DNA of 34,272 nt, taken from assembly GCA_944391325.1 (NCBI GenBank), contig CALXTC010000012.1, positions 1 to 34,272 of the forward strand. The letters run 5' to 3'. This DNA comes from an uncultured Candidatus Saccharibacteria bacterium. GTDB lineage: Bacteria; Patescibacteriota; Saccharimonadia; Saccharimonadales; Saccharimonadaceae. Positions 1 through 34,272 of this stretch are shown in pieces. How positions within the stretch are numbered: the first letter of the stretch is position 1; every line of letters begins with the position of its first letter. The notes under the pieces were generated by a model. It was not told the origin of the DNA, searched no databases, and saw only the letters and a program-made list of their open reading frames with translations. The translations under genes were made by a program, and so were the position numbers.

Positions 1-1292
1 TGGATAACTTCGTCAATGTTGTCCAAGGCAATCTTTAAGCCCTCTAAGATATGGGCGCGATCACGAGCCTTACGCAGTTCAAACTCAGTGCGACGACGCA
101 CCACCTTGCGACGATGCTTTAGGTATTCATTCAAGATTTCCTCTAGTCCTAGAACACGCGGCTGGATACCATCAACCAAGGCCAGCATGTTGTAGTGGAA
201 GCTAGACTGTAGGCTAGTCCATTTGAATAGTTGGTTTAGCACCTTGTTGGGATAGGCGTCCTTTTTAAGGTCAATGACCATATGGACTTTGCCACGGGCT
301 GATTCATCGCGAATGGCCTGGATGCCAACAATCTTCTTCTCCTTGACCAGATCGGCAATCTTTTGAATCAGCGTTTCCTTGTTGGTGCCATATGGAACCT
401 CGGATATCACGATGCGGGAACGGCCACGACTAGTTTCCTCGATATTAGTCACGGCTCGCATCACTACACTGCCACGTCCAGTCAAATAGGCCTGCTTCAT
501 TGATGGGCCAGCGTAAACGATGCCGCCAGTCGGGAAATCTGGCCCCTTAACAAATTTCATTAGGTCATCAATAGTTGTTTCCTCGGGCCCATGATCAATT
601 AGATAGGTTATGGCATCACACAATTCGCCTAGATTGTGAGTTGGGATACTGGTAGCCATACCAACGGCAATACCAACCTGTCCATTTAGCAGCAAGTTTG
701 GCAACTTGGCTGGCAAGACAACCGGCTCTTTCAACGTGCCGTCATAGTTATCACGGAAGTCAACTGTATCCTTGTCTAGGTCAGCCAATAACGCTGCACC
801 AGCCCTAGCCATTCGAGCCTCGGTATAACGAGAGGCAGCCGGTGGGTCACCGTCCATTGAGCCAAAGTTACCCTGCCCCTCAACCAGTGGATACCGCATA
901 ACCCAGTCCTGAGCCAGACGCACCATAGCATCATAAATGGCGCTATCACCGTGCGGGTGATATTTACCCATCACATCACCGACAATACGAGCTGACTTCA
1001 CAAACTTGGTGCCTGGTCGCCAGCCGTTGCGCTCCATTGTGTATAGGATACGGCGATGGATTGGCTTCATACCGTCACGAACATCCGGCAAGGCACGATC
1101 AACAATCACCGACATGGAGTAGCGTAGATAACTCCACTCCATCACGTCCTCAACCGTCTTCAGCTCGACCACGCGTGAGTGATCGGCCGTTGTGCGCACA
1201 GTTTCGCCGGCAATCGCCTGAGCCTCTTCGGGCTGAGCCTGATCAGCCATATCTGGGGTTAATTCATCATTCTGTATATTATTCTCTGCCAT
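1..1292 (-). CDS. gyrA: DNA gyrase subunit A (N-terminal part, cut by window edge)
   Basis: GyrA is the DNA-cleaving subunit of the A2B2 gyrase that introduces negative supercoils in the cytoplasm. About 430 codons are present, starting at ATG 1292, 11 bases after a GGAG Shine-Dalgarno. The winged-helix and tower regions are visible: the quinolone-resistance segment reads [17 protein letters not shown], with the Ser and Asp of a quinolone-sensitive enzyme, and the catalytic tyrosine lies in ASRYTEAR. An acidic, Gln-rich N-terminal extension of about 30 residues precedes the conserved core. It lies 22 bases downstream of gyrB in the same direction, so the two are almost certainly one operon, giving equal subunit supply. 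The C-terminal DNA-wrapping domain is outside the window. ParC is the alternative, but the direct linkage to GyrB and the residue pattern favour gyrase. Confidence 0.95.
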
Positions 1293-1314
1293 TTTCTATC
1301 TCCTCTTCCCCAAA

Positions 1315-3330
<2,016 letters not shown>

Positions 3331-3360
3331 CTACCCTCACGGAATTTTACAACTTCATTT

Positions 3361-3390
3361 AGTATAGCAAATTACACCTATATTGGTCAA
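3361..3390 (-). promoter_or_regulatory. gyrB-gyrA promoter
   Basis: On the minus strand TTGACC and TATACT are separated by 18 bases. The predicted start gives a leader of about 40 bases before the gyrB ATG, which carries its own AGGAG. A small inverted repeat (AACGC...GCGTT, 3393-3410) lies just upstream of the -35 box and could be a regulator site; that part is inference. Confidence 0.75.
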
Positions 3391-4020
3391 TTTAACGCAT
3401 TCTAAGGCGTTTACAGGCCAATTTGGTGCACAATGAGTAAATTATTTATACACATATTATTAATCATCGGCTGATGCCCTGTTAATTGTTTATTGACAAT
3501 TAATCTGATGTGAACTTCCGATTGAACAATTTCTGTGTTCTACGGCCCTACCACCAGTGTATAAACTACCTCAGTCCTATGGTATCAGCAATGGTGTTTT
3601 GGCTAGTGGAAATACCATAGGTAGGTCTGGGTTATTGCTACCGGTTATACAATCTAGCTGCCCACTAGGTCATTATTAACGAGCCCCGCTGGGCCATTCC
3701 TTTCTAGCGATCTTACCGTACTATCGGTCGTATAATATAGTATCTAGTTTGCCTATATTAACGCTGGTTAGACTAGCCATGCCAGAGTCATTTAGTGTGG
3801 CTATTCTCTCATTTCCTACTACTCCAGTTAGAGTAAATCTGATAGAAAGAATGATGATAGACATAAAATCCTAGCGGATTTCTATCCGCCTCACTCGCAT
3901 ACAAAGAAGGTGTGGGTGCTTTAACTCCCCGATGGAAGATGAAGATGATGTTTGTTTAGGACTGGTCTTAGTCCACCATGACATAATGCTATTGGTTATT
4001 ATAGCATAAAAGCACTGGCA
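3391..4020. other. Non-coding interval with long inverted repeats (candidate structured RNA)
   Basis: No convincing gene is seen here; the longest ATG-started frames are under 50 codons. The interval holds a perfect 10-bp inverted repeat CCTATGGTAT (3576-3585)/ATACCATAGG (3612-3621), extended outward by ACCT/AGGT and GTATAA/TTATAC, so that about 3560-3655 can fold as one long interrupted hairpin. Further right are a GCGGAT/ATCCGC hairpin near 3875-3890 and an ATGCTAT/ATAGCAT hairpin near 3986-4008; the latter may end the transcript of the ATPase gene at 4021. No promoter with both boxes could be placed for a separate RNA, so strand and extent are unknown. Confidence 0.4.
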
Positions 4021-7000
4021 CTAATGTAGATTAATAGTAAACTCATCCGAATTTTGCTGAGTTCGTGGCCGTTGTACCAGCTGGGCTGGTGGGATGGGTG
4101 ACTGTGGATACATCGCCGCCTGAGTACCTTGATTTACGGTTTGGCGAGACCATTCAGTACCGTTATTAACAGGAGCGATAACTGGCTGAGCTGGCTGCGA
4201 ATTAACCGGTTGAGCAGCAACTGATTGCTGTTGTGGTGGCAAACCAATATCCCCTAGCTGATCCAATGGTGGCAAGGGTGGCAGCTGCTCTGACTGGCTT
4301 GACGTCACGACGGCTGGATGTGAAGCTGGCGTCTGACTGGGTTGTTGCGATACATTACCCAATGATGGCGCTGGCATAGCCTTATTATCAGCAGGCTTAC
4401 CGTTAGCCGATGACACTTGCCCACCAGAAGCCAAGCTCTGACGCTTAGCCAGCCAATTATCAATAAACGAATTGCTAGACGCACCACCTGATTGACCACC
4501 GCCAGCATTAGTCGGCTTTGGTGTGACAACTGGGTTGGCTGGTTTACGCGTCGGGGTCGGTTTGACAGTTGCCCAGCGTCGCTGAATCTCCGCCTCGACC
4601 TCCGCCCGTGGACGACCATATTTAGACGCCGATAACTTTTCTAGGGCCTTACCCAGCTCTGGATTCGGCTCGGCCATTAATGGCGGTAACTGCATTGAGA
4701 ATGGCGAGGTTGGCGAGCCGTTAATTAACATCTTGACGGCGGCGGTGTAGTTAGGCATAAACAGCAGATCCTCAGCCTGAAAAACTGGCTGGAACATTTT
4801 AACAATATCCTCAACATCATCAGTACCGACACGACCAATAACATAGGTGCCAACGTTGCCGTGCACTGCCCCACGAATCTTGTCGATTAGCTGGCCCATA
4901 AACTGGTTAGCAACAATTAGATTCAGGCGATATTTACGCGCCTCGGACAAAATCGATTCAAATGAGTCGGTGGCGAAGTTCTGGAACTCGTCGACAAATA
5001 GACAGAAATCCTGACGTTGATTCTCGGGGATATTAGTTCTGGACATGGCTGCTGCCTGAAACTTCATGACGAACACCATACCTAGCAATTTAGACGACAT
5101 TTCACCCAGCTTGCCCTTAGACAGGTTAACCAACAGAATCTTTCGATTATCCATAATTTCCCGTAGATTGAGCGTCGAGTGCGTCTGCCCCAAGATGTTA
5201 TTCATCATGGTATTTTCAAAATCTGCCCACTTTGACACCACCCAGCTAGTCACCTCACCGGCATCGTTGGAACGTTGGGAGTTCGGCCATTCCTTAGTCC
5301 AGAAATCGATCGCCCGTTGATTTGTCAAATATTTAATTTTTGGCTTGGCAAAATCTGGGTCATTTAGCAACTTAGGAATGTCCATAAAGGTGCCACCACC
5401 CGGATCGGCCATGGTCAGCAACGCCGCATAGCGAACAATATTGGCCATACGTGGTCCAACAATACCCTGCCGATTAGGGTCGTATAGCGAATAGAACATG
5501 TTGATAGTTTCCGAAACGATGTAGTCCTTGGTTCGATCGGGGTCTGGGTCATTCGGATCGATCTCGAATAAGTTCATACCAATCGGATGTTCCATGTCGG
5601 CTGGGTTAAAGTAAATAATGTCGTTAACCCGTTCCTTTGGCACAATCTGCAAAAGTTTTTCGACCGTATCGCCGTGGGGATCGATAAAGGCAAATCCCCT
5701 GCCCTCCATCATATCCTGCAAGGCTAGTCGCTCTAGAAAAACCGACTTACCCATACCAGTAGAACCCATCACATAAACGTGACGACGCCGATCATCAGTC
5801 GATAGACGAATTGGCTTTTTGACTCCGCGAAAGACGTTATAGCCCAACAATAGTCCTTCTGTCATCTGTTGGGTTGGGCCATCTACCTCTTTGAATGTTT
5901 GCCGCTCCACCTGTGACGACGGGATATTAGTCTGATTCGGCAAATGGAATATAGAGGCTAATTCAACAGTATTCAATATGTCAGATGAGCGCTCCGCCGG
6001 AAAGAAACGCATAATATATGACGTAACGAATTCCTCAATGTTATTCGTGGGCGTAAACTTAAAGCCATTGCCCGTTGGGGAATTAAATAGCGAAAACGCT
6101 GATTGCAGACTAGTCAGTAGAGCCTGCGATCGCCCCGCGCTAGGCGTCGAGGCAATTAATCGAATCATCACCTCATAACCAGCATGGCGAGCCTTTTCCT
6201 CCATGGCCTCTACCCTAGTTTGATCCGTGCCACTCAACTGCTTAATCTCATTTTCGCGGTCTGAGGCCGTTGGTGGTTTCCATAGCGCCTCTAGAATCTG
6301 GGCGAAATAGCCCCAATCTGGGCCACGCCGACCACTACTGGCACCCTTTTTGCCATCGCGAATATCCTGAACCCGATCCTCAATTTTGCGTGTCCAACCA
6401 TCACGAGCCGGACGCAACAAAATCTGCACCCCCACACCATCACCACGCTGCGCCATGGATAAAGCATTTAGAATCGCCCCCATCGCATCGCGCTTAGTGT
6501 CCTTATATGTAGCAATCGGAAACGTGTATGGCTTAGTTAGAGTTAACTCACCACCGAGCGTACCACTAATCTTGCCTGCTCGACTAAATAGATTGACCTC
6601 CTCAACCTCCTCGAGCCTGGCAGTTGGATAGGCTGCCATGATAGCCTGCTTGACATTGTCCAATAACACATACGGTACGGCCGTGTAGTAATGAATTAGT
6701 CCATCATTAGCAACTATTTCAAAGGTAATGTGCCGTTGACCATATAGACGACTATGAAAGCCCTTGGTAGCCGTGCTAGCAATAACGTTGTACATCGTCT
6801 GTGCCTGCGAAACAGTTTCGTCGGTAATGTCACGAATATCCCGGCTACCAACCTCCTTGTCATCACTACTGGGTGGCAGATGAATCATAATCTGCACCAT
6901 CTTTAGAGCGCGTTCGTAATTTTTTTGCTCACGAGCCTTTTTGCGGAAAGCCGTATAGGCAATCACAACAATAGTTGCCAGTACCGCTATGACAACCAGA

Positions 7001-7038
7001 ACGCTGATTAGCGATATAACTATACCTCCAACATTCAT
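4021..7038 (-). CDS. Membrane-tethered DUF8128/VirD4-like ATPase
   Basis: Large (1005 aa) ATPase of the HerA/VirD4-TraG type found widely in CPR genomes beside type IV secretion or pilus-like genes. One transmembrane helix spans about residues 7-29, so the bulk is cytoplasmic. A mixed alpha/beta region follows, matching what I recall as the DUF8128 arrangement. The motor domain has Walker A GSTGMGKS at about residue 423, FIDPHGDT shortly after, and Walker B LFVDEFQNF at about 679. From about residue 820 the protein is a long Pro/Gln/Ser/Asn-rich, probably disordered tail ending DEFTINLH. The ATG at 7038 has only a weak Shine-Dalgarno. The upstream small gene (7084-7515) runs in the same direction and is a usual companion in this group. 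Role (inferred): DNA or protein translocation across the cell envelope; the substrate is unknown. Confidence 0.8.
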   Translation of the reverse strand: MNVGGIVISLISVLVVIAVLATIVVIAYTAFRKKAREQKNYERALKMVQIMIHLPPSSDDKEVGSRDIRDITDETVSQAQTMYNVIASTATKGFHSRLYGQRHITFEIVANDGLIHYYTAVPYVLLDNVKQAIMAAYPTARLEEVEEVNLFSRAGKISGTLGGELTLTKPYTFPIATYKDTKRDAMGAILNALSMAQRGDGVGVQILLRPARDGWTRKIEDRVQDIRDGKKGASSGRRGPDWGYFAQILEALWKPPTASDRENEIKQLSGTDQTRVEAMEEKARHAGYEVMIRLIASTPSAGRSQALLTSLQSAFSLFNSPTGNGFKFTPTNNIEEFVTSYIMRFFPAERSSDILNTVELASIFHLPNQTNIPSSQVERQTFKEVDGPTQQMTEGLLLGYNVFRGVKKPIRLSTDDRRRHVYVMGSTGMGKSVFLERLALQDMMEGRGFAFIDPHGDTVEKLLQIVPKERVNDIIYFNPADMEHPIGMNLFEIDPNDPDPDRTKDYIVSETINMFYSLYDPNRQGIVGPRMANIVRYAALLTMADPGGGTFMDIPKLLNDPDFAKPKIKYLTNQRAIDFWTKEWPNSQRSNDAGEVTSWVVSKWADFENTMMNNILGQTHSTLNLREIMDNRKILLVNLSKGKLGEMSSKLLGMVFVMKFQAAAMSRTNIPENQRQDFCLFVDEFQNFATDSFESILSEARKYRLNLIVANQFMGQLIDKIRGAVHGNVGTYVIGRVGTDDVEDIVKMFQPVFQAEDLLFMPNYTAAVKMLINGSPTSPFSMQLPPLMAEPNPELGKALEKLSASKYGRPRAEVEAEIQRRWATVKPTPTRKPANPVVTPKPTNAGGGQSGGASSNSFIDNWLAKRQSLASGGQVSSANGKPADNKAMPAPSLGNVSQQPSQTPASHPAVVTSSQSEQLPPLPPLDQLGDIGLPPQQQSVAAQPVNSQPAQPVIAPVNNGTEWSRQTVNQGTQAAMYPQSPIPPAQLVQRPRTQQNSDEFTINLH

Positions 7039-7083
7039 CGTTGCTTGCCCCTATTTACCCCGATTATTATTAAATCTATCTGT

Positions 7084-7515
7084 TTATTTATCCTTCTTGC
7101 CCACTATTTTACCATAACGAGTCTTTAAATAATCACGCATAATCATGGCAATTTGGTGCGCCAGCTCGTATGGATCATCCTTGTCCTTGGCGATAACGGC
7201 CTGAGCCTTAGCCACCCAGGCGCGTTCGATATCATCAGCGTCAACAGACGGAGTAGCCACTGGCGTGGTCGACTGTGGCTGAACGGGCGTGGGATTAGGC
7301 GTTGCCGCTGGCATTACCTGGCTTGGTTGAGCCAACTGTTCGGCAATAGCCAGTTGCTCGGCCTGTAATGGTGCCTGATTCAATCGCTCACCATTGTTAA
7401 TCGTTGTAGATGGGTCAACGTTATACTGAGGTAGTTGATTGTTGCCAACCTCAAAATTGCCACCATTCTGTTGTGGTACCTGATTAAAATTCGGCATTCC
7501 TGCACCCGGTTCCAT
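7084..7515 (-). CDS. Small CPR-type protein preceding the VirD4-like ATPase
   Basis: A 143-aa protein in two parts: a low-complexity Gln/Pro/Asn-rich N-terminal half and a compact charged helical C-terminus (AWVAKAQAVIAKDKDDPYE, then a helix ending KTRYGKIVGKKDK). I recall the C-terminal pattern 'AWV.KAK.I...KDDPYE....KADYLK.RY' as frequent in CPR genomes next to this ATPase; its biochemical role is unknown. The frame could extend upstream to about 7572, but the ATG at 7515 is chosen because an extended -10 box (TGGTATAAT) sits 9 bases upstream, implying a leaderless or near-leaderless mRNA. The shared Gln/Pro-rich low complexity with the tail of the neighbouring ATPase suggests the two proteins work together (inference). 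Confidence 0.75.
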   Translation of the reverse strand: MEPGAGMPNFNQVPQQNGGNFEVGNNQLPQYNVDPSTTINNGERLNQAPLQAEQLAIAEQLAQPSQVMPAATPNPTPVQPQSTTPVATPSVDADDIERAWVAKAQAVIAKDKDDPYELAHQIAMIMRDYLKTRYGKIVGKKDK

Positions 7516-7524
7516 TACCCAGTA

Positions 7525-7530
7525 ATTATA
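7525..7530 (-). promoter_or_regulatory. -10 box of the 7515/7038 operon
   Basis: TATAAT on the minus strand preceded by TGG (extended -10), 9 bases before the ATG at 7515. No good -35 is visible. Confidence 0.6.
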
Positions 7531-7609
7531 CCATAACCTAATTGCCAAAATTAACCCGTCAAACAGTATCACTTTAGCCTTAGCAACCCTAGATACACGC
7601 TAAATACGC

Positions 7610-8014
7610 CTACATCTTGCGAATAACATAAGCTGACGCCACCGCTTCGATAGTGGCAACCAGCAACACATCGATAAAGTCAATCCGACCAATAGAGTTT
7701 AGGGAAATCAACATAATTGGTGCCGCCGAAACAATCGCACAGACAGCCAACGTTTTTTGCATAATGCGCTTAGAACGGTCGTCAGTAGTCGTTGTTGGTG
7801 CATGTGAAGGCGCAATTAGATGATAGGCATACCCAAATAGCATTGTGGCCAGCACAATAAGCCCATAAAACAATATATAGATAAGCAATAAGACCAATAG
7901 AATTATTACTGGGCCACCCGTAGAGGGATTAGTCATATTCAGCGTAAAAAACAACGACAGTGCCGCAATGACCACTGCCAAAAATGCGCCAATTGCAATA
8001 GTTCGCCGTCGCAT
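7610..8014 (-). CDS. Hypothetical four-helix membrane protein
   Basis: I do not recognise this family. The 134-aa product has four hydrophobic stretches: after MRRRTIAIG, around GGPVIILLVLLLIYILF and the following VLATMLFGYAY, then KTLAVCAIVSAAPIMLI, then IDVLLVATIEAVASAYV. A short polar loop (HAPTTTTDDRSKR) lies in the middle and the protein ends in RKM. The N-terminal MRRR suggests an N-in topology. ATGs at 8014 and 8035 and a TTG at 8047 are possible starts. I prefer 8014 because TATGTT lies 8 bases upstream, as in other leaderless genes here, but this is weak. It lies downstream of nothing obvious and upstream of the ATPase pair, in the same direction. Confidence 0.6.
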   Translation of the reverse strand: MRRRTIAIGAFLAVVIAALSLFFTLNMTNPSTGGPVIILLVLLLIYILFYGLIVLATMLFGYAYHLIAPSHAPTTTTDDRSKRIMQKTLAVCAIVSAAPIMLISLNSIGRIDFIDVLLVATIEAVASAYVIRKM

Positions 8015-8065
8015 ATACCAATAACATAATAACATAAGCAAAAACAAACCAAATCTAATTTAAGA

Positions 8066-8440
8066 GAGGCTGCCCAGCATCATTGGCAGTTGCGAAGCCT
8101 AAATGCGGCAAACTCATCCGCCACCAAAAATACAAAGTACAGGGCGCGAGTCGCGGTCGCCTTTGAGGCTGGACAAGCCTCGACTGACCGCTCCCATTCG
8201 GGAGCATATTTAGTGACAGCGGAGCTGGTCGTAACAATATCAATCAAAGATACTTTACTGACTTACGCTCAACGCCTTCGTGACAGAGTGGTAGCTGTAG
8301 CACTACGCTACGAATATAGTAAAACTACTAATGTAGACGAACTAGGCGGCAGCTACCATGCCTGTCACGAACAATCAACCGTGGATAGACGACTTATGTG
8401 TCTGCGCCTTCACTTCAGTTGATCGGTCTGTTGCGACGGT
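8066..8440 (+). ncRNA. Candidate structured non-coding RNA
   Basis: A GC-richer island between AT-rich flanks, packed with consecutive hairpins: AGGCT/AGCCT (8067-8071/8096-8100), GCGG/CCGC (8105-8108/8118-8121), GAGGCT/AGCCTC (8165-8170/8176-8181) and GCTCCC/GGGAGC (8190-8195/8200-8205). Best is a long stem in which GTGACAG (8280-8286) pairs with CTGTCAC (8362-8368) and GTGGTAGCTG (8288-8297) pairs with CAGCTACCAT (8350-8359), enclosing two smaller hairpins (TAGC/GCTA and TAGTA/TACTA). One stem pair is G-U only on the plus strand, which favours that strand. Open frames of about 110 codons (+, TTG start) and about 58 codons (-) exist, but neither has a ribosome site or a known family. No promoter or terminator is clear, so the ends are approximate. 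Confidence 0.5.
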
Positions 8441-9166
8441 ATCCAAAAGGTGCGACAAATTGGCCTCATGCCATTTTGTTATGTAGACCCGACTACAACA
8501 TTTTGTCAGTGTTTGTTTTTGAATAGAAAGAACGAGCTTTCGGACTATTTGATATTTGTGAATTTCTTTTTGTCTTTCAAGCTTGACTACAGCATATCAA
8601 ACCATAAGTCATATGTCAATAATTTTTAATGGTTATTGCGTTGTATTTTTTACTGTCTATATGTAATGTATTGATACCTATTTACGTACCGTTGTTATAA
8701 ATATGTGTTGTATTTTTTGATATTATCTTTTGTTTTATTGCCACAACAATGGCCTAAAAGTCTTAATTCTTTATCACACGAGTTCTTAAATGAACTTAGA
8801 TCTGCCGAAAATTATTGCTGTTTGTTGATATTTCAACTACATATTTTAATGTCTAATCACACAACTTCGCGGGGTTTCGCTAGACCTCACCGGACATAAA
8901 ACGATCCTAGTGAATCGTTGGTTGCCGCAAATGGGCAAACTACCTTGCAGTGCCTAGGCCTATTAAGACGCAGCTAGAGTCCCGTTTCATAATCTTTCTG
9001 AATTCGAACGTTAATAATGAACCAAATTCCACGCCCAGACTCAGCAATTCGTTTGCCCTACCCGTTCACCAATTTGCACAGCAGTCAAATGCAATAAACC
9101 TACATACTTGATTCGTTTTATCCATCACTTTGCGCAATTTCAAGCACGTAAAATTCCAAGCTCAAC
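8441..9166. other. Mostly AT-rich non-coding stretch with a second hairpin-rich patch
   Basis: 8441-8870 is AT-rich with no supported gene. Around 8871-8961 composition becomes more balanced and small hairpins appear: AACGAT/ATCGTT (8900-8905/8914-8919) and TTGCC/GGCAA (8922-8926/8934-8938), plus the palindrome GCCTAGGC near 8952. This may be the other end of the structured element at 8066-8440 or a separate RNA. A GTG-started 64-codon frame at 8705-8899 has no ribosome site and is not called. Confidence 0.35.
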
Positions 9167-9199
9167 AAAAAACGGCCCTCTGCGAGAATACGGGTCGTT
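9167..9199 (-). terminator. Intrinsic terminator of the small RNA unit
   Basis: On the minus strand AACGACCC pairs with GGGCCGTT (one mismatch) around a 13-base loop and is followed by a T-run. Confidence 0.65.
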
Positions 9200-9287
9200 C
9201 TATGGTAGATTTTGGGTTTGTGTTGTTTTGTATAATGTTTGTTTTTTGTGTGCGCGGTTCATGAATACATTTTTTATTCATCAACCA
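9167..9287 (-). ncRNA. Candidate small RNA (or very short mRNA) with own promoter and terminator
   Basis: A complete short transcription unit on the minus strand: promoter at 9293-9321, predicted start about 9287, and an intrinsic terminator at 9167-9199 (AACGACCC/GGGCCGTT followed by T-run). The 5' part can form an ATGAATA/TATTCAT hairpin (9261-9267/9275-9281). An ATG at 9281, five or six bases after the predicted start, opens a 39-codon frame, but that frame runs through the terminator stem, so a coding role is doubtful. It lies downstream of tmRNA in the same direction. Function unknown. Confidence 0.5.
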
Positions 9288-9292
9288 CCACT

Positions 9293-9321
9293 ATAATATA
9301 TCACCATTGCGCTAGTGTCAA
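9293..9321 (-). promoter_or_regulatory. Promoter of the small RNA unit
   Basis: Minus-strand TTGACA, 17-base spacer, TATTAT: a near-consensus sigma70-type promoter in a region without called genes. Confidence 0.7.
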
Positions 9322-9442
9322 CCATGTATAATGGTATTTTTTACCACATTGAACAACTATGTGGAAAATTGCTCTCCCCACTATCCGCATAGAAAATATT
9401 CACCTATTGGTGTGCAAATTGATAATGTTCCTAAATAATTTC

Positions 9443-9853
9443 TGGTGGAGCTGGCGGGAACCGACCCCGCGTCCGCATGGTAACTATCCAATCATCTACG
9501 AAGCCTATCCAGTTTCAATTTTTAACGTCGTAACCAACTCTACACAGACCCTGGCAAAGAAAAGTGACTCGACGGACACACACTATATTTCAGCTATCGA
9601 GCGTGTGCAGCACGACAACCTAGTCCGATACATATGACACCTGAAACGATCTATCGCACGTCAATCGCCAGATGGGCTGCAATTAAAAACTAAGCAGCAA
9701 CAGCCATTGCCATAGCCTTAGGAGCAAAAGCATCCTTTACGCTAGCGACAAAGGCCTGCAAACGTGATTTTGCATTTATTTATGACTGTAAAGTAGTCAA
9801 CTACTCGCCGATTGAATTGTTAATGTCCATCCGTCGAAGCAAAATTCAGCCCC
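9443..9853 (-). ncRNA. ssrA: tmRNA (SsrA) with a 27-codon tag
   Basis: Transfer-messenger RNA rescues stalled ribosomes with SmpB and adds a degradation tag. The 3' end on the minus strand is tRNA-like: GGACGCGGGGTCGGTTCCCG, the T arm, then CCAGCTCCACCA with encoded CCA at 9443. The 5' end GGGGCTG (9847-9853) pairs with CAGCTCC to form the acceptor stem, and TTCGACGGATGGACA follows as in the tRNA-like D region. The tag frame runs 9773-9690: a GCA (Ala) resume codon, the tag beginning AKSRLQAF and ending AMAMAVAA, then TAG. The hydrophobic Ala-Val-Ala-Ala end is typical of a protease tag, but 27 codons is longer than the 8-15 usual in model bacteria. Total length about 411 nt. The window contains no smpB. 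Confidence 0.93.
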
Positions 9854-9863
9854 AGACACCTCT

Positions 9864-9892
9864 ACTCTACCAGATATAGCCTGTTTAAGCAA
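9864..9892 (-). promoter_or_regulatory. Probable tmRNA promoter
   Basis: Minus-strand TTGCTT, 17-base spacer, TAGAGT preceded by TGG. Predicted start is a few bases upstream of the mature tmRNA 5' end, leaving a short leader that RNase P would remove. Confidence 0.5.
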
Positions 9893-9932
9893 TAGCTCTT
9901 CGACTAATTATCAGCAACTAATCAGCTTATGC

Positions 9933-9938
9933 TATACT
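9933..9938 (+). promoter_or_regulatory. -10 box of comM
   Basis: TATACT with only 7 bases to the ATG at 9946, so the mRNA would begin at or next to the start codon. Confidence 0.6.
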
Positions 9939-9945
9939 ATCAACT

Positions 9946-11436
9946 ATGATTGCACGGGTGGATACGGCCGTCGTTAACGGCTTTGACGGTGTTTTGGTGA
10001 CGGCCGAATGCGACATTACCAAGGGTTTGCCGTCATTCAATATCGTCGGACTAGCCAGCAAAGCCATTGCCGAGTCCCGCGAGCGCGTTCGATCGGCTAT
10101 TGTCAATTCCGGGTTTACCTTCCCTGCAAAACGAATTACCATCAACTTGACACCGGCCAATATCGCTAAGGAAGGGTCACATCTAGACCTGGCCATCGCC
10201 CTGTCAATTTTGGTTGCTAGTAGGCAATTACCACAACACCTAACAGATGATGTTCTTGCAATTGGCGAGCTAGGATTAAACGGTGAACTGCACCCCGTTA
10301 ACGGCGTGCTAAACTTTGCTGAATGCGGGGCTAAAACTAGCCACCACACGATTATCGTTCCAGCACAGAATGCCAACCAGGCTGCCCTGCTCGACGATAT
10401 TATCGTTGTCGGTACCACAACCTTTGACAGTGTATGTAGGCATTTATTAAACGAACAAATTATTGCTCCGACAAAATATACCGTTGTAAATGATACTTAC
10501 TCACCCACCGTTACAATCGACGACATCCGAGGCCAAACCATGGCAAAACGCGCCCTAGAAATCGCCGCCGCAGGACATCACAATATTCTATTCACAGGGC
10601 CACCAGGATCCGGCAAAACGATGCTAGCCAAGGCTCTGCCAAGTCTATTACCTGCAATGACTCGGTCGGAAGTTCTAGAAACAACCAAGATTTACGCCCT
10701 GGCTGGCAATAACGGCCAAATCATTACCACTCGACCCTTCCGTTCACCACATCACACAGCGTCATATGTGGCTATGGTTGGCGGTGGAACGACGATCGTG
10801 CCAGGCGAAATCTCTCTGGCCCACAATGGCGTGCTATTCCTAGATGAGACAGCCGAGTTTTCTAAAAGGACACTGGAGGCTCTGCGACAACCATTAGAGG
10901 ATCGCATCATCAGCATTAGCCGAGCCGGAGCCAAGGCCACCTACCCGGCCAATTTTATGCTAGTTGCCACCATGAATCCCTGTCCCTGTGGTTATTATGG
11001 CGACCCTGAGCATGAGTGCGAATGCACTACTCAAATGATACAGAATTACCAAAAGAAGTTGTCTGGGCCGTTGCTAGATCGTATCGATTTATTTGTCCAT
11101 GTGGCTCGAGTGCCACGTCATGAACTAACGGCGCCAACCCACACAGACACTACCGACACCAACAATTGGCGACAAGCAATTAGCCACGCACGTCAGACCG
11201 CCGTATCGCGACAAGGTTACGCTAATGCCGGCTTAACCAGCCGACAACTACAGAAAACTAACTCTTTTAGTCCAGAGGCAAAACAACTGCTAGATATCGC
11301 CTCGGACAAGCTAAAACTATCAGCCCGTAGTTATTTTAAGGTCATGCGAGTCGCCATTACTATCGCGGACTTGGAACAATCCGATATCGTTAAGTCTAAT
11401 CACGTGGCCGAAGCCCTGCAATTTCGACATCAATAG
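9946..11436 (+). CDS. comM: ComM/YifB-family Mg-chelatase-like AAA+ ATPase
   Basis: 496 aa, the usual size for YifB/ComM. In naturally competent bacteria ComM is a hexameric helicase that promotes branch migration during integration of incoming DNA. The N-terminal ChlI-like domain (residues 1-170, with GLPSFNIVGLASKAIAESRE and the NLTPANIAKEGSHLDLAIA block) is followed by the AAA+ core: Walker A GPPGSGKT at about 218 and Walker B VLFLDE at about 296. The family Cys cluster CPCGYYGDPEHECEC lies at about 347-361. A C-terminal Mg-chelatase helical domain contains the family motif SARSYFKVMRVAITIADLE. A leaderless start is inferred from the -10 box. It stands alone between tmRNA and the RCC1 gene. 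With the type IV pilus genes in this window it fits a DNA-uptake capacity (inference). Confidence 0.93.
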   Translation: MIARVDTAVVNGFDGVLVTAECDITKGLPSFNIVGLASKAIAESRERVRSAIVNSGFTFPAKRITINLTPANIAKEGSHLDLAIALSILVASRQLPQHLTDDVLAIGELGLNGELHPVNGVLNFAECGAKTSHHTIIVPAQNANQAALLDDIIVVGTTTFDSVCRHLLNEQIIAPTKYTVVNDTYSPTVTIDDIRGQTMAKRALEIAAAGHHNILFTGPPGSGKTMLAKALPSLLPAMTRSEVLETTKIYALAGNNGQIITTRPFRSPHHTASYVAMVGGGTTIVPGEISLAHNGVLFLDETAEFSKRTLEALRQPLEDRIISISRAGAKATYPANFMLVATMNPCPCGYYGDPEHECECTTQMIQNYQKKLSGPLLDRIDLFVHVARVPRHELTAPTHTDTTDTNNWRQAISHARQTAVSRQGYANAGLTSRQLQKTNSFSPEAKQLLDIASDKLKLSARSYFKVMRVAITIADLEQSDIVKSNHVAEALQFRHQ

Positions 11437-11496
11437 CCCATAAGTATTTACTCAAATATCCAATCTTAGAATTGATTATTGATACTGCGACAATTT

Positions 11497-12885
11497 CTAG
11501 TTGCGATAATACCTAAACTTAGCAGCTGGATTGCCAGAATCATCCAGCCCAACCAGGTTTCCACTACTCGTTTGACCCAGTATCGCATACTCGGCGGAAC
11601 CGCCAGCCGATATATTATTTAGCGTAGTATTACTAGCAGCCGTTGGTATTGCGCAATAGATACGAGTAGATGTCCGACGCGATTCACTATCGGCACTGAC
11701 GACACACATCTCATCGCTGTCGGGCTGTTTATCCCCGTCAATATCTATAAATACGCTCATATCCAGTGGCATATTAGCACCCATAATTGTCGCCTGCTGG
11801 TAATTGATATCGCCAGTTATATTATTGCCATCAGCATCTGGCGTACCGCCATTACCCCACGAATACACCGACCCATCTGTACCAATGGCAAACAAGGCCT
11901 CGCCAGAGGCAAAGACAGATTCAAATTTATTGTCGTAATTGCTACCTAGGTGGACTGGACCACGCTTAGCATAATAAGTAATATCGCTGCAGTTTGTCGC
12001 ATCTTGAATAGCATACCTATACCTATCACAGATATTATACTCATCGCCAGTGTCGCCAGCTATACCCAATACTCCGTTCTGATTATCACCCCAAGTAAAC
12101 ACCCGACCATCATTCGCAATCGCAACAACCTTATGAAAACCAACAGCAAGATCCTTGATGCCCTGCCCAATTATCTCATTCGCTTTGGACGGGCGTGGTG
12201 TTTCGATCTGCTCAGCAGTATCATAGTCGTCACGATAAACGGCATTCACAGGTTGAGGGTTCCAAACAATCACTGTCGTGCTCTGGTCTGGAATAATCTC
12301 CTCACCAAAGCCTAGGTTGCCATAATCATTCTGACCCCAGGCATACAGTTGACCATCATTCGTTCTGGCAAACGAGCCATTACTACTAGTTTCCACCTGA
12401 ACAACACCCTGTCCACGCAAAGATGTAATCTCGACTGGTGTATTAGAATCGTCAGTACCACCAACGCCTAACTGGCCATTCGAATTAAGACCCCAGCTAT
12501 ACACATAGCCCCGATCCGTCAGCACTAGCACGTGTGAATCAGTCGCTAAGTCGACAATATTGCCATTAAACGCAAAATTAACCACTTCCGGCAAGGTGTG
12601 TTGTCCGCCGGTCACGCCCAACCCCAATTGGCCGTGATGATTAAGACCCCAAGCATATAAGGTGCCGTCATTGGCTATGGCAAAGGCCTGTCGCCAGCCA
12701 GCATAGATTTTTATTATCTTGCGCCCAGCTGGCAGATTAAAATTATCTGTAATATCCGTTGGAATACTCACAGCCACCGACGTATCCTTGTCTTCGGTGC
12801 TAGCATCAGGGTTACTACATTCACCTTGGTTGCCATTGCCAAGTTGAGCGCAGTTATTAGCCCCCCCAACTGTAGACTCTACCAC
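11497..12885 (-). CDS. C-terminal part of secreted RCC1-repeat protein (frameshifted)
   Basis: This frame carries most of an RCC1-type beta-propeller: blades with YAWG..HHGQLGLG, YSWG..SNGQLGVG, YAWG..DYGNLGFG, FTWG..QNGVLGIAG and YSWG, then a tail ending LVGLDDSGNPAAKFRYYRN. It opens at about 12885 without a Shine-Dalgarno and its first real homology is ANNCAQLGNG, which continues the blade that stops abruptly in the upstream frame (VYSWGG, stop at 12857). It is therefore not an independent gene but the second half of the gene at 12857-14131, separated by one extra G in a G7 run (12861-12867). Correcting one base gives a single 877-residue protein with seven blades. RCC1 propellers bind proteins or DNA; here the protein is exported, so an adhesive role on the cell surface is inferred. 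Confidence 0.75.
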   Translation of the reverse strand: MVESTVGGANNCAQLGNGNQGECSNPDASTEDKDTSVAVSIPTDITDNFNLPAGRKIIKIYAGWRQAFAIANDGTLYAWGLNHHGQLGLGVTGGQHTLPEVVNFAFNGNIVDLATDSHVLVLTDRGYVYSWGLNSNGQLGVGGTDDSNTPVEITSLRGQGVVQVETSSNGSFARTNDGQLYAWGQNDYGNLGFGEEIIPDQSTTVIVWNPQPVNAVYRDDYDTAEQIETPRPSKANEIIGQGIKDLAVGFHKVVAIANDGRVFTWGDNQNGVLGIAGDTGDEYNICDRYRYAIQDATNCSDITYYAKRGPVHLGSNYDNKFESVFASGEALFAIGTDGSVYSWGNGGTPDADGNNITGDINYQQATIMGANMPLDMSVFIDIDGDKQPDSDEMCVVSADSESRRTSTRIYCAIPTAASNTTLNNISAGGSAEYAILGQTSSGNLVGLDDSGNPAAKFRYYRN

Positions 12886-14131
12886 TATCCGTCAGTGCTA
12901 AACTATAATTTCCACCAGCCGACACACTAACCACCTTGCCGTCAAAGCGTGATGTGATGTTGTATATTCCACCATCATTGCTAGTGTCCCCAATTCCTAA
13001 CTGTCCATGATCATTATTGGTTGTAGTGGTGAAAACCTGTCCCGATTGCGTCAAAATAATCCGATGCGAGCTACCGCCAGCCATCTCAATTGGGCGATCA
13101 TCATCATCCAGATTAAAGGTACTTGGCGACACACCAGCTATGGCCATCTGGCGAGTATAGGTGAATGCTCCTCTTAATTGCGCATACTGGTGTTCGCCTA
13201 CGCCATTGTTGTTATCCACCCAAACATCGAACTTAATCTCCTGATCAGCCGCCACAATTGACTCATCTAAATTATTCGGAAAGTCCACTACCAATTGGCC
13301 GTATTCCTGGCTGATTATCTCGCCAATTATGGCGTCAGGCGCCTCGCAGCCTGTCGACGAGCTATCAGTAGGCGTCAAGCAGACTTGGCTGGCTGTAATC
13401 AAGTTAGAACCGGCAATGACAACCTCGGCAGGCACTGTCTCATCGCCAAGATTATAGGCGTTTGGCGTGATGCCGTCTAGCCTAGCCGGTTCAATTGGGT
13501 TAGCCGTCGCCGTGTATACTATTTCCGCCACATAATCACCAGCCAGCATCATTGTTTCAGCACCACGCACCCCAAACCACACCTCGTAATTATTGTTACC
13601 TGGCGCAGAGGTCGCCCCAATAATATCTGTCGTTTTATCCAACGGCAAGCCAGCCCATAGCGAACTTGTAGCTGGATTTGCCTCATATGCCTGATCAAAG
13701 CCACCCAGCCCAGGTACAGCATAACCCCATGTCCCTGAGATTAATGCCAACGGCGACTGTTGCGTAGCCCCAAGCAGTGGTGCTATCGATGCACCACGGT
13801 CATTAACCAAACTGCCAGCCGTATATGGCGATTCACCAGATCGATCAACCACCGAAATAGTCACGTTATATCCATACGGTGCCTCGTCTTGGCCAAAATT
13901 GACGCCAACCGTCTGCTGACCAGCCACCAGCTTGTTTGAATCAAAGGTTAATTGCAGATTAGTTGGAGAAACGGTGATCGAGGCCGCTTCGACTGGTCTA
14001 GGCGAAACAAAAGTTAACAAAGCAGGCACCATCACAAATGTTGCCCATAAAACTCTTTCAACAGCCTTTATCGCCCTCACCGTTATGCAGGTTGAGACAC
14101 AGTATCCCCTACCCCAGAATCCTTTCTGCAC
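12857..14131 (-). CDS. N-terminal part of secreted RCC1-repeat protein (frameshifted)
   Basis: N-terminal half of the split beta-propeller gene. The first 50 residues form a signal peptide (basic RAIKAVERV, hydrophobic LWATFVMVPALLTFV, then PRPVEAASI, a likely signal peptidase I site after VEA). Residues about 55-230 are a Thr/Val-rich beta-sandwich-like region, and about 235-345 resemble an IPT/TIG-like fold (GITPNAYNLG...VVIAGSNLITAS). Two RCC1 blades follow, up to SGRVYSWGG, before a stop created by the G7 run. A GTG at 14131 lies 9 bases after TATAAC, matching the leaderless style here; the GTG at 14081 (VRAIKAV) is the alternative start. The pattern of signal peptide, adhesin-like domains and propeller suggests a cell-surface protein, possibly for host contact in an episymbiont (inference). 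Confidence 0.75.
   Translation of the reverse strand: MQKGFWGRGYCVSTCITVRAIKAVERVLWATFVMVPALLTFVSPRPVEAASITVSPTNLQLTFDSNKLVAGQQTVGVNFGQDEAPYGYNVTISVVDRSGESPYTAGSLVNDRGASIAPLLGATQQSPLALISGTWGYAVPGLGGFDQAYEANPATSSLWAGLPLDKTTDIIGATSAPGNNNYEVWFGVRGAETMMLAGDYVAEIVYTATANPIEPARLDGITPNAYNLGDETVPAEVVIAGSNLITASQVCLTPTDSSSTGCEAPDAIIGEIISQEYGQLVVDFPNNLDESIVAADQEIKFDVWVDNNNGVGEHQYAQLRGAFTYTRQMAIAGVSPSTFNLDDDDRPIEMAGGSSHRIILTQSGQVFTTTTNNDHGQLGIGDTSNDGGIYNITSRFDGKVVSVSAGGNYSLALTDSGRVYSWGG
12861..12867 (-). repeat. G7 homopolymer that splits the RCC1 gene
   Basis: Seven Gs on the coding strand lie exactly at the frame break; six would restore a continuous 878-codon frame. This may be a contingency (phase-variation) tract or a homopolymer sequencing error. 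Confidence 0.8.
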
Positions 14132-14229
14132 CTTACACTAGTTATAAACGTAAACATTATATCATTATGTACACGCTTAAATAAAGATATTTACCGTATA
14201 TTAACTAGCTCTTTTGGGCAGCTAGACCC

Positions 14230-14259
14230 TTGACTATCGGCCAGGCAATTCGCTATAAT
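14230..14259 (+). promoter_or_regulatory. Promoter of the tRNA-Asn-infC-rpmI-rplT operon
   Basis: TTGACT, 18-base spacer, TATAAT. A small hairpin AACGTG/CACGTT (14268-14273/14282-14287) lies between the predicted start and the tRNA. Confidence 0.8.
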
Positions 14260-14298
14260 TCAGGCTGAACGTGCGAGAGATCACGTTGAGATAAATAA

Positions 14299-14373
14299 TC
14301 CGGAGTAGCGCAGCGGTAGCGCAGTTGGCTGTTAACCAATTGGTCGCCGGTTCGAATCCGGCCTCCGGAGCCA
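14299..14373 (+). tRNA. tRNA-Asn (GTT)
   Basis: Acceptor TCCGGAG/CTCCGGA, D arm with AGCGGT, anticodon loop CTGTTAACC (GTT), T arm GGTTCGAATCC and an encoded CCA at 14371-14373. It is 32 bases upstream of the probable infC start and shares its promoter, so processing of its 3' end would set the 5' end of the infC mRNA. Confidence 0.95.
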
Positions 14374-14405
14374 TATAAAACTTAATTTCAGGTAGAGGAT
14401 CCAAT

Positions 14406-14948
14406 ATAGCCAATCATTCAATTCGGATTAACGGCCAGATCCGCGCCGATGAGTTACGCGTTATCGATGAAAGTGGCGCCCAGTTGGGAGTTATGTCCCG
14501 CAAGGAAGCCCTCGATAAGGCCCGCGACGCTGGACTGGACCTAGTAGAAATTTCACCGACTGCAACGCCACCTGTTGCCAAAATCGTTGACTGGGGCAAA
14601 TACCAGTATCAAAAGATGAAGGAACAACAGCGTAACAAAAAGAATGCACGCAGTAGCGAAATTAAACAGATGCGTCTAGGCCTAAAAATTGGTCAAAACG
14701 ATTTGAACATCAAACTACGTAAAATCCGTAAGTTCTTATTAGACGGCGACAAGGTAAAAATCCAGATTATCTTTCGCGGTCGAGAAATGGCGCATCCTGA
14801 GGTTGGGCAAGATTTACTAGGTCGGATACTTGACCAATTATCTGATGTAGCCATTGCCGACAACAAGCCGACAATGGCGGGTCGCAACCTGAATATCATC
14901 ATAAGGAGTAACCCAAATGCCAAAGCTAAAGACCCACAAGGGGACTAG
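14406..14948 (+). CDS. infC: Translation initiation factor IF-3, non-canonical start codon
   Basis: IF-3 binds the 30S subunit, blocks premature 50S joining and monitors the start codon and initiator tRNA. The N-domain (INGQIRADELRVIDESGAQLG, then DLVEISPTATPPVAKIVDWG), the Lys-rich linker (KYQYQKMKEQQRNKKNA) and the C-domain (IKQMRLGLKIGQNDLNIKLR, VKIQIIFRGREMAHPE) are all present. The conserved N-domain begins before the first ATG/GTG/TTG in frame (TTG 14484). An in-frame TAA at 14376-14378 limits the upstream end, and no ATG, GTG or TTG lies between. GAGG at 14395-14398 is 7 bases from an ATA at 14406, giving a protein of 180 aa beginning at ATA; ATT at 14421 is the alternative. E. coli infC starts at AUU for autoregulation, so a parallel use here is likely. 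The 3' end overlaps rpmI by 32 bases. Confidence 0.9.
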   Translation: MANHSIRINGQIRADELRVIDESGAQLGVMSRKEALDKARDAGLDLVEISPTATPPVAKIVDWGKYQYQKMKEQQRNKKNARSSEIKQMRLGLKIGQNDLNIKLRKIRKFLLDGDKVKIQIIFRGREMAHPEVGQDLLGRILDQLSDVAIADNKPTMAGRNLNIIIRSNPNAKAKDPQGD

Positions 14949-15111
14949 TAAGCGCGTTCGTGTGACCAAAAACGGCAAGCTATTGCGCCGCAACGCAGCC
15001 ACACACCACAAGCTAGCCCATCAGACCGCTCGCAGTAAACGAGCCAAGACCGTTGACTCTAAGATTAACGGTTCTGCCAGTCGCACAATTAAGCGTGCCC
15101 TGGGCATCTAA
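14917..15111 (+). CDS. rpmI: 50S ribosomal protein L35
   Basis: A 64-aa basic protein with the L35 signature (MPKLKTHKGTSKRVRVTKNGK, then AATHHKLAHQTARSKRAK). It is part of the conserved infC-rpmI-rplT cluster. ATG 14917 is preceded by AAGGAG and lies inside the last codons of infC in a different frame (32-base overlap), which implies translational coupling. The product assembles into the large ribosomal subunit. Confidence 0.95.
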   Translation: MPKLKTHKGTSKRVRVTKNGKLLRRNAATHHKLAHQTARSKRAKTVDSKINGSASRTIKRALGI

Positions 15112-15155
15112 TTCAACAGTGTTAACATCCGACCAATCATAATAAGGAGATATCA

Positions 15156-15503
15156 ATGAGAGTTAAACGAGGAGTTACTGCCCACGCCCGCCATCACAAG
15201 GTTATCAAGCAGGCCAAGGGCATGAAACACAACAGTGCTAGTCGCAGTTTTCGCCTAGCCAACGCACGTGTTATTCGATCGCTGCAATACGCTTTTCGCG
15301 ATCGACGTAATCGCAAGCGCGACATGCGAAGTCTATGGATTACCCGCATTAACGCCGCTGCTCGCGAGAATGGCACCACCTACGCCAAGTTAATTGCTGG
15401 TCTAAAGGCCAACAACATCAACCTAGATCGCAAGACTCTAGCAGATTTAGCTGTTCGCGAACCAAAGGCATTTGCCGCTATCGTCAAGGCTGCTGTTAAG
15501 TAG
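15156..15503 (+). CDS. rplT: 50S ribosomal protein L20
   Basis: A 115-aa, strongly basic protein matching L20 over its length: [59 protein letters not shown]20 binds 23S rRNA early in assembly of the large subunit and in some bacteria represses its own operon. The start is ATG 15156, 7 bases after AAGGAG. It is the last gene of the operon, followed by a strong terminator at 15524. Confidence 0.96.
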
Positions 15504-15523
15504 ACACACTAGCCCAATTAATT

Positions 15524-15553
15524 AAAACACCCCGTGAAGTAGGGGTGTTTTAA
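15524..15553 (+). terminator. Terminator after rplT
   Basis: AAAACACCCC (15524-15533) pairs with GGGGTGTTTT (15542-15551) around GTGAAGTA. Being nearly symmetric, it may also serve the convergent rnpB transcript. Confidence 0.85.
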
Positions 15554-15570
15554 TATTGGTAAATAATATC

Positions 15571-15914
15571 CGTCAGCCTGCCTGTAAGCCGGGTTCTGTC
15601 GTGGATAATCATCTATCTAGATGCATCATTGCTGACACATTCAAGCGGTTTTTGCGACCGGCCAACGAGCAGCTGGTAGTCCGATCTTCCTTGCAGTCGA
15701 CAGGGTTTACCACTCCTATATGTCACCACATAGGACTGTGGGCTCTTACCCCACTCTTTTCACCCTTACCACCCTAATGGATGGCGGTTTTGTTTCTGTG
15801 ACACTTTCCCTAGGATTACTCCCGGTCGCCGTTAGCGACTGTCGTTGCTCTGTACTGCCCGGACTTTCCTCTCGTGGGGCTATACCCCACCAGCGATTAT
15901 CCAGCAGGCTGACT
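15571..15914 (-). ncRNA. rnpB: RNase P RNA (M1-type)
   Basis: Catalytic RNA of RNase P, which matures tRNA 5' ends. On the minus strand the conserved P4/J blocks are present: GAGGAAAGTCCGGGC at about 15858-15872 and, at the 3' end, GACAGAACCCGGCTTACAGG. The terminal stem is formed by GTCAGCCTGC at the 5' end and GCAGGCTGAC at the 3' end. A TATAAT at 15920-15925 places the 5' end at about 15914. Length is about 344 nt. It converges on the rplT operon and diverges from the tRNA-Ala/Ile unit. Confidence 0.93.
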
Positions 15915-15919
15915 GAGGT

Positions 15920-15925
15920 ATTATA
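15920..15925 (-). promoter_or_regulatory. -10 box of rnpB
   Basis: TATAAT on the minus strand directly upstream of the RNase P RNA 5' stem; the -35 is weak. Confidence 0.65.
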
Positions 15926-15935
15926 ACAAAGCCAC

Positions 15936-15964
15936 TTGAATTAATCCATCATCTACGATAGAAT
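15936..15964 (+). promoter_or_regulatory. Promoter of tRNA-Ala/tRNA-Ile
   Basis: TTGAAT, 17-base spacer, TAGAAT; about 35 bases before tRNA-Ala. Confidence 0.7.
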
Positions 15965-15998
15965 GTTTACCAGTTCACATCGGTGAAGCAGTTTTTGT

Positions 15999-16075
15999 GG
16001 GGATATAGCTCAGTTGGCTAGAGCACCTGCTTTGCAAGCAGGGGGTCAAGAGTTCGAGTCTCTTTATCTCCACCA
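15999..16075 (+). tRNA. tRNA-Ala (TGC)
   Basis: Acceptor GGGGATA/TATCTCC (one G-U), anticodon loop TTTGCAA (TGC), T arm GAGTTCGAGTC and an encoded CCA. It is the first of a two-tRNA unit with tRNA-Ile, a pair more often seen in rRNA spacers, but no rRNA gene is in this window. Confidence 0.95.
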
Positions 16076-16101
16076 TTTTTATTGCTACAATTAGGTTGTA
16101 T

Positions 16102-16178
16102 GGGCGATTAGCTCAGCTGGTTAGAGCGCGTCACTGATAATGACGAGGTCTCAGGTTCAAGTCCTGAATCGCCCACCA
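16102..16178 (+). tRNA. tRNA-Ile (GAT)
   Basis: Acceptor GGGCGAT/ATCGCCC, anticodon loop CTGATAA (GAT), T arm AGGTTCAAGTCCT and an encoded CCA. It lies 26 bases after tRNA-Ala and is followed by a terminator. Confidence 0.95.
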
Positions 16179-16197
16179 TATTAATATGTGAATACTA

Positions 16198-16224
16198 CAT
16201 CTCGCTACCTGCGAGGTGTTTTTA
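16198..16224 (+). terminator. Terminator after tRNA-Ile
   Basis: CATCTCGC pairs with GCGAGGTG around TACCT, followed by a T-run. Confidence 0.8.
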
Positions 16225-16242
16225 TTAGAGGATCTATCAGAA

Positions 16243-17112
16243 TTATTTTTCGCCGTTCTTTTCTTCGTTTTCGTCCAGAATACGGTTGACTAGACTATCG
16301 GCTAGGCTATTGTATTCGCGATGAACGTGGTGGAAATGAACGCGTCGAAAGTTAAATAATAGCTTAACTACCCGGTTGTAGACATCAATAAACTCTGGGT
16401 TGTGAACCTTGAAAATGCCGTTGATTTGATTAACAACCATCAGGTTATCACTATAGAAATCGATATCTGTTAGGCCCAGTTCGATAGCCCTCTTTAGACC
16501 CAATTCAACCGCCGTATACTCCGCCATGCCACTATCGCTCCAACCAATGAATTTGCCGCCTTGTGCCAAGACAGTTTGACCAGTATGATCGGTGATAATA
16601 TAGGCACTGGCTGACGGCCCCGGATTACCCCGTGAGCCACCGTCGGAATGAATAATGCCTGTTTTATGTTTGACGGGTGCTGATGGCGTATCTAAACCAT
16701 TGCCATCGTCGCTATATTTAGCAATATCTAGTAGAATATTCGTTGACGCCGTGACGTCATCGTGTCGTATATCTGACAACTTCGCCCAACGAATACGGTC
16801 GTATTCATCGTCGGTTGTGACTTTATCTCCCCTGTCGATTGTGGTTTCGTATACAACAAATACATATTGCGTATCACGATAATCAGGATCTAGAAAACTA
16901 ATAACGTCACGCAATTTAAACGTTTCTGGTTCTATGCCAGCATGAATCTGCAGACTTCGTTTTAGTGCGTCAACCGGCTGCTCGCCAATATGTAGCGAGC
17001 CACCTGGCAATTCATATAGTCCATCAATAGTCCGTCGTCCACCAGAACGACGCAACAACAACACTCGATCATCACGTCGAACCAACGACCTAATGACAAC
17101 CTTTTGCTTCAT
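16243..17112 (-). CDS. Degenerate Nudix domain fused to RNase H
   Basis: Two-domain protein, 289 aa. Residues about 5-130 are a Nudix fold (VVIRSLVRRDDRVLLLRRSG, GLYELPGGSLHIGEQ), but the box reads G-x5-E-x7-RSLQIHAGI where active enzymes have RExxEExG. The metal-binding glutamates are missing, so this half is probably not a hydrolase. Residues about 153-280 are a ribonuclease HI-type domain with intact acidic residues: D in IIHSDGGSRGNPGP (about 157), E in MAEYTAVELGLKRA, D in FYSDNLMVVNQ and D in YNSLADSLVN. It lacks the basic protrusion of E. coli RNase HI. The function of such a pair is unknown; RNA in RNA-DNA hybrids is the likely substrate of the C-terminal half. ATG 17112 is preferred to GTG 17118 because AGGTGG precedes it. 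Confidence 0.88.
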   Translation of the reverse strand: MKQKVVIRSLVRRDDRVLLLRRSGGRRTIDGLYELPGGSLHIGEQPVDALKRSLQIHAGIEPETFKLRDVISFLDPDYRDTQYVFVVYETTIDRGDKVTTDDEYDRIRWAKLSDIRHDDVTASTNILLDIAKYSDDGNGLDTPSAPVKHKTGIIHSDGGSRGNPGPSASAYIITDHTGQTVLAQGGKFIGWSDSGMAEYTAVELGLKRAIELGLTDIDFYSDNLMVVNQINGIFKVHNPEFIDVYNRVVKLLFNFRRVHFHHVHREYNSLADSLVNRILDENEEKNGEK

Positions 17113-17156
17113 TCCCACCTATTTATTGCCCCACCACTTCATTAATAATCTCTCAA

Positions 17157-17289
17157 ATAGGTTCGCCTGCTGTATTAGAATCCCCTGCCATTGACAAGGT
17201 GGGTGTTCGCAATGTCGAACCACGGTTCGACACCATATAGAACTCCCGTTCTGATACGTGTTAGGAAATTAAACTGCTGGCGAACCTAT
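17157..17289 (-). ncRNA. Candidate structured leader or small RNA
   Basis: A 133-base element closed by a perfect 11-bp stem, ATAGGTTCGCC (17157-17167)/GGCGAACCTAT (17279-17289). Inside are TGTCGAAC/GTTCGACA (17213-17220/17225-17232), AGAAC/GTTCT (17239-17243/17248-17252) and, next to an asymmetric bubble, a seven-pair stem containing G-U pairs on the minus strand. A promoter (17294-17323) places the transcription start almost exactly at the base of the closing stem. It could be a free small RNA or the 5' leader of the Nudix/RNase H gene, which starts 45 bases downstream. It resembles no riboswitch that I recognise. Confidence 0.5.
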
Positions 17290-17293
17290 CTAT

Positions 17294-17323
17294 AGTATAT
17301 CATTAAACCTGTCATCATGACAA
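17294..17323 (-). promoter_or_regulatory. Promoter of the 17157-17289 element
   Basis: Minus-strand TTGTCA, 18-base spacer, TATACT, ending about 5 bases before the closing stem of the structured element. Confidence 0.65.
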
Positions 17324-17393
17324 AAATTTTATTAAACACCATTTAAAAAGTATCGACAACAAAGTTGCAGCTAAGCCAAAAGCACTACCATGG

Positions 17394-17399
17394 TATACT
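17394..17399 (+). promoter_or_regulatory. -10 box of the DarT/NADAR unit
   Basis: TATACT preceded by TGG (extended -10), 8 bases before ATG 17408; no clear -35. Predicts a leaderless mRNA. Confidence 0.55.
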
Positions 17400-17407
17400 A
17401 GAGACAT

Positions 17408-17995
17408 ATGAACGGCATGGATGAGTACTCCAAAGATATTGTCTTCGGAATATTGGCCACAATCATAGGGATTATTTGCGTAATAGCTCTGCTAAATGCA
17501 CATTCATTTGGCCCCCTTTTAGCCATAGCAGTACTTATATTTACACCGTTGTTCTCTCTTTATGTAATAATAGGGCCAATAGAGACAATCGTAGCAATAT
17601 ATCGAAAAATAATGCACAGCAGAAAACAGACAAACAAATCCCCATGGAGTGCCCATGAGGCAGATATCGATAACGATATGTCAACCAACAAGCCTAACTC
17701 TTTAGCTTTTTCCTCAAATCGCTCATCAGCTTCTAACACTATTAAGGACAAAACCGCCAGAAACCATACAGATAATTTATCGTACAGCAACAAAATAAAT
17801 TCAAAAACCAATTTAACTCCACCAAGCCCATTTCAAAAAGCCATGGATGATACACAAACAATAGCTATCAATCAACTCGCCACAAAAAGACCATCCAACG
17901 GGCACAAAACGTATTCCGCTCAGACGCATCAGCATCATCAAATCACACCCCCCCCATTCCTCAGACGTCCAGTTTTTGCAGAGGCGAGGCGTTAA
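17408..17995 (+). CDS. Membrane protein overlapping the DarT gene
   Basis: I do not recognise a family. The 195-aa product begins with two hydrophobic helices (about residues 12-31, IVFGILATIIGIICVIALL, and 36-60, LLAIAVLIFTPLFSLYVIIG). A basic segment (YRKIMHSRKQ) and about 125 polar residues rich in Ser, Asn, Thr, Lys and His follow, probably a cytoplasmic disordered tail. It is the first gene of the toxin-antitoxin unit. Its last 20 bases overlap the darT-like gene in another frame, and an eight-C run (17948-17955) lies near its end. Loss of one C would join it in frame to the toxin as a 374-residue membrane-anchored protein. Whether it anchors the toxin, is the N-terminal part of it or is an unrelated neighbour cannot be decided here. 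Confidence 0.65.
   Translation: MNGMDEYSKDIVFGILATIIGIICVIALLNAHSFGPLLAIAVLIFTPLFSLYVIIGPIETIVAIYRKIMHSRKQTNKSPWSAHEADIDNDMSTNKPNSLAFSSNRSSASNTIKDKTARNHTDNLSYSNKINSKTNLTPPSPFQKAMDDTQTIAINQLATKRPSNGHKTYSAQTHQHHQITPPPFLRRPVFAEARR
17948..17955 (+). repeat. C8 homopolymer at the membrane-protein/toxin junction
   Basis: Eight Cs within the last codons of the membrane-protein gene. Removing one C shifts translation into the toxin frame, which is open here without a start codon back to about 17865. The bridging residues would be HSSDVQFLQRRGVKYLYHF. Confidence 0.8.
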
Positions 17996-18533
17996 ATATC
18001 TATATCATTTCACATGCGTTGGAAACCTGTCGTCAATTCTAAGAAATGGCATCTTATCCGTTAATCAACTAAAGACTAAGGGGATTAGGTACTATTACAA
18101 TGACCCAGAAAGGTATGATGGCAATCTCAACGCCATTAGCGTATCAGTTAGTTTTCCAAACAATAAATTATTTTGCAAGTTTCGTGAGGTAGATTGGCGA
18201 AGCAACCATAGATGGGCAGTCTTAGAAATGCCAGTGACCATTCTAGATAGATTACAGTATAAGTGTTACGCACACAATGCAGCACGTTATGATACGCCGA
18301 GCTGCAGCATAGAAGACATGTTTGGCGCTAGTAACGATGAATATCCAGAGGATGTACAAGCCGAGATAATGATAGAGAGTGCAATCCCTGTCTCTGCCAT
18401 AGAGTGTATATATGTAGACTATCCATACGGCCCAAGCGCAGATGTTCGCAACATCGTCGACGACTCTGGGTTAAATATCCCCGTAGTTAAATCACACAAG
18501 TTTTTCACAGTAAGAAGAGATAAGGATAAATAA
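17976..18533 (+). CDS. DarT-family (DarT1-like) DNA ADP-ribosyltransferase toxin
   Basis: DarT toxins use NAD+ to attach ADP-ribose to bases in single-stranded DNA and so block replication; DarT1 members modify guanine. The 185-aa product has the family features: RGVKYLYHFTCVGNLSSIL with the NAD-binding His (H11), a DPERYDGNLNAISVSVSFPN block with Arg (R46), which corresponds to the conserved ADP-ribosylation loop region, and VQAEIMIESAIP with the catalytic Glu (E130). The only start in frame is TTG 17976, without a Shine-Dalgarno, inside the end of the upstream gene. Family members usually have several residues before RG.KYL, and the frame codes such residues (SDVQFLQ) upstream of the TTG, so translation may instead enter by coupling or slippage at the C8 run. 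The antitoxin gene begins one base after its stop. Confidence 0.85.
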   Translation: MQRRGVKYLYHFTCVGNLSSILRNGILSVNQLKTKGIRYYYNDPERYDGNLNAISVSVSFPNNKLFCKFREVDWRSNHRWAVLEMPVTILDRLQYKCYAHNAARYDTPSCSIEDMFGASNDEYPEDVQAEIMIESAIPVSAIECIYVDYPYGPSADVRNIVDDSGLNIPVVKSHKFFTVRRDKDK

Positions 18534-18534
18534 C

Positions 18535-19260
18535 ATGTCATCAAGCACAACAATCATTACTCAGCGTTTGGCTTTTATGACTAATGATAGCGCCTATTAC
18601 ATTGAAGAGCCCATCGCATTCACATGGCACATGGGCATGTCGTGGCAAGTCAGACAGCGTTCGTCACAATCTCTTAGAGAAGAGATATTAAATAAATACC
18701 CTAGCCGTAAAGCAATCGAAATATCGACAGCCTCAGATAATTATGAATTGGGCAAACAGCTTAGCGCATTAAACTTAACATTTGACGGCATCCCCGTAGA
18801 AAACATTTTTCAAGGCTCCAAAATTTACAGTGGCGAAAACGAGCCACACGTGGAGCTATTCAGCCAAAGTGCCAAAGACGCTAAACGATTCTCTAAAGAA
18901 ATGCAAGCTCTAAAGCACACTGTCACTGGATTTAAATACAATGGCAAAACTTTTGACACATTTCCCTATTCTTCTTTTTACGATTGGATATACATCAATG
19001 CTCTACATCAACACCCTGAGCTAGCACGTAATATCTTAGACTATGATACTTTTACAGATATTCATTTTAATCAGAAGGTTGCCTATAGTAATAAAGGGCC
19101 CTTCAATTGCCAAGCTCGCGCGCTAGCCATTTATGTTAGCCTAGTCAAGCGAAAGACGCTAGAAGAATATTTGCAAGATCCAGAGCGGCTTAGGCATGCT
19201 ATTTACAAAGAACTGTACAAGACCCACGAGCCTGAACACACGCAGCTCTCTTTAATGTAA
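18535..19260 (+). CDS. NADAR-type antitoxin paired with DarT
   Basis: A 241-aa protein that I match from memory to the DarT1-associated NADAR antitoxin family: FTWHMGMSWQVRQRSSQSLR, then KAIEISTASDNYELGKQLSAL, the NADAR block VENIFQGSKIYSG, and the C-terminal FYDWIYINALHQHPELA with FNCQARALAIYVSLVKR. NADAR proteins hydrolyse ADP-ribose from guanine bases, reversing DarT1. The ATG is one base after the toxin stop, preceded by AAGGAT, so the two are co-translated; this is the order expected of a toxin-antitoxin pair. Base composition (AT-richer, more Lys and Asn) differs somewhat from neighbouring housekeeping genes, in keeping with acquisition by transfer (inference). Confidence 0.8.
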   Translation: MSSSTTIITQRLAFMTNDSAYYIEEPIAFTWHMGMSWQVRQRSSQSLREEILNKYPSRKAIEISTASDNYELGKQLSALNLTFDGIPVENIFQGSKIYSGENEPHVELFSQSAKDAKRFSKEMQALKHTVTGFKYNGKTFDTFPYSSFYDWIYINALHQHPELARNILDYDTFTDIHFNQKVAYSNKGPFNCQARALAIYVSLVKRKTLEEYLQDPERLRHAIYKELYKTHEPEHTQLSLM

Positions 19261-19323
19261 GGCATTCAGGTACATACACTGGCAAAGCAGACAGGTGACG
19301 TCATGACGTTTTTGGGTGGTTAA

Positions 19324-19986
19324 TCACAAGCCAAATGGCGAAAGGATAGCCATAAAACCACTCAGAACACCACTGATAATCAACGACAATAGTTGACTAA
19401 TAATTGGGCTGGCCACCATCACAATAAAGAAGACGAAAACCAGCCCGACATGCTCCATTTTCTCCATCACCCGCTGCGCACCCTCTGGTGCCACGGCATA
19501 CAACACACGAGAGCCATCTAGCGGTGGAATTGGCAAAATATTAAAGGCAAAAAAGCCCAGATTAACCGTCACGCCATAGGTCAATATTAGCACCAGTAGT
19601 ACTGGGGTGCGCACCGGCAAAAGTGCCAATGCCACAAAACAAATAAAGGCAAGGATTAAGTTAGTCAAAGGGCCAGCAATCGCAACCAGAGCTGCACCCC
19701 ACTCGCCGCCCTTAACCTTGTTAGGGTTAAATGGCACTGGCTTTGCCCCACCGAAAATTGGCACATTCATGCCAAACCCGTTCGCCAGCACCAACAAGGC
19801 CGGTAGGACAATCGTCAGATATGGGTCAATGTGTTTTAACGGGTTTAACGTTAGTCGCCCATCCAGTTTGGCCGTATCATCGCCTAGCCAATAAGCCGTT
19901 AGCCCGTGCATAAGTTCATGCAGCACCATCGAAACAAATGTAACACCAATGACAATAAGCAAAATCACAATAGTCTGACTATTCAT
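19324..19986 (-). CDS. Site-2-protease-family (M50) membrane metalloprotease
   Basis: A 220-aa integral membrane protein. The zinc-binding HELMH motif lies in the first membrane segment (VTFVSMVLHELMHGLTAYWLG, about residues 23-27), and the third ligand region LPIPPLDGSRVL lies in the C-terminal half. Between them are FGGAKPVPFNP and AIAGPLTNLILAF, both typical of the minimal S2P/YwhC-like M50B group, which has no PDZ domain. The family cleaves transmembrane segments of regulatory proteins; the substrate here is unknown. An ATG at 19995 also exists, but it overlaps a TATAAT box (19994-19999), so ATG 19986, 7 bases downstream of that box, is chosen as a leaderless start. It converges with the NADAR gene. 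Confidence 0.88.
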   Translation of the reverse strand: MNSQTIVILLIVIGVTFVSMVLHELMHGLTAYWLGDDTAKLDGRLTLNPLKHIDPYLTIVLPALLVLANGFGMNVPIFGGAKPVPFNPNKVKGGEWGAALVAIAGPLTNLILAFICFVALALLPVRTPVLLVLILTYGVTVNLGFFAFNILPIPPLDGSRVLYAVAPEGAQRVMEKMEHVGLVFVFFIVMVASPIISQLLSLIISGVLSGFMAILSPFGL

Positions 19987-19993
19987 AAGGGCC

Positions 19994-19999
19994 ATTATA
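19994..19999 (-). promoter_or_regulatory. -10 box of the M50 protease gene
   Basis: TATAAT on the minus strand, 7 bases before ATG 19986; it overlaps the upstream ATG and so argues against that start. Confidence 0.6.
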
Positions 20000-20008
20000 C
20001 ACTAAATG

Positions 20009-20030
20009 ACCCCCTCGTTCCTGAGGGGAT
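20009..20030 (-). terminator. Probable terminator after rpmB
   Basis: CCCCTC/GAGGGG hairpin (20011-20016/20023-20028) between rpmB and the protease gene; the T-tract is weak. Confidence 0.5.
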
Positions 20031-20060
20031 TATCATTCTATTACCGCATCGATATTAAAT

Positions 20061-20267
20061 CTACTTAGCCTCTGGCTGTGTAGCAAAACCCTTCTTCTTT
20101 AGGGTCTTGATTGTGCTAGTAGCAACCAGTAGCTTAACCTTTTGACCATTCACATAAAAAGTCTTCTTCTGTAGATTTGGCTTAAAGGTGCGCTTGGTAT
20201 GACGCATTGAAAAACTGACGTTATTACCACTCATAACACCCTTACCGGTGATTTGATCTCTTGCCAT
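20061..20267 (-). CDS. rpmB: 50S ribosomal protein L28
   Basis: A 68-aa basic protein with L28 features: MARDQITGKGVMSGNNVSFS, MRHTKRTFKPNLQKK, and TSTIKTLKKKG near the end. The start ATG 20267 is preceded by AAGGAG. It is a component of the large ribosomal subunit and is monocistronic, with a hairpin terminator shortly downstream. Confidence 0.95.
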   Translation of the reverse strand: MARDQITGKGVMSGNNVSFSMRHTKRTFKPNLQKKTFYVNGQKVKLLVATSTIKTLKKKGFATQPEAK

Positions 20268-20365
20268 AGTTAATAACTCCTTATTTGATTACTTGTCCAC
20301 GATTATACATTTTTATCTTACAGTAGTCAACCGCTTTGTATTAGTTCACTCCTGCTCACAAGGCT

Positions 20366-21046
20366 CTAGTAGTCTAAGTGGATCGCCGGCTCGACACTAG
20401 CTGGATCGACAACTTCCCTCCATTCTTTCTCACTTATGGTGCTAATCGCCCTAACACTCTTGATAGCATCATTGTTTGTCGGTACTACAACCATATAGGC
20501 AGCCATATCGGCCGCTACGCCAAACGGTTCATCCCAAATATACAAATTGGCCGTATCACCGTCATAAGCCACCCCAGTCAAGGCTACATCAATACGGACA
20601 GCATAGGGGCTGGCATAAGCAACCACTAGATAGTTAGAGCCACGCTCTGAGTACGCTTGATTTAGATGCCATTTGTTGCAAAAGGCAGCGTATTCGTCGT
20701 AGTCCATAACGGCTTGAGTATTAAAATCCTCTAACACAGCCTCATCGTTGGGCTTTATGGCAAACTCTATCGCTAAATCAATGTGCTGTATATCATAATT
20801 ACCGTCATAATCACCATGCATAACATAGTAGGTTTCCCCATCGTACTCCTCAATGGAGAAATTGTTGTTCCCAAAATTGCCCCTGGCGACACACAAGTAT
20901 ATGGCAACCGCCACCAATATAGTAATAGCTATCACAATAGGTAGAATTACCTTACGCCAGGCGGGAGGTTTCAGTGAGCTAGTATCTTTGCCAGACCTTT
21001 TAAACGGATTTACCGCCCTTGCGTTGCGAGCTTTTTTATTAGCCAT
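20366..21046 (-). CDS. Single-pass membrane protein of unknown function
   Basis: Not recognised. The product is 226 aa: a basic cytoplasmic N-terminus (MANKKARNARAVNPFKRSGK), one transmembrane helix at about residues 32-53 (VILPIVIAITILVAVAIYL), then an acidic extracytoplasmic domain rich in Tyr, Asp and Ala (YVMHGDYDGNYDIQHIDLAI, MDYDEYAAFCNKW), ending EPAIHLDY. The frame extends upstream to about 21091, but ATG 21046 has a strong AAGGAG nearby and gives the typical basic start. It is not part of an obvious operon; rpmB follows 98 bases further on. Its likely location is the outer face of the cytoplasmic membrane. Confidence 0.7.
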   Translation of the reverse strand: MANKKARNARAVNPFKRSGKDTSSLKPPAWRKVILPIVIAITILVAVAIYLCVARGNFGNNNFSIEEYDGETYYVMHGDYDGNYDIQHIDLAIEFAIKPNDEAVLEDFNTQAVMDYDEYAAFCNKWHLNQAYSERGSNYLVVAYASPYAVRIDVALTGVAYDGDTANLYIWDEPFGVAADMAAYMVVVPTNNDAIKSVRAISTISEKEWREVVDPASVEPAIHLDY

Positions 21047-21180
21047 TTGATCGGCTCCTTTTGCTTGGCGCGCCACTACTATGTATGGCACTTACATTCC
21101 ATTATTTATTTTAGTAAACTACGGGGATATATTAGCAATGACGCCCACCTTCGTCAATACAGGTCTACATATAACCCTAG

Positions 21181-21819
21181 TTAGCGAGTGCGGCTAAGTT
21201 CGTAGGTAGTCGTTGTTGCTGGGAATGCGGCACCTGGTTTCATCTTGTAGATAGTTTGTCGCTCGATATTGTCGCCACCCATTTCCTTCTCAAAGGCAAC
21301 TAGATCGTCCTGTGGTACCTCGTATTTAGTCTGGCCATCATTATAGTGAGTTGGGATCACCACACTCGGCGACAACTGCTTAATGATTGCCCCAGCATCG
21401 TCGGCATCTAGCGTGTAGCCGTTACCACCAACCGGAATAATTACAATGTCAATTTTACCTAGTGTTTCTAGATCGTCGTCGTCCAAGGGCGCGACCGTGT
21501 GGCCAATCACTGCGATTGATACGCCCATAGTTTCAATTCGATACATTACAGCATCCTTGGCCTTTTCATCAGCCGCCAGATGTGCCGGAACGGCAATGCC
21601 ACGAACACTAACGTCTTTGTGCTCGTATTCACCTGGCATATCGATAATAAAACTCTTGGCAGCGTCCTCGGCGGGGGCAAAATTCGGCTGAGTTGCCAAC
21701 ACCACCGCCTCTGGATTCTGTAAATCTTTAACACTAGCATTCTTGGTCGGGTCAACAATGATTAGAGCATTTTTGTCTCTGATTACTACACAGTTAGCAC
21801 CCTTGTATTCTATTTGCAT
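21181..21819 (-). CDS. MBL-fold (UlaG/Lactamase_B_3-like) protein lacking the metal-binding motif
   Basis: A 212-aa protein with the fold pattern of small MBL hydrolases of the Lactamase_B_3 type: MQIEYKGANCVVIRDKNALIIVDP at the N-terminus, the IDMPGEYEHKDVSVRGI block, IVIIPVGGNGYTLDADDA and VVIPTHYNDG. Where active members have HxHxDH, this one reads ATQPNFAPAED, so most zinc ligands are missing while the late THY histidine remains. It is probably a non-catalytic or altered-activity member. The start overlaps the stop of the winged-helix gene (TAATG) with GAGGAGG upstream, so the two are translationally coupled. Confidence 0.8.
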   Translation of the reverse strand: MQIEYKGANCVVIRDKNALIIVDPTKNASVKDLQNPEAVVLATQPNFAPAEDAAKSFIIDMPGEYEHKDVSVRGIAVPAHLAADEKAKDAVMYRIETMGVSIAVIGHTVAPLDDDDLETLGKIDIVIIPVGGNGYTLDADDAGAIIKQLSPSVVIPTHYNDGQTKYEVPQDDLVAFEKEMGGDNIERQTIYKMKPGAAFPATTTTYELSRTR

Positions 21820-22457
21820 TAACTATCCTCCTCTTTGGTTGTATCTGTCGCGTCATCAATGCCGGGATAGTCCACCAATACACCCGCACCGTCGAGCACA
21901 ATTGTATGCTTTGATTCTAGCACATCTAAAACAAACCTGTCACGGATACTTAGGCGGTAGTACAAGTCATCAAGCGTCAGAATAGTATAGTTGAGCGATG
22001 CTCCAGTATCCCGTTCAAGCGCCCTGATTAGGCTCTTTACCCTGGCTTGATCCATCCGTGACCCCGCAATTAGTAAGTCAATCGGACTAGTTGAGCCATA
22101 GACCATTGCCCCAGCAAAAACCACCACTTGGACGCCCTGGACAGCCCGAAAACGAGTCGCCCAATCGTCAATTGATACCTTAGCACCACTAACAACCTCT
22201 TGCTCATCAGCAAACATCTCGTGCAGAGCGTGATAATACCGAAAGTTAGTATCTGCCTGATAATATAAGCGATTATCGATCGATTTGTCCGTGATAATAC
22301 CAATTCGCACTAAATTAGCCAGTTCACGACGAACGCTATTGATTTGTTCGTCAATATTGCGAGTAATTTCCCGCACATAGAATGATCGACCTGGGTTGTT
22401 CATAAACAGACCCAGTAGCTTCACCCGTGTTTTTGAACCAAATAGTGCGTCAATCAT
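21819..22457 (-). CDS. Winged-helix protein with C-terminal nucleotidyltransferase-like region
   Basis: A 212-aa protein. Residues 1-70 are a winged helix (MIDALFGSKTRVKLLGLFM, FYVREITRNIDEQINSVRRE, then the wing IITDKSIDNRLYYQ), as in ArsR/MarR-like regulators of CPR bacteria. The region from about 105 (VQVVVFAGAMVYGSTSPIDLLIAG) resembles a minimal nucleotidyltransferase fold in which the usual GS...D.D catalytic pattern is partly altered (YGSTSPIDLL), so activity is uncertain. The C-terminus is acidic. It probably regulates transcription or senses a ligand; the target is unknown. A leaderless start is suggested by TATCAT 6 bases before the ATG. It is coupled to the MBL-fold gene. Confidence 0.72.
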   Translation of the reverse strand: MIDALFGSKTRVKLLGLFMNNPGRSFYVREITRNIDEQINSVRRELANLVRIGIITDKSIDNRLYYQADTNFRYYHALHEMFADEQEVVSGAKVSIDDWATRFRAVQGVQVVVFAGAMVYGSTSPIDLLIAGSRMDQARVKSLIRALERDTGASLNYTILTLDDLYYRLSIRDRFVLDVLESKHTIVLDGAGVLVDYPGIDDATDTTKEEDS

Positions 22458-22463
22458 ACTTAT

Positions 22464-22469
22464 ATGATA
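22464..22469 (-). promoter_or_regulatory. -10 box of the winged-helix/MBL operon
   Basis: TATCAT on the minus strand, 6 bases before ATG 22457. Confidence 0.5.
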
Positions 22470-22512
22470 CCACAGTTTATGGTTGTGGTTAAGAAATTTA
22501 TCGACAATTTGA

Positions 22513-23439
22513 CTACTGTTTACGAAACTTTTTGTATTCGCTAGTCAATGTTGAGACTATCACCTCAACTGACTCGTCCGCCATGGCATCTAATTGCTTG
22601 TTCAAGCTAGCCAGGTCGCGCCACATAATATCCCCCGCCCGACGCTGATTACGCCACCAAGTCAACTGTTTTTTAACTAGTTGCATATCCCGTCGAACCA
22701 TTAATGGCACTAGTTCACCCGCCCCTATTTCACCCGCTAAGTACTGTTGAACAACCCCGTAGGCGTTGCGACGCAGTGGCTCGGTAGTGCCGTATTTGCT
22801 TAGCAGCTCCGCCGTTTCATCAATTAGGCCATCATCCAACATAGTCTGCGAGCGCTGGGTTGACCGTTGTCGCAACGTTTCTTTATCTGTGGCAATGCCG
22901 ATTACTATGGTATTTGGAATTAGTTGACTACATTTTTTATTCACTCCACCTTGCTCAATCGCTCGGATTAAGCGACGCCTGTTTTGGGTATCACTAGGCA
23001 ATTCAATCTGTTGGCTAATTGCATAATTTTTTAGTTCAATAAGCGATAGGTTCTCTAGCTGCTGTCGCCTAACCATATCGAACTCAGGCTCGTGGCTTAG
23101 TTGGTAGTCGTAAATAACGCTATCGATATACAGGCCACTACCACCAACCAGCATTGGCACATGCCCACGCTCACGAATTTCCCCTATCTTAGTTTGAGCA
23201 TATCGCTGAAAATCATATAGCGTAAAGCGTTGATTTGGCTCAACCAGATCTATGGCCCAATGCGGAACCATTTCTCGCTCGTGTTTAGTTGGCTTAGCCG
23301 TCCCGACGTCCATACCTTGATACACCGTTCGACTATCGGCACAGATAATTTCACCACCTATCAACTGGGCTAATCTAATAGCATAGCCCGTTTTACCACT
23401 GGCTGTAGGGCCCAGAATAACAATTAGGGGTAATTGCAT
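22513..23439 (-). CDS. miaA: tRNA dimethylallyltransferase
   Basis: MiaA transfers the dimethylallyl group to N6 of A37 in tRNAs reading U-starting codons. At 308 aa it has the usual length. The P-loop GPTASGKT lies at residues 9-16, followed by the family blocks GGEIICADSRTVYQGMDVGTAKPT, VPHWAIDLVEP, VGGSGLYIDSVIYDY, and RRNAYGVVQQYLAG, KKQLTWWRNQ near the C-terminus. ATG 23439 lies 6 bases after TATACT, consistent with a leaderless mRNA. A hairpin between it and thrS indicates separate transcription. The substrate pathway (dimethylallyl diphosphate supply) cannot be seen in this window. Confidence 0.95.
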   Translation of the reverse strand: MQLPLIVILGPTASGKTGYAIRLAQLIGGEIICADSRTVYQGMDVGTAKPTKHEREMVPHWAIDLVEPNQRFTLYDFQRYAQTKIGEIRERGHVPMLVGGSGLYIDSVIYDYQLSHEPEFDMVRRQQLENLSLIELKNYAISQQIELPSDTQNRRRLIRAIEQGGVNKKCSQLIPNTIVIGIATDKETLRQRSTQRSQTMLDDGLIDETAELLSKYGTTEPLRRNAYGVVQQYLAGEIGAGELVPLMVRRDMQLVKKQLTWWRNQRRAGDIMWRDLASLNKQLDAMADESVEVIVSTLTSEYKKFRKQ

Positions 23440-23445
23440 GAGTAT

Positions 23446-23451
23446 AGTATA
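23446..23451 (-). promoter_or_regulatory. -10 box of miaA
   Basis: TATACT on the minus strand, 6 bases before ATG 23439; an overlapping second TATACT lies at 23441-23446. Confidence 0.55.
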
Positions 23452-23454
23452 GCA

Positions 23455-23478
23455 AAATAGAGCCCGTAGGCTCTATTT
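23455..23478 (-). terminator. Terminator after thrS
   Basis: AAATAGAGCC pairs with GGCTCTATTT around a 4-base loop; directly followed by the miaA -10 box. Confidence 0.75.
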
Positions 23479-23504
23479 CACCAGTAAGACAACATAGACG
23501 ATTA

Positions 23505-25337
23505 TTACAATGTCGAGTACTTGCAGCGACTATCGTGTTCGGCTTGGATAGCTGCCATCAGCTCGGCAACGGTAAACTGCTTAGACTCGTCGGTTCCCTC
23601 GCCCACTAAGTCCTTGCGAATGCGAACGCCGATTTTGCCAGACTCAGCCTCTTTGTCACCAACGACAATGACATACGGCACCTTGCATAGCTCGGCCGCC
23701 CGAACCTTTTTGCCAATCGAATTATTGCTGTCATCAACCGTATAGCGAACACTGTGTTCCTTAGCTGACGCAGTTAAATCGTCAATCATTTGATTAATGG
23801 CATCATTATCCTTAACCTTGACGATGCGTAGCTGCTCTGGCGCTACCCAAACTGGGAACTTACCAGCAGTATGCTCAATATAAACTGACAAAAAGCGCTC
23901 AATAGAACCCAGTAGTGCGCAGTGAATCATCACTGGCCGCTGAGCAACGCCGTCTTGGTCAATATATTCCAGCTCAAAGCGCTCGGGTTGAACAAAGTCT
24001 AGCTGAGCCGTTGCCAACTGGTGTTCACGACCCAATGCGTCAGTCGCCATGAAGTCAATCTTAGGACCATAAAAGGCCGCCTCACCCTCCTGTTCGTAGT
24101 AATCGATGTCACCCAAACGCAAGACAGCGTCTTTGAGTTGCTTTTGCGCTGATTCCCACAGGGCTATGTCACCTAGGTAAGCATCAGAATCATCTCGATA
24201 GCTTAGGCGAACCCGTAGCTTCATATCAAAAATGTCATAGATGGTCTTCACCGCCGATAGCAGATTGGTAATCTCCGTCTCAATTTGATCGGGGCGACAA
24301 AAGTCATGAGAGTCATCCTGGGTAATGGAACGCACCCTAGACAGACCACCCAACTCGCCCGATTTTTCATCTCGATAGACGGTTGTAGTTTCCAAATACC
24401 GTTGAGGCATATCACGATAACTACGCACCTTGGAGGCAAAGATACGACCATGATGAGGACAGTTCATCGGCTTTAGCACAAATTGGTCGCTAGTTTCCTG
24501 TGACTGGACTAGGAACAACTCGCCACCGAACTTAGCCCAGTGACCAGACTTCTCGTATAGATCCTTTTTAGTCATGTGGGGAATCCAGACCTTCTGGAAG
24601 CCGATTTCCTCACGCAGACTGTTAGATAATTCAGCGATTTCCTCACGCAGGACGGTACCACGTGGCGTAAACATCGGCAAACCAGCCCCAACCATATCGC
24701 TGGTGACATAAAGATCTAATTCACGACCCAGCTTACGATGATCGCGCGCCTTGGCCTCCTCTTGTCGCCTCAAGTAGTCATCTAGCTCAGCCTTGGTGGC
24801 AAAGGCTACACCATAAACTCGCTGCATCATTGGCTTAGTTTCGTCACCACGGAAATAGGCACCCGACACCTTAGTTAATTTAAAGGCATCAGCGGGGATA
24901 TCGACAGTGTTTTTGACGTGGCCACCTAGACATAGGTCAGTAAAATCGCCATTAGTATAAAATGACATAGTTGCGTCGGATGATTGTGTAGTGCCCTTAG
25001 CCCCAGCCTTAGTTGTGCCATTATTGTAAAAATCTTCGATCAGCTCTAGTTTATAGGGCTGATCGTTATCCCTAGCCCACTGTTCGGCCTCGGCAATAGT
25101 CATGGTGCTTTTGACAAAATCCTGTTTTTCAGCAATGATCCGACGCATTTCAGCCTCAATCTTGGCCAAATCGTCGTCACCCAAATGGACGCTACCAAGA
25201 TCCATATCGTAATAAAAGCCATCTTCGATAGCTGGTCCCACCCCTAATTTAACGTCATCACCATATAGGCGACGAGTGGCTGCCGCCAAAATATGGGCCA
25301 GGCTATGCCGGACCGCTGACATGTCCTCACTATTCAT
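23505..25337 (-). CDS. thrS: Threonyl-tRNA synthetase, form without TGS domain
   Basis: ThrS charges tRNA-Thr. The 610-aa protein starts directly with the editing region (HSLAHILAAATRRLYGDDVKLG at about residues 12-33, with the HxxxH zinc-like pair, and TDLCLGGHV) and lacks the N-terminal TGS domain of the 640-aa E. coli enzyme. The class II catalytic core follows: motif 2 region RDEKSGELGGLSRVRSITQDD, FVLKPMNCPHH with the zinc-binding Cys, and motif 3 near VMIHCALLGSIERFLSVYIE, then the C-terminal anticodon-binding domain (APEQLRIVKV...KVPYVIVVGDKE). ATG 25337 lies 6 bases after TATAAT, implying a leaderless mRNA. The gene is transcribed divergently from tRNA-Val. Confidence 0.95.
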   Translation of the reverse strand: MNSEDMSAVRHSLAHILAAATRRLYGDDVKLGVGPAIEDGFYYDMDLGSVHLGDDDLAKIEAEMRRIIAEKQDFVKSTMTIAEAEQWARDNDQPYKLELIEDFYNNGTTKAGAKGTTQSSDATMSFYTNGDFTDLCLGGHVKNTVDIPADAFKLTKVSGAYFRGDETKPMMQRVYGVAFATKAELDDYLRRQEEAKARDHRKLGRELDLYVTSDMVGAGLPMFTPRGTVLREEIAELSNSLREEIGFQKVWIPHMTKKDLYEKSGHWAKFGGELFLVQSQETSDQFVLKPMNCPHHGRIFASKVRSYRDMPQRYLETTTVYRDEKSGELGGLSRVRSITQDDSHDFCRPDQIETEITNLLSAVKTIYDIFDMKLRVRLSYRDDSDAYLGDIALWESAQKQLKDAVLRLGDIDYYEQEGEAAFYGPKIDFMATDALGREHQLATAQLDFVQPERFELEYIDQDGVAQRPVMIHCALLGSIERFLSVYIEHTAGKFPVWVAPEQLRIVKVKDNDAINQMIDDLTASAKEHSVRYTVDDSNNSIGKKVRAAELCKVPYVIVVGDKEAESGKIGVRIRKDLVGEGTDESKQFTVAELMAAIQAEHDSRCKYSTL

Positions 25338-25343
25338 ACAGAT

Positions 25344-25349
25344 ATTATA
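25344..25349 (-). promoter_or_regulatory. -10 box of thrS
   Basis: TATAAT preceded by TGG on the minus strand, 6 bases before ATG 25337. Confidence 0.6.
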
Positions 25350-25365
25350 CCACTACGCCAAATAC

Positions 25366-25394
25366 TTGAATTATCAGCCTCTCTACTGTAAAAT
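25366..25394 (+). promoter_or_regulatory. Promoter of tRNA-Val
   Basis: TTGAAT, 17-base spacer, TAAAAT, 14 bases before the tRNA. Confidence 0.7.
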
Positions 25395-25408
25395 AACTAC
25401 CAGCCTAA

Positions 25409-25485
25409 GGGTCGGTAGCTCAGTTGGCTAGAGCGCGTCCTTGACGTGGACGAGGTCAGGAGTTCGAGCCTCTTTCGACCCACCA
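25409..25485 (+). tRNA. tRNA-Val (GAC)
   Basis: Acceptor GGGTCGG/TCGACCC (one G-U), anticodon loop TTGACGT (GAC), T arm GAGTTCGAGCC and an encoded CCA at 25483-25485. It is a single-gene unit with its own promoter and terminator. Confidence 0.95.
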
Positions 25486-25497
25486 GTATTTATTATT

Positions 25498-25527
25498 CCG
25501 CTACTTTTGGTAGCGGTTTTTATTTTT
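25498..25527 (+). terminator. Terminator after tRNA-Val
   Basis: CCGCTAC (25498-25504) pairs with GTAGCGG (25510-25516), followed by a long T-rich run. Confidence 0.88.
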
Positions 25528-25531
25528 CCCC

Positions 25532-25627
25532 ATTGTTTTCCACAGATTTTTGTTATTTCCACAGGCTGTCAATAGCCACACTTCACTACTGTTATAGCGT
25601 GGATTATATTGTTTTCCACAGATTTTT
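25532..25627. repeat. Direct repeats containing DnaA-box-like sites
   Basis: A 20-base sequence, ATTGTTTTCCACAGATTTTT, occurs twice exactly (25532-25551 and 25608-25627). Its core TTTTCCACA fits the relaxed DnaA box TTWTNCACA, and a third near-match (ATTTCCACA) lies between them at about 25555-25563. The DNA after the second copy, to about 25720, is very AT-rich. This could be a DnaA-binding regulatory site or part of a replication origin; no dnaA or dnaN is in the window. Confidence 0.5.
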
Positions 25628-25686
25628 ATTGCTAGATTGCACGTTGTTTATTCATATGATGATATATTACAATGTATGAAATAACC

Positions 25687-25715
25687 TTGACTTTATAATT
25701 ACGACTTGTTATTAT
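25687..25715 (+). promoter_or_regulatory. Promoter of the 25726-25973 unit
   Basis: TTGACT, 17-base spacer, TATTAT. An overlapping TATAAT at 25713-25718 is 7 bases before the ATG at 25726 and would give a leaderless mRNA. Confidence 0.6.
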
Positions 25716-25725
25716 AATAGAGCTT

Positions 25726-25806
25726 ATGAACAAAGGTTCAAAGGCCAGCAAGAGCAAGCGCTCTTCACGCCTAGCACAGTTCCACATTTACTTTGAAAGC
25801 ATCTAG
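25726..25806 (+). CDS. Possible 26-residue basic peptide
   Basis: A very short frame rich in Ser and Lys at the start (MNKGSKASKSKRSSRLAQ) and ending in FHIYFESI. It is called only because its ATG is placed like those of other leaderless genes here (7 bases from TATAAT) and because it opens a transcription unit bounded by a clear promoter and terminator. It could be a leader peptide controlling the structured segment that follows, a small functional protein or chance. No relative recognised. Confidence 0.35.
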   Translation: MNKGSKASKSKRSSRLAQFHIYFESI

Positions 25807-25973
25807 ATCTGACCTCTGTTGGTCCACCACTCTAGTTTGCTTTCCGCCAACCAGGACGCAAAGCTGCGAGATTGCATCGTGGTTGGCGAGTATCTCAGGA
25901 ACGCCAAAAAACTAGTCAATCAGTTACCCGCCCCACCTTGGAGAAATCCAAAAGTTGGCGGGTTTTATTTTTT
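25807..25973 (+). ncRNA. Structured segment ending in an intrinsic terminator
   Basis: Downstream part of the same short unit. A perfect 9-bp stem CGCCAACCA (25845-25853)/TGGTTGGCG (25880-25888) encloses a CGCA/TGCG hairpin. Its loop side contains GGACGCAAAGC, a string also present in cyclic-di-GMP-I riboswitches, but the other conserved parts of that riboswitch are absent. The terminator follows at 25927. A stand-alone small RNA or an attenuation-type leader are both possible. Confidence 0.45.
25927..25973 (+). terminator. Terminator of the 25726-25973 unit
   Basis: CCCGCC (25927-25932) pairs with GGCGGG (25957-25962) with an inner TTGG/CCAA, followed by a T-rich run. It overlaps the 3' end of the convergent glycosyltransferase gene. 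Confidence 0.75.
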
Positions 25974-27629
25974 GCCTTGTTTCTTAGGGTCTGTATCTTT
26001 TTTGACAGCTTTTTCTGTTACATCAAACTTGTCCATATAATGACCAGTCATTAACCGCCATTGCGCCACATAGGCCGAGGCGCTACTGTAAACAATCGCA
26101 TTTATCGGCATGAATACCCACTGCAATATCATCAAAATATTTTTAGACTTTTTATATCGTTTAGGCCGTGGCGGCAACATTGACAACGAGGCTATTACGG
26201 TTACCACTAAACCGATAACAGCAATTTGCTGAACACGCGACACAATTAGTGGCAAATCATTAACCAGAATACTGGTATGAGCCGCCATCGGGTTAATATA
26301 CAGTGGCGCAAAGGCGCCAAAGCCCACGATCGGTGCCATGCAGGCCAGCGAAATATGCCCCTCTAGTGATTGGAAAAATCGCCACCAACCGTCTAATTTA
26401 CTGCCCCGATAATCCTTGCTTAGTAAATGGGTGGCAATATAAGCATCGTCAGACGCACCATAGGCCCAACGTCGCATCTGAATAAACTGTGCCTTTAGCG
26501 TGCGTCGATAAGTGCTAGATAGCACCGCATCCTGACCAATACCCATTCGCAGAGGAACTACCTCGTAATCACCATCAAAGAAGAAGTAACTACGCCAATA
26601 TTGGTGGCCGTCCTCAACAATCGTTCGCTTACTCCAAAAATTCATCTGTTCTAACGGATACAACCCCTGTGAGTGCGAGGCAAAATTCTTTAACGTGCCT
26701 GGGCGCATTGACGACACCACATTCCAAAATGAATTCGACAGGGCCACCACGCGCATAGGGGCTGGCACATCCCACAGGTTATTATTGAACAAACAAATTG
26801 GCTGGAATGAGCACTGCTGTCGGTTAGGTGCAATAATCCATTTATAGGTTAGATAGGAAAAATACTGCCTATCTGGCTTGTTGTCCGAATCCAGCGTCGT
26901 AATGATCACATTTTTTGAATCAATATGGTGTTGTCGCACCCACTCTGACACCTTTGGCCCAGCATAGGTCAGATTAGGCCCCTTGCCAATCACTTCGTCG
27001 GGCAAACCAGTTGGGTGTTCAACGAATACTAGATCACGGAATACCCCTGTCCAGTGCTTTTTAATTTCGGCAACGGTATCTAGCGCCGCCTGCCCACCCC
27101 GTTGCTCGTAGGCCACAAAAACAACTAGGTTCTTTTTTATATCATAATCCATCTCGGATAAGTTTTTAAAGGTTGGCCCCAGTACCTCGTACTTTTCGTT
27201 ATACAGTGCCACCATTACCACATTAAGGATTTGTCGCGGCTTTGGATAGCCATCGCTATTAGCCAGGTTATGAAGCCTGGCAATATGATCACGCAATTTA
27301 TAATTTCGCTTAATTTCGGCATTGGTTAAGTTAGCATACTTTTTCAAGGCTGTCTTGGGGTGTGACAGGTCGTCCAAACGAGTTTTCCAGTCAATCGACA
27401 CAGTCTTTTGCATGGCCAACCGACCTTGAATTGTCCGATAAGCTGTCGTTATAGCCCGAACAAAGGTTAACAAAACTAGAAATAGTATGTAGAGCGACGC
27501 TGCTAGTGGGCTTAAAAAACTAAGAATTATTAGCAGAGCTATTGCCCCAATTGAGATAGCGCCCGGTAAGATTTCGAAAAAGCGATATAGTTTGGTTCGT
27601 TTGCCTAATGGTATCTCAATATCCGTCAT
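25965..27629 (-). CDS. Membrane glycosyltransferase, family 2 (processive type)
   Basis: A 554-aa membrane protein. Two N-terminal transmembrane helices (about residues 20-60: ILPGAISIGAIALLIILSF, LAASLYILFLVLLTFV) precede a cytoplasmic GT2 catalytic domain: VVMVALYNEKYEVL, the metal-binding TTLDSDNKPD (about 243), the acceptor-side VEDGHQYWRS (about 338) and QMRRW (about 383), the Q/RxxRW motif of processive synthases such as cellulose or hyaluronan synthase. Three or four helices follow and the tail is Lys-rich. It probably makes a cell-surface or capsular polysaccharide; the sugar is unknown. ATG 27629 is preceded by AGGTGG and is preferred to the GTG six bases upstream. It follows a small membrane protein gene (31-base gap) in the same direction. 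Confidence 0.85.
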   Translation of the reverse strand: MTDIEIPLGKRTKLYRFFEILPGAISIGAIALLIILSFLSPLAASLYILFLVLLTFVRAITTAYRTIQGRLAMQKTVSIDWKTRLDDLSHPKTALKKYANLTNAEIKRNYKLRDHIARLHNLANSDGYPKPRQILNVVMVALYNEKYEVLGPTFKNLSEMDYDIKKNLVVFVAYEQRGGQAALDTVAEIKKHWTGVFRDLVFVEHPTGLPDEVIGKGPNLTYAGPKVSEWVRQHHIDSKNVIITTLDSDNKPDRQYFSYLTYKWIIAPNRQQCSFQPICLFNNNLWDVPAPMRVVALSNSFWNVVSSMRPGTLKNFASHSQGLYPLEQMNFWSKRTIVEDGHQYWRSYFFFDGDYEVVPLRMGIGQDAVLSSTYRRTLKAQFIQMRRWAYGASDDAYIATHLLSKDYRGSKLDGWWRFFQSLEGHISLACMAPIVGFGAFAPLYINPMAAHTSILVNDLPLIVSRVQQIAVIGLVVTVIASLSMLPPRPKRYKKSKNILMILQWVFMPINAIVYSSASAYVAQWRLMTGHYMDKFDVTEKAVKKDTDPKKQGKK

Positions 27630-27660
27630 AACCACCTACACACTATCTCTATAAATTAGT

Positions 27661-28041
27661 CTATACAACATGCATTATCATGGCTGAACCTAAGGCAGTT
27701 ACCACTAGACCAACCAATAGCGTTAGCCACAACCAGCATAGAGCCAGCTGACGACCCTTGACCGCCAGCAGTTTTAATGACACCAAGGTGTTGGCTACAA
27801 AAACAACCACTGGCAATAGGGCGAAATTAAAGATGTAATACCACGAAGCATCAGCTGATGTGCAATCAATTGCCGCCCGACCGATTATTTCACAATGCGT
27901 TTTAATTGTTAGGCCAGTTCGAACCTGTGTCAGGGCGATAATCACCATGACTAACATCTCAATAAAGCACAGAATGGTCAGGCAGACGAAAAAACGACTC
28001 TTGATTGCGTCCTGGGCAGATTCCTTAATTGTTGTGCTCAT
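27661..28041 (-). CDS. Small three-helix membrane protein upstream of the glycosyltransferase
   Basis: Unrecognised 126-aa protein. Hydrophobic segments lie at about residues 17-40 (FFVCLTILCFIEMLVMVIIAL), 67-92 (WYYIFNFALLPVVVFVANTLV) and 100-122 (ALCWLWLTLLVGLVVTALGS). The loop between the first two holds two cysteines (THCEIIGRAAIDCTS) and may form an external disulfide. It is probably co-transcribed with the glycosyltransferase and could be an accessory or stabilising subunit (inference). No Shine-Dalgarno; an A/T-rich TATAAA lies just before the ATG. Confidence 0.6.
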   Translation of the reverse strand: MSTTIKESAQDAIKSRFFVCLTILCFIEMLVMVIIALTQVRTGLTIKTHCEIIGRAAIDCTSADASWYYIFNFALLPVVVFVANTLVSLKLLAVKGRQLALCWLWLTLLVGLVVTALGSAMIMHVV

Positions 28042-28062
28042 ATTTTATAATTCAATAAAGTC

Positions 28063-28136
28063 TGGTGCGGGTGCAGAGAGTCGAACTCTGGTTCCAACCT
28101 TGGGAAGGTTATGTATTACCGCTATACGACACCCGC
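28063..28136 (-). tRNA. tRNA-Gly (CCC)
   Basis: Minus-strand acceptor GCGGGTG/CACCCGC, anticodon loop TTCCCAA (CCC), T arm GAGTTCGACTC and an encoded CCA at 28063-28065. It is transcribed after tRNA-Thr, 26 bases away. Confidence 0.94.
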
Positions 28137-28162
28137 CTATCAACCTGTTAAGTTATGGAAAA

Positions 28163-28239
28163 TGGAGCCACCTCGGAGATTCGAACTCCGGACCCCCGCT
28201 TTACGAAAGCGATGCTCTAGCCAACTGAGCCAAGGTGGC
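28163..28239 (-). tRNA. tRNA-Thr (CGT)
   Basis: Minus-strand acceptor GCCACCT/AGGTGGC, anticodon loop TTCGTAA (CGT), T arm GAGTTCGAATC and an encoded CCA. It is the first of the Thr-Gly pair. Confidence 0.94.
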
Positions 28240-28248
28240 ACACATATG

Positions 28249-28254
28249 ATTATA
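28249..28254 (-). promoter_or_regulatory. -10 box of the tRNA-Thr/tRNA-Gly unit
   Basis: TATAAT on the minus strand, 9 bases before the tRNA; it is close to the divergent tRNA-Asp promoter. Confidence 0.5.
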
Positions 28255-28261
28255 GCATATG

Positions 28262-28290
28262 TTGCAAAACGGGGCGACCTTTGCTAATAT
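28262..28290 (+). promoter_or_regulatory. Promoter of tRNA-Asp
   Basis: TTGCAA, 17-base spacer, TAATAT, 16 bases before the tRNA. Confidence 0.6.
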
Positions 28291-28306
28291 ACCTATTAGT
28301 ACTTTT

Positions 28307-28384
28307 GCGCCTGTAGTGAAGTTGGTCTATCACGCCTCCCTGTCACGGAGGAGATCGCCGGTTCGAATCCGGTCGGGCGCGCCA
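28307..28384 (+). tRNA. tRNA-Asp (GTC)
   Basis: Acceptor GCGCCTG/CGGGCGC (one G-U), anticodon loop CTGTCAC (GTC), T arm GGTTCGAATCC, discriminator G and an encoded CCA at 28382-28384. Confidence 0.94.
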
Positions 28385-28398
28385 GTTTTGTTAATTGG

Positions 28399-28423
28399 AA
28401 CGGCTCAATCTGAGCCGTTTTTT
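28399..28423 (+). terminator. Terminator after tRNA-Asp
   Basis: AACGGCTCA pairs with TGAGCCGTT around ATC, followed by a T-run. Confidence 0.88.
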
Positions 28424-28465
28424 AGTCAATTTTCTTTATATTAAGCTACAACCTTAATGCAATAT

Positions 28466-28497
28466 AAATAGTCGCTCGTTATCACGAGCGACTATTT
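28466..28497 (-). terminator. Terminator after the PpiC/SurA-like gene
   Basis: A perfect 14-bp stem AAATAGTCGCTCGT/ACGAGCGACTATTT with a 4-base loop, located between the convergent tRNA-Asp and foldase genes. Confidence 0.75.
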
Positions 28498-28522
28498 CGC
28501 TAACCAACAAACTGTTATTGCT

Positions 28523-29644
28523 TTAGTTACCAGCTTCATTACTAACTACGTCATCAGGAACCGAAATATATTCCTTAATTTTACCCTGCTCACGCAACTG
28601 GGCAAAATCGTCATCTAATTTATTTAGACGAACCATAATTATTGAATAAGTAATTGATTCGCCATCCTTTTTATCTAGTCGAGCAATGTAATAATAATTC
28701 GCATTATCTATTCTGGCACGCCCAATATCACTTAGTTCACCCACCGACAGATTACTAACGGCGTCAACAACACCGGTTGGATCATCATCGGTGGTCTTGG
28801 CAACTACGACGCCACCATTGCTCTTAGATGACTCATCGTCACTTATATCTGTAGCAACGGCAGCAAAGTCTTCACCCTTGGCCAATCGACTCTCAGCCTG
28901 TTTAATTTCAGTCTTAGCCTCATTATCAATAGCATAGGAAACCTCCTGCTCCAGAATTTGGTCACGCAAGGTAGCCCGATAGTCGTTCATGGTCCAACCA
29001 TAATAGGTCTGCAAGGTGCTGATTAGCCCCTCCTCTGTCTCATTATTGGCCTCACGCATACTTTTTATCTGTTCATCAACCGTCGCATCATCAACAGTGA
29101 CATTATTTTGTTCAGCTAACTTGCGAACATAGGTAGCCTTTTCCGTGGCATTTAACTCTCGGCGCTTTAGGTAGTCCAATTCCTTTGCGCCCTCTTCACT
29201 GTTAAAGGAACGGTGTTCGCGATTTAGGTAATAATAGACATCGGCCCGCAAGCGGCGTAGATAATCACTGTATCGCACAGGCTCGCCATCAACCTCGGCC
29301 ACGTTCAATGGCAGTACCTTGGTGACGCTATAGAAAAAGTCACCAGTCTGTTGCTTTTTATATAATGATTGGTTCAACCAAAAGGAAAAGATGCCGATCG
29401 CCGCCACTACTACGACAATCGATATAATAATCAGGCGCTTTTTCGAGTATTGCACAGGATATTTCAATTTGCGACCACGCGCCAGAATATTCTCACGGTG
29501 TTCCTCGATATTGGCATTTGTAATACGCATCGACTGAGGTACCTTTTTAACCCCCGGTAATTTCGCCTCTATTTTGGCCTTTAGCCCATCGGCTCTTCCA
29601 GCAGTAGACGTATTTGTTCTATCGGTTTGTTTATTCATTATCAT
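28523..29644 (-). CDS. Membrane-anchored SurA/PpiC-like peptidyl-prolyl isomerase
   Basis: A 373-aa foldase-type protein. A basic cytoplasmic N-terminus of about 65 residues is followed by one transmembrane helix (about 70-90, LIIISIVVVVAAIGIFSFWL), so the rest is outside the membrane. A SurA-N-like helical region (NVAEVDGEPVRYSDYLRRLR, then TVDEQIKSMREANNETEEGL) precedes a parvulin-type rotamase segment (AESRLAKGEDFAAVATDISDDESSKSNGG, where GEDFA..A...S.D is the family signature, and SVGELSDIGRA). The family helps exported proteins fold. ATG 29644 overlaps the PH-domain gene by 14 bases; ATG 29638 is an alternative. It is coupled to that gene and ends at a strong terminator. Confidence 0.85.
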   Translation of the reverse strand: MIMNKQTDRTNTSTAGRADGLKAKIEAKLPGVKKVPQSMRITNANIEEHRENILARGRKLKYPVQYSKKRLIIISIVVVVAAIGIFSFWLNQSLYKKQQTGDFFYSVTKVLPLNVAEVDGEPVRYSDYLRRLRADVYYYLNREHRSFNSEEGAKELDYLKRRELNATEKATYVRKLAEQNNVTVDDATVDEQIKSMREANNETEEGLISTLQTYYGWTMNDYRATLRDQILEQEVSYAIDNEAKTEIKQAESRLAKGEDFAAVATDISDDESSKSNGGVVVAKTTDDDPTGVVDAVSNLSVGELSDIGRARIDNANYYYIARLDKKDGESITYSIIMVRLNKLDDDFAQLREQGKIKEYISVPDDVVSNEAGN

Positions 29645-30143
29645 TACCCTGTTCTAAATTTCCTCCAGCCTGCCGAACGATTTCTGACAGCCGGCTATAT
29701 ACTTCCTCGCAATTGGCAATTTTCGTCATTACCATGTCGCCAGCCATAGTATGCAAAACGAGCATCCCATAGCCAGACAAACTACCGCGTAGTCCACTAA
29801 TATTATAACTGATAGTTTGGACTTTATCCAAATAGACATCAATCGACGTTTTACGGAAAAGACTTCGCTGAATTTGTTGTTTAATTCGTCGGTTGGTGAC
29901 AATGTAGACGCTATAATACCATCTAATCCAGGCGTGAAAGACATTCCAAATTGCCAAGATTACAGCGGCCACGGCTACATACCATAGCCATTGATATTTA
30001 GACCACAGACACAATAATGTAATTACCCCAATAATGATAACTAGGGATAAAAACAATGGCTTCAGCAAGACCGACCAGTGACGATGTAGCACCATTTTAA
30101 CGACTTCGTCGTCTGCCTGCCCTGTAAAATCCTTGCCAGCCAT
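29631..30143 (-). CDS. Membrane protein with bacterial PH-like domain
   Basis: A 170-aa protein. After a short polar start (MAGKDFTGQADDEVVKMVLHRHW), two helices (LLKPLFLSLVIIIGVITLLCL and LWYVAVAAVILAIWNVFHAW) are followed by a bPH2-type domain: YYSVYIVTNRRIKQQIQ, SLFRKTSIDVYLDKVQTISY, GYGMLVLHTMAGDMVMTKIA. Such proteins are small membrane components of unclear function. ATG 30143 is chosen over ATG 30149 because TAGAAT at 30150-30155 is 6 bases upstream, predicting a leaderless mRNA. It overlaps the downstream foldase gene, forming a two-gene envelope operon. Confidence 0.82.
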   Translation of the reverse strand: MAGKDFTGQADDEVVKMVLHRHWSVLLKPLFLSLVIIIGVITLLCLWSKYQWLWYVAVAAVILAIWNVFHAWIRWYYSVYIVTNRRIKQQIQRSLFRKTSIDVYLDKVQTISYNISGLRGSLSGYGMLVLHTMAGDMVMTKIANCEEVYSRLSEIVRQAGGNLEQGNDNE

Positions 30144-30149
30144 AAGCAT

Positions 30150-30155
30150 ATTCTA
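30150..30155 (-). promoter_or_regulatory. -10 box of the PH-domain/foldase operon
   Basis: TAGAAT on the minus strand, 6 bases before ATG 30143. Confidence 0.5.
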
Positions 30156-30207
30156 TCACGATCGGTAAAGAAAAAGGCCACCACGGTGACCACATTAGTT
30201 ACATTTA

Positions 30208-30283
30208 TGGTAGCCCAGATACGAGTCGAACGTACAACCTTCTCCTTAGGACGGAGCCGCTCTATCCATTGAGCTACTGGGCC
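30208..30283 (-). tRNA. tRNA-Arg (CCT)
   Basis: Minus-strand acceptor GGCCCAG/CTGGGCT (G-U first pair), anticodon loop GTCCTAA (CCT), T arm ACGTTCGACTCGT and an encoded CCA at 30208-30210. A TACAAT lies 8 bases upstream. Confidence 0.93.
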
Positions 30284-30346
30284 ACACCCATATTGTATCA
30301 CACGCCAATAAGTACATATTAAATTGCGCGACATTAATGGTAATGC

Positions 30347-30352
30347 TAAAAT
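30347..30352 (+). promoter_or_regulatory. -10 box of the recombinase gene
   Basis: TAAAAT, 9 bases before ATG 30362; leaderless-style spacing. Confidence 0.45.
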
Positions 30353-30361
30353 ACAGGTATT

Positions 30362-31324
30362 ATGGCAGAAGAAAACAAAAATGTTCAAGGCTATTATCTA
30401 GCTGATTTAATTATGGATTTTATCGAATATATCGAAATTGAAAAGGGACGTTCTATCCGCACTGCCGAAAACTACCATTTATATATGGATAGACTGGTTG
30501 AGTTTGCCGGCGACATCCCTGTCAGCCAAATTACCGATGAGCTTGTTCGCAAGTATCGCCTGTGGCTAAATCGGTACATCGACACCCAGGGGCGTGAACT
30601 GTCAATAATTACCCAGAGTTATCACCTAATCGCTCTGCGCAGCTTTCTGAAATATTGTGGTCAACGCGATATTGACACCCTGGATGCTGACCGCATTAAC
30701 CTGCCCAAGGTGGCTAAAAAGCAGGTCTCCTTCCTTTTGGCTGAGGAGGTGGCCCGTATGATGGATGCCGTAGATTTAGATGATCCCAATGGGCTACGCG
30801 ACAAAGCCATTCTAGAACTACTCTTCTCGGGTGGGATGCGTGTCAGCGAGCTGTGTAGTCTGAACCGGGAACAGGTTAACCTAGATCGTCGAGAATTCAC
30901 TATTCGCGGTAAGGGTAATAAGGACCGGCCAATCTTCATCAGCAAAGCCGCCGCTGCCGCCGTCGGCGATTATTTAAATTCACGCAATGACAACCTAAAA
31001 CCATTGTTTCTAAATAACTCTCGTAATATTCACAAAGATTTAGATGATAGCGACGGGGTTGACGCCAGTGAATCTCGGCGTTTAACCCCCCGTTCTATTC
31101 AACGGATTGTCACCAAATATACTCGATTAGCTGGCATTACTAAGCACGTAACGCCACACACATTGCGACACTCCTTTGCGACTGACCTATTGATGAACGG
31201 AGCCGACCTAAGATCCGTTCAGTCAATGTTGGGCCACAGTAATATCGCCACCACCCAAATTTATACCCATGTCACCGACCCCCATCTTAAGGAAGTTCAC
31301 GAACAATTCCAAAGCGACATATAA
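30362..31324 (+). CDS. XerC/XerD-type tyrosine recombinase
   Basis: 320 aa, typical of Xer recombinases that resolve chromosome dimers at dif. The N-terminal SAM-like core-binding domain (FIEYIEIEKGRSIRTAENYHLYMDRL) precedes the catalytic domain, with Arg in LFSGGMRVSELCSLNREQV, Lys in IRGKGNKDRPIF, HTLRHSFATDLL (His, Arg), LGHSNIATTQIYTHV (His and the nucleophile Tyr). All catalytic residues are present. An insertion rich in Asp/Ser (NIHKDLDDSDGVDASESRR) lies before the last catalytic block. It stands alone with no nearby mobile-element features, so a chromosomal dimer resolvase is more likely than an integrase. XerC and XerD cannot be told apart here. Confidence 0.93.
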   Translation: MAEENKNVQGYYLADLIMDFIEYIEIEKGRSIRTAENYHLYMDRLVEFAGDIPVSQITDELVRKYRLWLNRYIDTQGRELSIITQSYHLIALRSFLKYCGQRDIDTLDADRINLPKVAKKQVSFLLAEEVARMMDAVDLDDPNGLRDKAILELLFSGGMRVSELCSLNREQVNLDRREFTIRGKGNKDRPIFISKAAAAAVGDYLNSRNDNLKPLFLNNSRNIHKDLDDSDGVDASESRRLTPRSIQRIVTKYTRLAGITKHVTPHTLRHSFATDLLMNGADLRSVQSMLGHSNIATTQIYTHVTDPHLKEVHEQFQSDI

Positions 31325-31342
31325 ATTCGCTGTCACCCCGCA

Positions 31343-31379
31343 AAATAGCTATCCATTAGTTATGGATAGCTATTTATTT
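31343..31379. terminator. Bidirectional terminator between recombinase and pilus genes
   Basis: A perfect 14-bp stem AAATAGCTATCCAT/ATGGATAGCTATTT with a 5-base loop and a T-rich flank; it serves converging transcripts. Confidence 0.8.
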
Positions 31380-31400
31380 ATGACTAAGTTATTTTGGCGA

Positions 31401-32687
31401 TTAATAATCACAATTGTCGACACCGTTGTCATAGAAAACATTGATGTCTTTACACACCTTGCCCTCTGTCTCAATAGCATACTCTGGCCACCAGCTAGCA
31501 TCCTCGTCCGAATAGGTTGGTTCTAGATTAGCCTGGATGCGGGCGAAGGCGTCGGCCGAATTACCCGTTACATCAACAACTGGTTGAACTCCGTCAAAGT
31601 ATAACAATTCGTCACCACGGTAGGCAGCAATTGAGAAATGCGTATTCTTGTAAATAGCATTCAATCGCATATAGTAATCATTGCCTACTACGTCAAATTG
31701 GCCCTGACCACCACCTGGCGTTATGCTAACAACACAGGCATAGTTTTGGCCAGCACCGTTTGTGCACTTGGCGGCAACGATCGGAGCACCAGACCCGCCA
31801 TATTGATCATTAGGAGCATCGTCATTTCCATCATAGTTATTGTGTCGTGGGTGATAGTCCATAATTGGTACTGGGTTAGCACCTAGAGCCCCACCAGAAC
31901 CACTCGATGACGGACGCAGCGTAATCGCTGAATCGTTAGCAATTAAGTCATTAATACTGACGCCGCTTTTAGATGCGCCAACTATCTCTGCTCGCACGAT
32001 AGCCGGTCGATTGGCGCCATTGTTCCAAGCCGACTGAGAAACCAGACCTGTAACATTCCCATCTGGCACACCAGAAGCAATCTGATCACCACCCTCGCCA
32101 ACAATATTACGATGCCAACTGATCTCAATCCTGGTTGGATTAGCAGTATTACCGCTGGCATCCACCAATCTTAGTGGAACTACCACTGAGTTACCATCAG
32201 CATTAACTACACCCTGATAAGCCGTGGTCATAGTGGCAATCTTTAGACACTGATAGTATTCATCGTTGGCTTCCTCGCCGCCGATTCTGGCCCGATAGTC
32301 ACCATTATCATCCGTTTCAATAGCAAAGTTATCACCAATTGATGAGCCGTCAACTGCCCCTAAAATGTCTTGACAGCCAAGGTCATCTAGCTTGTGACCG
32401 ATTACTTTAGAACAGACGGCGGTTGCCTCTGATGATGCATAGCTGCCATCAGCCTGTCGTTGACTATAGCAATAAACTAGCAGACGTTTGGCGTCCTCGA
32501 CGCCCGATTCAGCGGCCGTCTTGGCGGTGGATTGCAAAGTTTCATTAGTGGATTGTCGGGTGGTCGAAACAACAATGTAGGTAAAACTAACTGCCACTAC
32601 GGCGAACAACATCATAAACATAGCCACGGTTACCATTGACGCCTGGCCTCGTTCACTACTGACTATTTGCCTACCCCACTTACTCAT
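31401..32687 (-). CDS. PilX-like pilus protein (last gene of prepilin operon)
   Basis: A 428-aa protein. The N-terminus (SSERGQASMVTVAMFMMLFAVVAVSFTYIVV) has a single hydrophobic helix after an ERGQAS motif, similar to PilX-type or non-canonical prepilins in which the consensus Phe/Glu is replaced. The exterior is large, Cys-containing and rich in Asp/Asn/Gly, with paired cysteines such as CYSQRQ...AVCSKVIG...GCQ, so it is probably a disulfide-stabilised surface subunit or minor pilin tip protein. Its start overlaps the preceding gene by four bases (ATGA) with AGGAG upstream. It is followed by the bidirectional terminator. It lacks a textbook N-methylation site, so processing is uncertain. 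Confidence 0.75.
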   Translation of the reverse strand: MSKWGRQIVSSERGQASMVTVAMFMMLFAVVAVSFTYIVVSTTRQSTNETLQSTAKTAAESGVEDAKRLLVYCYSQRQADGSYASSEATAVCSKVIGHKLDDLGCQDILGAVDGSSIGDNFAIETDDNGDYRARIGGEEANDEYYQCLKIATMTTAYQGVVNADGNSVVVPLRLVDASGNTANPTRIEISWHRNIVGEGGDQIASGVPDGNVTGLVSQSAWNNGANRPAIVRAEIVGASKSGVSINDLIANDSAITLRPSSSGSGGALGANPVPIMDYHPRHNNYDGNDDAPNDQYGGSGAPIVAAKCTNGAGQNYACVVSITPGGGQGQFDVVGNDYYMRLNAIYKNTHFSIAAYRGDELLYFDGVQPVVDVTGNSADAFARIQANLEPTYSDEDASWWPEYAIETEGKVCKDINVFYDNGVDNCDY

Positions 32688-33430
32688 CGCTGTCGACTCC
32701 TTTCATACACAGTAATATTATACTCGGCAAATGAACAATATTGATTACCGCCTGGTTCAAAATGGTCGTCATTGTCAACAACGCCATTGTTATTATCGTC
32801 ATACCAATCACCGCATTGCCAACGACTATCAGTGCGATCGCCATTAGCGTCGATCTTAGTCTGACCGTCCTGCTCATAGGCGCGGATTGGGCGATTGGAT
32901 CCCTCGGTCGATATTACAGTATTAAGGGTAAGTAGCGGAATATCTTGGTCGTCGTCAACACCCTGAGTAACATTAAACTCCTGGATTGTCGCCCCGCGAC
33001 TAAGCAGCACTCTCGTTCCATCATCATTGGCCGGTGGCATTTTGCTTGGGTTGCTGCAATATTCTGCGTTTGGATCATCAATTCTGGCTAAACTGAATAC
33101 TTGACCGTTATTAAGCCGATTTAGATTAGCCACATTTTTATCAATATCGGCCTCGGTGTTCCACAGATAACTAACACCACCCACACATAGTCGGCGATTG
33201 TTTTTATCCACCATGGCGGCTGTGCTATAGCGCACCTTTTCGCCGATATCCATATTCAGTTGCTGGCCAGCCAGATTAATCCTGGACAACCAAACGCCAC
33301 GATTATACGACCGGATAATATTAACCGTTACTGCAGCTAGAATAAAAATAATAAAGGCAACAAAAATCATCGCCATAGTCACCTCAATAAGTGTAAACCC
33401 ACGTTGTCTATCGCTATGATGCCGATCCAT
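32684..33430 (-). CDS. PilW-like type IV prepilin
   Basis: A 248-aa protein with a clear type III signal: basic leader MDRHHSDRQRG, cleavage before FTLIEVTMAMIFVAF (Phe+1, Glu+5) and a continuous hydrophobic helix. The globular part is rich in Asp/Asn and contains DGDRTDSRWQCGDWYDDNNN and an Asp-Asn-Asn repeat that resembles calcium-binding loops. It is probably a minor pilin. The start forms a TAATG overlap with the upstream gene and has GGAGG. It is part of an operon of at least four genes; PilW is the closest size match. Confidence 0.85.
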   Translation of the reverse strand: MDRHHSDRQRGFTLIEVTMAMIFVAFIIFILAAVTVNIIRSYNRGVWLSRINLAGQQLNMDIGEKVRYSTAAMVDKNNRRLCVGGVSYLWNTEADIDKNVANLNRLNNGQVFSLARIDDPNAEYCSNPSKMPPANDDGTRVLLSRGATIQEFNVTQGVDDDQDIPLLTLNTVISTEGSNRPIRAYEQDGQTKIDANGDRTDSRWQCGDWYDDNNNGVVDNDDHFEPGGNQYCSFAEYNITVYERSRQR

Positions 33431-34020
33431 TAGCCATCCTCCCTATAGTAAACACGAACTGTCGACTCTAACCTACCCTGTCCAATTTCTTGAGCTATAC
33501 GCGGTGTCCAACAGGCTCGCACGTAGAAATCGATGTAGCCGGGGACACTACCACTGGGACCGTGCTTGACACCCTCAATCCAAATGCCATCACCGGGGTG
33601 CGGAGCGGCGGCTACGCTGTCGGCTACACTATCAGTAGCATCATATTTTGTAACTGAAATCGGCTCAGTAGCGTCATTGGACATACCCAAATAGAAACCA
33701 CCCGACCCCACAGCGCAACCCCGGCTAGCTATGTTTGACATGCCAGAATCTGTCGAACTTTTAGTCATATCAATAATATCGTTCGCTACCTGGCGATTAA
33801 TGCCAGTCTGAGTGTCAAAAACGTAACGCAACATTTCGACCTGCGAGTTGACCTCGCCACGAGCAGCCGTACGCTCGACTGCATTCATTACCCCGTATAG
33901 ACTACGATTAATTACCGTTAGCGTTGAGGCTAATACTAGCCCCAGCACCGCCATGGCAATAGCAACCTCGACGAGCGTGTCGCCTCGCTGAGATTTGTTG
34001 TTTTTACTGAATTTACCCAT
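33430..34020 (-). CDS. PilV-like type IV prepilin
   Basis: A 196-aa protein. The leader MGKFSKNNKSQRG precedes DTLVEVAIAMAVLGLVLAST, a prepilin helix with Glu at +5; the +1 residue is Asp instead of Phe, which is tolerated in some minor pilins. The remainder includes two Cys and a Gly/Ser/Pro-rich region. The frame extends to a TTG at 34035, but ATG 34020 has GGGAGT upstream and gives the normal short basic leader. It lies between two other pilus-type genes. Confidence 0.83.
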   Translation of the reverse strand: MGKFSKNNKSQRGDTLVEVAIAMAVLGLVLASTLTVINRSLYGVMNAVERTAARGEVNSQVEMLRYVFDTQTGINRQVANDIIDMTKSSTDSGMSNIASRGCAVGSGGFYLGMSNDATEPISVTKYDATDSVADSVAAAPHPGDGIWIEGVKHGPSGSVPGYIDFYVRACWTPRIAQEIGQGRLESTVRVYYREDG

Positions 34021-34025
34021 CCCGT

Positions 34026-34272
34026 TTACTCCCAATTCTTACACGCTTCCTTTAATCGATTCTGCCATCCCGCCACGTTATTAACATAGTCGTTCAGATT
34101 AACATTATTATTGTTTGACACGCCCGCCGAATTATCGCCACCAGCAATACATATCAAACCACCCTGTTGGCCCAACCCACCATTAGCAATGCCTAGGACG
34201 ATCTTGTCCTGCGACGATATGTTAATACTCGATCCCTCGCCAGCATTGTCAACTAGAGTCAATTGTTGCACC
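34026..34272 (-). CDS. C-terminal end of another pilus-type protein (cut by window edge)
   Basis: About 81 residues of an open frame entering from the right edge. It is rich in Asn/Gly/Ser (SSINISSQDKIVLGIANGG, SNNNNVNLNDY) with a Cys pair around the end (ICIAGGD...EACKNWE). No start is visible, as the frame continues beyond the window. It ends 5 bases before the next gene, whose ribosome site lies in the terminal codons. From context it is probably the C-terminus of a pilin or pseudopilin. Confidence 0.6.
   Translation of the reverse strand, partial: VQQLTLVDNAGEGSSINISSQDKIVLGIANGGLGQQGGLICIAGGDNSAGVSNNNNVNLNDYVNNVAGWQNRLKEACKNWE

Follow-up and report, generated by a model that had tools for sequence, protein, structure and literature searches.

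The window analysed here is the whole of a 34,272-nucleotide stretch of contig CALXTC010000012.1 (assembly GCA_944391325.1) from an uncultured Candidatus Saccharibacteria bacterium. It includes a hairpin-rich stretch that is predicted to be a structured RNA gene on the minus strand, lying between tmRNA and a protein-coding operon, and the relevant features are as follows.

4021..7038, minus strand: VirD4/TraG-like ATPase, the third gene of the neighbouring operon (Pfam T4SS-DNA_transf)
7084..7572, minus strand: hypothetical protein with a W(V/I)xKAK-type C-terminal motif, the next gene after that of the membrane protein and syntenic in homologs
7610..8014, minus strand: membrane protein of 134 aa with four hydrophobic segments by eye; a TATTAT-like -10 box lies just upstream, so it is presumably leaderless
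8060..8584, minus strand: predicted noncoding RNA, long form, ~520 nt, from homologs and conserved blocks, with the 5' end placed from the promoter and the 3' end from the end of helix E
8591..8619, minus strand: predicted RNA promoter, TTGACA, a 17-nt spacer and a TG-extended TATGCT, a consensus match that is also seen upstream of the homologous loci
9443..9853, minus strand: tmRNA, the upstream neighbour in the window's family (Rfam search)

A preliminary description of this DNA had proposed an unidentified structured RNA here, and this is borne out by covariation, by deep conservation, by a dedicated promoter and, in short-form relatives, by a terminator. Its interval of 8066-8440 missed the 5' part, as the transcript should start near 8584. 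The statement that the element is not RNase P, tmRNA or a tRNA stands, all of these being located elsewhere in the window. The G+C island that it described is clear on one side only, the element being at ~0.45-0.50 against 0.27-0.33 on the right but 0.42-0.43 in the left flank.

A second putative small RNA lies just downstream of tmRNA (9160-9330, minus strand), with a TTGACA-17-TATTAT promoter, an AU-looped hairpin, an unstructured CAACA-rich stretch and a GC hairpin with a T run (loop CTCGCAG). It is present in at least 10 relatives at 69-82% identity, in some of which it is inverted relative to tmRNA.

The RNA is assigned to the minus strand because a conserved promoter is found there and because the aligned helices have an excess of G.U pairs over A.C cells, an A.C cell on the minus strand being a would-be G.U pair on the opposite strand. 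The strict pattern TTGAC[ACT]-17-TAnnnT occurs upstream of the RNA, on the RNA strand, at 80 of 84 homologous loci, while the reverse strand has it at 5 and shuffled sequence at 1.15 of the 84. On the minus strand there are 75 G.U pairs versus 15 A.C cells in the helices of the long form, and 69 versus 32 in those of a short form described below. The plus strand had been favoured in the preliminary description on the strength of one G-U pair; that reading is wrong, and is ruled out by the position of the promoter and by these counts. A hairpin resembling an intrinsic terminator lies between the RNA and the next gene at 33 of 59 short-form loci (3.3 after shuffling), and none is visible 3' of the long form in the window. 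There is normally one copy of the RNA per genome.

The 401-nt stretch 8060-8460 folds with z-scores of -5.2 on the plus strand and -4.7 on the minus strand relative to 100 dinucleotide shuffles, none of which folds as well (0/100); the impression of several strong hairpins was thus sound for either strand. The structural elements, in the order in which they would be transcribed, are the following.

8277..8371, minus strand: helix A, 8371-8362 with 8286-8277 and 8358-8351 with 8296-8289 (9 homologs)
8219..8275, minus strand: helix B, GCG..GAGC with GCTCCGC, 8275-8267 with 8225-8219 (9 homologs)
8190..8205, minus strand: hairpin C, GCTCCC-loop-GGGAGC, kept order-wide
8183..8189, minus strand: linker GGTCAGT, invariant in alignments of close relatives and nearly so across the order
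8067..8180, minus strand: helix E, a long-range helix that closes the 3' domain, 8180-8167 with 8078-8067 (covariation)
8111..8152, minus strand: inner hairpin, ACTCGCGCC, an AT-rich loop and GGCGGATGAGT, with a conserved GA bulge (alignments)

Helix A corresponds to the long stem that had been described as a single helix of 17 pairs. The stem is real, but it is not one perfect helix; it consists of 10 pairs (8277-8286 with 8362-8371) and a further 8-9 pairs (~8289-8297 with 8350-8358) with a small internal loop between them. In nine homologs aligned without reference to structure, 97-100% of the cells of its 18 pairs are paired and 8 of the 18 pairs have two-sided changes. Helix B is 100% paired in the nine homologs, and its covariation is weak because it is nearly invariant. 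The outer stem of hairpin C is 95.5% paired in 54 short-form homologs, and its inner stem covaries. Helix E has two-sided changes at all 13 of its 13 pairs and 92.7% of its cells are paired among 29 distinct sequences, in an alignment that was fitted to the covariance model and is therefore biased toward that model. The inner hairpin with its GA bulge hardly varies, a sign that it may be recognized by a partner.

The covariation score of the whole long-form structure, from that same model-fitted alignment, is 0.528, compared to 0.167 when shuffled and at most 0.094 when slid, and the 54 short-form homologs, again aligned without structure, have 178 cells with two-sided changes versus 54 after shuffling. 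Covariation thus exceeds the shuffled and slid controls, and it is on this basis that we regard the element as a new family of structured noncoding RNA. Open frames of 110 aa (plus strand) and 62 aa (minus strand) in the window could suggest that there is no functional RNA at all, the hairpins being fortuitous or the stretch being protein-coding. However, the plus-strand frame has in-frame stops in the nearest relative, where the neighbouring membrane-protein gene stays open, and the homologs have stops in all frames, so that there is no sign of coding selection on the frames of the island; the strong covariation of both the long and the short forms already refutes either version of this explanation, whose probability is negligible. 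Two tertiary contacts were considered as well. A GGUC/GACC pseudoknot between the linker and the inner domain suits most close relatives but fails in one of them (G035) and does not covary, and is not claimed; kissing of the A-rich 5' loop with the AU-rich loop, judged by eye, has no convincing covariation.

A BLAST search of 61 genomes recovered clear DNA relatives in the genus and the family. A covariance model of the 3' core (R1) matched 29 of 295 family genomes, and most of these loci retain at least one member of the arrangement tmRNA, RNA, membrane-protein gene and WVDKAK gene, with the order unchanged; tmRNA is in the opposite orientation at two of them (L041 and L042). A second model (R2), built from 30 sequences, matched 133 of 295 genomes of the order with one match each. 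Two genomes of the window's family missed by both models (G002 and G012) nonetheless have divergent copies at the syntenic place, in which both arms of the long-range helix have, by eye, changed together. On the RNA strand of these two long forms (L264 and L263, respectively) there is also a further conserved 5' domain, GGCG..GGTAATTTCTAGCCATAAATTACA..TAGGA-TTACCTA..AGCTCCGCC.

The other families across the order have a short form of ~150-250 nt with the same core. Its layout is a promoter; a 5' hairpin, GTAAGT-(A-rich loop)-ACTTAC; hairpin C, here CGCTC..GAGCG and often with a CTAAAG loop; the linker GGTCAGTC; a core hairpin, GGACGGTAAGCGCT-(AU-rich loop)-AGCGGATTTACCGTCC, closed by GCC/GGC; and a terminator. 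A model of this form (R3) had matches in 114 of the 197 genomes in the order with a completeness of at least 90%. Of the 83 without a match, the 20 that are listed are all from the family of the window, which has the long form, and R3 was not built to cover that form. Across the phylum R3 matched 12 of 381 genomes, nine of them in the order, one in another family of the class, and two, weakly, in other classes. A search of the class gave four genomes outside the order, three of them new.

The exact short-form core pattern matched 92 stretches among the genomes of 84,980 species, and the named records are Candidatus Saccharibacteria, Saccharimonadia, Saccharimonadales, Saccharimonas or Patescibacteria, with the remainder called just 'bacterium'; a plasmid search gave no match to the element. 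The predicted RNA occurs in nearly every Saccharibacteria lineage examined, and the element is, as judged from these genomes, no isolated oddity but part of a class-wide conserved family. Four loci in another order of the class (L276-L279; families f39 and f187) have a still longer RNA, the 5' domain of which is of another type, with GGTAGGG repeats around GACGTTCGCCC, and lie near trpS and pheS-pheT.

The element corresponds to no family in Rfam 15, in that cmscan with all families gave no match at gathering thresholds, nor a credible one at E up to 10, where three chance matches with E of 5-9 involve eukaryotic or viral families; the elements of 10 relatives had no match at E up to 1. A literature search, which covered little subscription content, found no description of such an RNA.

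The element shares with bacterial SRP RNA a similar size and with 6S RNA its character as a small RNA with its own promoter and one copy per genome, and both are candidates for a universal housekeeping RNA that it might replace. SRP RNA, universal but apparently missing in these genomes, was not found above cut-off in any of 21 order-level relatives with either the small or the large model (RF00169 and RF01854), with one sub-threshold match, and 6S RNA appears only as weak sub-threshold matches elsewhere in two genomes. Replacement of SRP RNA was rejected, since the M domain of Ffh (PF02978), to which SRP RNA binds, is also undetected in all 21 relatives but is detected in 14 of 14 controls. 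The Rfam models do not give even a weak match to the element, RF00013 (6S RNA) has none at this locus in the window's own genome (G000), and the fold of tandem hairpins and a long-range helix has neither the SRP apical loop nor the 6S central bubble. It is therefore very improbable that the RNA stands in for either. As separate observations, the 21 Saccharibacteria relatives seem either to lack an SRP pathway or to have one that is not recognisable (RF00169, RF01854, PF02978), and the sub-threshold 6S matches (G001:C25 2525-2660 and G038:C51 16563-16716) are possibly the true 6S RNA of these bacteria.

The most persistent neighbour of the RNA is the membrane-protein gene, the open frame of which begins on the same strand, 80-315 nt past the linker, at all 84 of the 84 loci examined, with start codons that were set by a simple rule and are possibly wrong in some cases. 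Proteins of this family carry the motif TNP following hydrophobic segment 1 and SxxQLxxxD toward the C-terminus, and match no Pfam or NCBIfam family. The gene has a -10 box of its own, mostly 12-13 nt before the start codon, at 17 of 25 loci of the window's family compared to 3, 1 and 1 in control windows; outside this family the signal is weaker, at 16 of 59 loci versus 5, 9 and 4 in controls, and a box close to the start codon is also visible in one genome of another order of the class (G533). In the window's family the gene is thus probably transcribed from its own promoter as a leaderless message, and because it has its own -10 box the RNA would not simply be its leader.

The arrangement nevertheless resembles that of a cis-acting leader of the membrane-protein/ATPase operon, either an attenuator, a riboswitch-like element or an autoregulatory site, with the terminator after the core as the expression platform. 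At every locus examined in the order the RNA precedes the membrane-protein gene on the same strand, by 80-310 nt, terminators lie directly 3' of the core at many short-form loci, and in some loci of the window's own family the core is less than ~50 nt from the gene. However, in addition to the -10 box near the start codon, one genome (G805) has the RNA set apart from the membrane-protein gene by a further gene, there is no sign of a conserved pairing in competition with the terminator, and the long form, at ~500 nt and with multiple domains, is large for an attenuator. We consider such a leader to be quite unlikely.

Gene order in the other order of the class is informative in this respect, as the RNA and the membrane-protein gene are together there and are followed by pheS-pheT (G533 and G798), which in G533 separates the pair from the ATPase that lies beyond. 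Together with the -10 box of the membrane-protein gene, the terminators and the gene order in G805, this argues for a free RNA with a tie to the membrane-protein gene that is more persistent than that to the rest of the operon. The linkage could, however, reflect nothing other than stable gene order in a small genome. Each of the ten relatives searched contains at least one additional paralog of the VirD4/TraG-like ATPase (4021-7038, minus strand).

A free RNA might also be a base-pairing regulatory small RNA, in which accessible segments (the A-rich 5' loop, the CUAAAG loop, GGUCAGUC and the AU-rich loop) pair with many messages. The promoter and terminator, the small size in most families and the conserved unpaired segments all suit such a role, as does the A-rich 5' motif, which is present at 38 of 59 short-form loci compared to 8 of 482 background windows. 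Yet most base-pairing small RNAs are conserved less deeply and less uniformly than this one, and the long form has extra domains. Among the RNAs encoded in the window no target for GGUCAGUC was found; its one further perfect complement there, at 31180, lies outside of them. We consider this role unlikely.

We favour the explanation that the element encodes a structured noncoding RNA, present in single copy and standing alone under its own vegetative promoter, which represents a new Saccharibacteria-wide family, and that it most likely acts in trans as a scaffold for which the adjacent four-helix membrane protein is the best candidate partner; taken as a whole, we give this a probability of about 0.5. 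The sequence comparisons show the RNA gene together with its strand, fold, promoter, distribution and linkage. The minus-strand RNA would be transcribed from its vegetative promoter, and we infer that it acts in trans as a folded scaffold within a ribonucleoprotein, in which fixed unpaired nucleotides of hairpin C, of the GGUCAGU linker and of the GA-bulged core hairpin would be offered to a partner. That partner may be the small four-helix membrane protein encoded alongside, in an arrangement like that of OLE RNA and OapA; only gene order points to this protein, and the partnership is possible.

The usual downstream gene of OLE RNA encodes OapA, a four-helix membrane protein that binds OLE RNA (PMC12265935). 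The likeness lies in a stand-alone structured RNA, an adjacent gene for a small membrane protein with four segments and a long form with multiple helices. The Saccharibacteria RNA differs in its length, which is ~520 nt in the family of the window and less in the others, in its lineage, and in the promoter-like box that the protein gene has of its own; Rfam covariance searches gave no OLE RNA match at the element (E up to 10) or in 10 relatives (E up to 1). The raiA motif, or ModT RNA, is likewise described as a structured bacterial noncoding RNA conserved throughout lineages (PMC11706538), but it belongs to other phyla, and the Saccharibacteria RNA has no Rfam match.

The two weak R3 matches in other Patescibacteria classes have E-values of 0.0026 (G500, L257) and 5e-4 (G728, L258), both within chance expectation over 381 genomes, and we treat them as leads and not as claims. 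In both, a terminator-like hairpin directly follows the core; a consensus promoter lies upstream in G728, and the A-rich 5' motif is present in G500. The G500 core lies near an rnpA-like gene and that of G728 near an rny-like gene, and neither has the membrane-protein neighbour, so if they are real copies the pairing with that gene is not universal. It is conceivable, and on balance unlikely, that the RNA belongs to an ancient Patescibacteria-wide class, in which the core hairpin (AAGCGC, an AU-rich loop and GCGGAUUU), together with the promoter, A-rich 5' segment and terminator, would also exist outside Saccharibacteria beside different genes, as in these two candidates, and would form a membrane ribonucleoprotein with the adjacent four-helix protein in Saccharibacteria.

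The family described here is new, whereas its kind, a lineage-wide structured bacterial noncoding RNA, possibly with a membrane-protein partner, has precedents. It is entirely absent from the Rfam release used, to which it would be an addition. Saccharibacteria are ultrasmall epibionts that live on other bacteria and have reduced genomes. The importance of the RNA to them should be testable soon, because Saccharibacteria co-cultures and transposon sequencing exist (PMC12173739). Being near-universal, strongly structured and kept next to a single membrane-protein gene throughout the class, the RNA probably matters to the Saccharibacteria.

Follow-up and report, generated by a model that had tools for sequence, protein, structure and literature searches.

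The RCC1-repeat gene that is interrupted at a G7 run in this Saccharibacterial contig is probably a slippage-switched, phase-variable gene for a surface protein, caught in the OFF state, and would belong to a wider poly-G contingency system of the genome. The run is located at 12861-12867 of the window, i.e., the whole stretch of 34,272 nucleotides analysed here, which is contig 12 of a draft genome (27 contigs, 624 kb, 77.8% complete). It reads as G7 on the minus strand (C7 on the plus strand) and forms the boundary between two minus-strand open frames, 14137-12857 and 12891-11497, which overlap at the run and are offset by one base. The 5′ frame terminates at TAA (TAA TAA) immediately past the run, and 3′ of the run 464 more codons are open without a second lesion; with the frames one base apart and the stop right after it, the run is placed where a change of its length would flip expression, as at a contingency locus.

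The RCC1 gene and its frame break

The 5′ half (12857-14131, minus strand) has candidate starts at GTG 14131 or GTG 14080 and a signal-peptide-like N-terminus, followed by an N-terminal all-beta domain (residues about 57-225; 13457-13963, minus strand), a TIG/IPT-like stretch, RCC1 repeat 1 and the beginning of repeat 2. The 3′ half (11497-12891, minus strand) contains the remaining RCC1 propeller, with four significant Pfam RCC1 stretches, and the C-terminus. Pfam searches (RCC1, RCC1_2, WD40_RLD) indicated parts of one RCC1 domain in both halves; PF00415 scored 132.7 bits in the 3′ half and 22.1 bits in the 5′ half, both above the curated cut-off of 21.7, and the PDB structures related to the 3′ half are propellers of the RCC1 type (HERC2, UVR8, RPGR and RCC1). 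The G7 break is positioned within the W-G-x-N motif of repeat 2; since it cuts one closed domain, the two halves, as judged from sequence, encode one secreted protein and represent one gene in two frames. The sequence-only reading had described a single secreted RCC1-propeller gene, split by the G7 run from one frame into two, and this description is confirmed by the overlapping frames one base apart and supported by the RCC1 parts in both halves and the signal-peptide-like N-terminus. Its count of seven blades corresponds to a tally of motifs by eye (about seven in both halves together); the Pfam profile finds five significant ones. The codons TGG GGG of a W-G pair can by themselves create G runs; the remaining seven W-G pairs of the gene are all TGG-GGT.

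The predicted fold of the N-terminal domain is all-beta, with a mean pLDDT of 61.5 and about 80 in the core; a comparison of this fold with the PDB gave no convincing match, Pfam and NCBIfam searches revealed no match to the domain, and no NCBIfam model fits either half of the gene or a paralogue of the set described below. By sequence, the domain is common to secreted proteins of about 200 aa in the family and to at least one poly-G paralogue (contig 8) of the same genome; in G052, G095, G114 and others, it was observed in secreted proteins of about 200 residues arranged in tandem clusters.

The gene is flanked on the left by a comM-like gene (9946-11436, plus strand) and on the right by infC (14484-14948, plus strand), with tRNA-Asn (14299-14373) between the RCC1 gene and infC. 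In a genus-mate, G001, 267 bp separate the comM orthologue from infC, and this interval contains no RCC1 gene. A search for orthologues of the 5′ half came up empty, and neither the 5′ half nor comM led to a useful relative when scanned against GTDB r220.

At 17948-17955 (plus strand), the window contains another G/C run, C8, where ORF 17402-17992 and a DarT toxin frame overlap, and the window's two longest G/C runs are both at frame breaks. This second homopolymer break, also pointed out from the sequence, is real, the frames 17402-17992 and 17865-18530 overlapping there. The region 17402-19260 comprises the ORF, which carries a membrane segment and overlaps the DarT (PF14487) frame at C8, and then a NADAR-DarT1 antitoxin (PF22397); it represents a toxin-antitoxin unit of the phage-defence type, with C8 as a possible switch. 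A cluster of prepilin-like genes (31401-34271, minus strand) is found at the window's end.

Sequencing error and the G/C runs of the genome

A break exactly on a homopolymer, the typical place for such errors, in a 27-contig draft could be a homopolymer sequencing or assembly error, the gene being intact in the organism. When ORFs of the genus-mate G001 were queried against this genome, however, no frame breaks were found in 212 conserved proteins (81,397 aligned residues, about 244 kb of coding sequence), in regions that contain 138 A/T6, 14 A/T7, 117 G/C5 and 3 G/C6 runs and no G/C7, so that error at that length lies outside the measured range; as a control, a one-base deletion was introduced in silico into each of 60 conserved genes, and the test detected it in 54 of them. 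A/T runs of 7-8 are mostly located within intact ORFs. Because of the unbroken conserved proteins and of these A/T runs, indel errors are considered rare in the assembly, and it is unlikely that sequencing error at homopolymers is generally to blame. A population with mixed run lengths would mimic an error, yet would be phase variation itself. For the G7 run, slippage is likelier than sequencing error, which is an improbable explanation, although the least improbable of the alternatives considered here. The sequence-only reading had held a contingency locus and a sequencing error to be both consistent with the data; the evidence now leans to biology, considering the absence of breaks in the conserved coding sequence, the occurrence of poly-G paralogues in both phases, the lack of mismatch repair and the RCC1 tracts in sister genera.

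A count covering 612 kb (98% of the genome) revealed 12 G/C runs of at least seven bases, with lengths of 7 (three runs), 8 (five), 9 (three) and 10 (one). A shuffle of codon order in the coding part predicts about 49, 9, 2.1, 0.4 and 0.08 runs of 6, 7, 8, 9 and 10 bases, versus 14, 3, 5, 3 and 1 observed in the whole genome; there are more runs of 8-10 than predicted (9 against about 2.6) and fewer runs of 6-7 (17 against about 58). The length of G7 alone is not beyond chance, about nine such runs being expected per shuffle; the excess holds for runs of 8-10.

Half of the runs (6 of 12) are located 12 to 20 codons past the ATG of surface-protein paralogues of about 1,000 residues (contigs 3, 7, 8, 19, 22 and 23), which carry a membrane segment; the G7 run sits 424 codons into the RCC1 gene, and in the paralogues the runs sit at the gene start. 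Counting from the ATG, the paralogues on contigs 3 (G8), 7 (G9) and 22 (G8) are open through the run, and those on contigs 8 (G9), 19 (G10) and 23 (G7) stop at the run or at most six codons beyond it; both phases coexist among the paralogues of one assembly. In five of the six, the 40 bases downstream of the run are 88-98% identical (35-39 of 40) with run lengths of 7, 8, 8, 9 and 10; the runs have thus varied in length more quickly than their flanks have diverged.

The leaders of the paralogues hold a repeat element (CCTCCCCT..AGGGGAGG..) that is read in frame, and their C-termini are variable ('RGG..GLF..GFRSVL'). A diversity-generating retroelement was considered for the variable C-termini and rejected, as there was no reverse transcriptase; the PF00078 profile gave no match in this genome (78% complete). 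Further G/C runs are found just upstream of start codons, at the position of the ribosome-binding site (C15:3061-3067, C13:1398-1405 and C19:18426-18434), and might possibly act as switches at the level of translation; one run is located at an ORF start on contig 16.

RCC1 genes, promoter runs and mismatch repair in relatives

In the sister genus represented by G003, C8, C9 and C8 runs are located between -35-like and -10-like boxes upstream of three RCC1 genes, and G7 and G8 runs are found inside two RCC1 genes, in the same W-G motif and in frame; altogether, four G/C runs of at least eight bases are located in or at nine RCC1 genes, versus 0.16-0.23 expected (P 3e-5 to 1e-4). The suggestion that the RCC1 genes of G003 are also frame-broken was rejected, since each of them is an intact ORF of its own. 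G10 and G9 promoter runs precede RCC1/TIG genes in G007, a G9 run is located within the signal-peptide codons of an RCC1 gene in G013, and a G7 run lies directly past the signal peptide of an RCC1 gene in G031, which belongs to another family. The distribution is patchy: most RCC1 ORFs in relatives are run-free, RCC1 genes without any run occur in other genera (e.g., G004, G005, G017, G018 and G021), and the number of G runs of at least eight bases per genome ranges from none to dozens, depending on the genus. The poly-G runs of G001 are mostly intergenic and partly located in hairpin repeats; a long G run alone was therefore not taken as proof of switching.

A search of 295 genomes of the family with the promoter pattern TTGAC-N(1-8)-G7-N(3-16)-TATAAT found 24 sites in 13 genomes for the G version and 7 sites in 4 genomes for the C version (31 sites in both), and the reversed patterns, G and C, gave no matches in the 295 genomes. 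The spacers measure 13-26 bases, most of them 15-20, with runs of 7-14 between the boxes. The genes downstream include those of TIG/RCC1 secreted proteins and of a pilin-like protein; N-terminal hydrophobic segments were predicted in 9 of 17 proteins downstream of promoter runs versus 186 of 728 background ORFs (p = 0.016).

MutS and MutL are both absent from all 41 genomes searched (this genome and 40 relatives of the same genus, family or order), each being found in 11 of the 14 controls; a repair background permissive for slippage, as at contingency loci, is thus present. The ribosomal proteins bL9 and uL30 are also missing from the 41 genomes and are found in 10-13 of the 14 controls. CPR bacteria are not known to carry uL30. 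The lack of L9, MutS and MutL in Saccharibacteria has been reported previously (PMC8406219). By this set of missing genes, the organism is probably a Saccharibacterium.

These observations bear on a plain inactivation of the gene, where a slip in a chance G run would have produced a young pseudogene with no selected switching. A G7 no longer than chance gives is compatible with it; the genus can do without the gene, since G001 has none at this locus, and the loss of MutS and MutL makes such slips likely anywhere. At the sequence level, an OFF phase and a plain knock-out would look alike. However, the frame stays open past the break with no second lesion, the genome as a whole has fewer runs of 6-7 than predicted, as though they were removed where they serve no purpose, and RCC1 genes are repeatedly targeted by G/C runs in sister genera; a pseudogene appears unlikely and ranks behind a sequencing error. 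Very improbable is a programmed frameshift or transcript slippage at GGG-GGC-TAA yielding some full-length protein from the sequenced allele: the GGG run with TAA immediately after it makes a plausible slip site and a tRNA-Gly(CCC) is present in the genome, but the RCC1 relatives are in frame with no need of a shift, and a programmed shift would not call for the two frames seen in the paralogue set. The existence of two separate abutting genes is hardly credible, despite a GTG at 12885 in the 3′ frame, as the cut falls within one RCC1 repeat, neither half alone closes the propeller, and no relative is split at that place; homologues with the halves as separate genes, which had been named in advance as contrary evidence, were not seen, the RCC1 relatives being single open frames.

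The proposed switching and its known counterparts

Under the preferred reading of a phase-variable gene, the product would be a secreted or surface-anchored protein with the N-terminal beta domain, the TIG-like stretch and the RCC1 beta-propeller. Slipped-strand mispairing at G7 during replication would alter the length of the run in living cells, and the slip would persist, uncorrected, without MutS and MutL; the sequenced allele is out of frame, so that translation would end in repeat 2 and no propeller would form (OFF). G7 would belong to a group of G/C runs that act on surface proteins through the reading frame, from positions near the start codon, in signal-peptide codons or inside the propeller; in sister genera, the runs would act through -35/-10 promoter spacing. 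The supposed role is to vary at random the proteins in contact with the bacterial host cell (or with phages). The case for the single G7 is weaker than that for the run set of the genome.

Nanosynbacter lyticus TM7x requires its minor pilin PilX2, whose RCC1 propeller has seven blades, to bind its host normally and to win in competition (PMC12206443). Like PilX2, the window protein appears to be a Saccharibacterial extracellular protein bearing an RCC1 propeller, and a role in host contact can reasonably be suggested by analogy with PilX2, although the N-terminal parts of the two proteins differ. PilX2 is encoded in a pilus locus, whereas the RCC1 gene of the window lies between comM and infC, with tRNA-Asn as a further neighbour; no pilin part was seen in its product, the N-terminal half of which matches a different, all-beta domain.

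Mechanisms of this kind are known from Campylobacter, Neisseria and many other bacteria; the most familiar examples of homopolymer phase variation come from animal-dwelling bacteria, and cases that act through the promoter spacer occur in Neisseria. Homopolymers have been argued to be a general device (PMC2831843), phase variation in Neisseria has been described (PMC5320596, PMC5084427), and a Campylobacter jejuni genome carries 12 to 29 G/C tracts with at least seven bases (PMC4965091). The runs found here are similar to the poly-G/poly-C loci of C. jejuni in their lengths of 7-10, their location in or before surface genes, the apparent frame-based ON/OFF and their number of about a dozen in a small genome; the differences are the lineage, the targets, which look like episymbiont surface proteins, the absence of MutS and MutL, and a switching that is predicted from sequence. 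The runs between the -35 and -10 boxes in sister genera, with the spacers given above, resemble the promoter-spacer variation of Neisseria, from which the window RCC1 gene differs, as its run lies in the coding region. A hypervariable gene with 9-mer repeats has been reported in Gracilibacterium BD1-5 (PMC6851277), where repeats also drive the variation of one gene in a CPR lineage; the variation there concerns the in-frame copy number of the 9-mer, whereas here a homopolymer would switch the frame. With this exception, no report of phase variation in Saccharibacteria or Patescibacteria was found among open-access journal papers. The link between missing mismatch repair and G/C runs at surface genes in Saccharibacteria seems to be new.

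On balance, it is rather probable that Saccharibacteria, which lack MutS and MutL, use a poly-G/C contingency system to turn whole sets of surface and host-contact proteins on and off, through the reading frame and through promoter spacing. The targets would be RCC1 propellers, TIG proteins, large paralogue families and a pilin-like protein, and the system would pre-diversify episymbiont populations for different bacterial hosts or for phage escape. Gene calling in such genomes would then split the switched-off surface genes or drop them as 'pseudogenes'. The loss of mismatch repair in these epibionts, already noted and unexplained, would tie in with such a system, if true, and the system would offer a concrete, testable mechanism for the change or widening of hosts and the avoidance of phages in epibionts that live on bacteria.

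What the first reader, a model, noticed from the sequence alone, without database searches (positions are those of the whole stretch)
17408..19260. DarT/NADAR toxin-antitoxin unit with an overlapping membrane-protein gene and a C8 switch
The toxin frame has no ATG/GTG start; the only candidate is TTG 17976, lacking a ribosome site, and conserved N-terminal residues continue upstream of it into the frame. A C8 run in the preceding gene lies exactly where one lost C (or +1 slippage) would fuse a two-helix membrane domain and long polar tail to the toxin (374 aa). This suggests either a membrane-anchored DarT or a phase-variable on/off toxin. DarT and NADAR identification rests on family motifs.
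Basis: partly seen in the sequence, partly recalled or inferred. Interest (0 to 1): 0.85.

Follow-up and report, generated by a model that had tools for sequence, protein, structure and literature searches.

The report
Membrane-tethered DNA-modifying toxin with C-tract switch
A tiny bacterium carries a toxin-antitoxin pair whose DNA-modifying toxin appears to be tied to the cell membrane and put out of frame by a run of eight Cs, which may act as a reversible on/off switch but could also be a dead gene or a sequencing slip.

Summary
17976-18533 encodes a DarT1 ADP-ribosyltransferase domain and 18535-19260 its NADAR antitoxin. The only ATG/GTG/TTG in the toxin frame before the catalytic core is TTG 17976. 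A start there would remove six of the nine residues of the predicted first helix, which begins just after the C8 run, and leave 11 residues to the HFT motif; 64 relatives counted allow 14 or more (one left-out partial frame allows 5). Relatives elsewhere are often single genes of this plan: 34 of 70 DarT frames have long N-terminal extensions, 13 with an N-terminal membrane helix. The unit is a ~2 kb insertion absent from the one congener held; the antitoxin family was found in 1 of 379 phylum genomes. C/G runs of 8 or more number nine in the genome. A G7 also splits an RCC1-repeat protein in this window, and six G tracts lie at the start of a paralogous family, three in frame. So: one membrane-tethered DarT1 gene, out of frame at C8 in this assembly, probably phase-variable. 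Reversibility is not shown; pseudogene or sequencing error remain possible.

The parts
17304..19323 (.). inserted unit (promoter region, tethered darT1, nadar) absent from the same-genus genome G052
   Evidence: In G052 the same two neighbours (NUDIX/RNase H-like and M50 peptidase) are 159 bp apart against 2205 bp here; conserved intergenic sequence ends at 17303; GC 0.39-0.41 against 0.45-0.48 in the flanking genes
17391..17399 (+). extended -10-like TGGTATACT, 9 nt before ATG 17408
   Evidence: Seen by eye; the promoter scan lists no + strand site, so weak
17408..17995 (+). N-terminal frame: two membrane helices (17438-17494, 17516-17572) and a polar linker, ending out of frame after the C8
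   Evidence: no credible Pfam family, best E=0.32; best of three frames by codon score, though its own score is near zero
17865..17995 (+). zone where both frames are open
17948..17955 (+). C8 tract at which the two frames meet
17958..17984 (+). predicted helix 1 of the toxin domain (SSDVQFLQR), lying upstream of and across TTG 17976
   Evidence: AlphaFold2 model residues 16-24; mean pLDDT 74 for residues 11-20, 97 for 21-30
17976..17978 (+). TTG, the only ATG/GTG/TTG in the toxin frame before the core; unlikely true start
17976..18533 (+). DarT1 ssDNA ADP-ribosyltransferase domain
   Evidence: PF14487 E=1.7e-11; E. coli C7 DarT1 8baq E=1e-18 by sequence, TM-score 0.76; R, D, N and E active-site residues invariant
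18522..18526 (+). Shine-Dalgarno-like AAGGA, 8 nt before nadar
   Evidence: Sequence
18535..19260 (+). NADAR antitoxin (guanine-ADP-ribose hydrolase by family)
   Evidence: PF22397 E=4.4e-57; G. lovleyi NADAR 8bat E=4e-24

Best explanation
The unit is a horizontally acquired DarTG1 toxin-antitoxin system whose toxin gene is one frame: a two-helix membrane hairpin, a polar cytoplasmic linker of about 125 residues, and a DarT1 domain. Switched ON, DarT1 is held at the inner face of the membrane and ADP-ribosylates guanines in single-stranded DNA; NADAR, with its own start and ribosome site, removes the mark. In the sequenced copy the C8 run puts the linker and toxin out of register, so only a 195-residue membrane peptide and NADAR are made: OFF. 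Slipped-strand mispairing at the C run would switch cells between a protected but risk-bearing ON state and a safe OFF state, as in other phase-variable defence genes (recalled). Shown by computation: domains, active-site residues, recurring tether, position of the C8, truncation of predicted helix 1 by a TTG start. Inferred: membrane insertion, activity, reversibility, defence role.
For: Profiles, solved relatives and fold. Active-site R, D, N, E all present (roles from passages of PMC11543638), so the domain does not look decayed. Of 70 near-full DarT frames (the window's own among them) 34 carry >45 residues before the core, 13 with an N-terminal membrane segment, 6 of these with two or more segments, in alphaproteobacteria. 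Helix 1 starts right after the C8; TTG 17976 removes six of its nine residues. Of 66 relatives' frames counted, 64 have a start and the furthest-upstream one leaves 14 or more residues to the HFT motif; TTG leaves 11. A/T runs of 8 or more are depleted (4 against 34 expected), while the C/G run histogram does not keep falling (6:14, 7:3, 8:5, 9:3, 10:1). With the screen's settings only two runs of 7 or more in 621,344 bases lie where two long frames overlap, both C/G: this C8 and the G7 inside an RCC1-repeat protein. Six polyG tracts of 7-10 sit near the start of a paralogous family, 3 of 6 in frame with a similar upstream ATG.
Against: No reads, strains or second assembly show two tract lengths. 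The number of C/G runs of 8 or more (9) is close to a first-order chance expectation (7.5), so only their place and the shape of the histogram are unusual. In the congener only 2 of 18 C/G runs of 7 or more lie inside a frame of 300 aa or more, so coding tracts are not a fixed genus habit. The 13 tethered DarT1 genes have no C/G run over 6; three have A/T runs of 8. The paralog family has an SD-like GGAGGTGAC before a TTG downstream of the tract, so its tracts may not switch it, and a seventh member (contig C1) has no tract. In two near-identical A. soli plasmids the only differences across the tethered darT1 are T-run lengths, a pattern as typical of base-calling error as of switching. The helix-1 start has only moderate model confidence. 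One partial DarT frame (L080), left out of the 66 by a profile-coverage filter, would leave only 5 residues before HFT, and some relatives (L086, L093) have a second, closer ATG.
Confidence: 0.48

Rival explanations
1. Pseudogene: the tethered darT1 was broken once at the C run and is drifting, while NADAR is kept or lingers.
For: DarT1 genes are found broken elsewhere: an IS3 lies inside one Deinococcus copy, a Novosphingobium copy is split inside its HFT motif, a Lachnospiraceae copy has an in-frame stop before the core, Acinetobacter copies are out of frame. None of 197 other family genomes searched gave a match to the toxin, so the unit is not conserved.
Against: The toxin domain keeps every residue invariant among 40 rows and its frame has no stop up to the NADAR gene; the break sits at a run of a kind that is rare in the genome.
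Confidence: 0.2
2. Sequencing or assembly error in the C run: the real gene is an intact tethered DarT1.
For: The assembly is in 27 contigs, 78% complete. The same contig also has the RCC1 gene broken at a G run. Homopolymer errors may well explain differences between public Acinetobacter copies.
Against: None of the 34 A/T runs of 7 or more lies in a two-frame overlap under the same screen, so the assembly lacks the usual signature of indel-prone reads. Tract lengths of 7-10 in paralogs are not single-base slips from one length.
Confidence: 0.15
3. Two ordinary overlapping genes: a small membrane protein and a soluble DarT1 starting at TTG 17976 by translational coupling.
For: 119 same-strand pairs in this genome have overlapping open frames and 56 of these lack an SD-like motif; a few overlap by about 20 nt with TTG or GTG as first start. 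Many relatives are stand-alone DarT1s, and one partial frame (L080) starts closer to HFT than TTG 17976 does.
Against: Helix 1 would be mostly lost; the 64 relatives counted all allow a longer N-terminus; fused membrane-linker-DarT1 genes recur.
Confidence: 0.1
4. Constant low-level frameshifting (ribosomal or transcriptional slippage on C8) keeps the toxin scarce without any change in DNA.
For: A C run read CCC-CCC-CC before the break is a slippery context (sequence; general knowledge, recalled).
Against: No stimulatory element was looked for; variable tract lengths in a paralog family of the same genome point to DNA-level change.
Confidence: 0.07

Closest known systems
DarTG1 (E. coli C7 DarT1, PDB 8baq; Geobacter lovleyi NADAR, PDB 8bat; PMC11543638)
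   Same: Toxin fold and active-site R, D, N, E; adjacent NADAR of the DarT1-associated family
   Different: E. coli C7 DarT1 is given as residues 1-207 in full and so has no long extension; here an anchor and long linker precede the domain, M71 is leucine (as in some relatives), and the frame is broken at C8
Fused DarT1 genes with an N-terminal membrane segment found here (L005, L006, L018, L021, L025, L027, L031, L033, L058, L073, L081, L090, L094)
   Same: N-terminal membrane helix or hairpin, long extension, DarT1, then NADAR
   Different: The alphaproteobacterial hairpin is not detectably related to this one; these 13 are in frame; no C/G run longer than 6 in the extension
Phase-variable defence genes with homopolymer tracts (restriction-modification, PglX; recalled, not tested here)
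   Same: On/off frame switching at a homopolymer in the coding region
   Different: There switching is demonstrated; here only one tract length is seen and the gene is a toxin

Membership tests
DarT / DarT1 (PF14487) | profile match above the curated cut-off | tested here: met
   44.7 bits against 22.5
DarT / DarT1 (PF14487) | fold of a solved DarT1 | tested here: met
   8baq first, E=1e-14, TM 0.76; the other DarT structures listed 0.53-0.63
DarT / DarT1 (PF14487) | active-site R52, D54, N104, E152 (E. coli C7 numbering) | tested here: met
   R67, D69, N122, E151 of the aligned row, invariant in 40 of 40 rows, matched to the C7 sequence; roles from PMC11543638 passages
DarT / DarT1 (PF14487) | M71 | tested here: not met
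   Leucine here; also leucine in L004, L016, L022 and L086, so not a strict family feature
DarTG1 system | adjacent DarT1-associated NADAR antitoxin | tested here: met
   PF22397, 193 bits against 27, one base after the toxin stop
DarTG1 system | toxicity neutralised by NADAR; guanine ADP-ribosylation | not testable with these tools
   Needs expression
Phase-variable contingency locus | long homopolymer in a coding region at a frame break | tested here: met
   C8 at 17948-17955 in the two-frame zone
Phase-variable contingency locus | variable tract length within a population | not testable with these tools
   No reads, and no second copy of the locus found
Membrane-anchored protein | hydrophobic helices followed by positive residues | tested here: met
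   Kyte-Doolittle 3.1 and 2.6 over 19 residues, then YRKIMHSRK; insertion itself not tested

The most novel reading that the evidence does not exclude
A phase-variable, membrane-tethered DarT1: an ultra-small bacterium flips by tract slippage a single-strand-DNA guanine ADP-ribosyltransferase that is held at the membrane, where phage or taken-up DNA enters, so that only part of the population carries the guard at any time. Tethering of DarT1 would be a convergent solution, since sequence-unrelated membrane segments are fused to DarT1 in different bacteria.
Probability: 0.33. Interest if true: 0.8.

Novelty: new variant of a known kind. Interest (0 to 1): 0.58.

Why it matters
DarTG systems are anti-phage toxin-antitoxin systems; the words 'transmembrane' and 'anchor' do not occur in the two DarT1-NADAR papers searched. 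Recurring membrane tethers on DarT1 suggest that it may act where DNA enters, which can be tested. A homopolymer switch on the toxin alone, with the antitoxin left on, would be a clean way to hedge the cost of a toxic defence. The listings I saw showed no report of phase variation of DarT or of homopolymer phase variation in this bacterial group (open-licence papers only, and four of the five listings were cut).

Tried and rejected
Close relatives of the toxin: none in 198 family genomes but its own, none in viral contigs or phages. Plasmids gave 22 DarT and 28 NADAR records. So no orthologous locus with another tract length was found; the one genome-contig scan kept the best 80 of 496 confirmed loci, best NADAR identity 49%.

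Homology of the membrane hairpin with the alphaproteobacterial hairpins: none detected. Relatives of the whole N-terminal frame: 3 other genomes of 198, E 0.002 to 0.008, not credible.

Codon-score test of where the frame switches: inconclusive. Between 17948 and 17995 the frames score from -2.1 to -0.6, and the upstream frame as a whole scores only -1.3.

A C/G tract as a family feature: rejected. Acinetobacter copies with different run lengths were considered as independent switching, but are equally explained by sequencing error.

PolyG habit in the genus: 2 of 18 runs of 7 or more in G052 lie inside frames of 300 aa or more. Promoter-type tracts: 0 of 12 in G000, 1 of 18 in G052.

Rows left out: the structure alignment used 39 of the 49 relatives prepared; the start-distance count used 66 of 69 relatives' frames, L010 and L080 among those dropped by the profile-start filter.

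Full report
What is there. The window holds, in order on the + strand, a 195-codon frame with two strongly hydrophobic stretches (17408-17995), a frame open from 17865 to 18533 that encodes a DarT domain, and a NADAR gene at 18535-19260. The toxin domain matches Pfam DarT at 44.7 bits (cut-off 22.5) and the antitoxin matches NADAR-DarT1 at 193 bits (cut-off 27). The solved structures found by sequence are E. coli C7 DarT1 and Geobacter lovleyi NADAR. A model built with 39 relatives (mean pLDDT 87.8) has E. coli C7 DarT1 as its best match in the PDB, TM-score 0.76, ahead of the other DarT structures. The residues that PMC11543638 reports as essential (R52, D54, N104, E152; passages seen) are all present and invariant in the 40-row alignment; M71, also reported there, is leucine, as in some relatives. 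The toxin domain therefore looks intact and DarT1-like.

Is it one gene or two? The toxin frame has no ATG or GTG before its core; the one TTG lies at 17976. Three results argue that this is not the start. First, in the model the first helix is residues 16-24, encoded by 17958-17984, so a TTG start would remove six of its nine residues; the helix begins just after the C8 (mean pLDDT 74 for residues 11-20, 97 for 21-30). Second, of 66 DarT frames counted in other loci, 64 have a start codon, and measured from the furthest-upstream one all allow at least 14 residues up to the HFT motif, whereas TTG 17976 gives 11; two have no ATG/GTG/TTG there, of which L045 has an in-frame stop before the core. 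The count is generous, since some true starts may lie closer, and a partial frame left out by the filter, L080, allows only 5. Third, among 70 near-full DarT frames (stop to stop, the window's included) 34 have more than 45 residues before the core; 14 of these pass a hydrophobicity threshold, of which one (L008) is internal and marginal, leaving 13 with an N-terminal membrane segment. In several alphaproteobacteria this is a hairpin followed by a long extension, the same plan as here though without detectable sequence relation. The missing ribosome site is weak evidence: 56 of 119 same-strand pairs with overlapping open frames in this genome have none by a loose motif.

Where it came from. 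In G052, the only other genome of the genus held, the two neighbours of the unit stand 159 bp apart with a conserved 6S-like RNA between them; here they are 2205 bp apart and the conserved sequence ends at 17303. The RNA, at 17157-17288 on the - strand, scores 32.3 bits against Rfam 6S, under the gathering score of 46.4, and the element is 78% identical between the two genomes over 133 columns. The unit has lower GC than its neighbours. DarT1-associated NADAR was found in 1 of 379 phylum genomes, the toxin in 1 of 198 family genomes. This fits an import of toxin, linker and antitoxin together. The nearest NADAR relatives found are in a Coriobacteriia and a Lactobacillaceae metagenome assembly, 49% and 48% identical.

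Is the C8 special? The genome has 12 C/G runs of 7 or more and 9 of 8 or more. By a first-order model 7.5 of the latter are expected, so their number is not in excess; but A/T runs of 8 or more are strongly depleted (4 seen, 34 expected), and the C/G histogram falls steeply to 7 and then does not (6:14, 7:3, 8:5, 9:3, 10:1). In a screen that asks for at least 60 codons on the upstream side and 50 beyond the overlap, only two runs of 7 or more of any base lie where two frames overlap: this C8 and a G7 at 12861-12867. The second splits a protein whose two halves both match RCC1 repeats and meet inside one repeat. Six further G tracts of 7-10 lie near the start of a family of paralogous proteins of about 1000 residues, too close to their start for that screen; counted from a similar upstream ATG, three of the six are in frame, and a seventh member has no tract. 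A caveat is that these paralogs also have an SD-like motif before a TTG after the tract. At the genome's rate 0.002 C/G runs of 8 or more would be expected in the 131-nt zone where both toxin frames are open. The C8 is thus very probably why the frame is broken; that alone does not tell reversible switching from a fixed break or a base-calling error.

Evidence that cuts the other way. Only 2 of the congener's 18 C/G runs of 7 or more lie inside frames of 300 aa or more. The 13 tethered DarT1 genes elsewhere have no C/G run over 6 in the extension, though three have A/T runs of 8. Two near-identical Acinetobacter soli plasmid copies of a tethered darT1 differ from each other only in T-run lengths and both are out of frame, while an A. 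junii contig carries an intact copy; sequencing error explains that as well as switching. DarT1 genes are also found broken in other ways: by an IS3 element, by a frame change inside the HFT motif in Novosphingobium, by a stop. So a pseudogene is a serious rival.

How it most likely works. Switched on, the product would be anchored by the hairpin with linker and DarT1 in the cytoplasm (positive residues after the second helix), acting on guanines in single-stranded DNA near the membrane, with NADAR reversing the mark on the cell's own DNA. The chemistry is taken from PMC11543638 and PMC11125620 (passages seen); the location and switch are inference. Switched off, NADAR stays on, so the switch is safe in both directions.

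What is known. In the two DarT1-NADAR papers the words 'transmembrane', 'anchor', 'phase variation', 'phase-variable' and 'homopolymer' do not occur. Listings of searches for DarT1 with NADAR, DarT with phase variation, toxin-antitoxin with phase-variable, and Saccharibacteria or Patescibacteria with phase variation showed no paper on this; all but the first two of these listings were cut, and only open-licence papers are held. One listed paper, PMC6851277 (passages seen), reports a hypervariable 9-base repeat gene in a Gracilibacterium, another candidate-phyla bacterium, and discusses slipped-strand mispairing; it has no homopolymer. [quoted passage not shown] this genome instead depletes long A/T runs. 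Verdict: a member of DarTG1 by every sequence feature tested but M71, in a membrane-tethered form that recurs but that I did not find described, with a plausible but unproven C-tract switch.

Noticed in passing
window 11497-14131 (-), G7 at 12861-12867: An RCC1-repeat protein is split into two frames (424 and 462 aa) at a G7 run; both halves match RCC1 and meet inside one repeat. Second C/G-tract frame break on the same contig.
   Followed up: partly
G000 contigs C3, C7, C8, C19, C22, C23 (L096, L097, L098, L102, L104, L105): A family of paralogous ~1000-aa proteins with one N-terminal membrane segment, no Pfam match for the two tested, has G tracts of 7-10 just after a similar ATG; 3 of 6 are in frame, a seventh member (C1) has no tract. 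Looks like a phase-variable surface family, but a TTG with an SD-like motif lies downstream.
   Followed up: partly
G040 loci L175, L179, L180, L187: In another genome of the family, G tracts of 8-10 fill the spacer between TTGACA-like and TATACT-like hexamers; 4 of 21 tracts fetched from G040 and G034 pass the pattern, against 1 of 18 in G052 and 0 of 12 in G000. Suggests switchable promoters.
   Followed up: partly
121 genomes of the family: Counts of the 8-mer GGGGGGGG range from 0 to 249 per genome (G073: 171 + 78); high in all three genomes of g21 and all four of g10 sampled, zero in 36 of 121. Base composition was not controlled.
   Followed up: no
window 17157-17288 (-): 6S RNA-like element, below Rfam's gathering score (32.3 of 46.4 bits, E=4e-5), conserved in G052 with a TATACT/TATAAT box upstream.
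   Followed up: partly
L004-L095: DarT1 carries many kinds of N-terminal extension: membrane segments, an extension with CxxC pairs and repeat-like stretches (L016), a very long repeat-rich one (L031), VEP repeats (L005).
   Followed up: partly
L030 3325-3981; L045 3235-3975: Two DarT1 frames have no ATG/GTG/TTG before the core; L045 has an in-frame TGA between a short CxxC-containing N-terminus and the toxin.
   Followed up: partly
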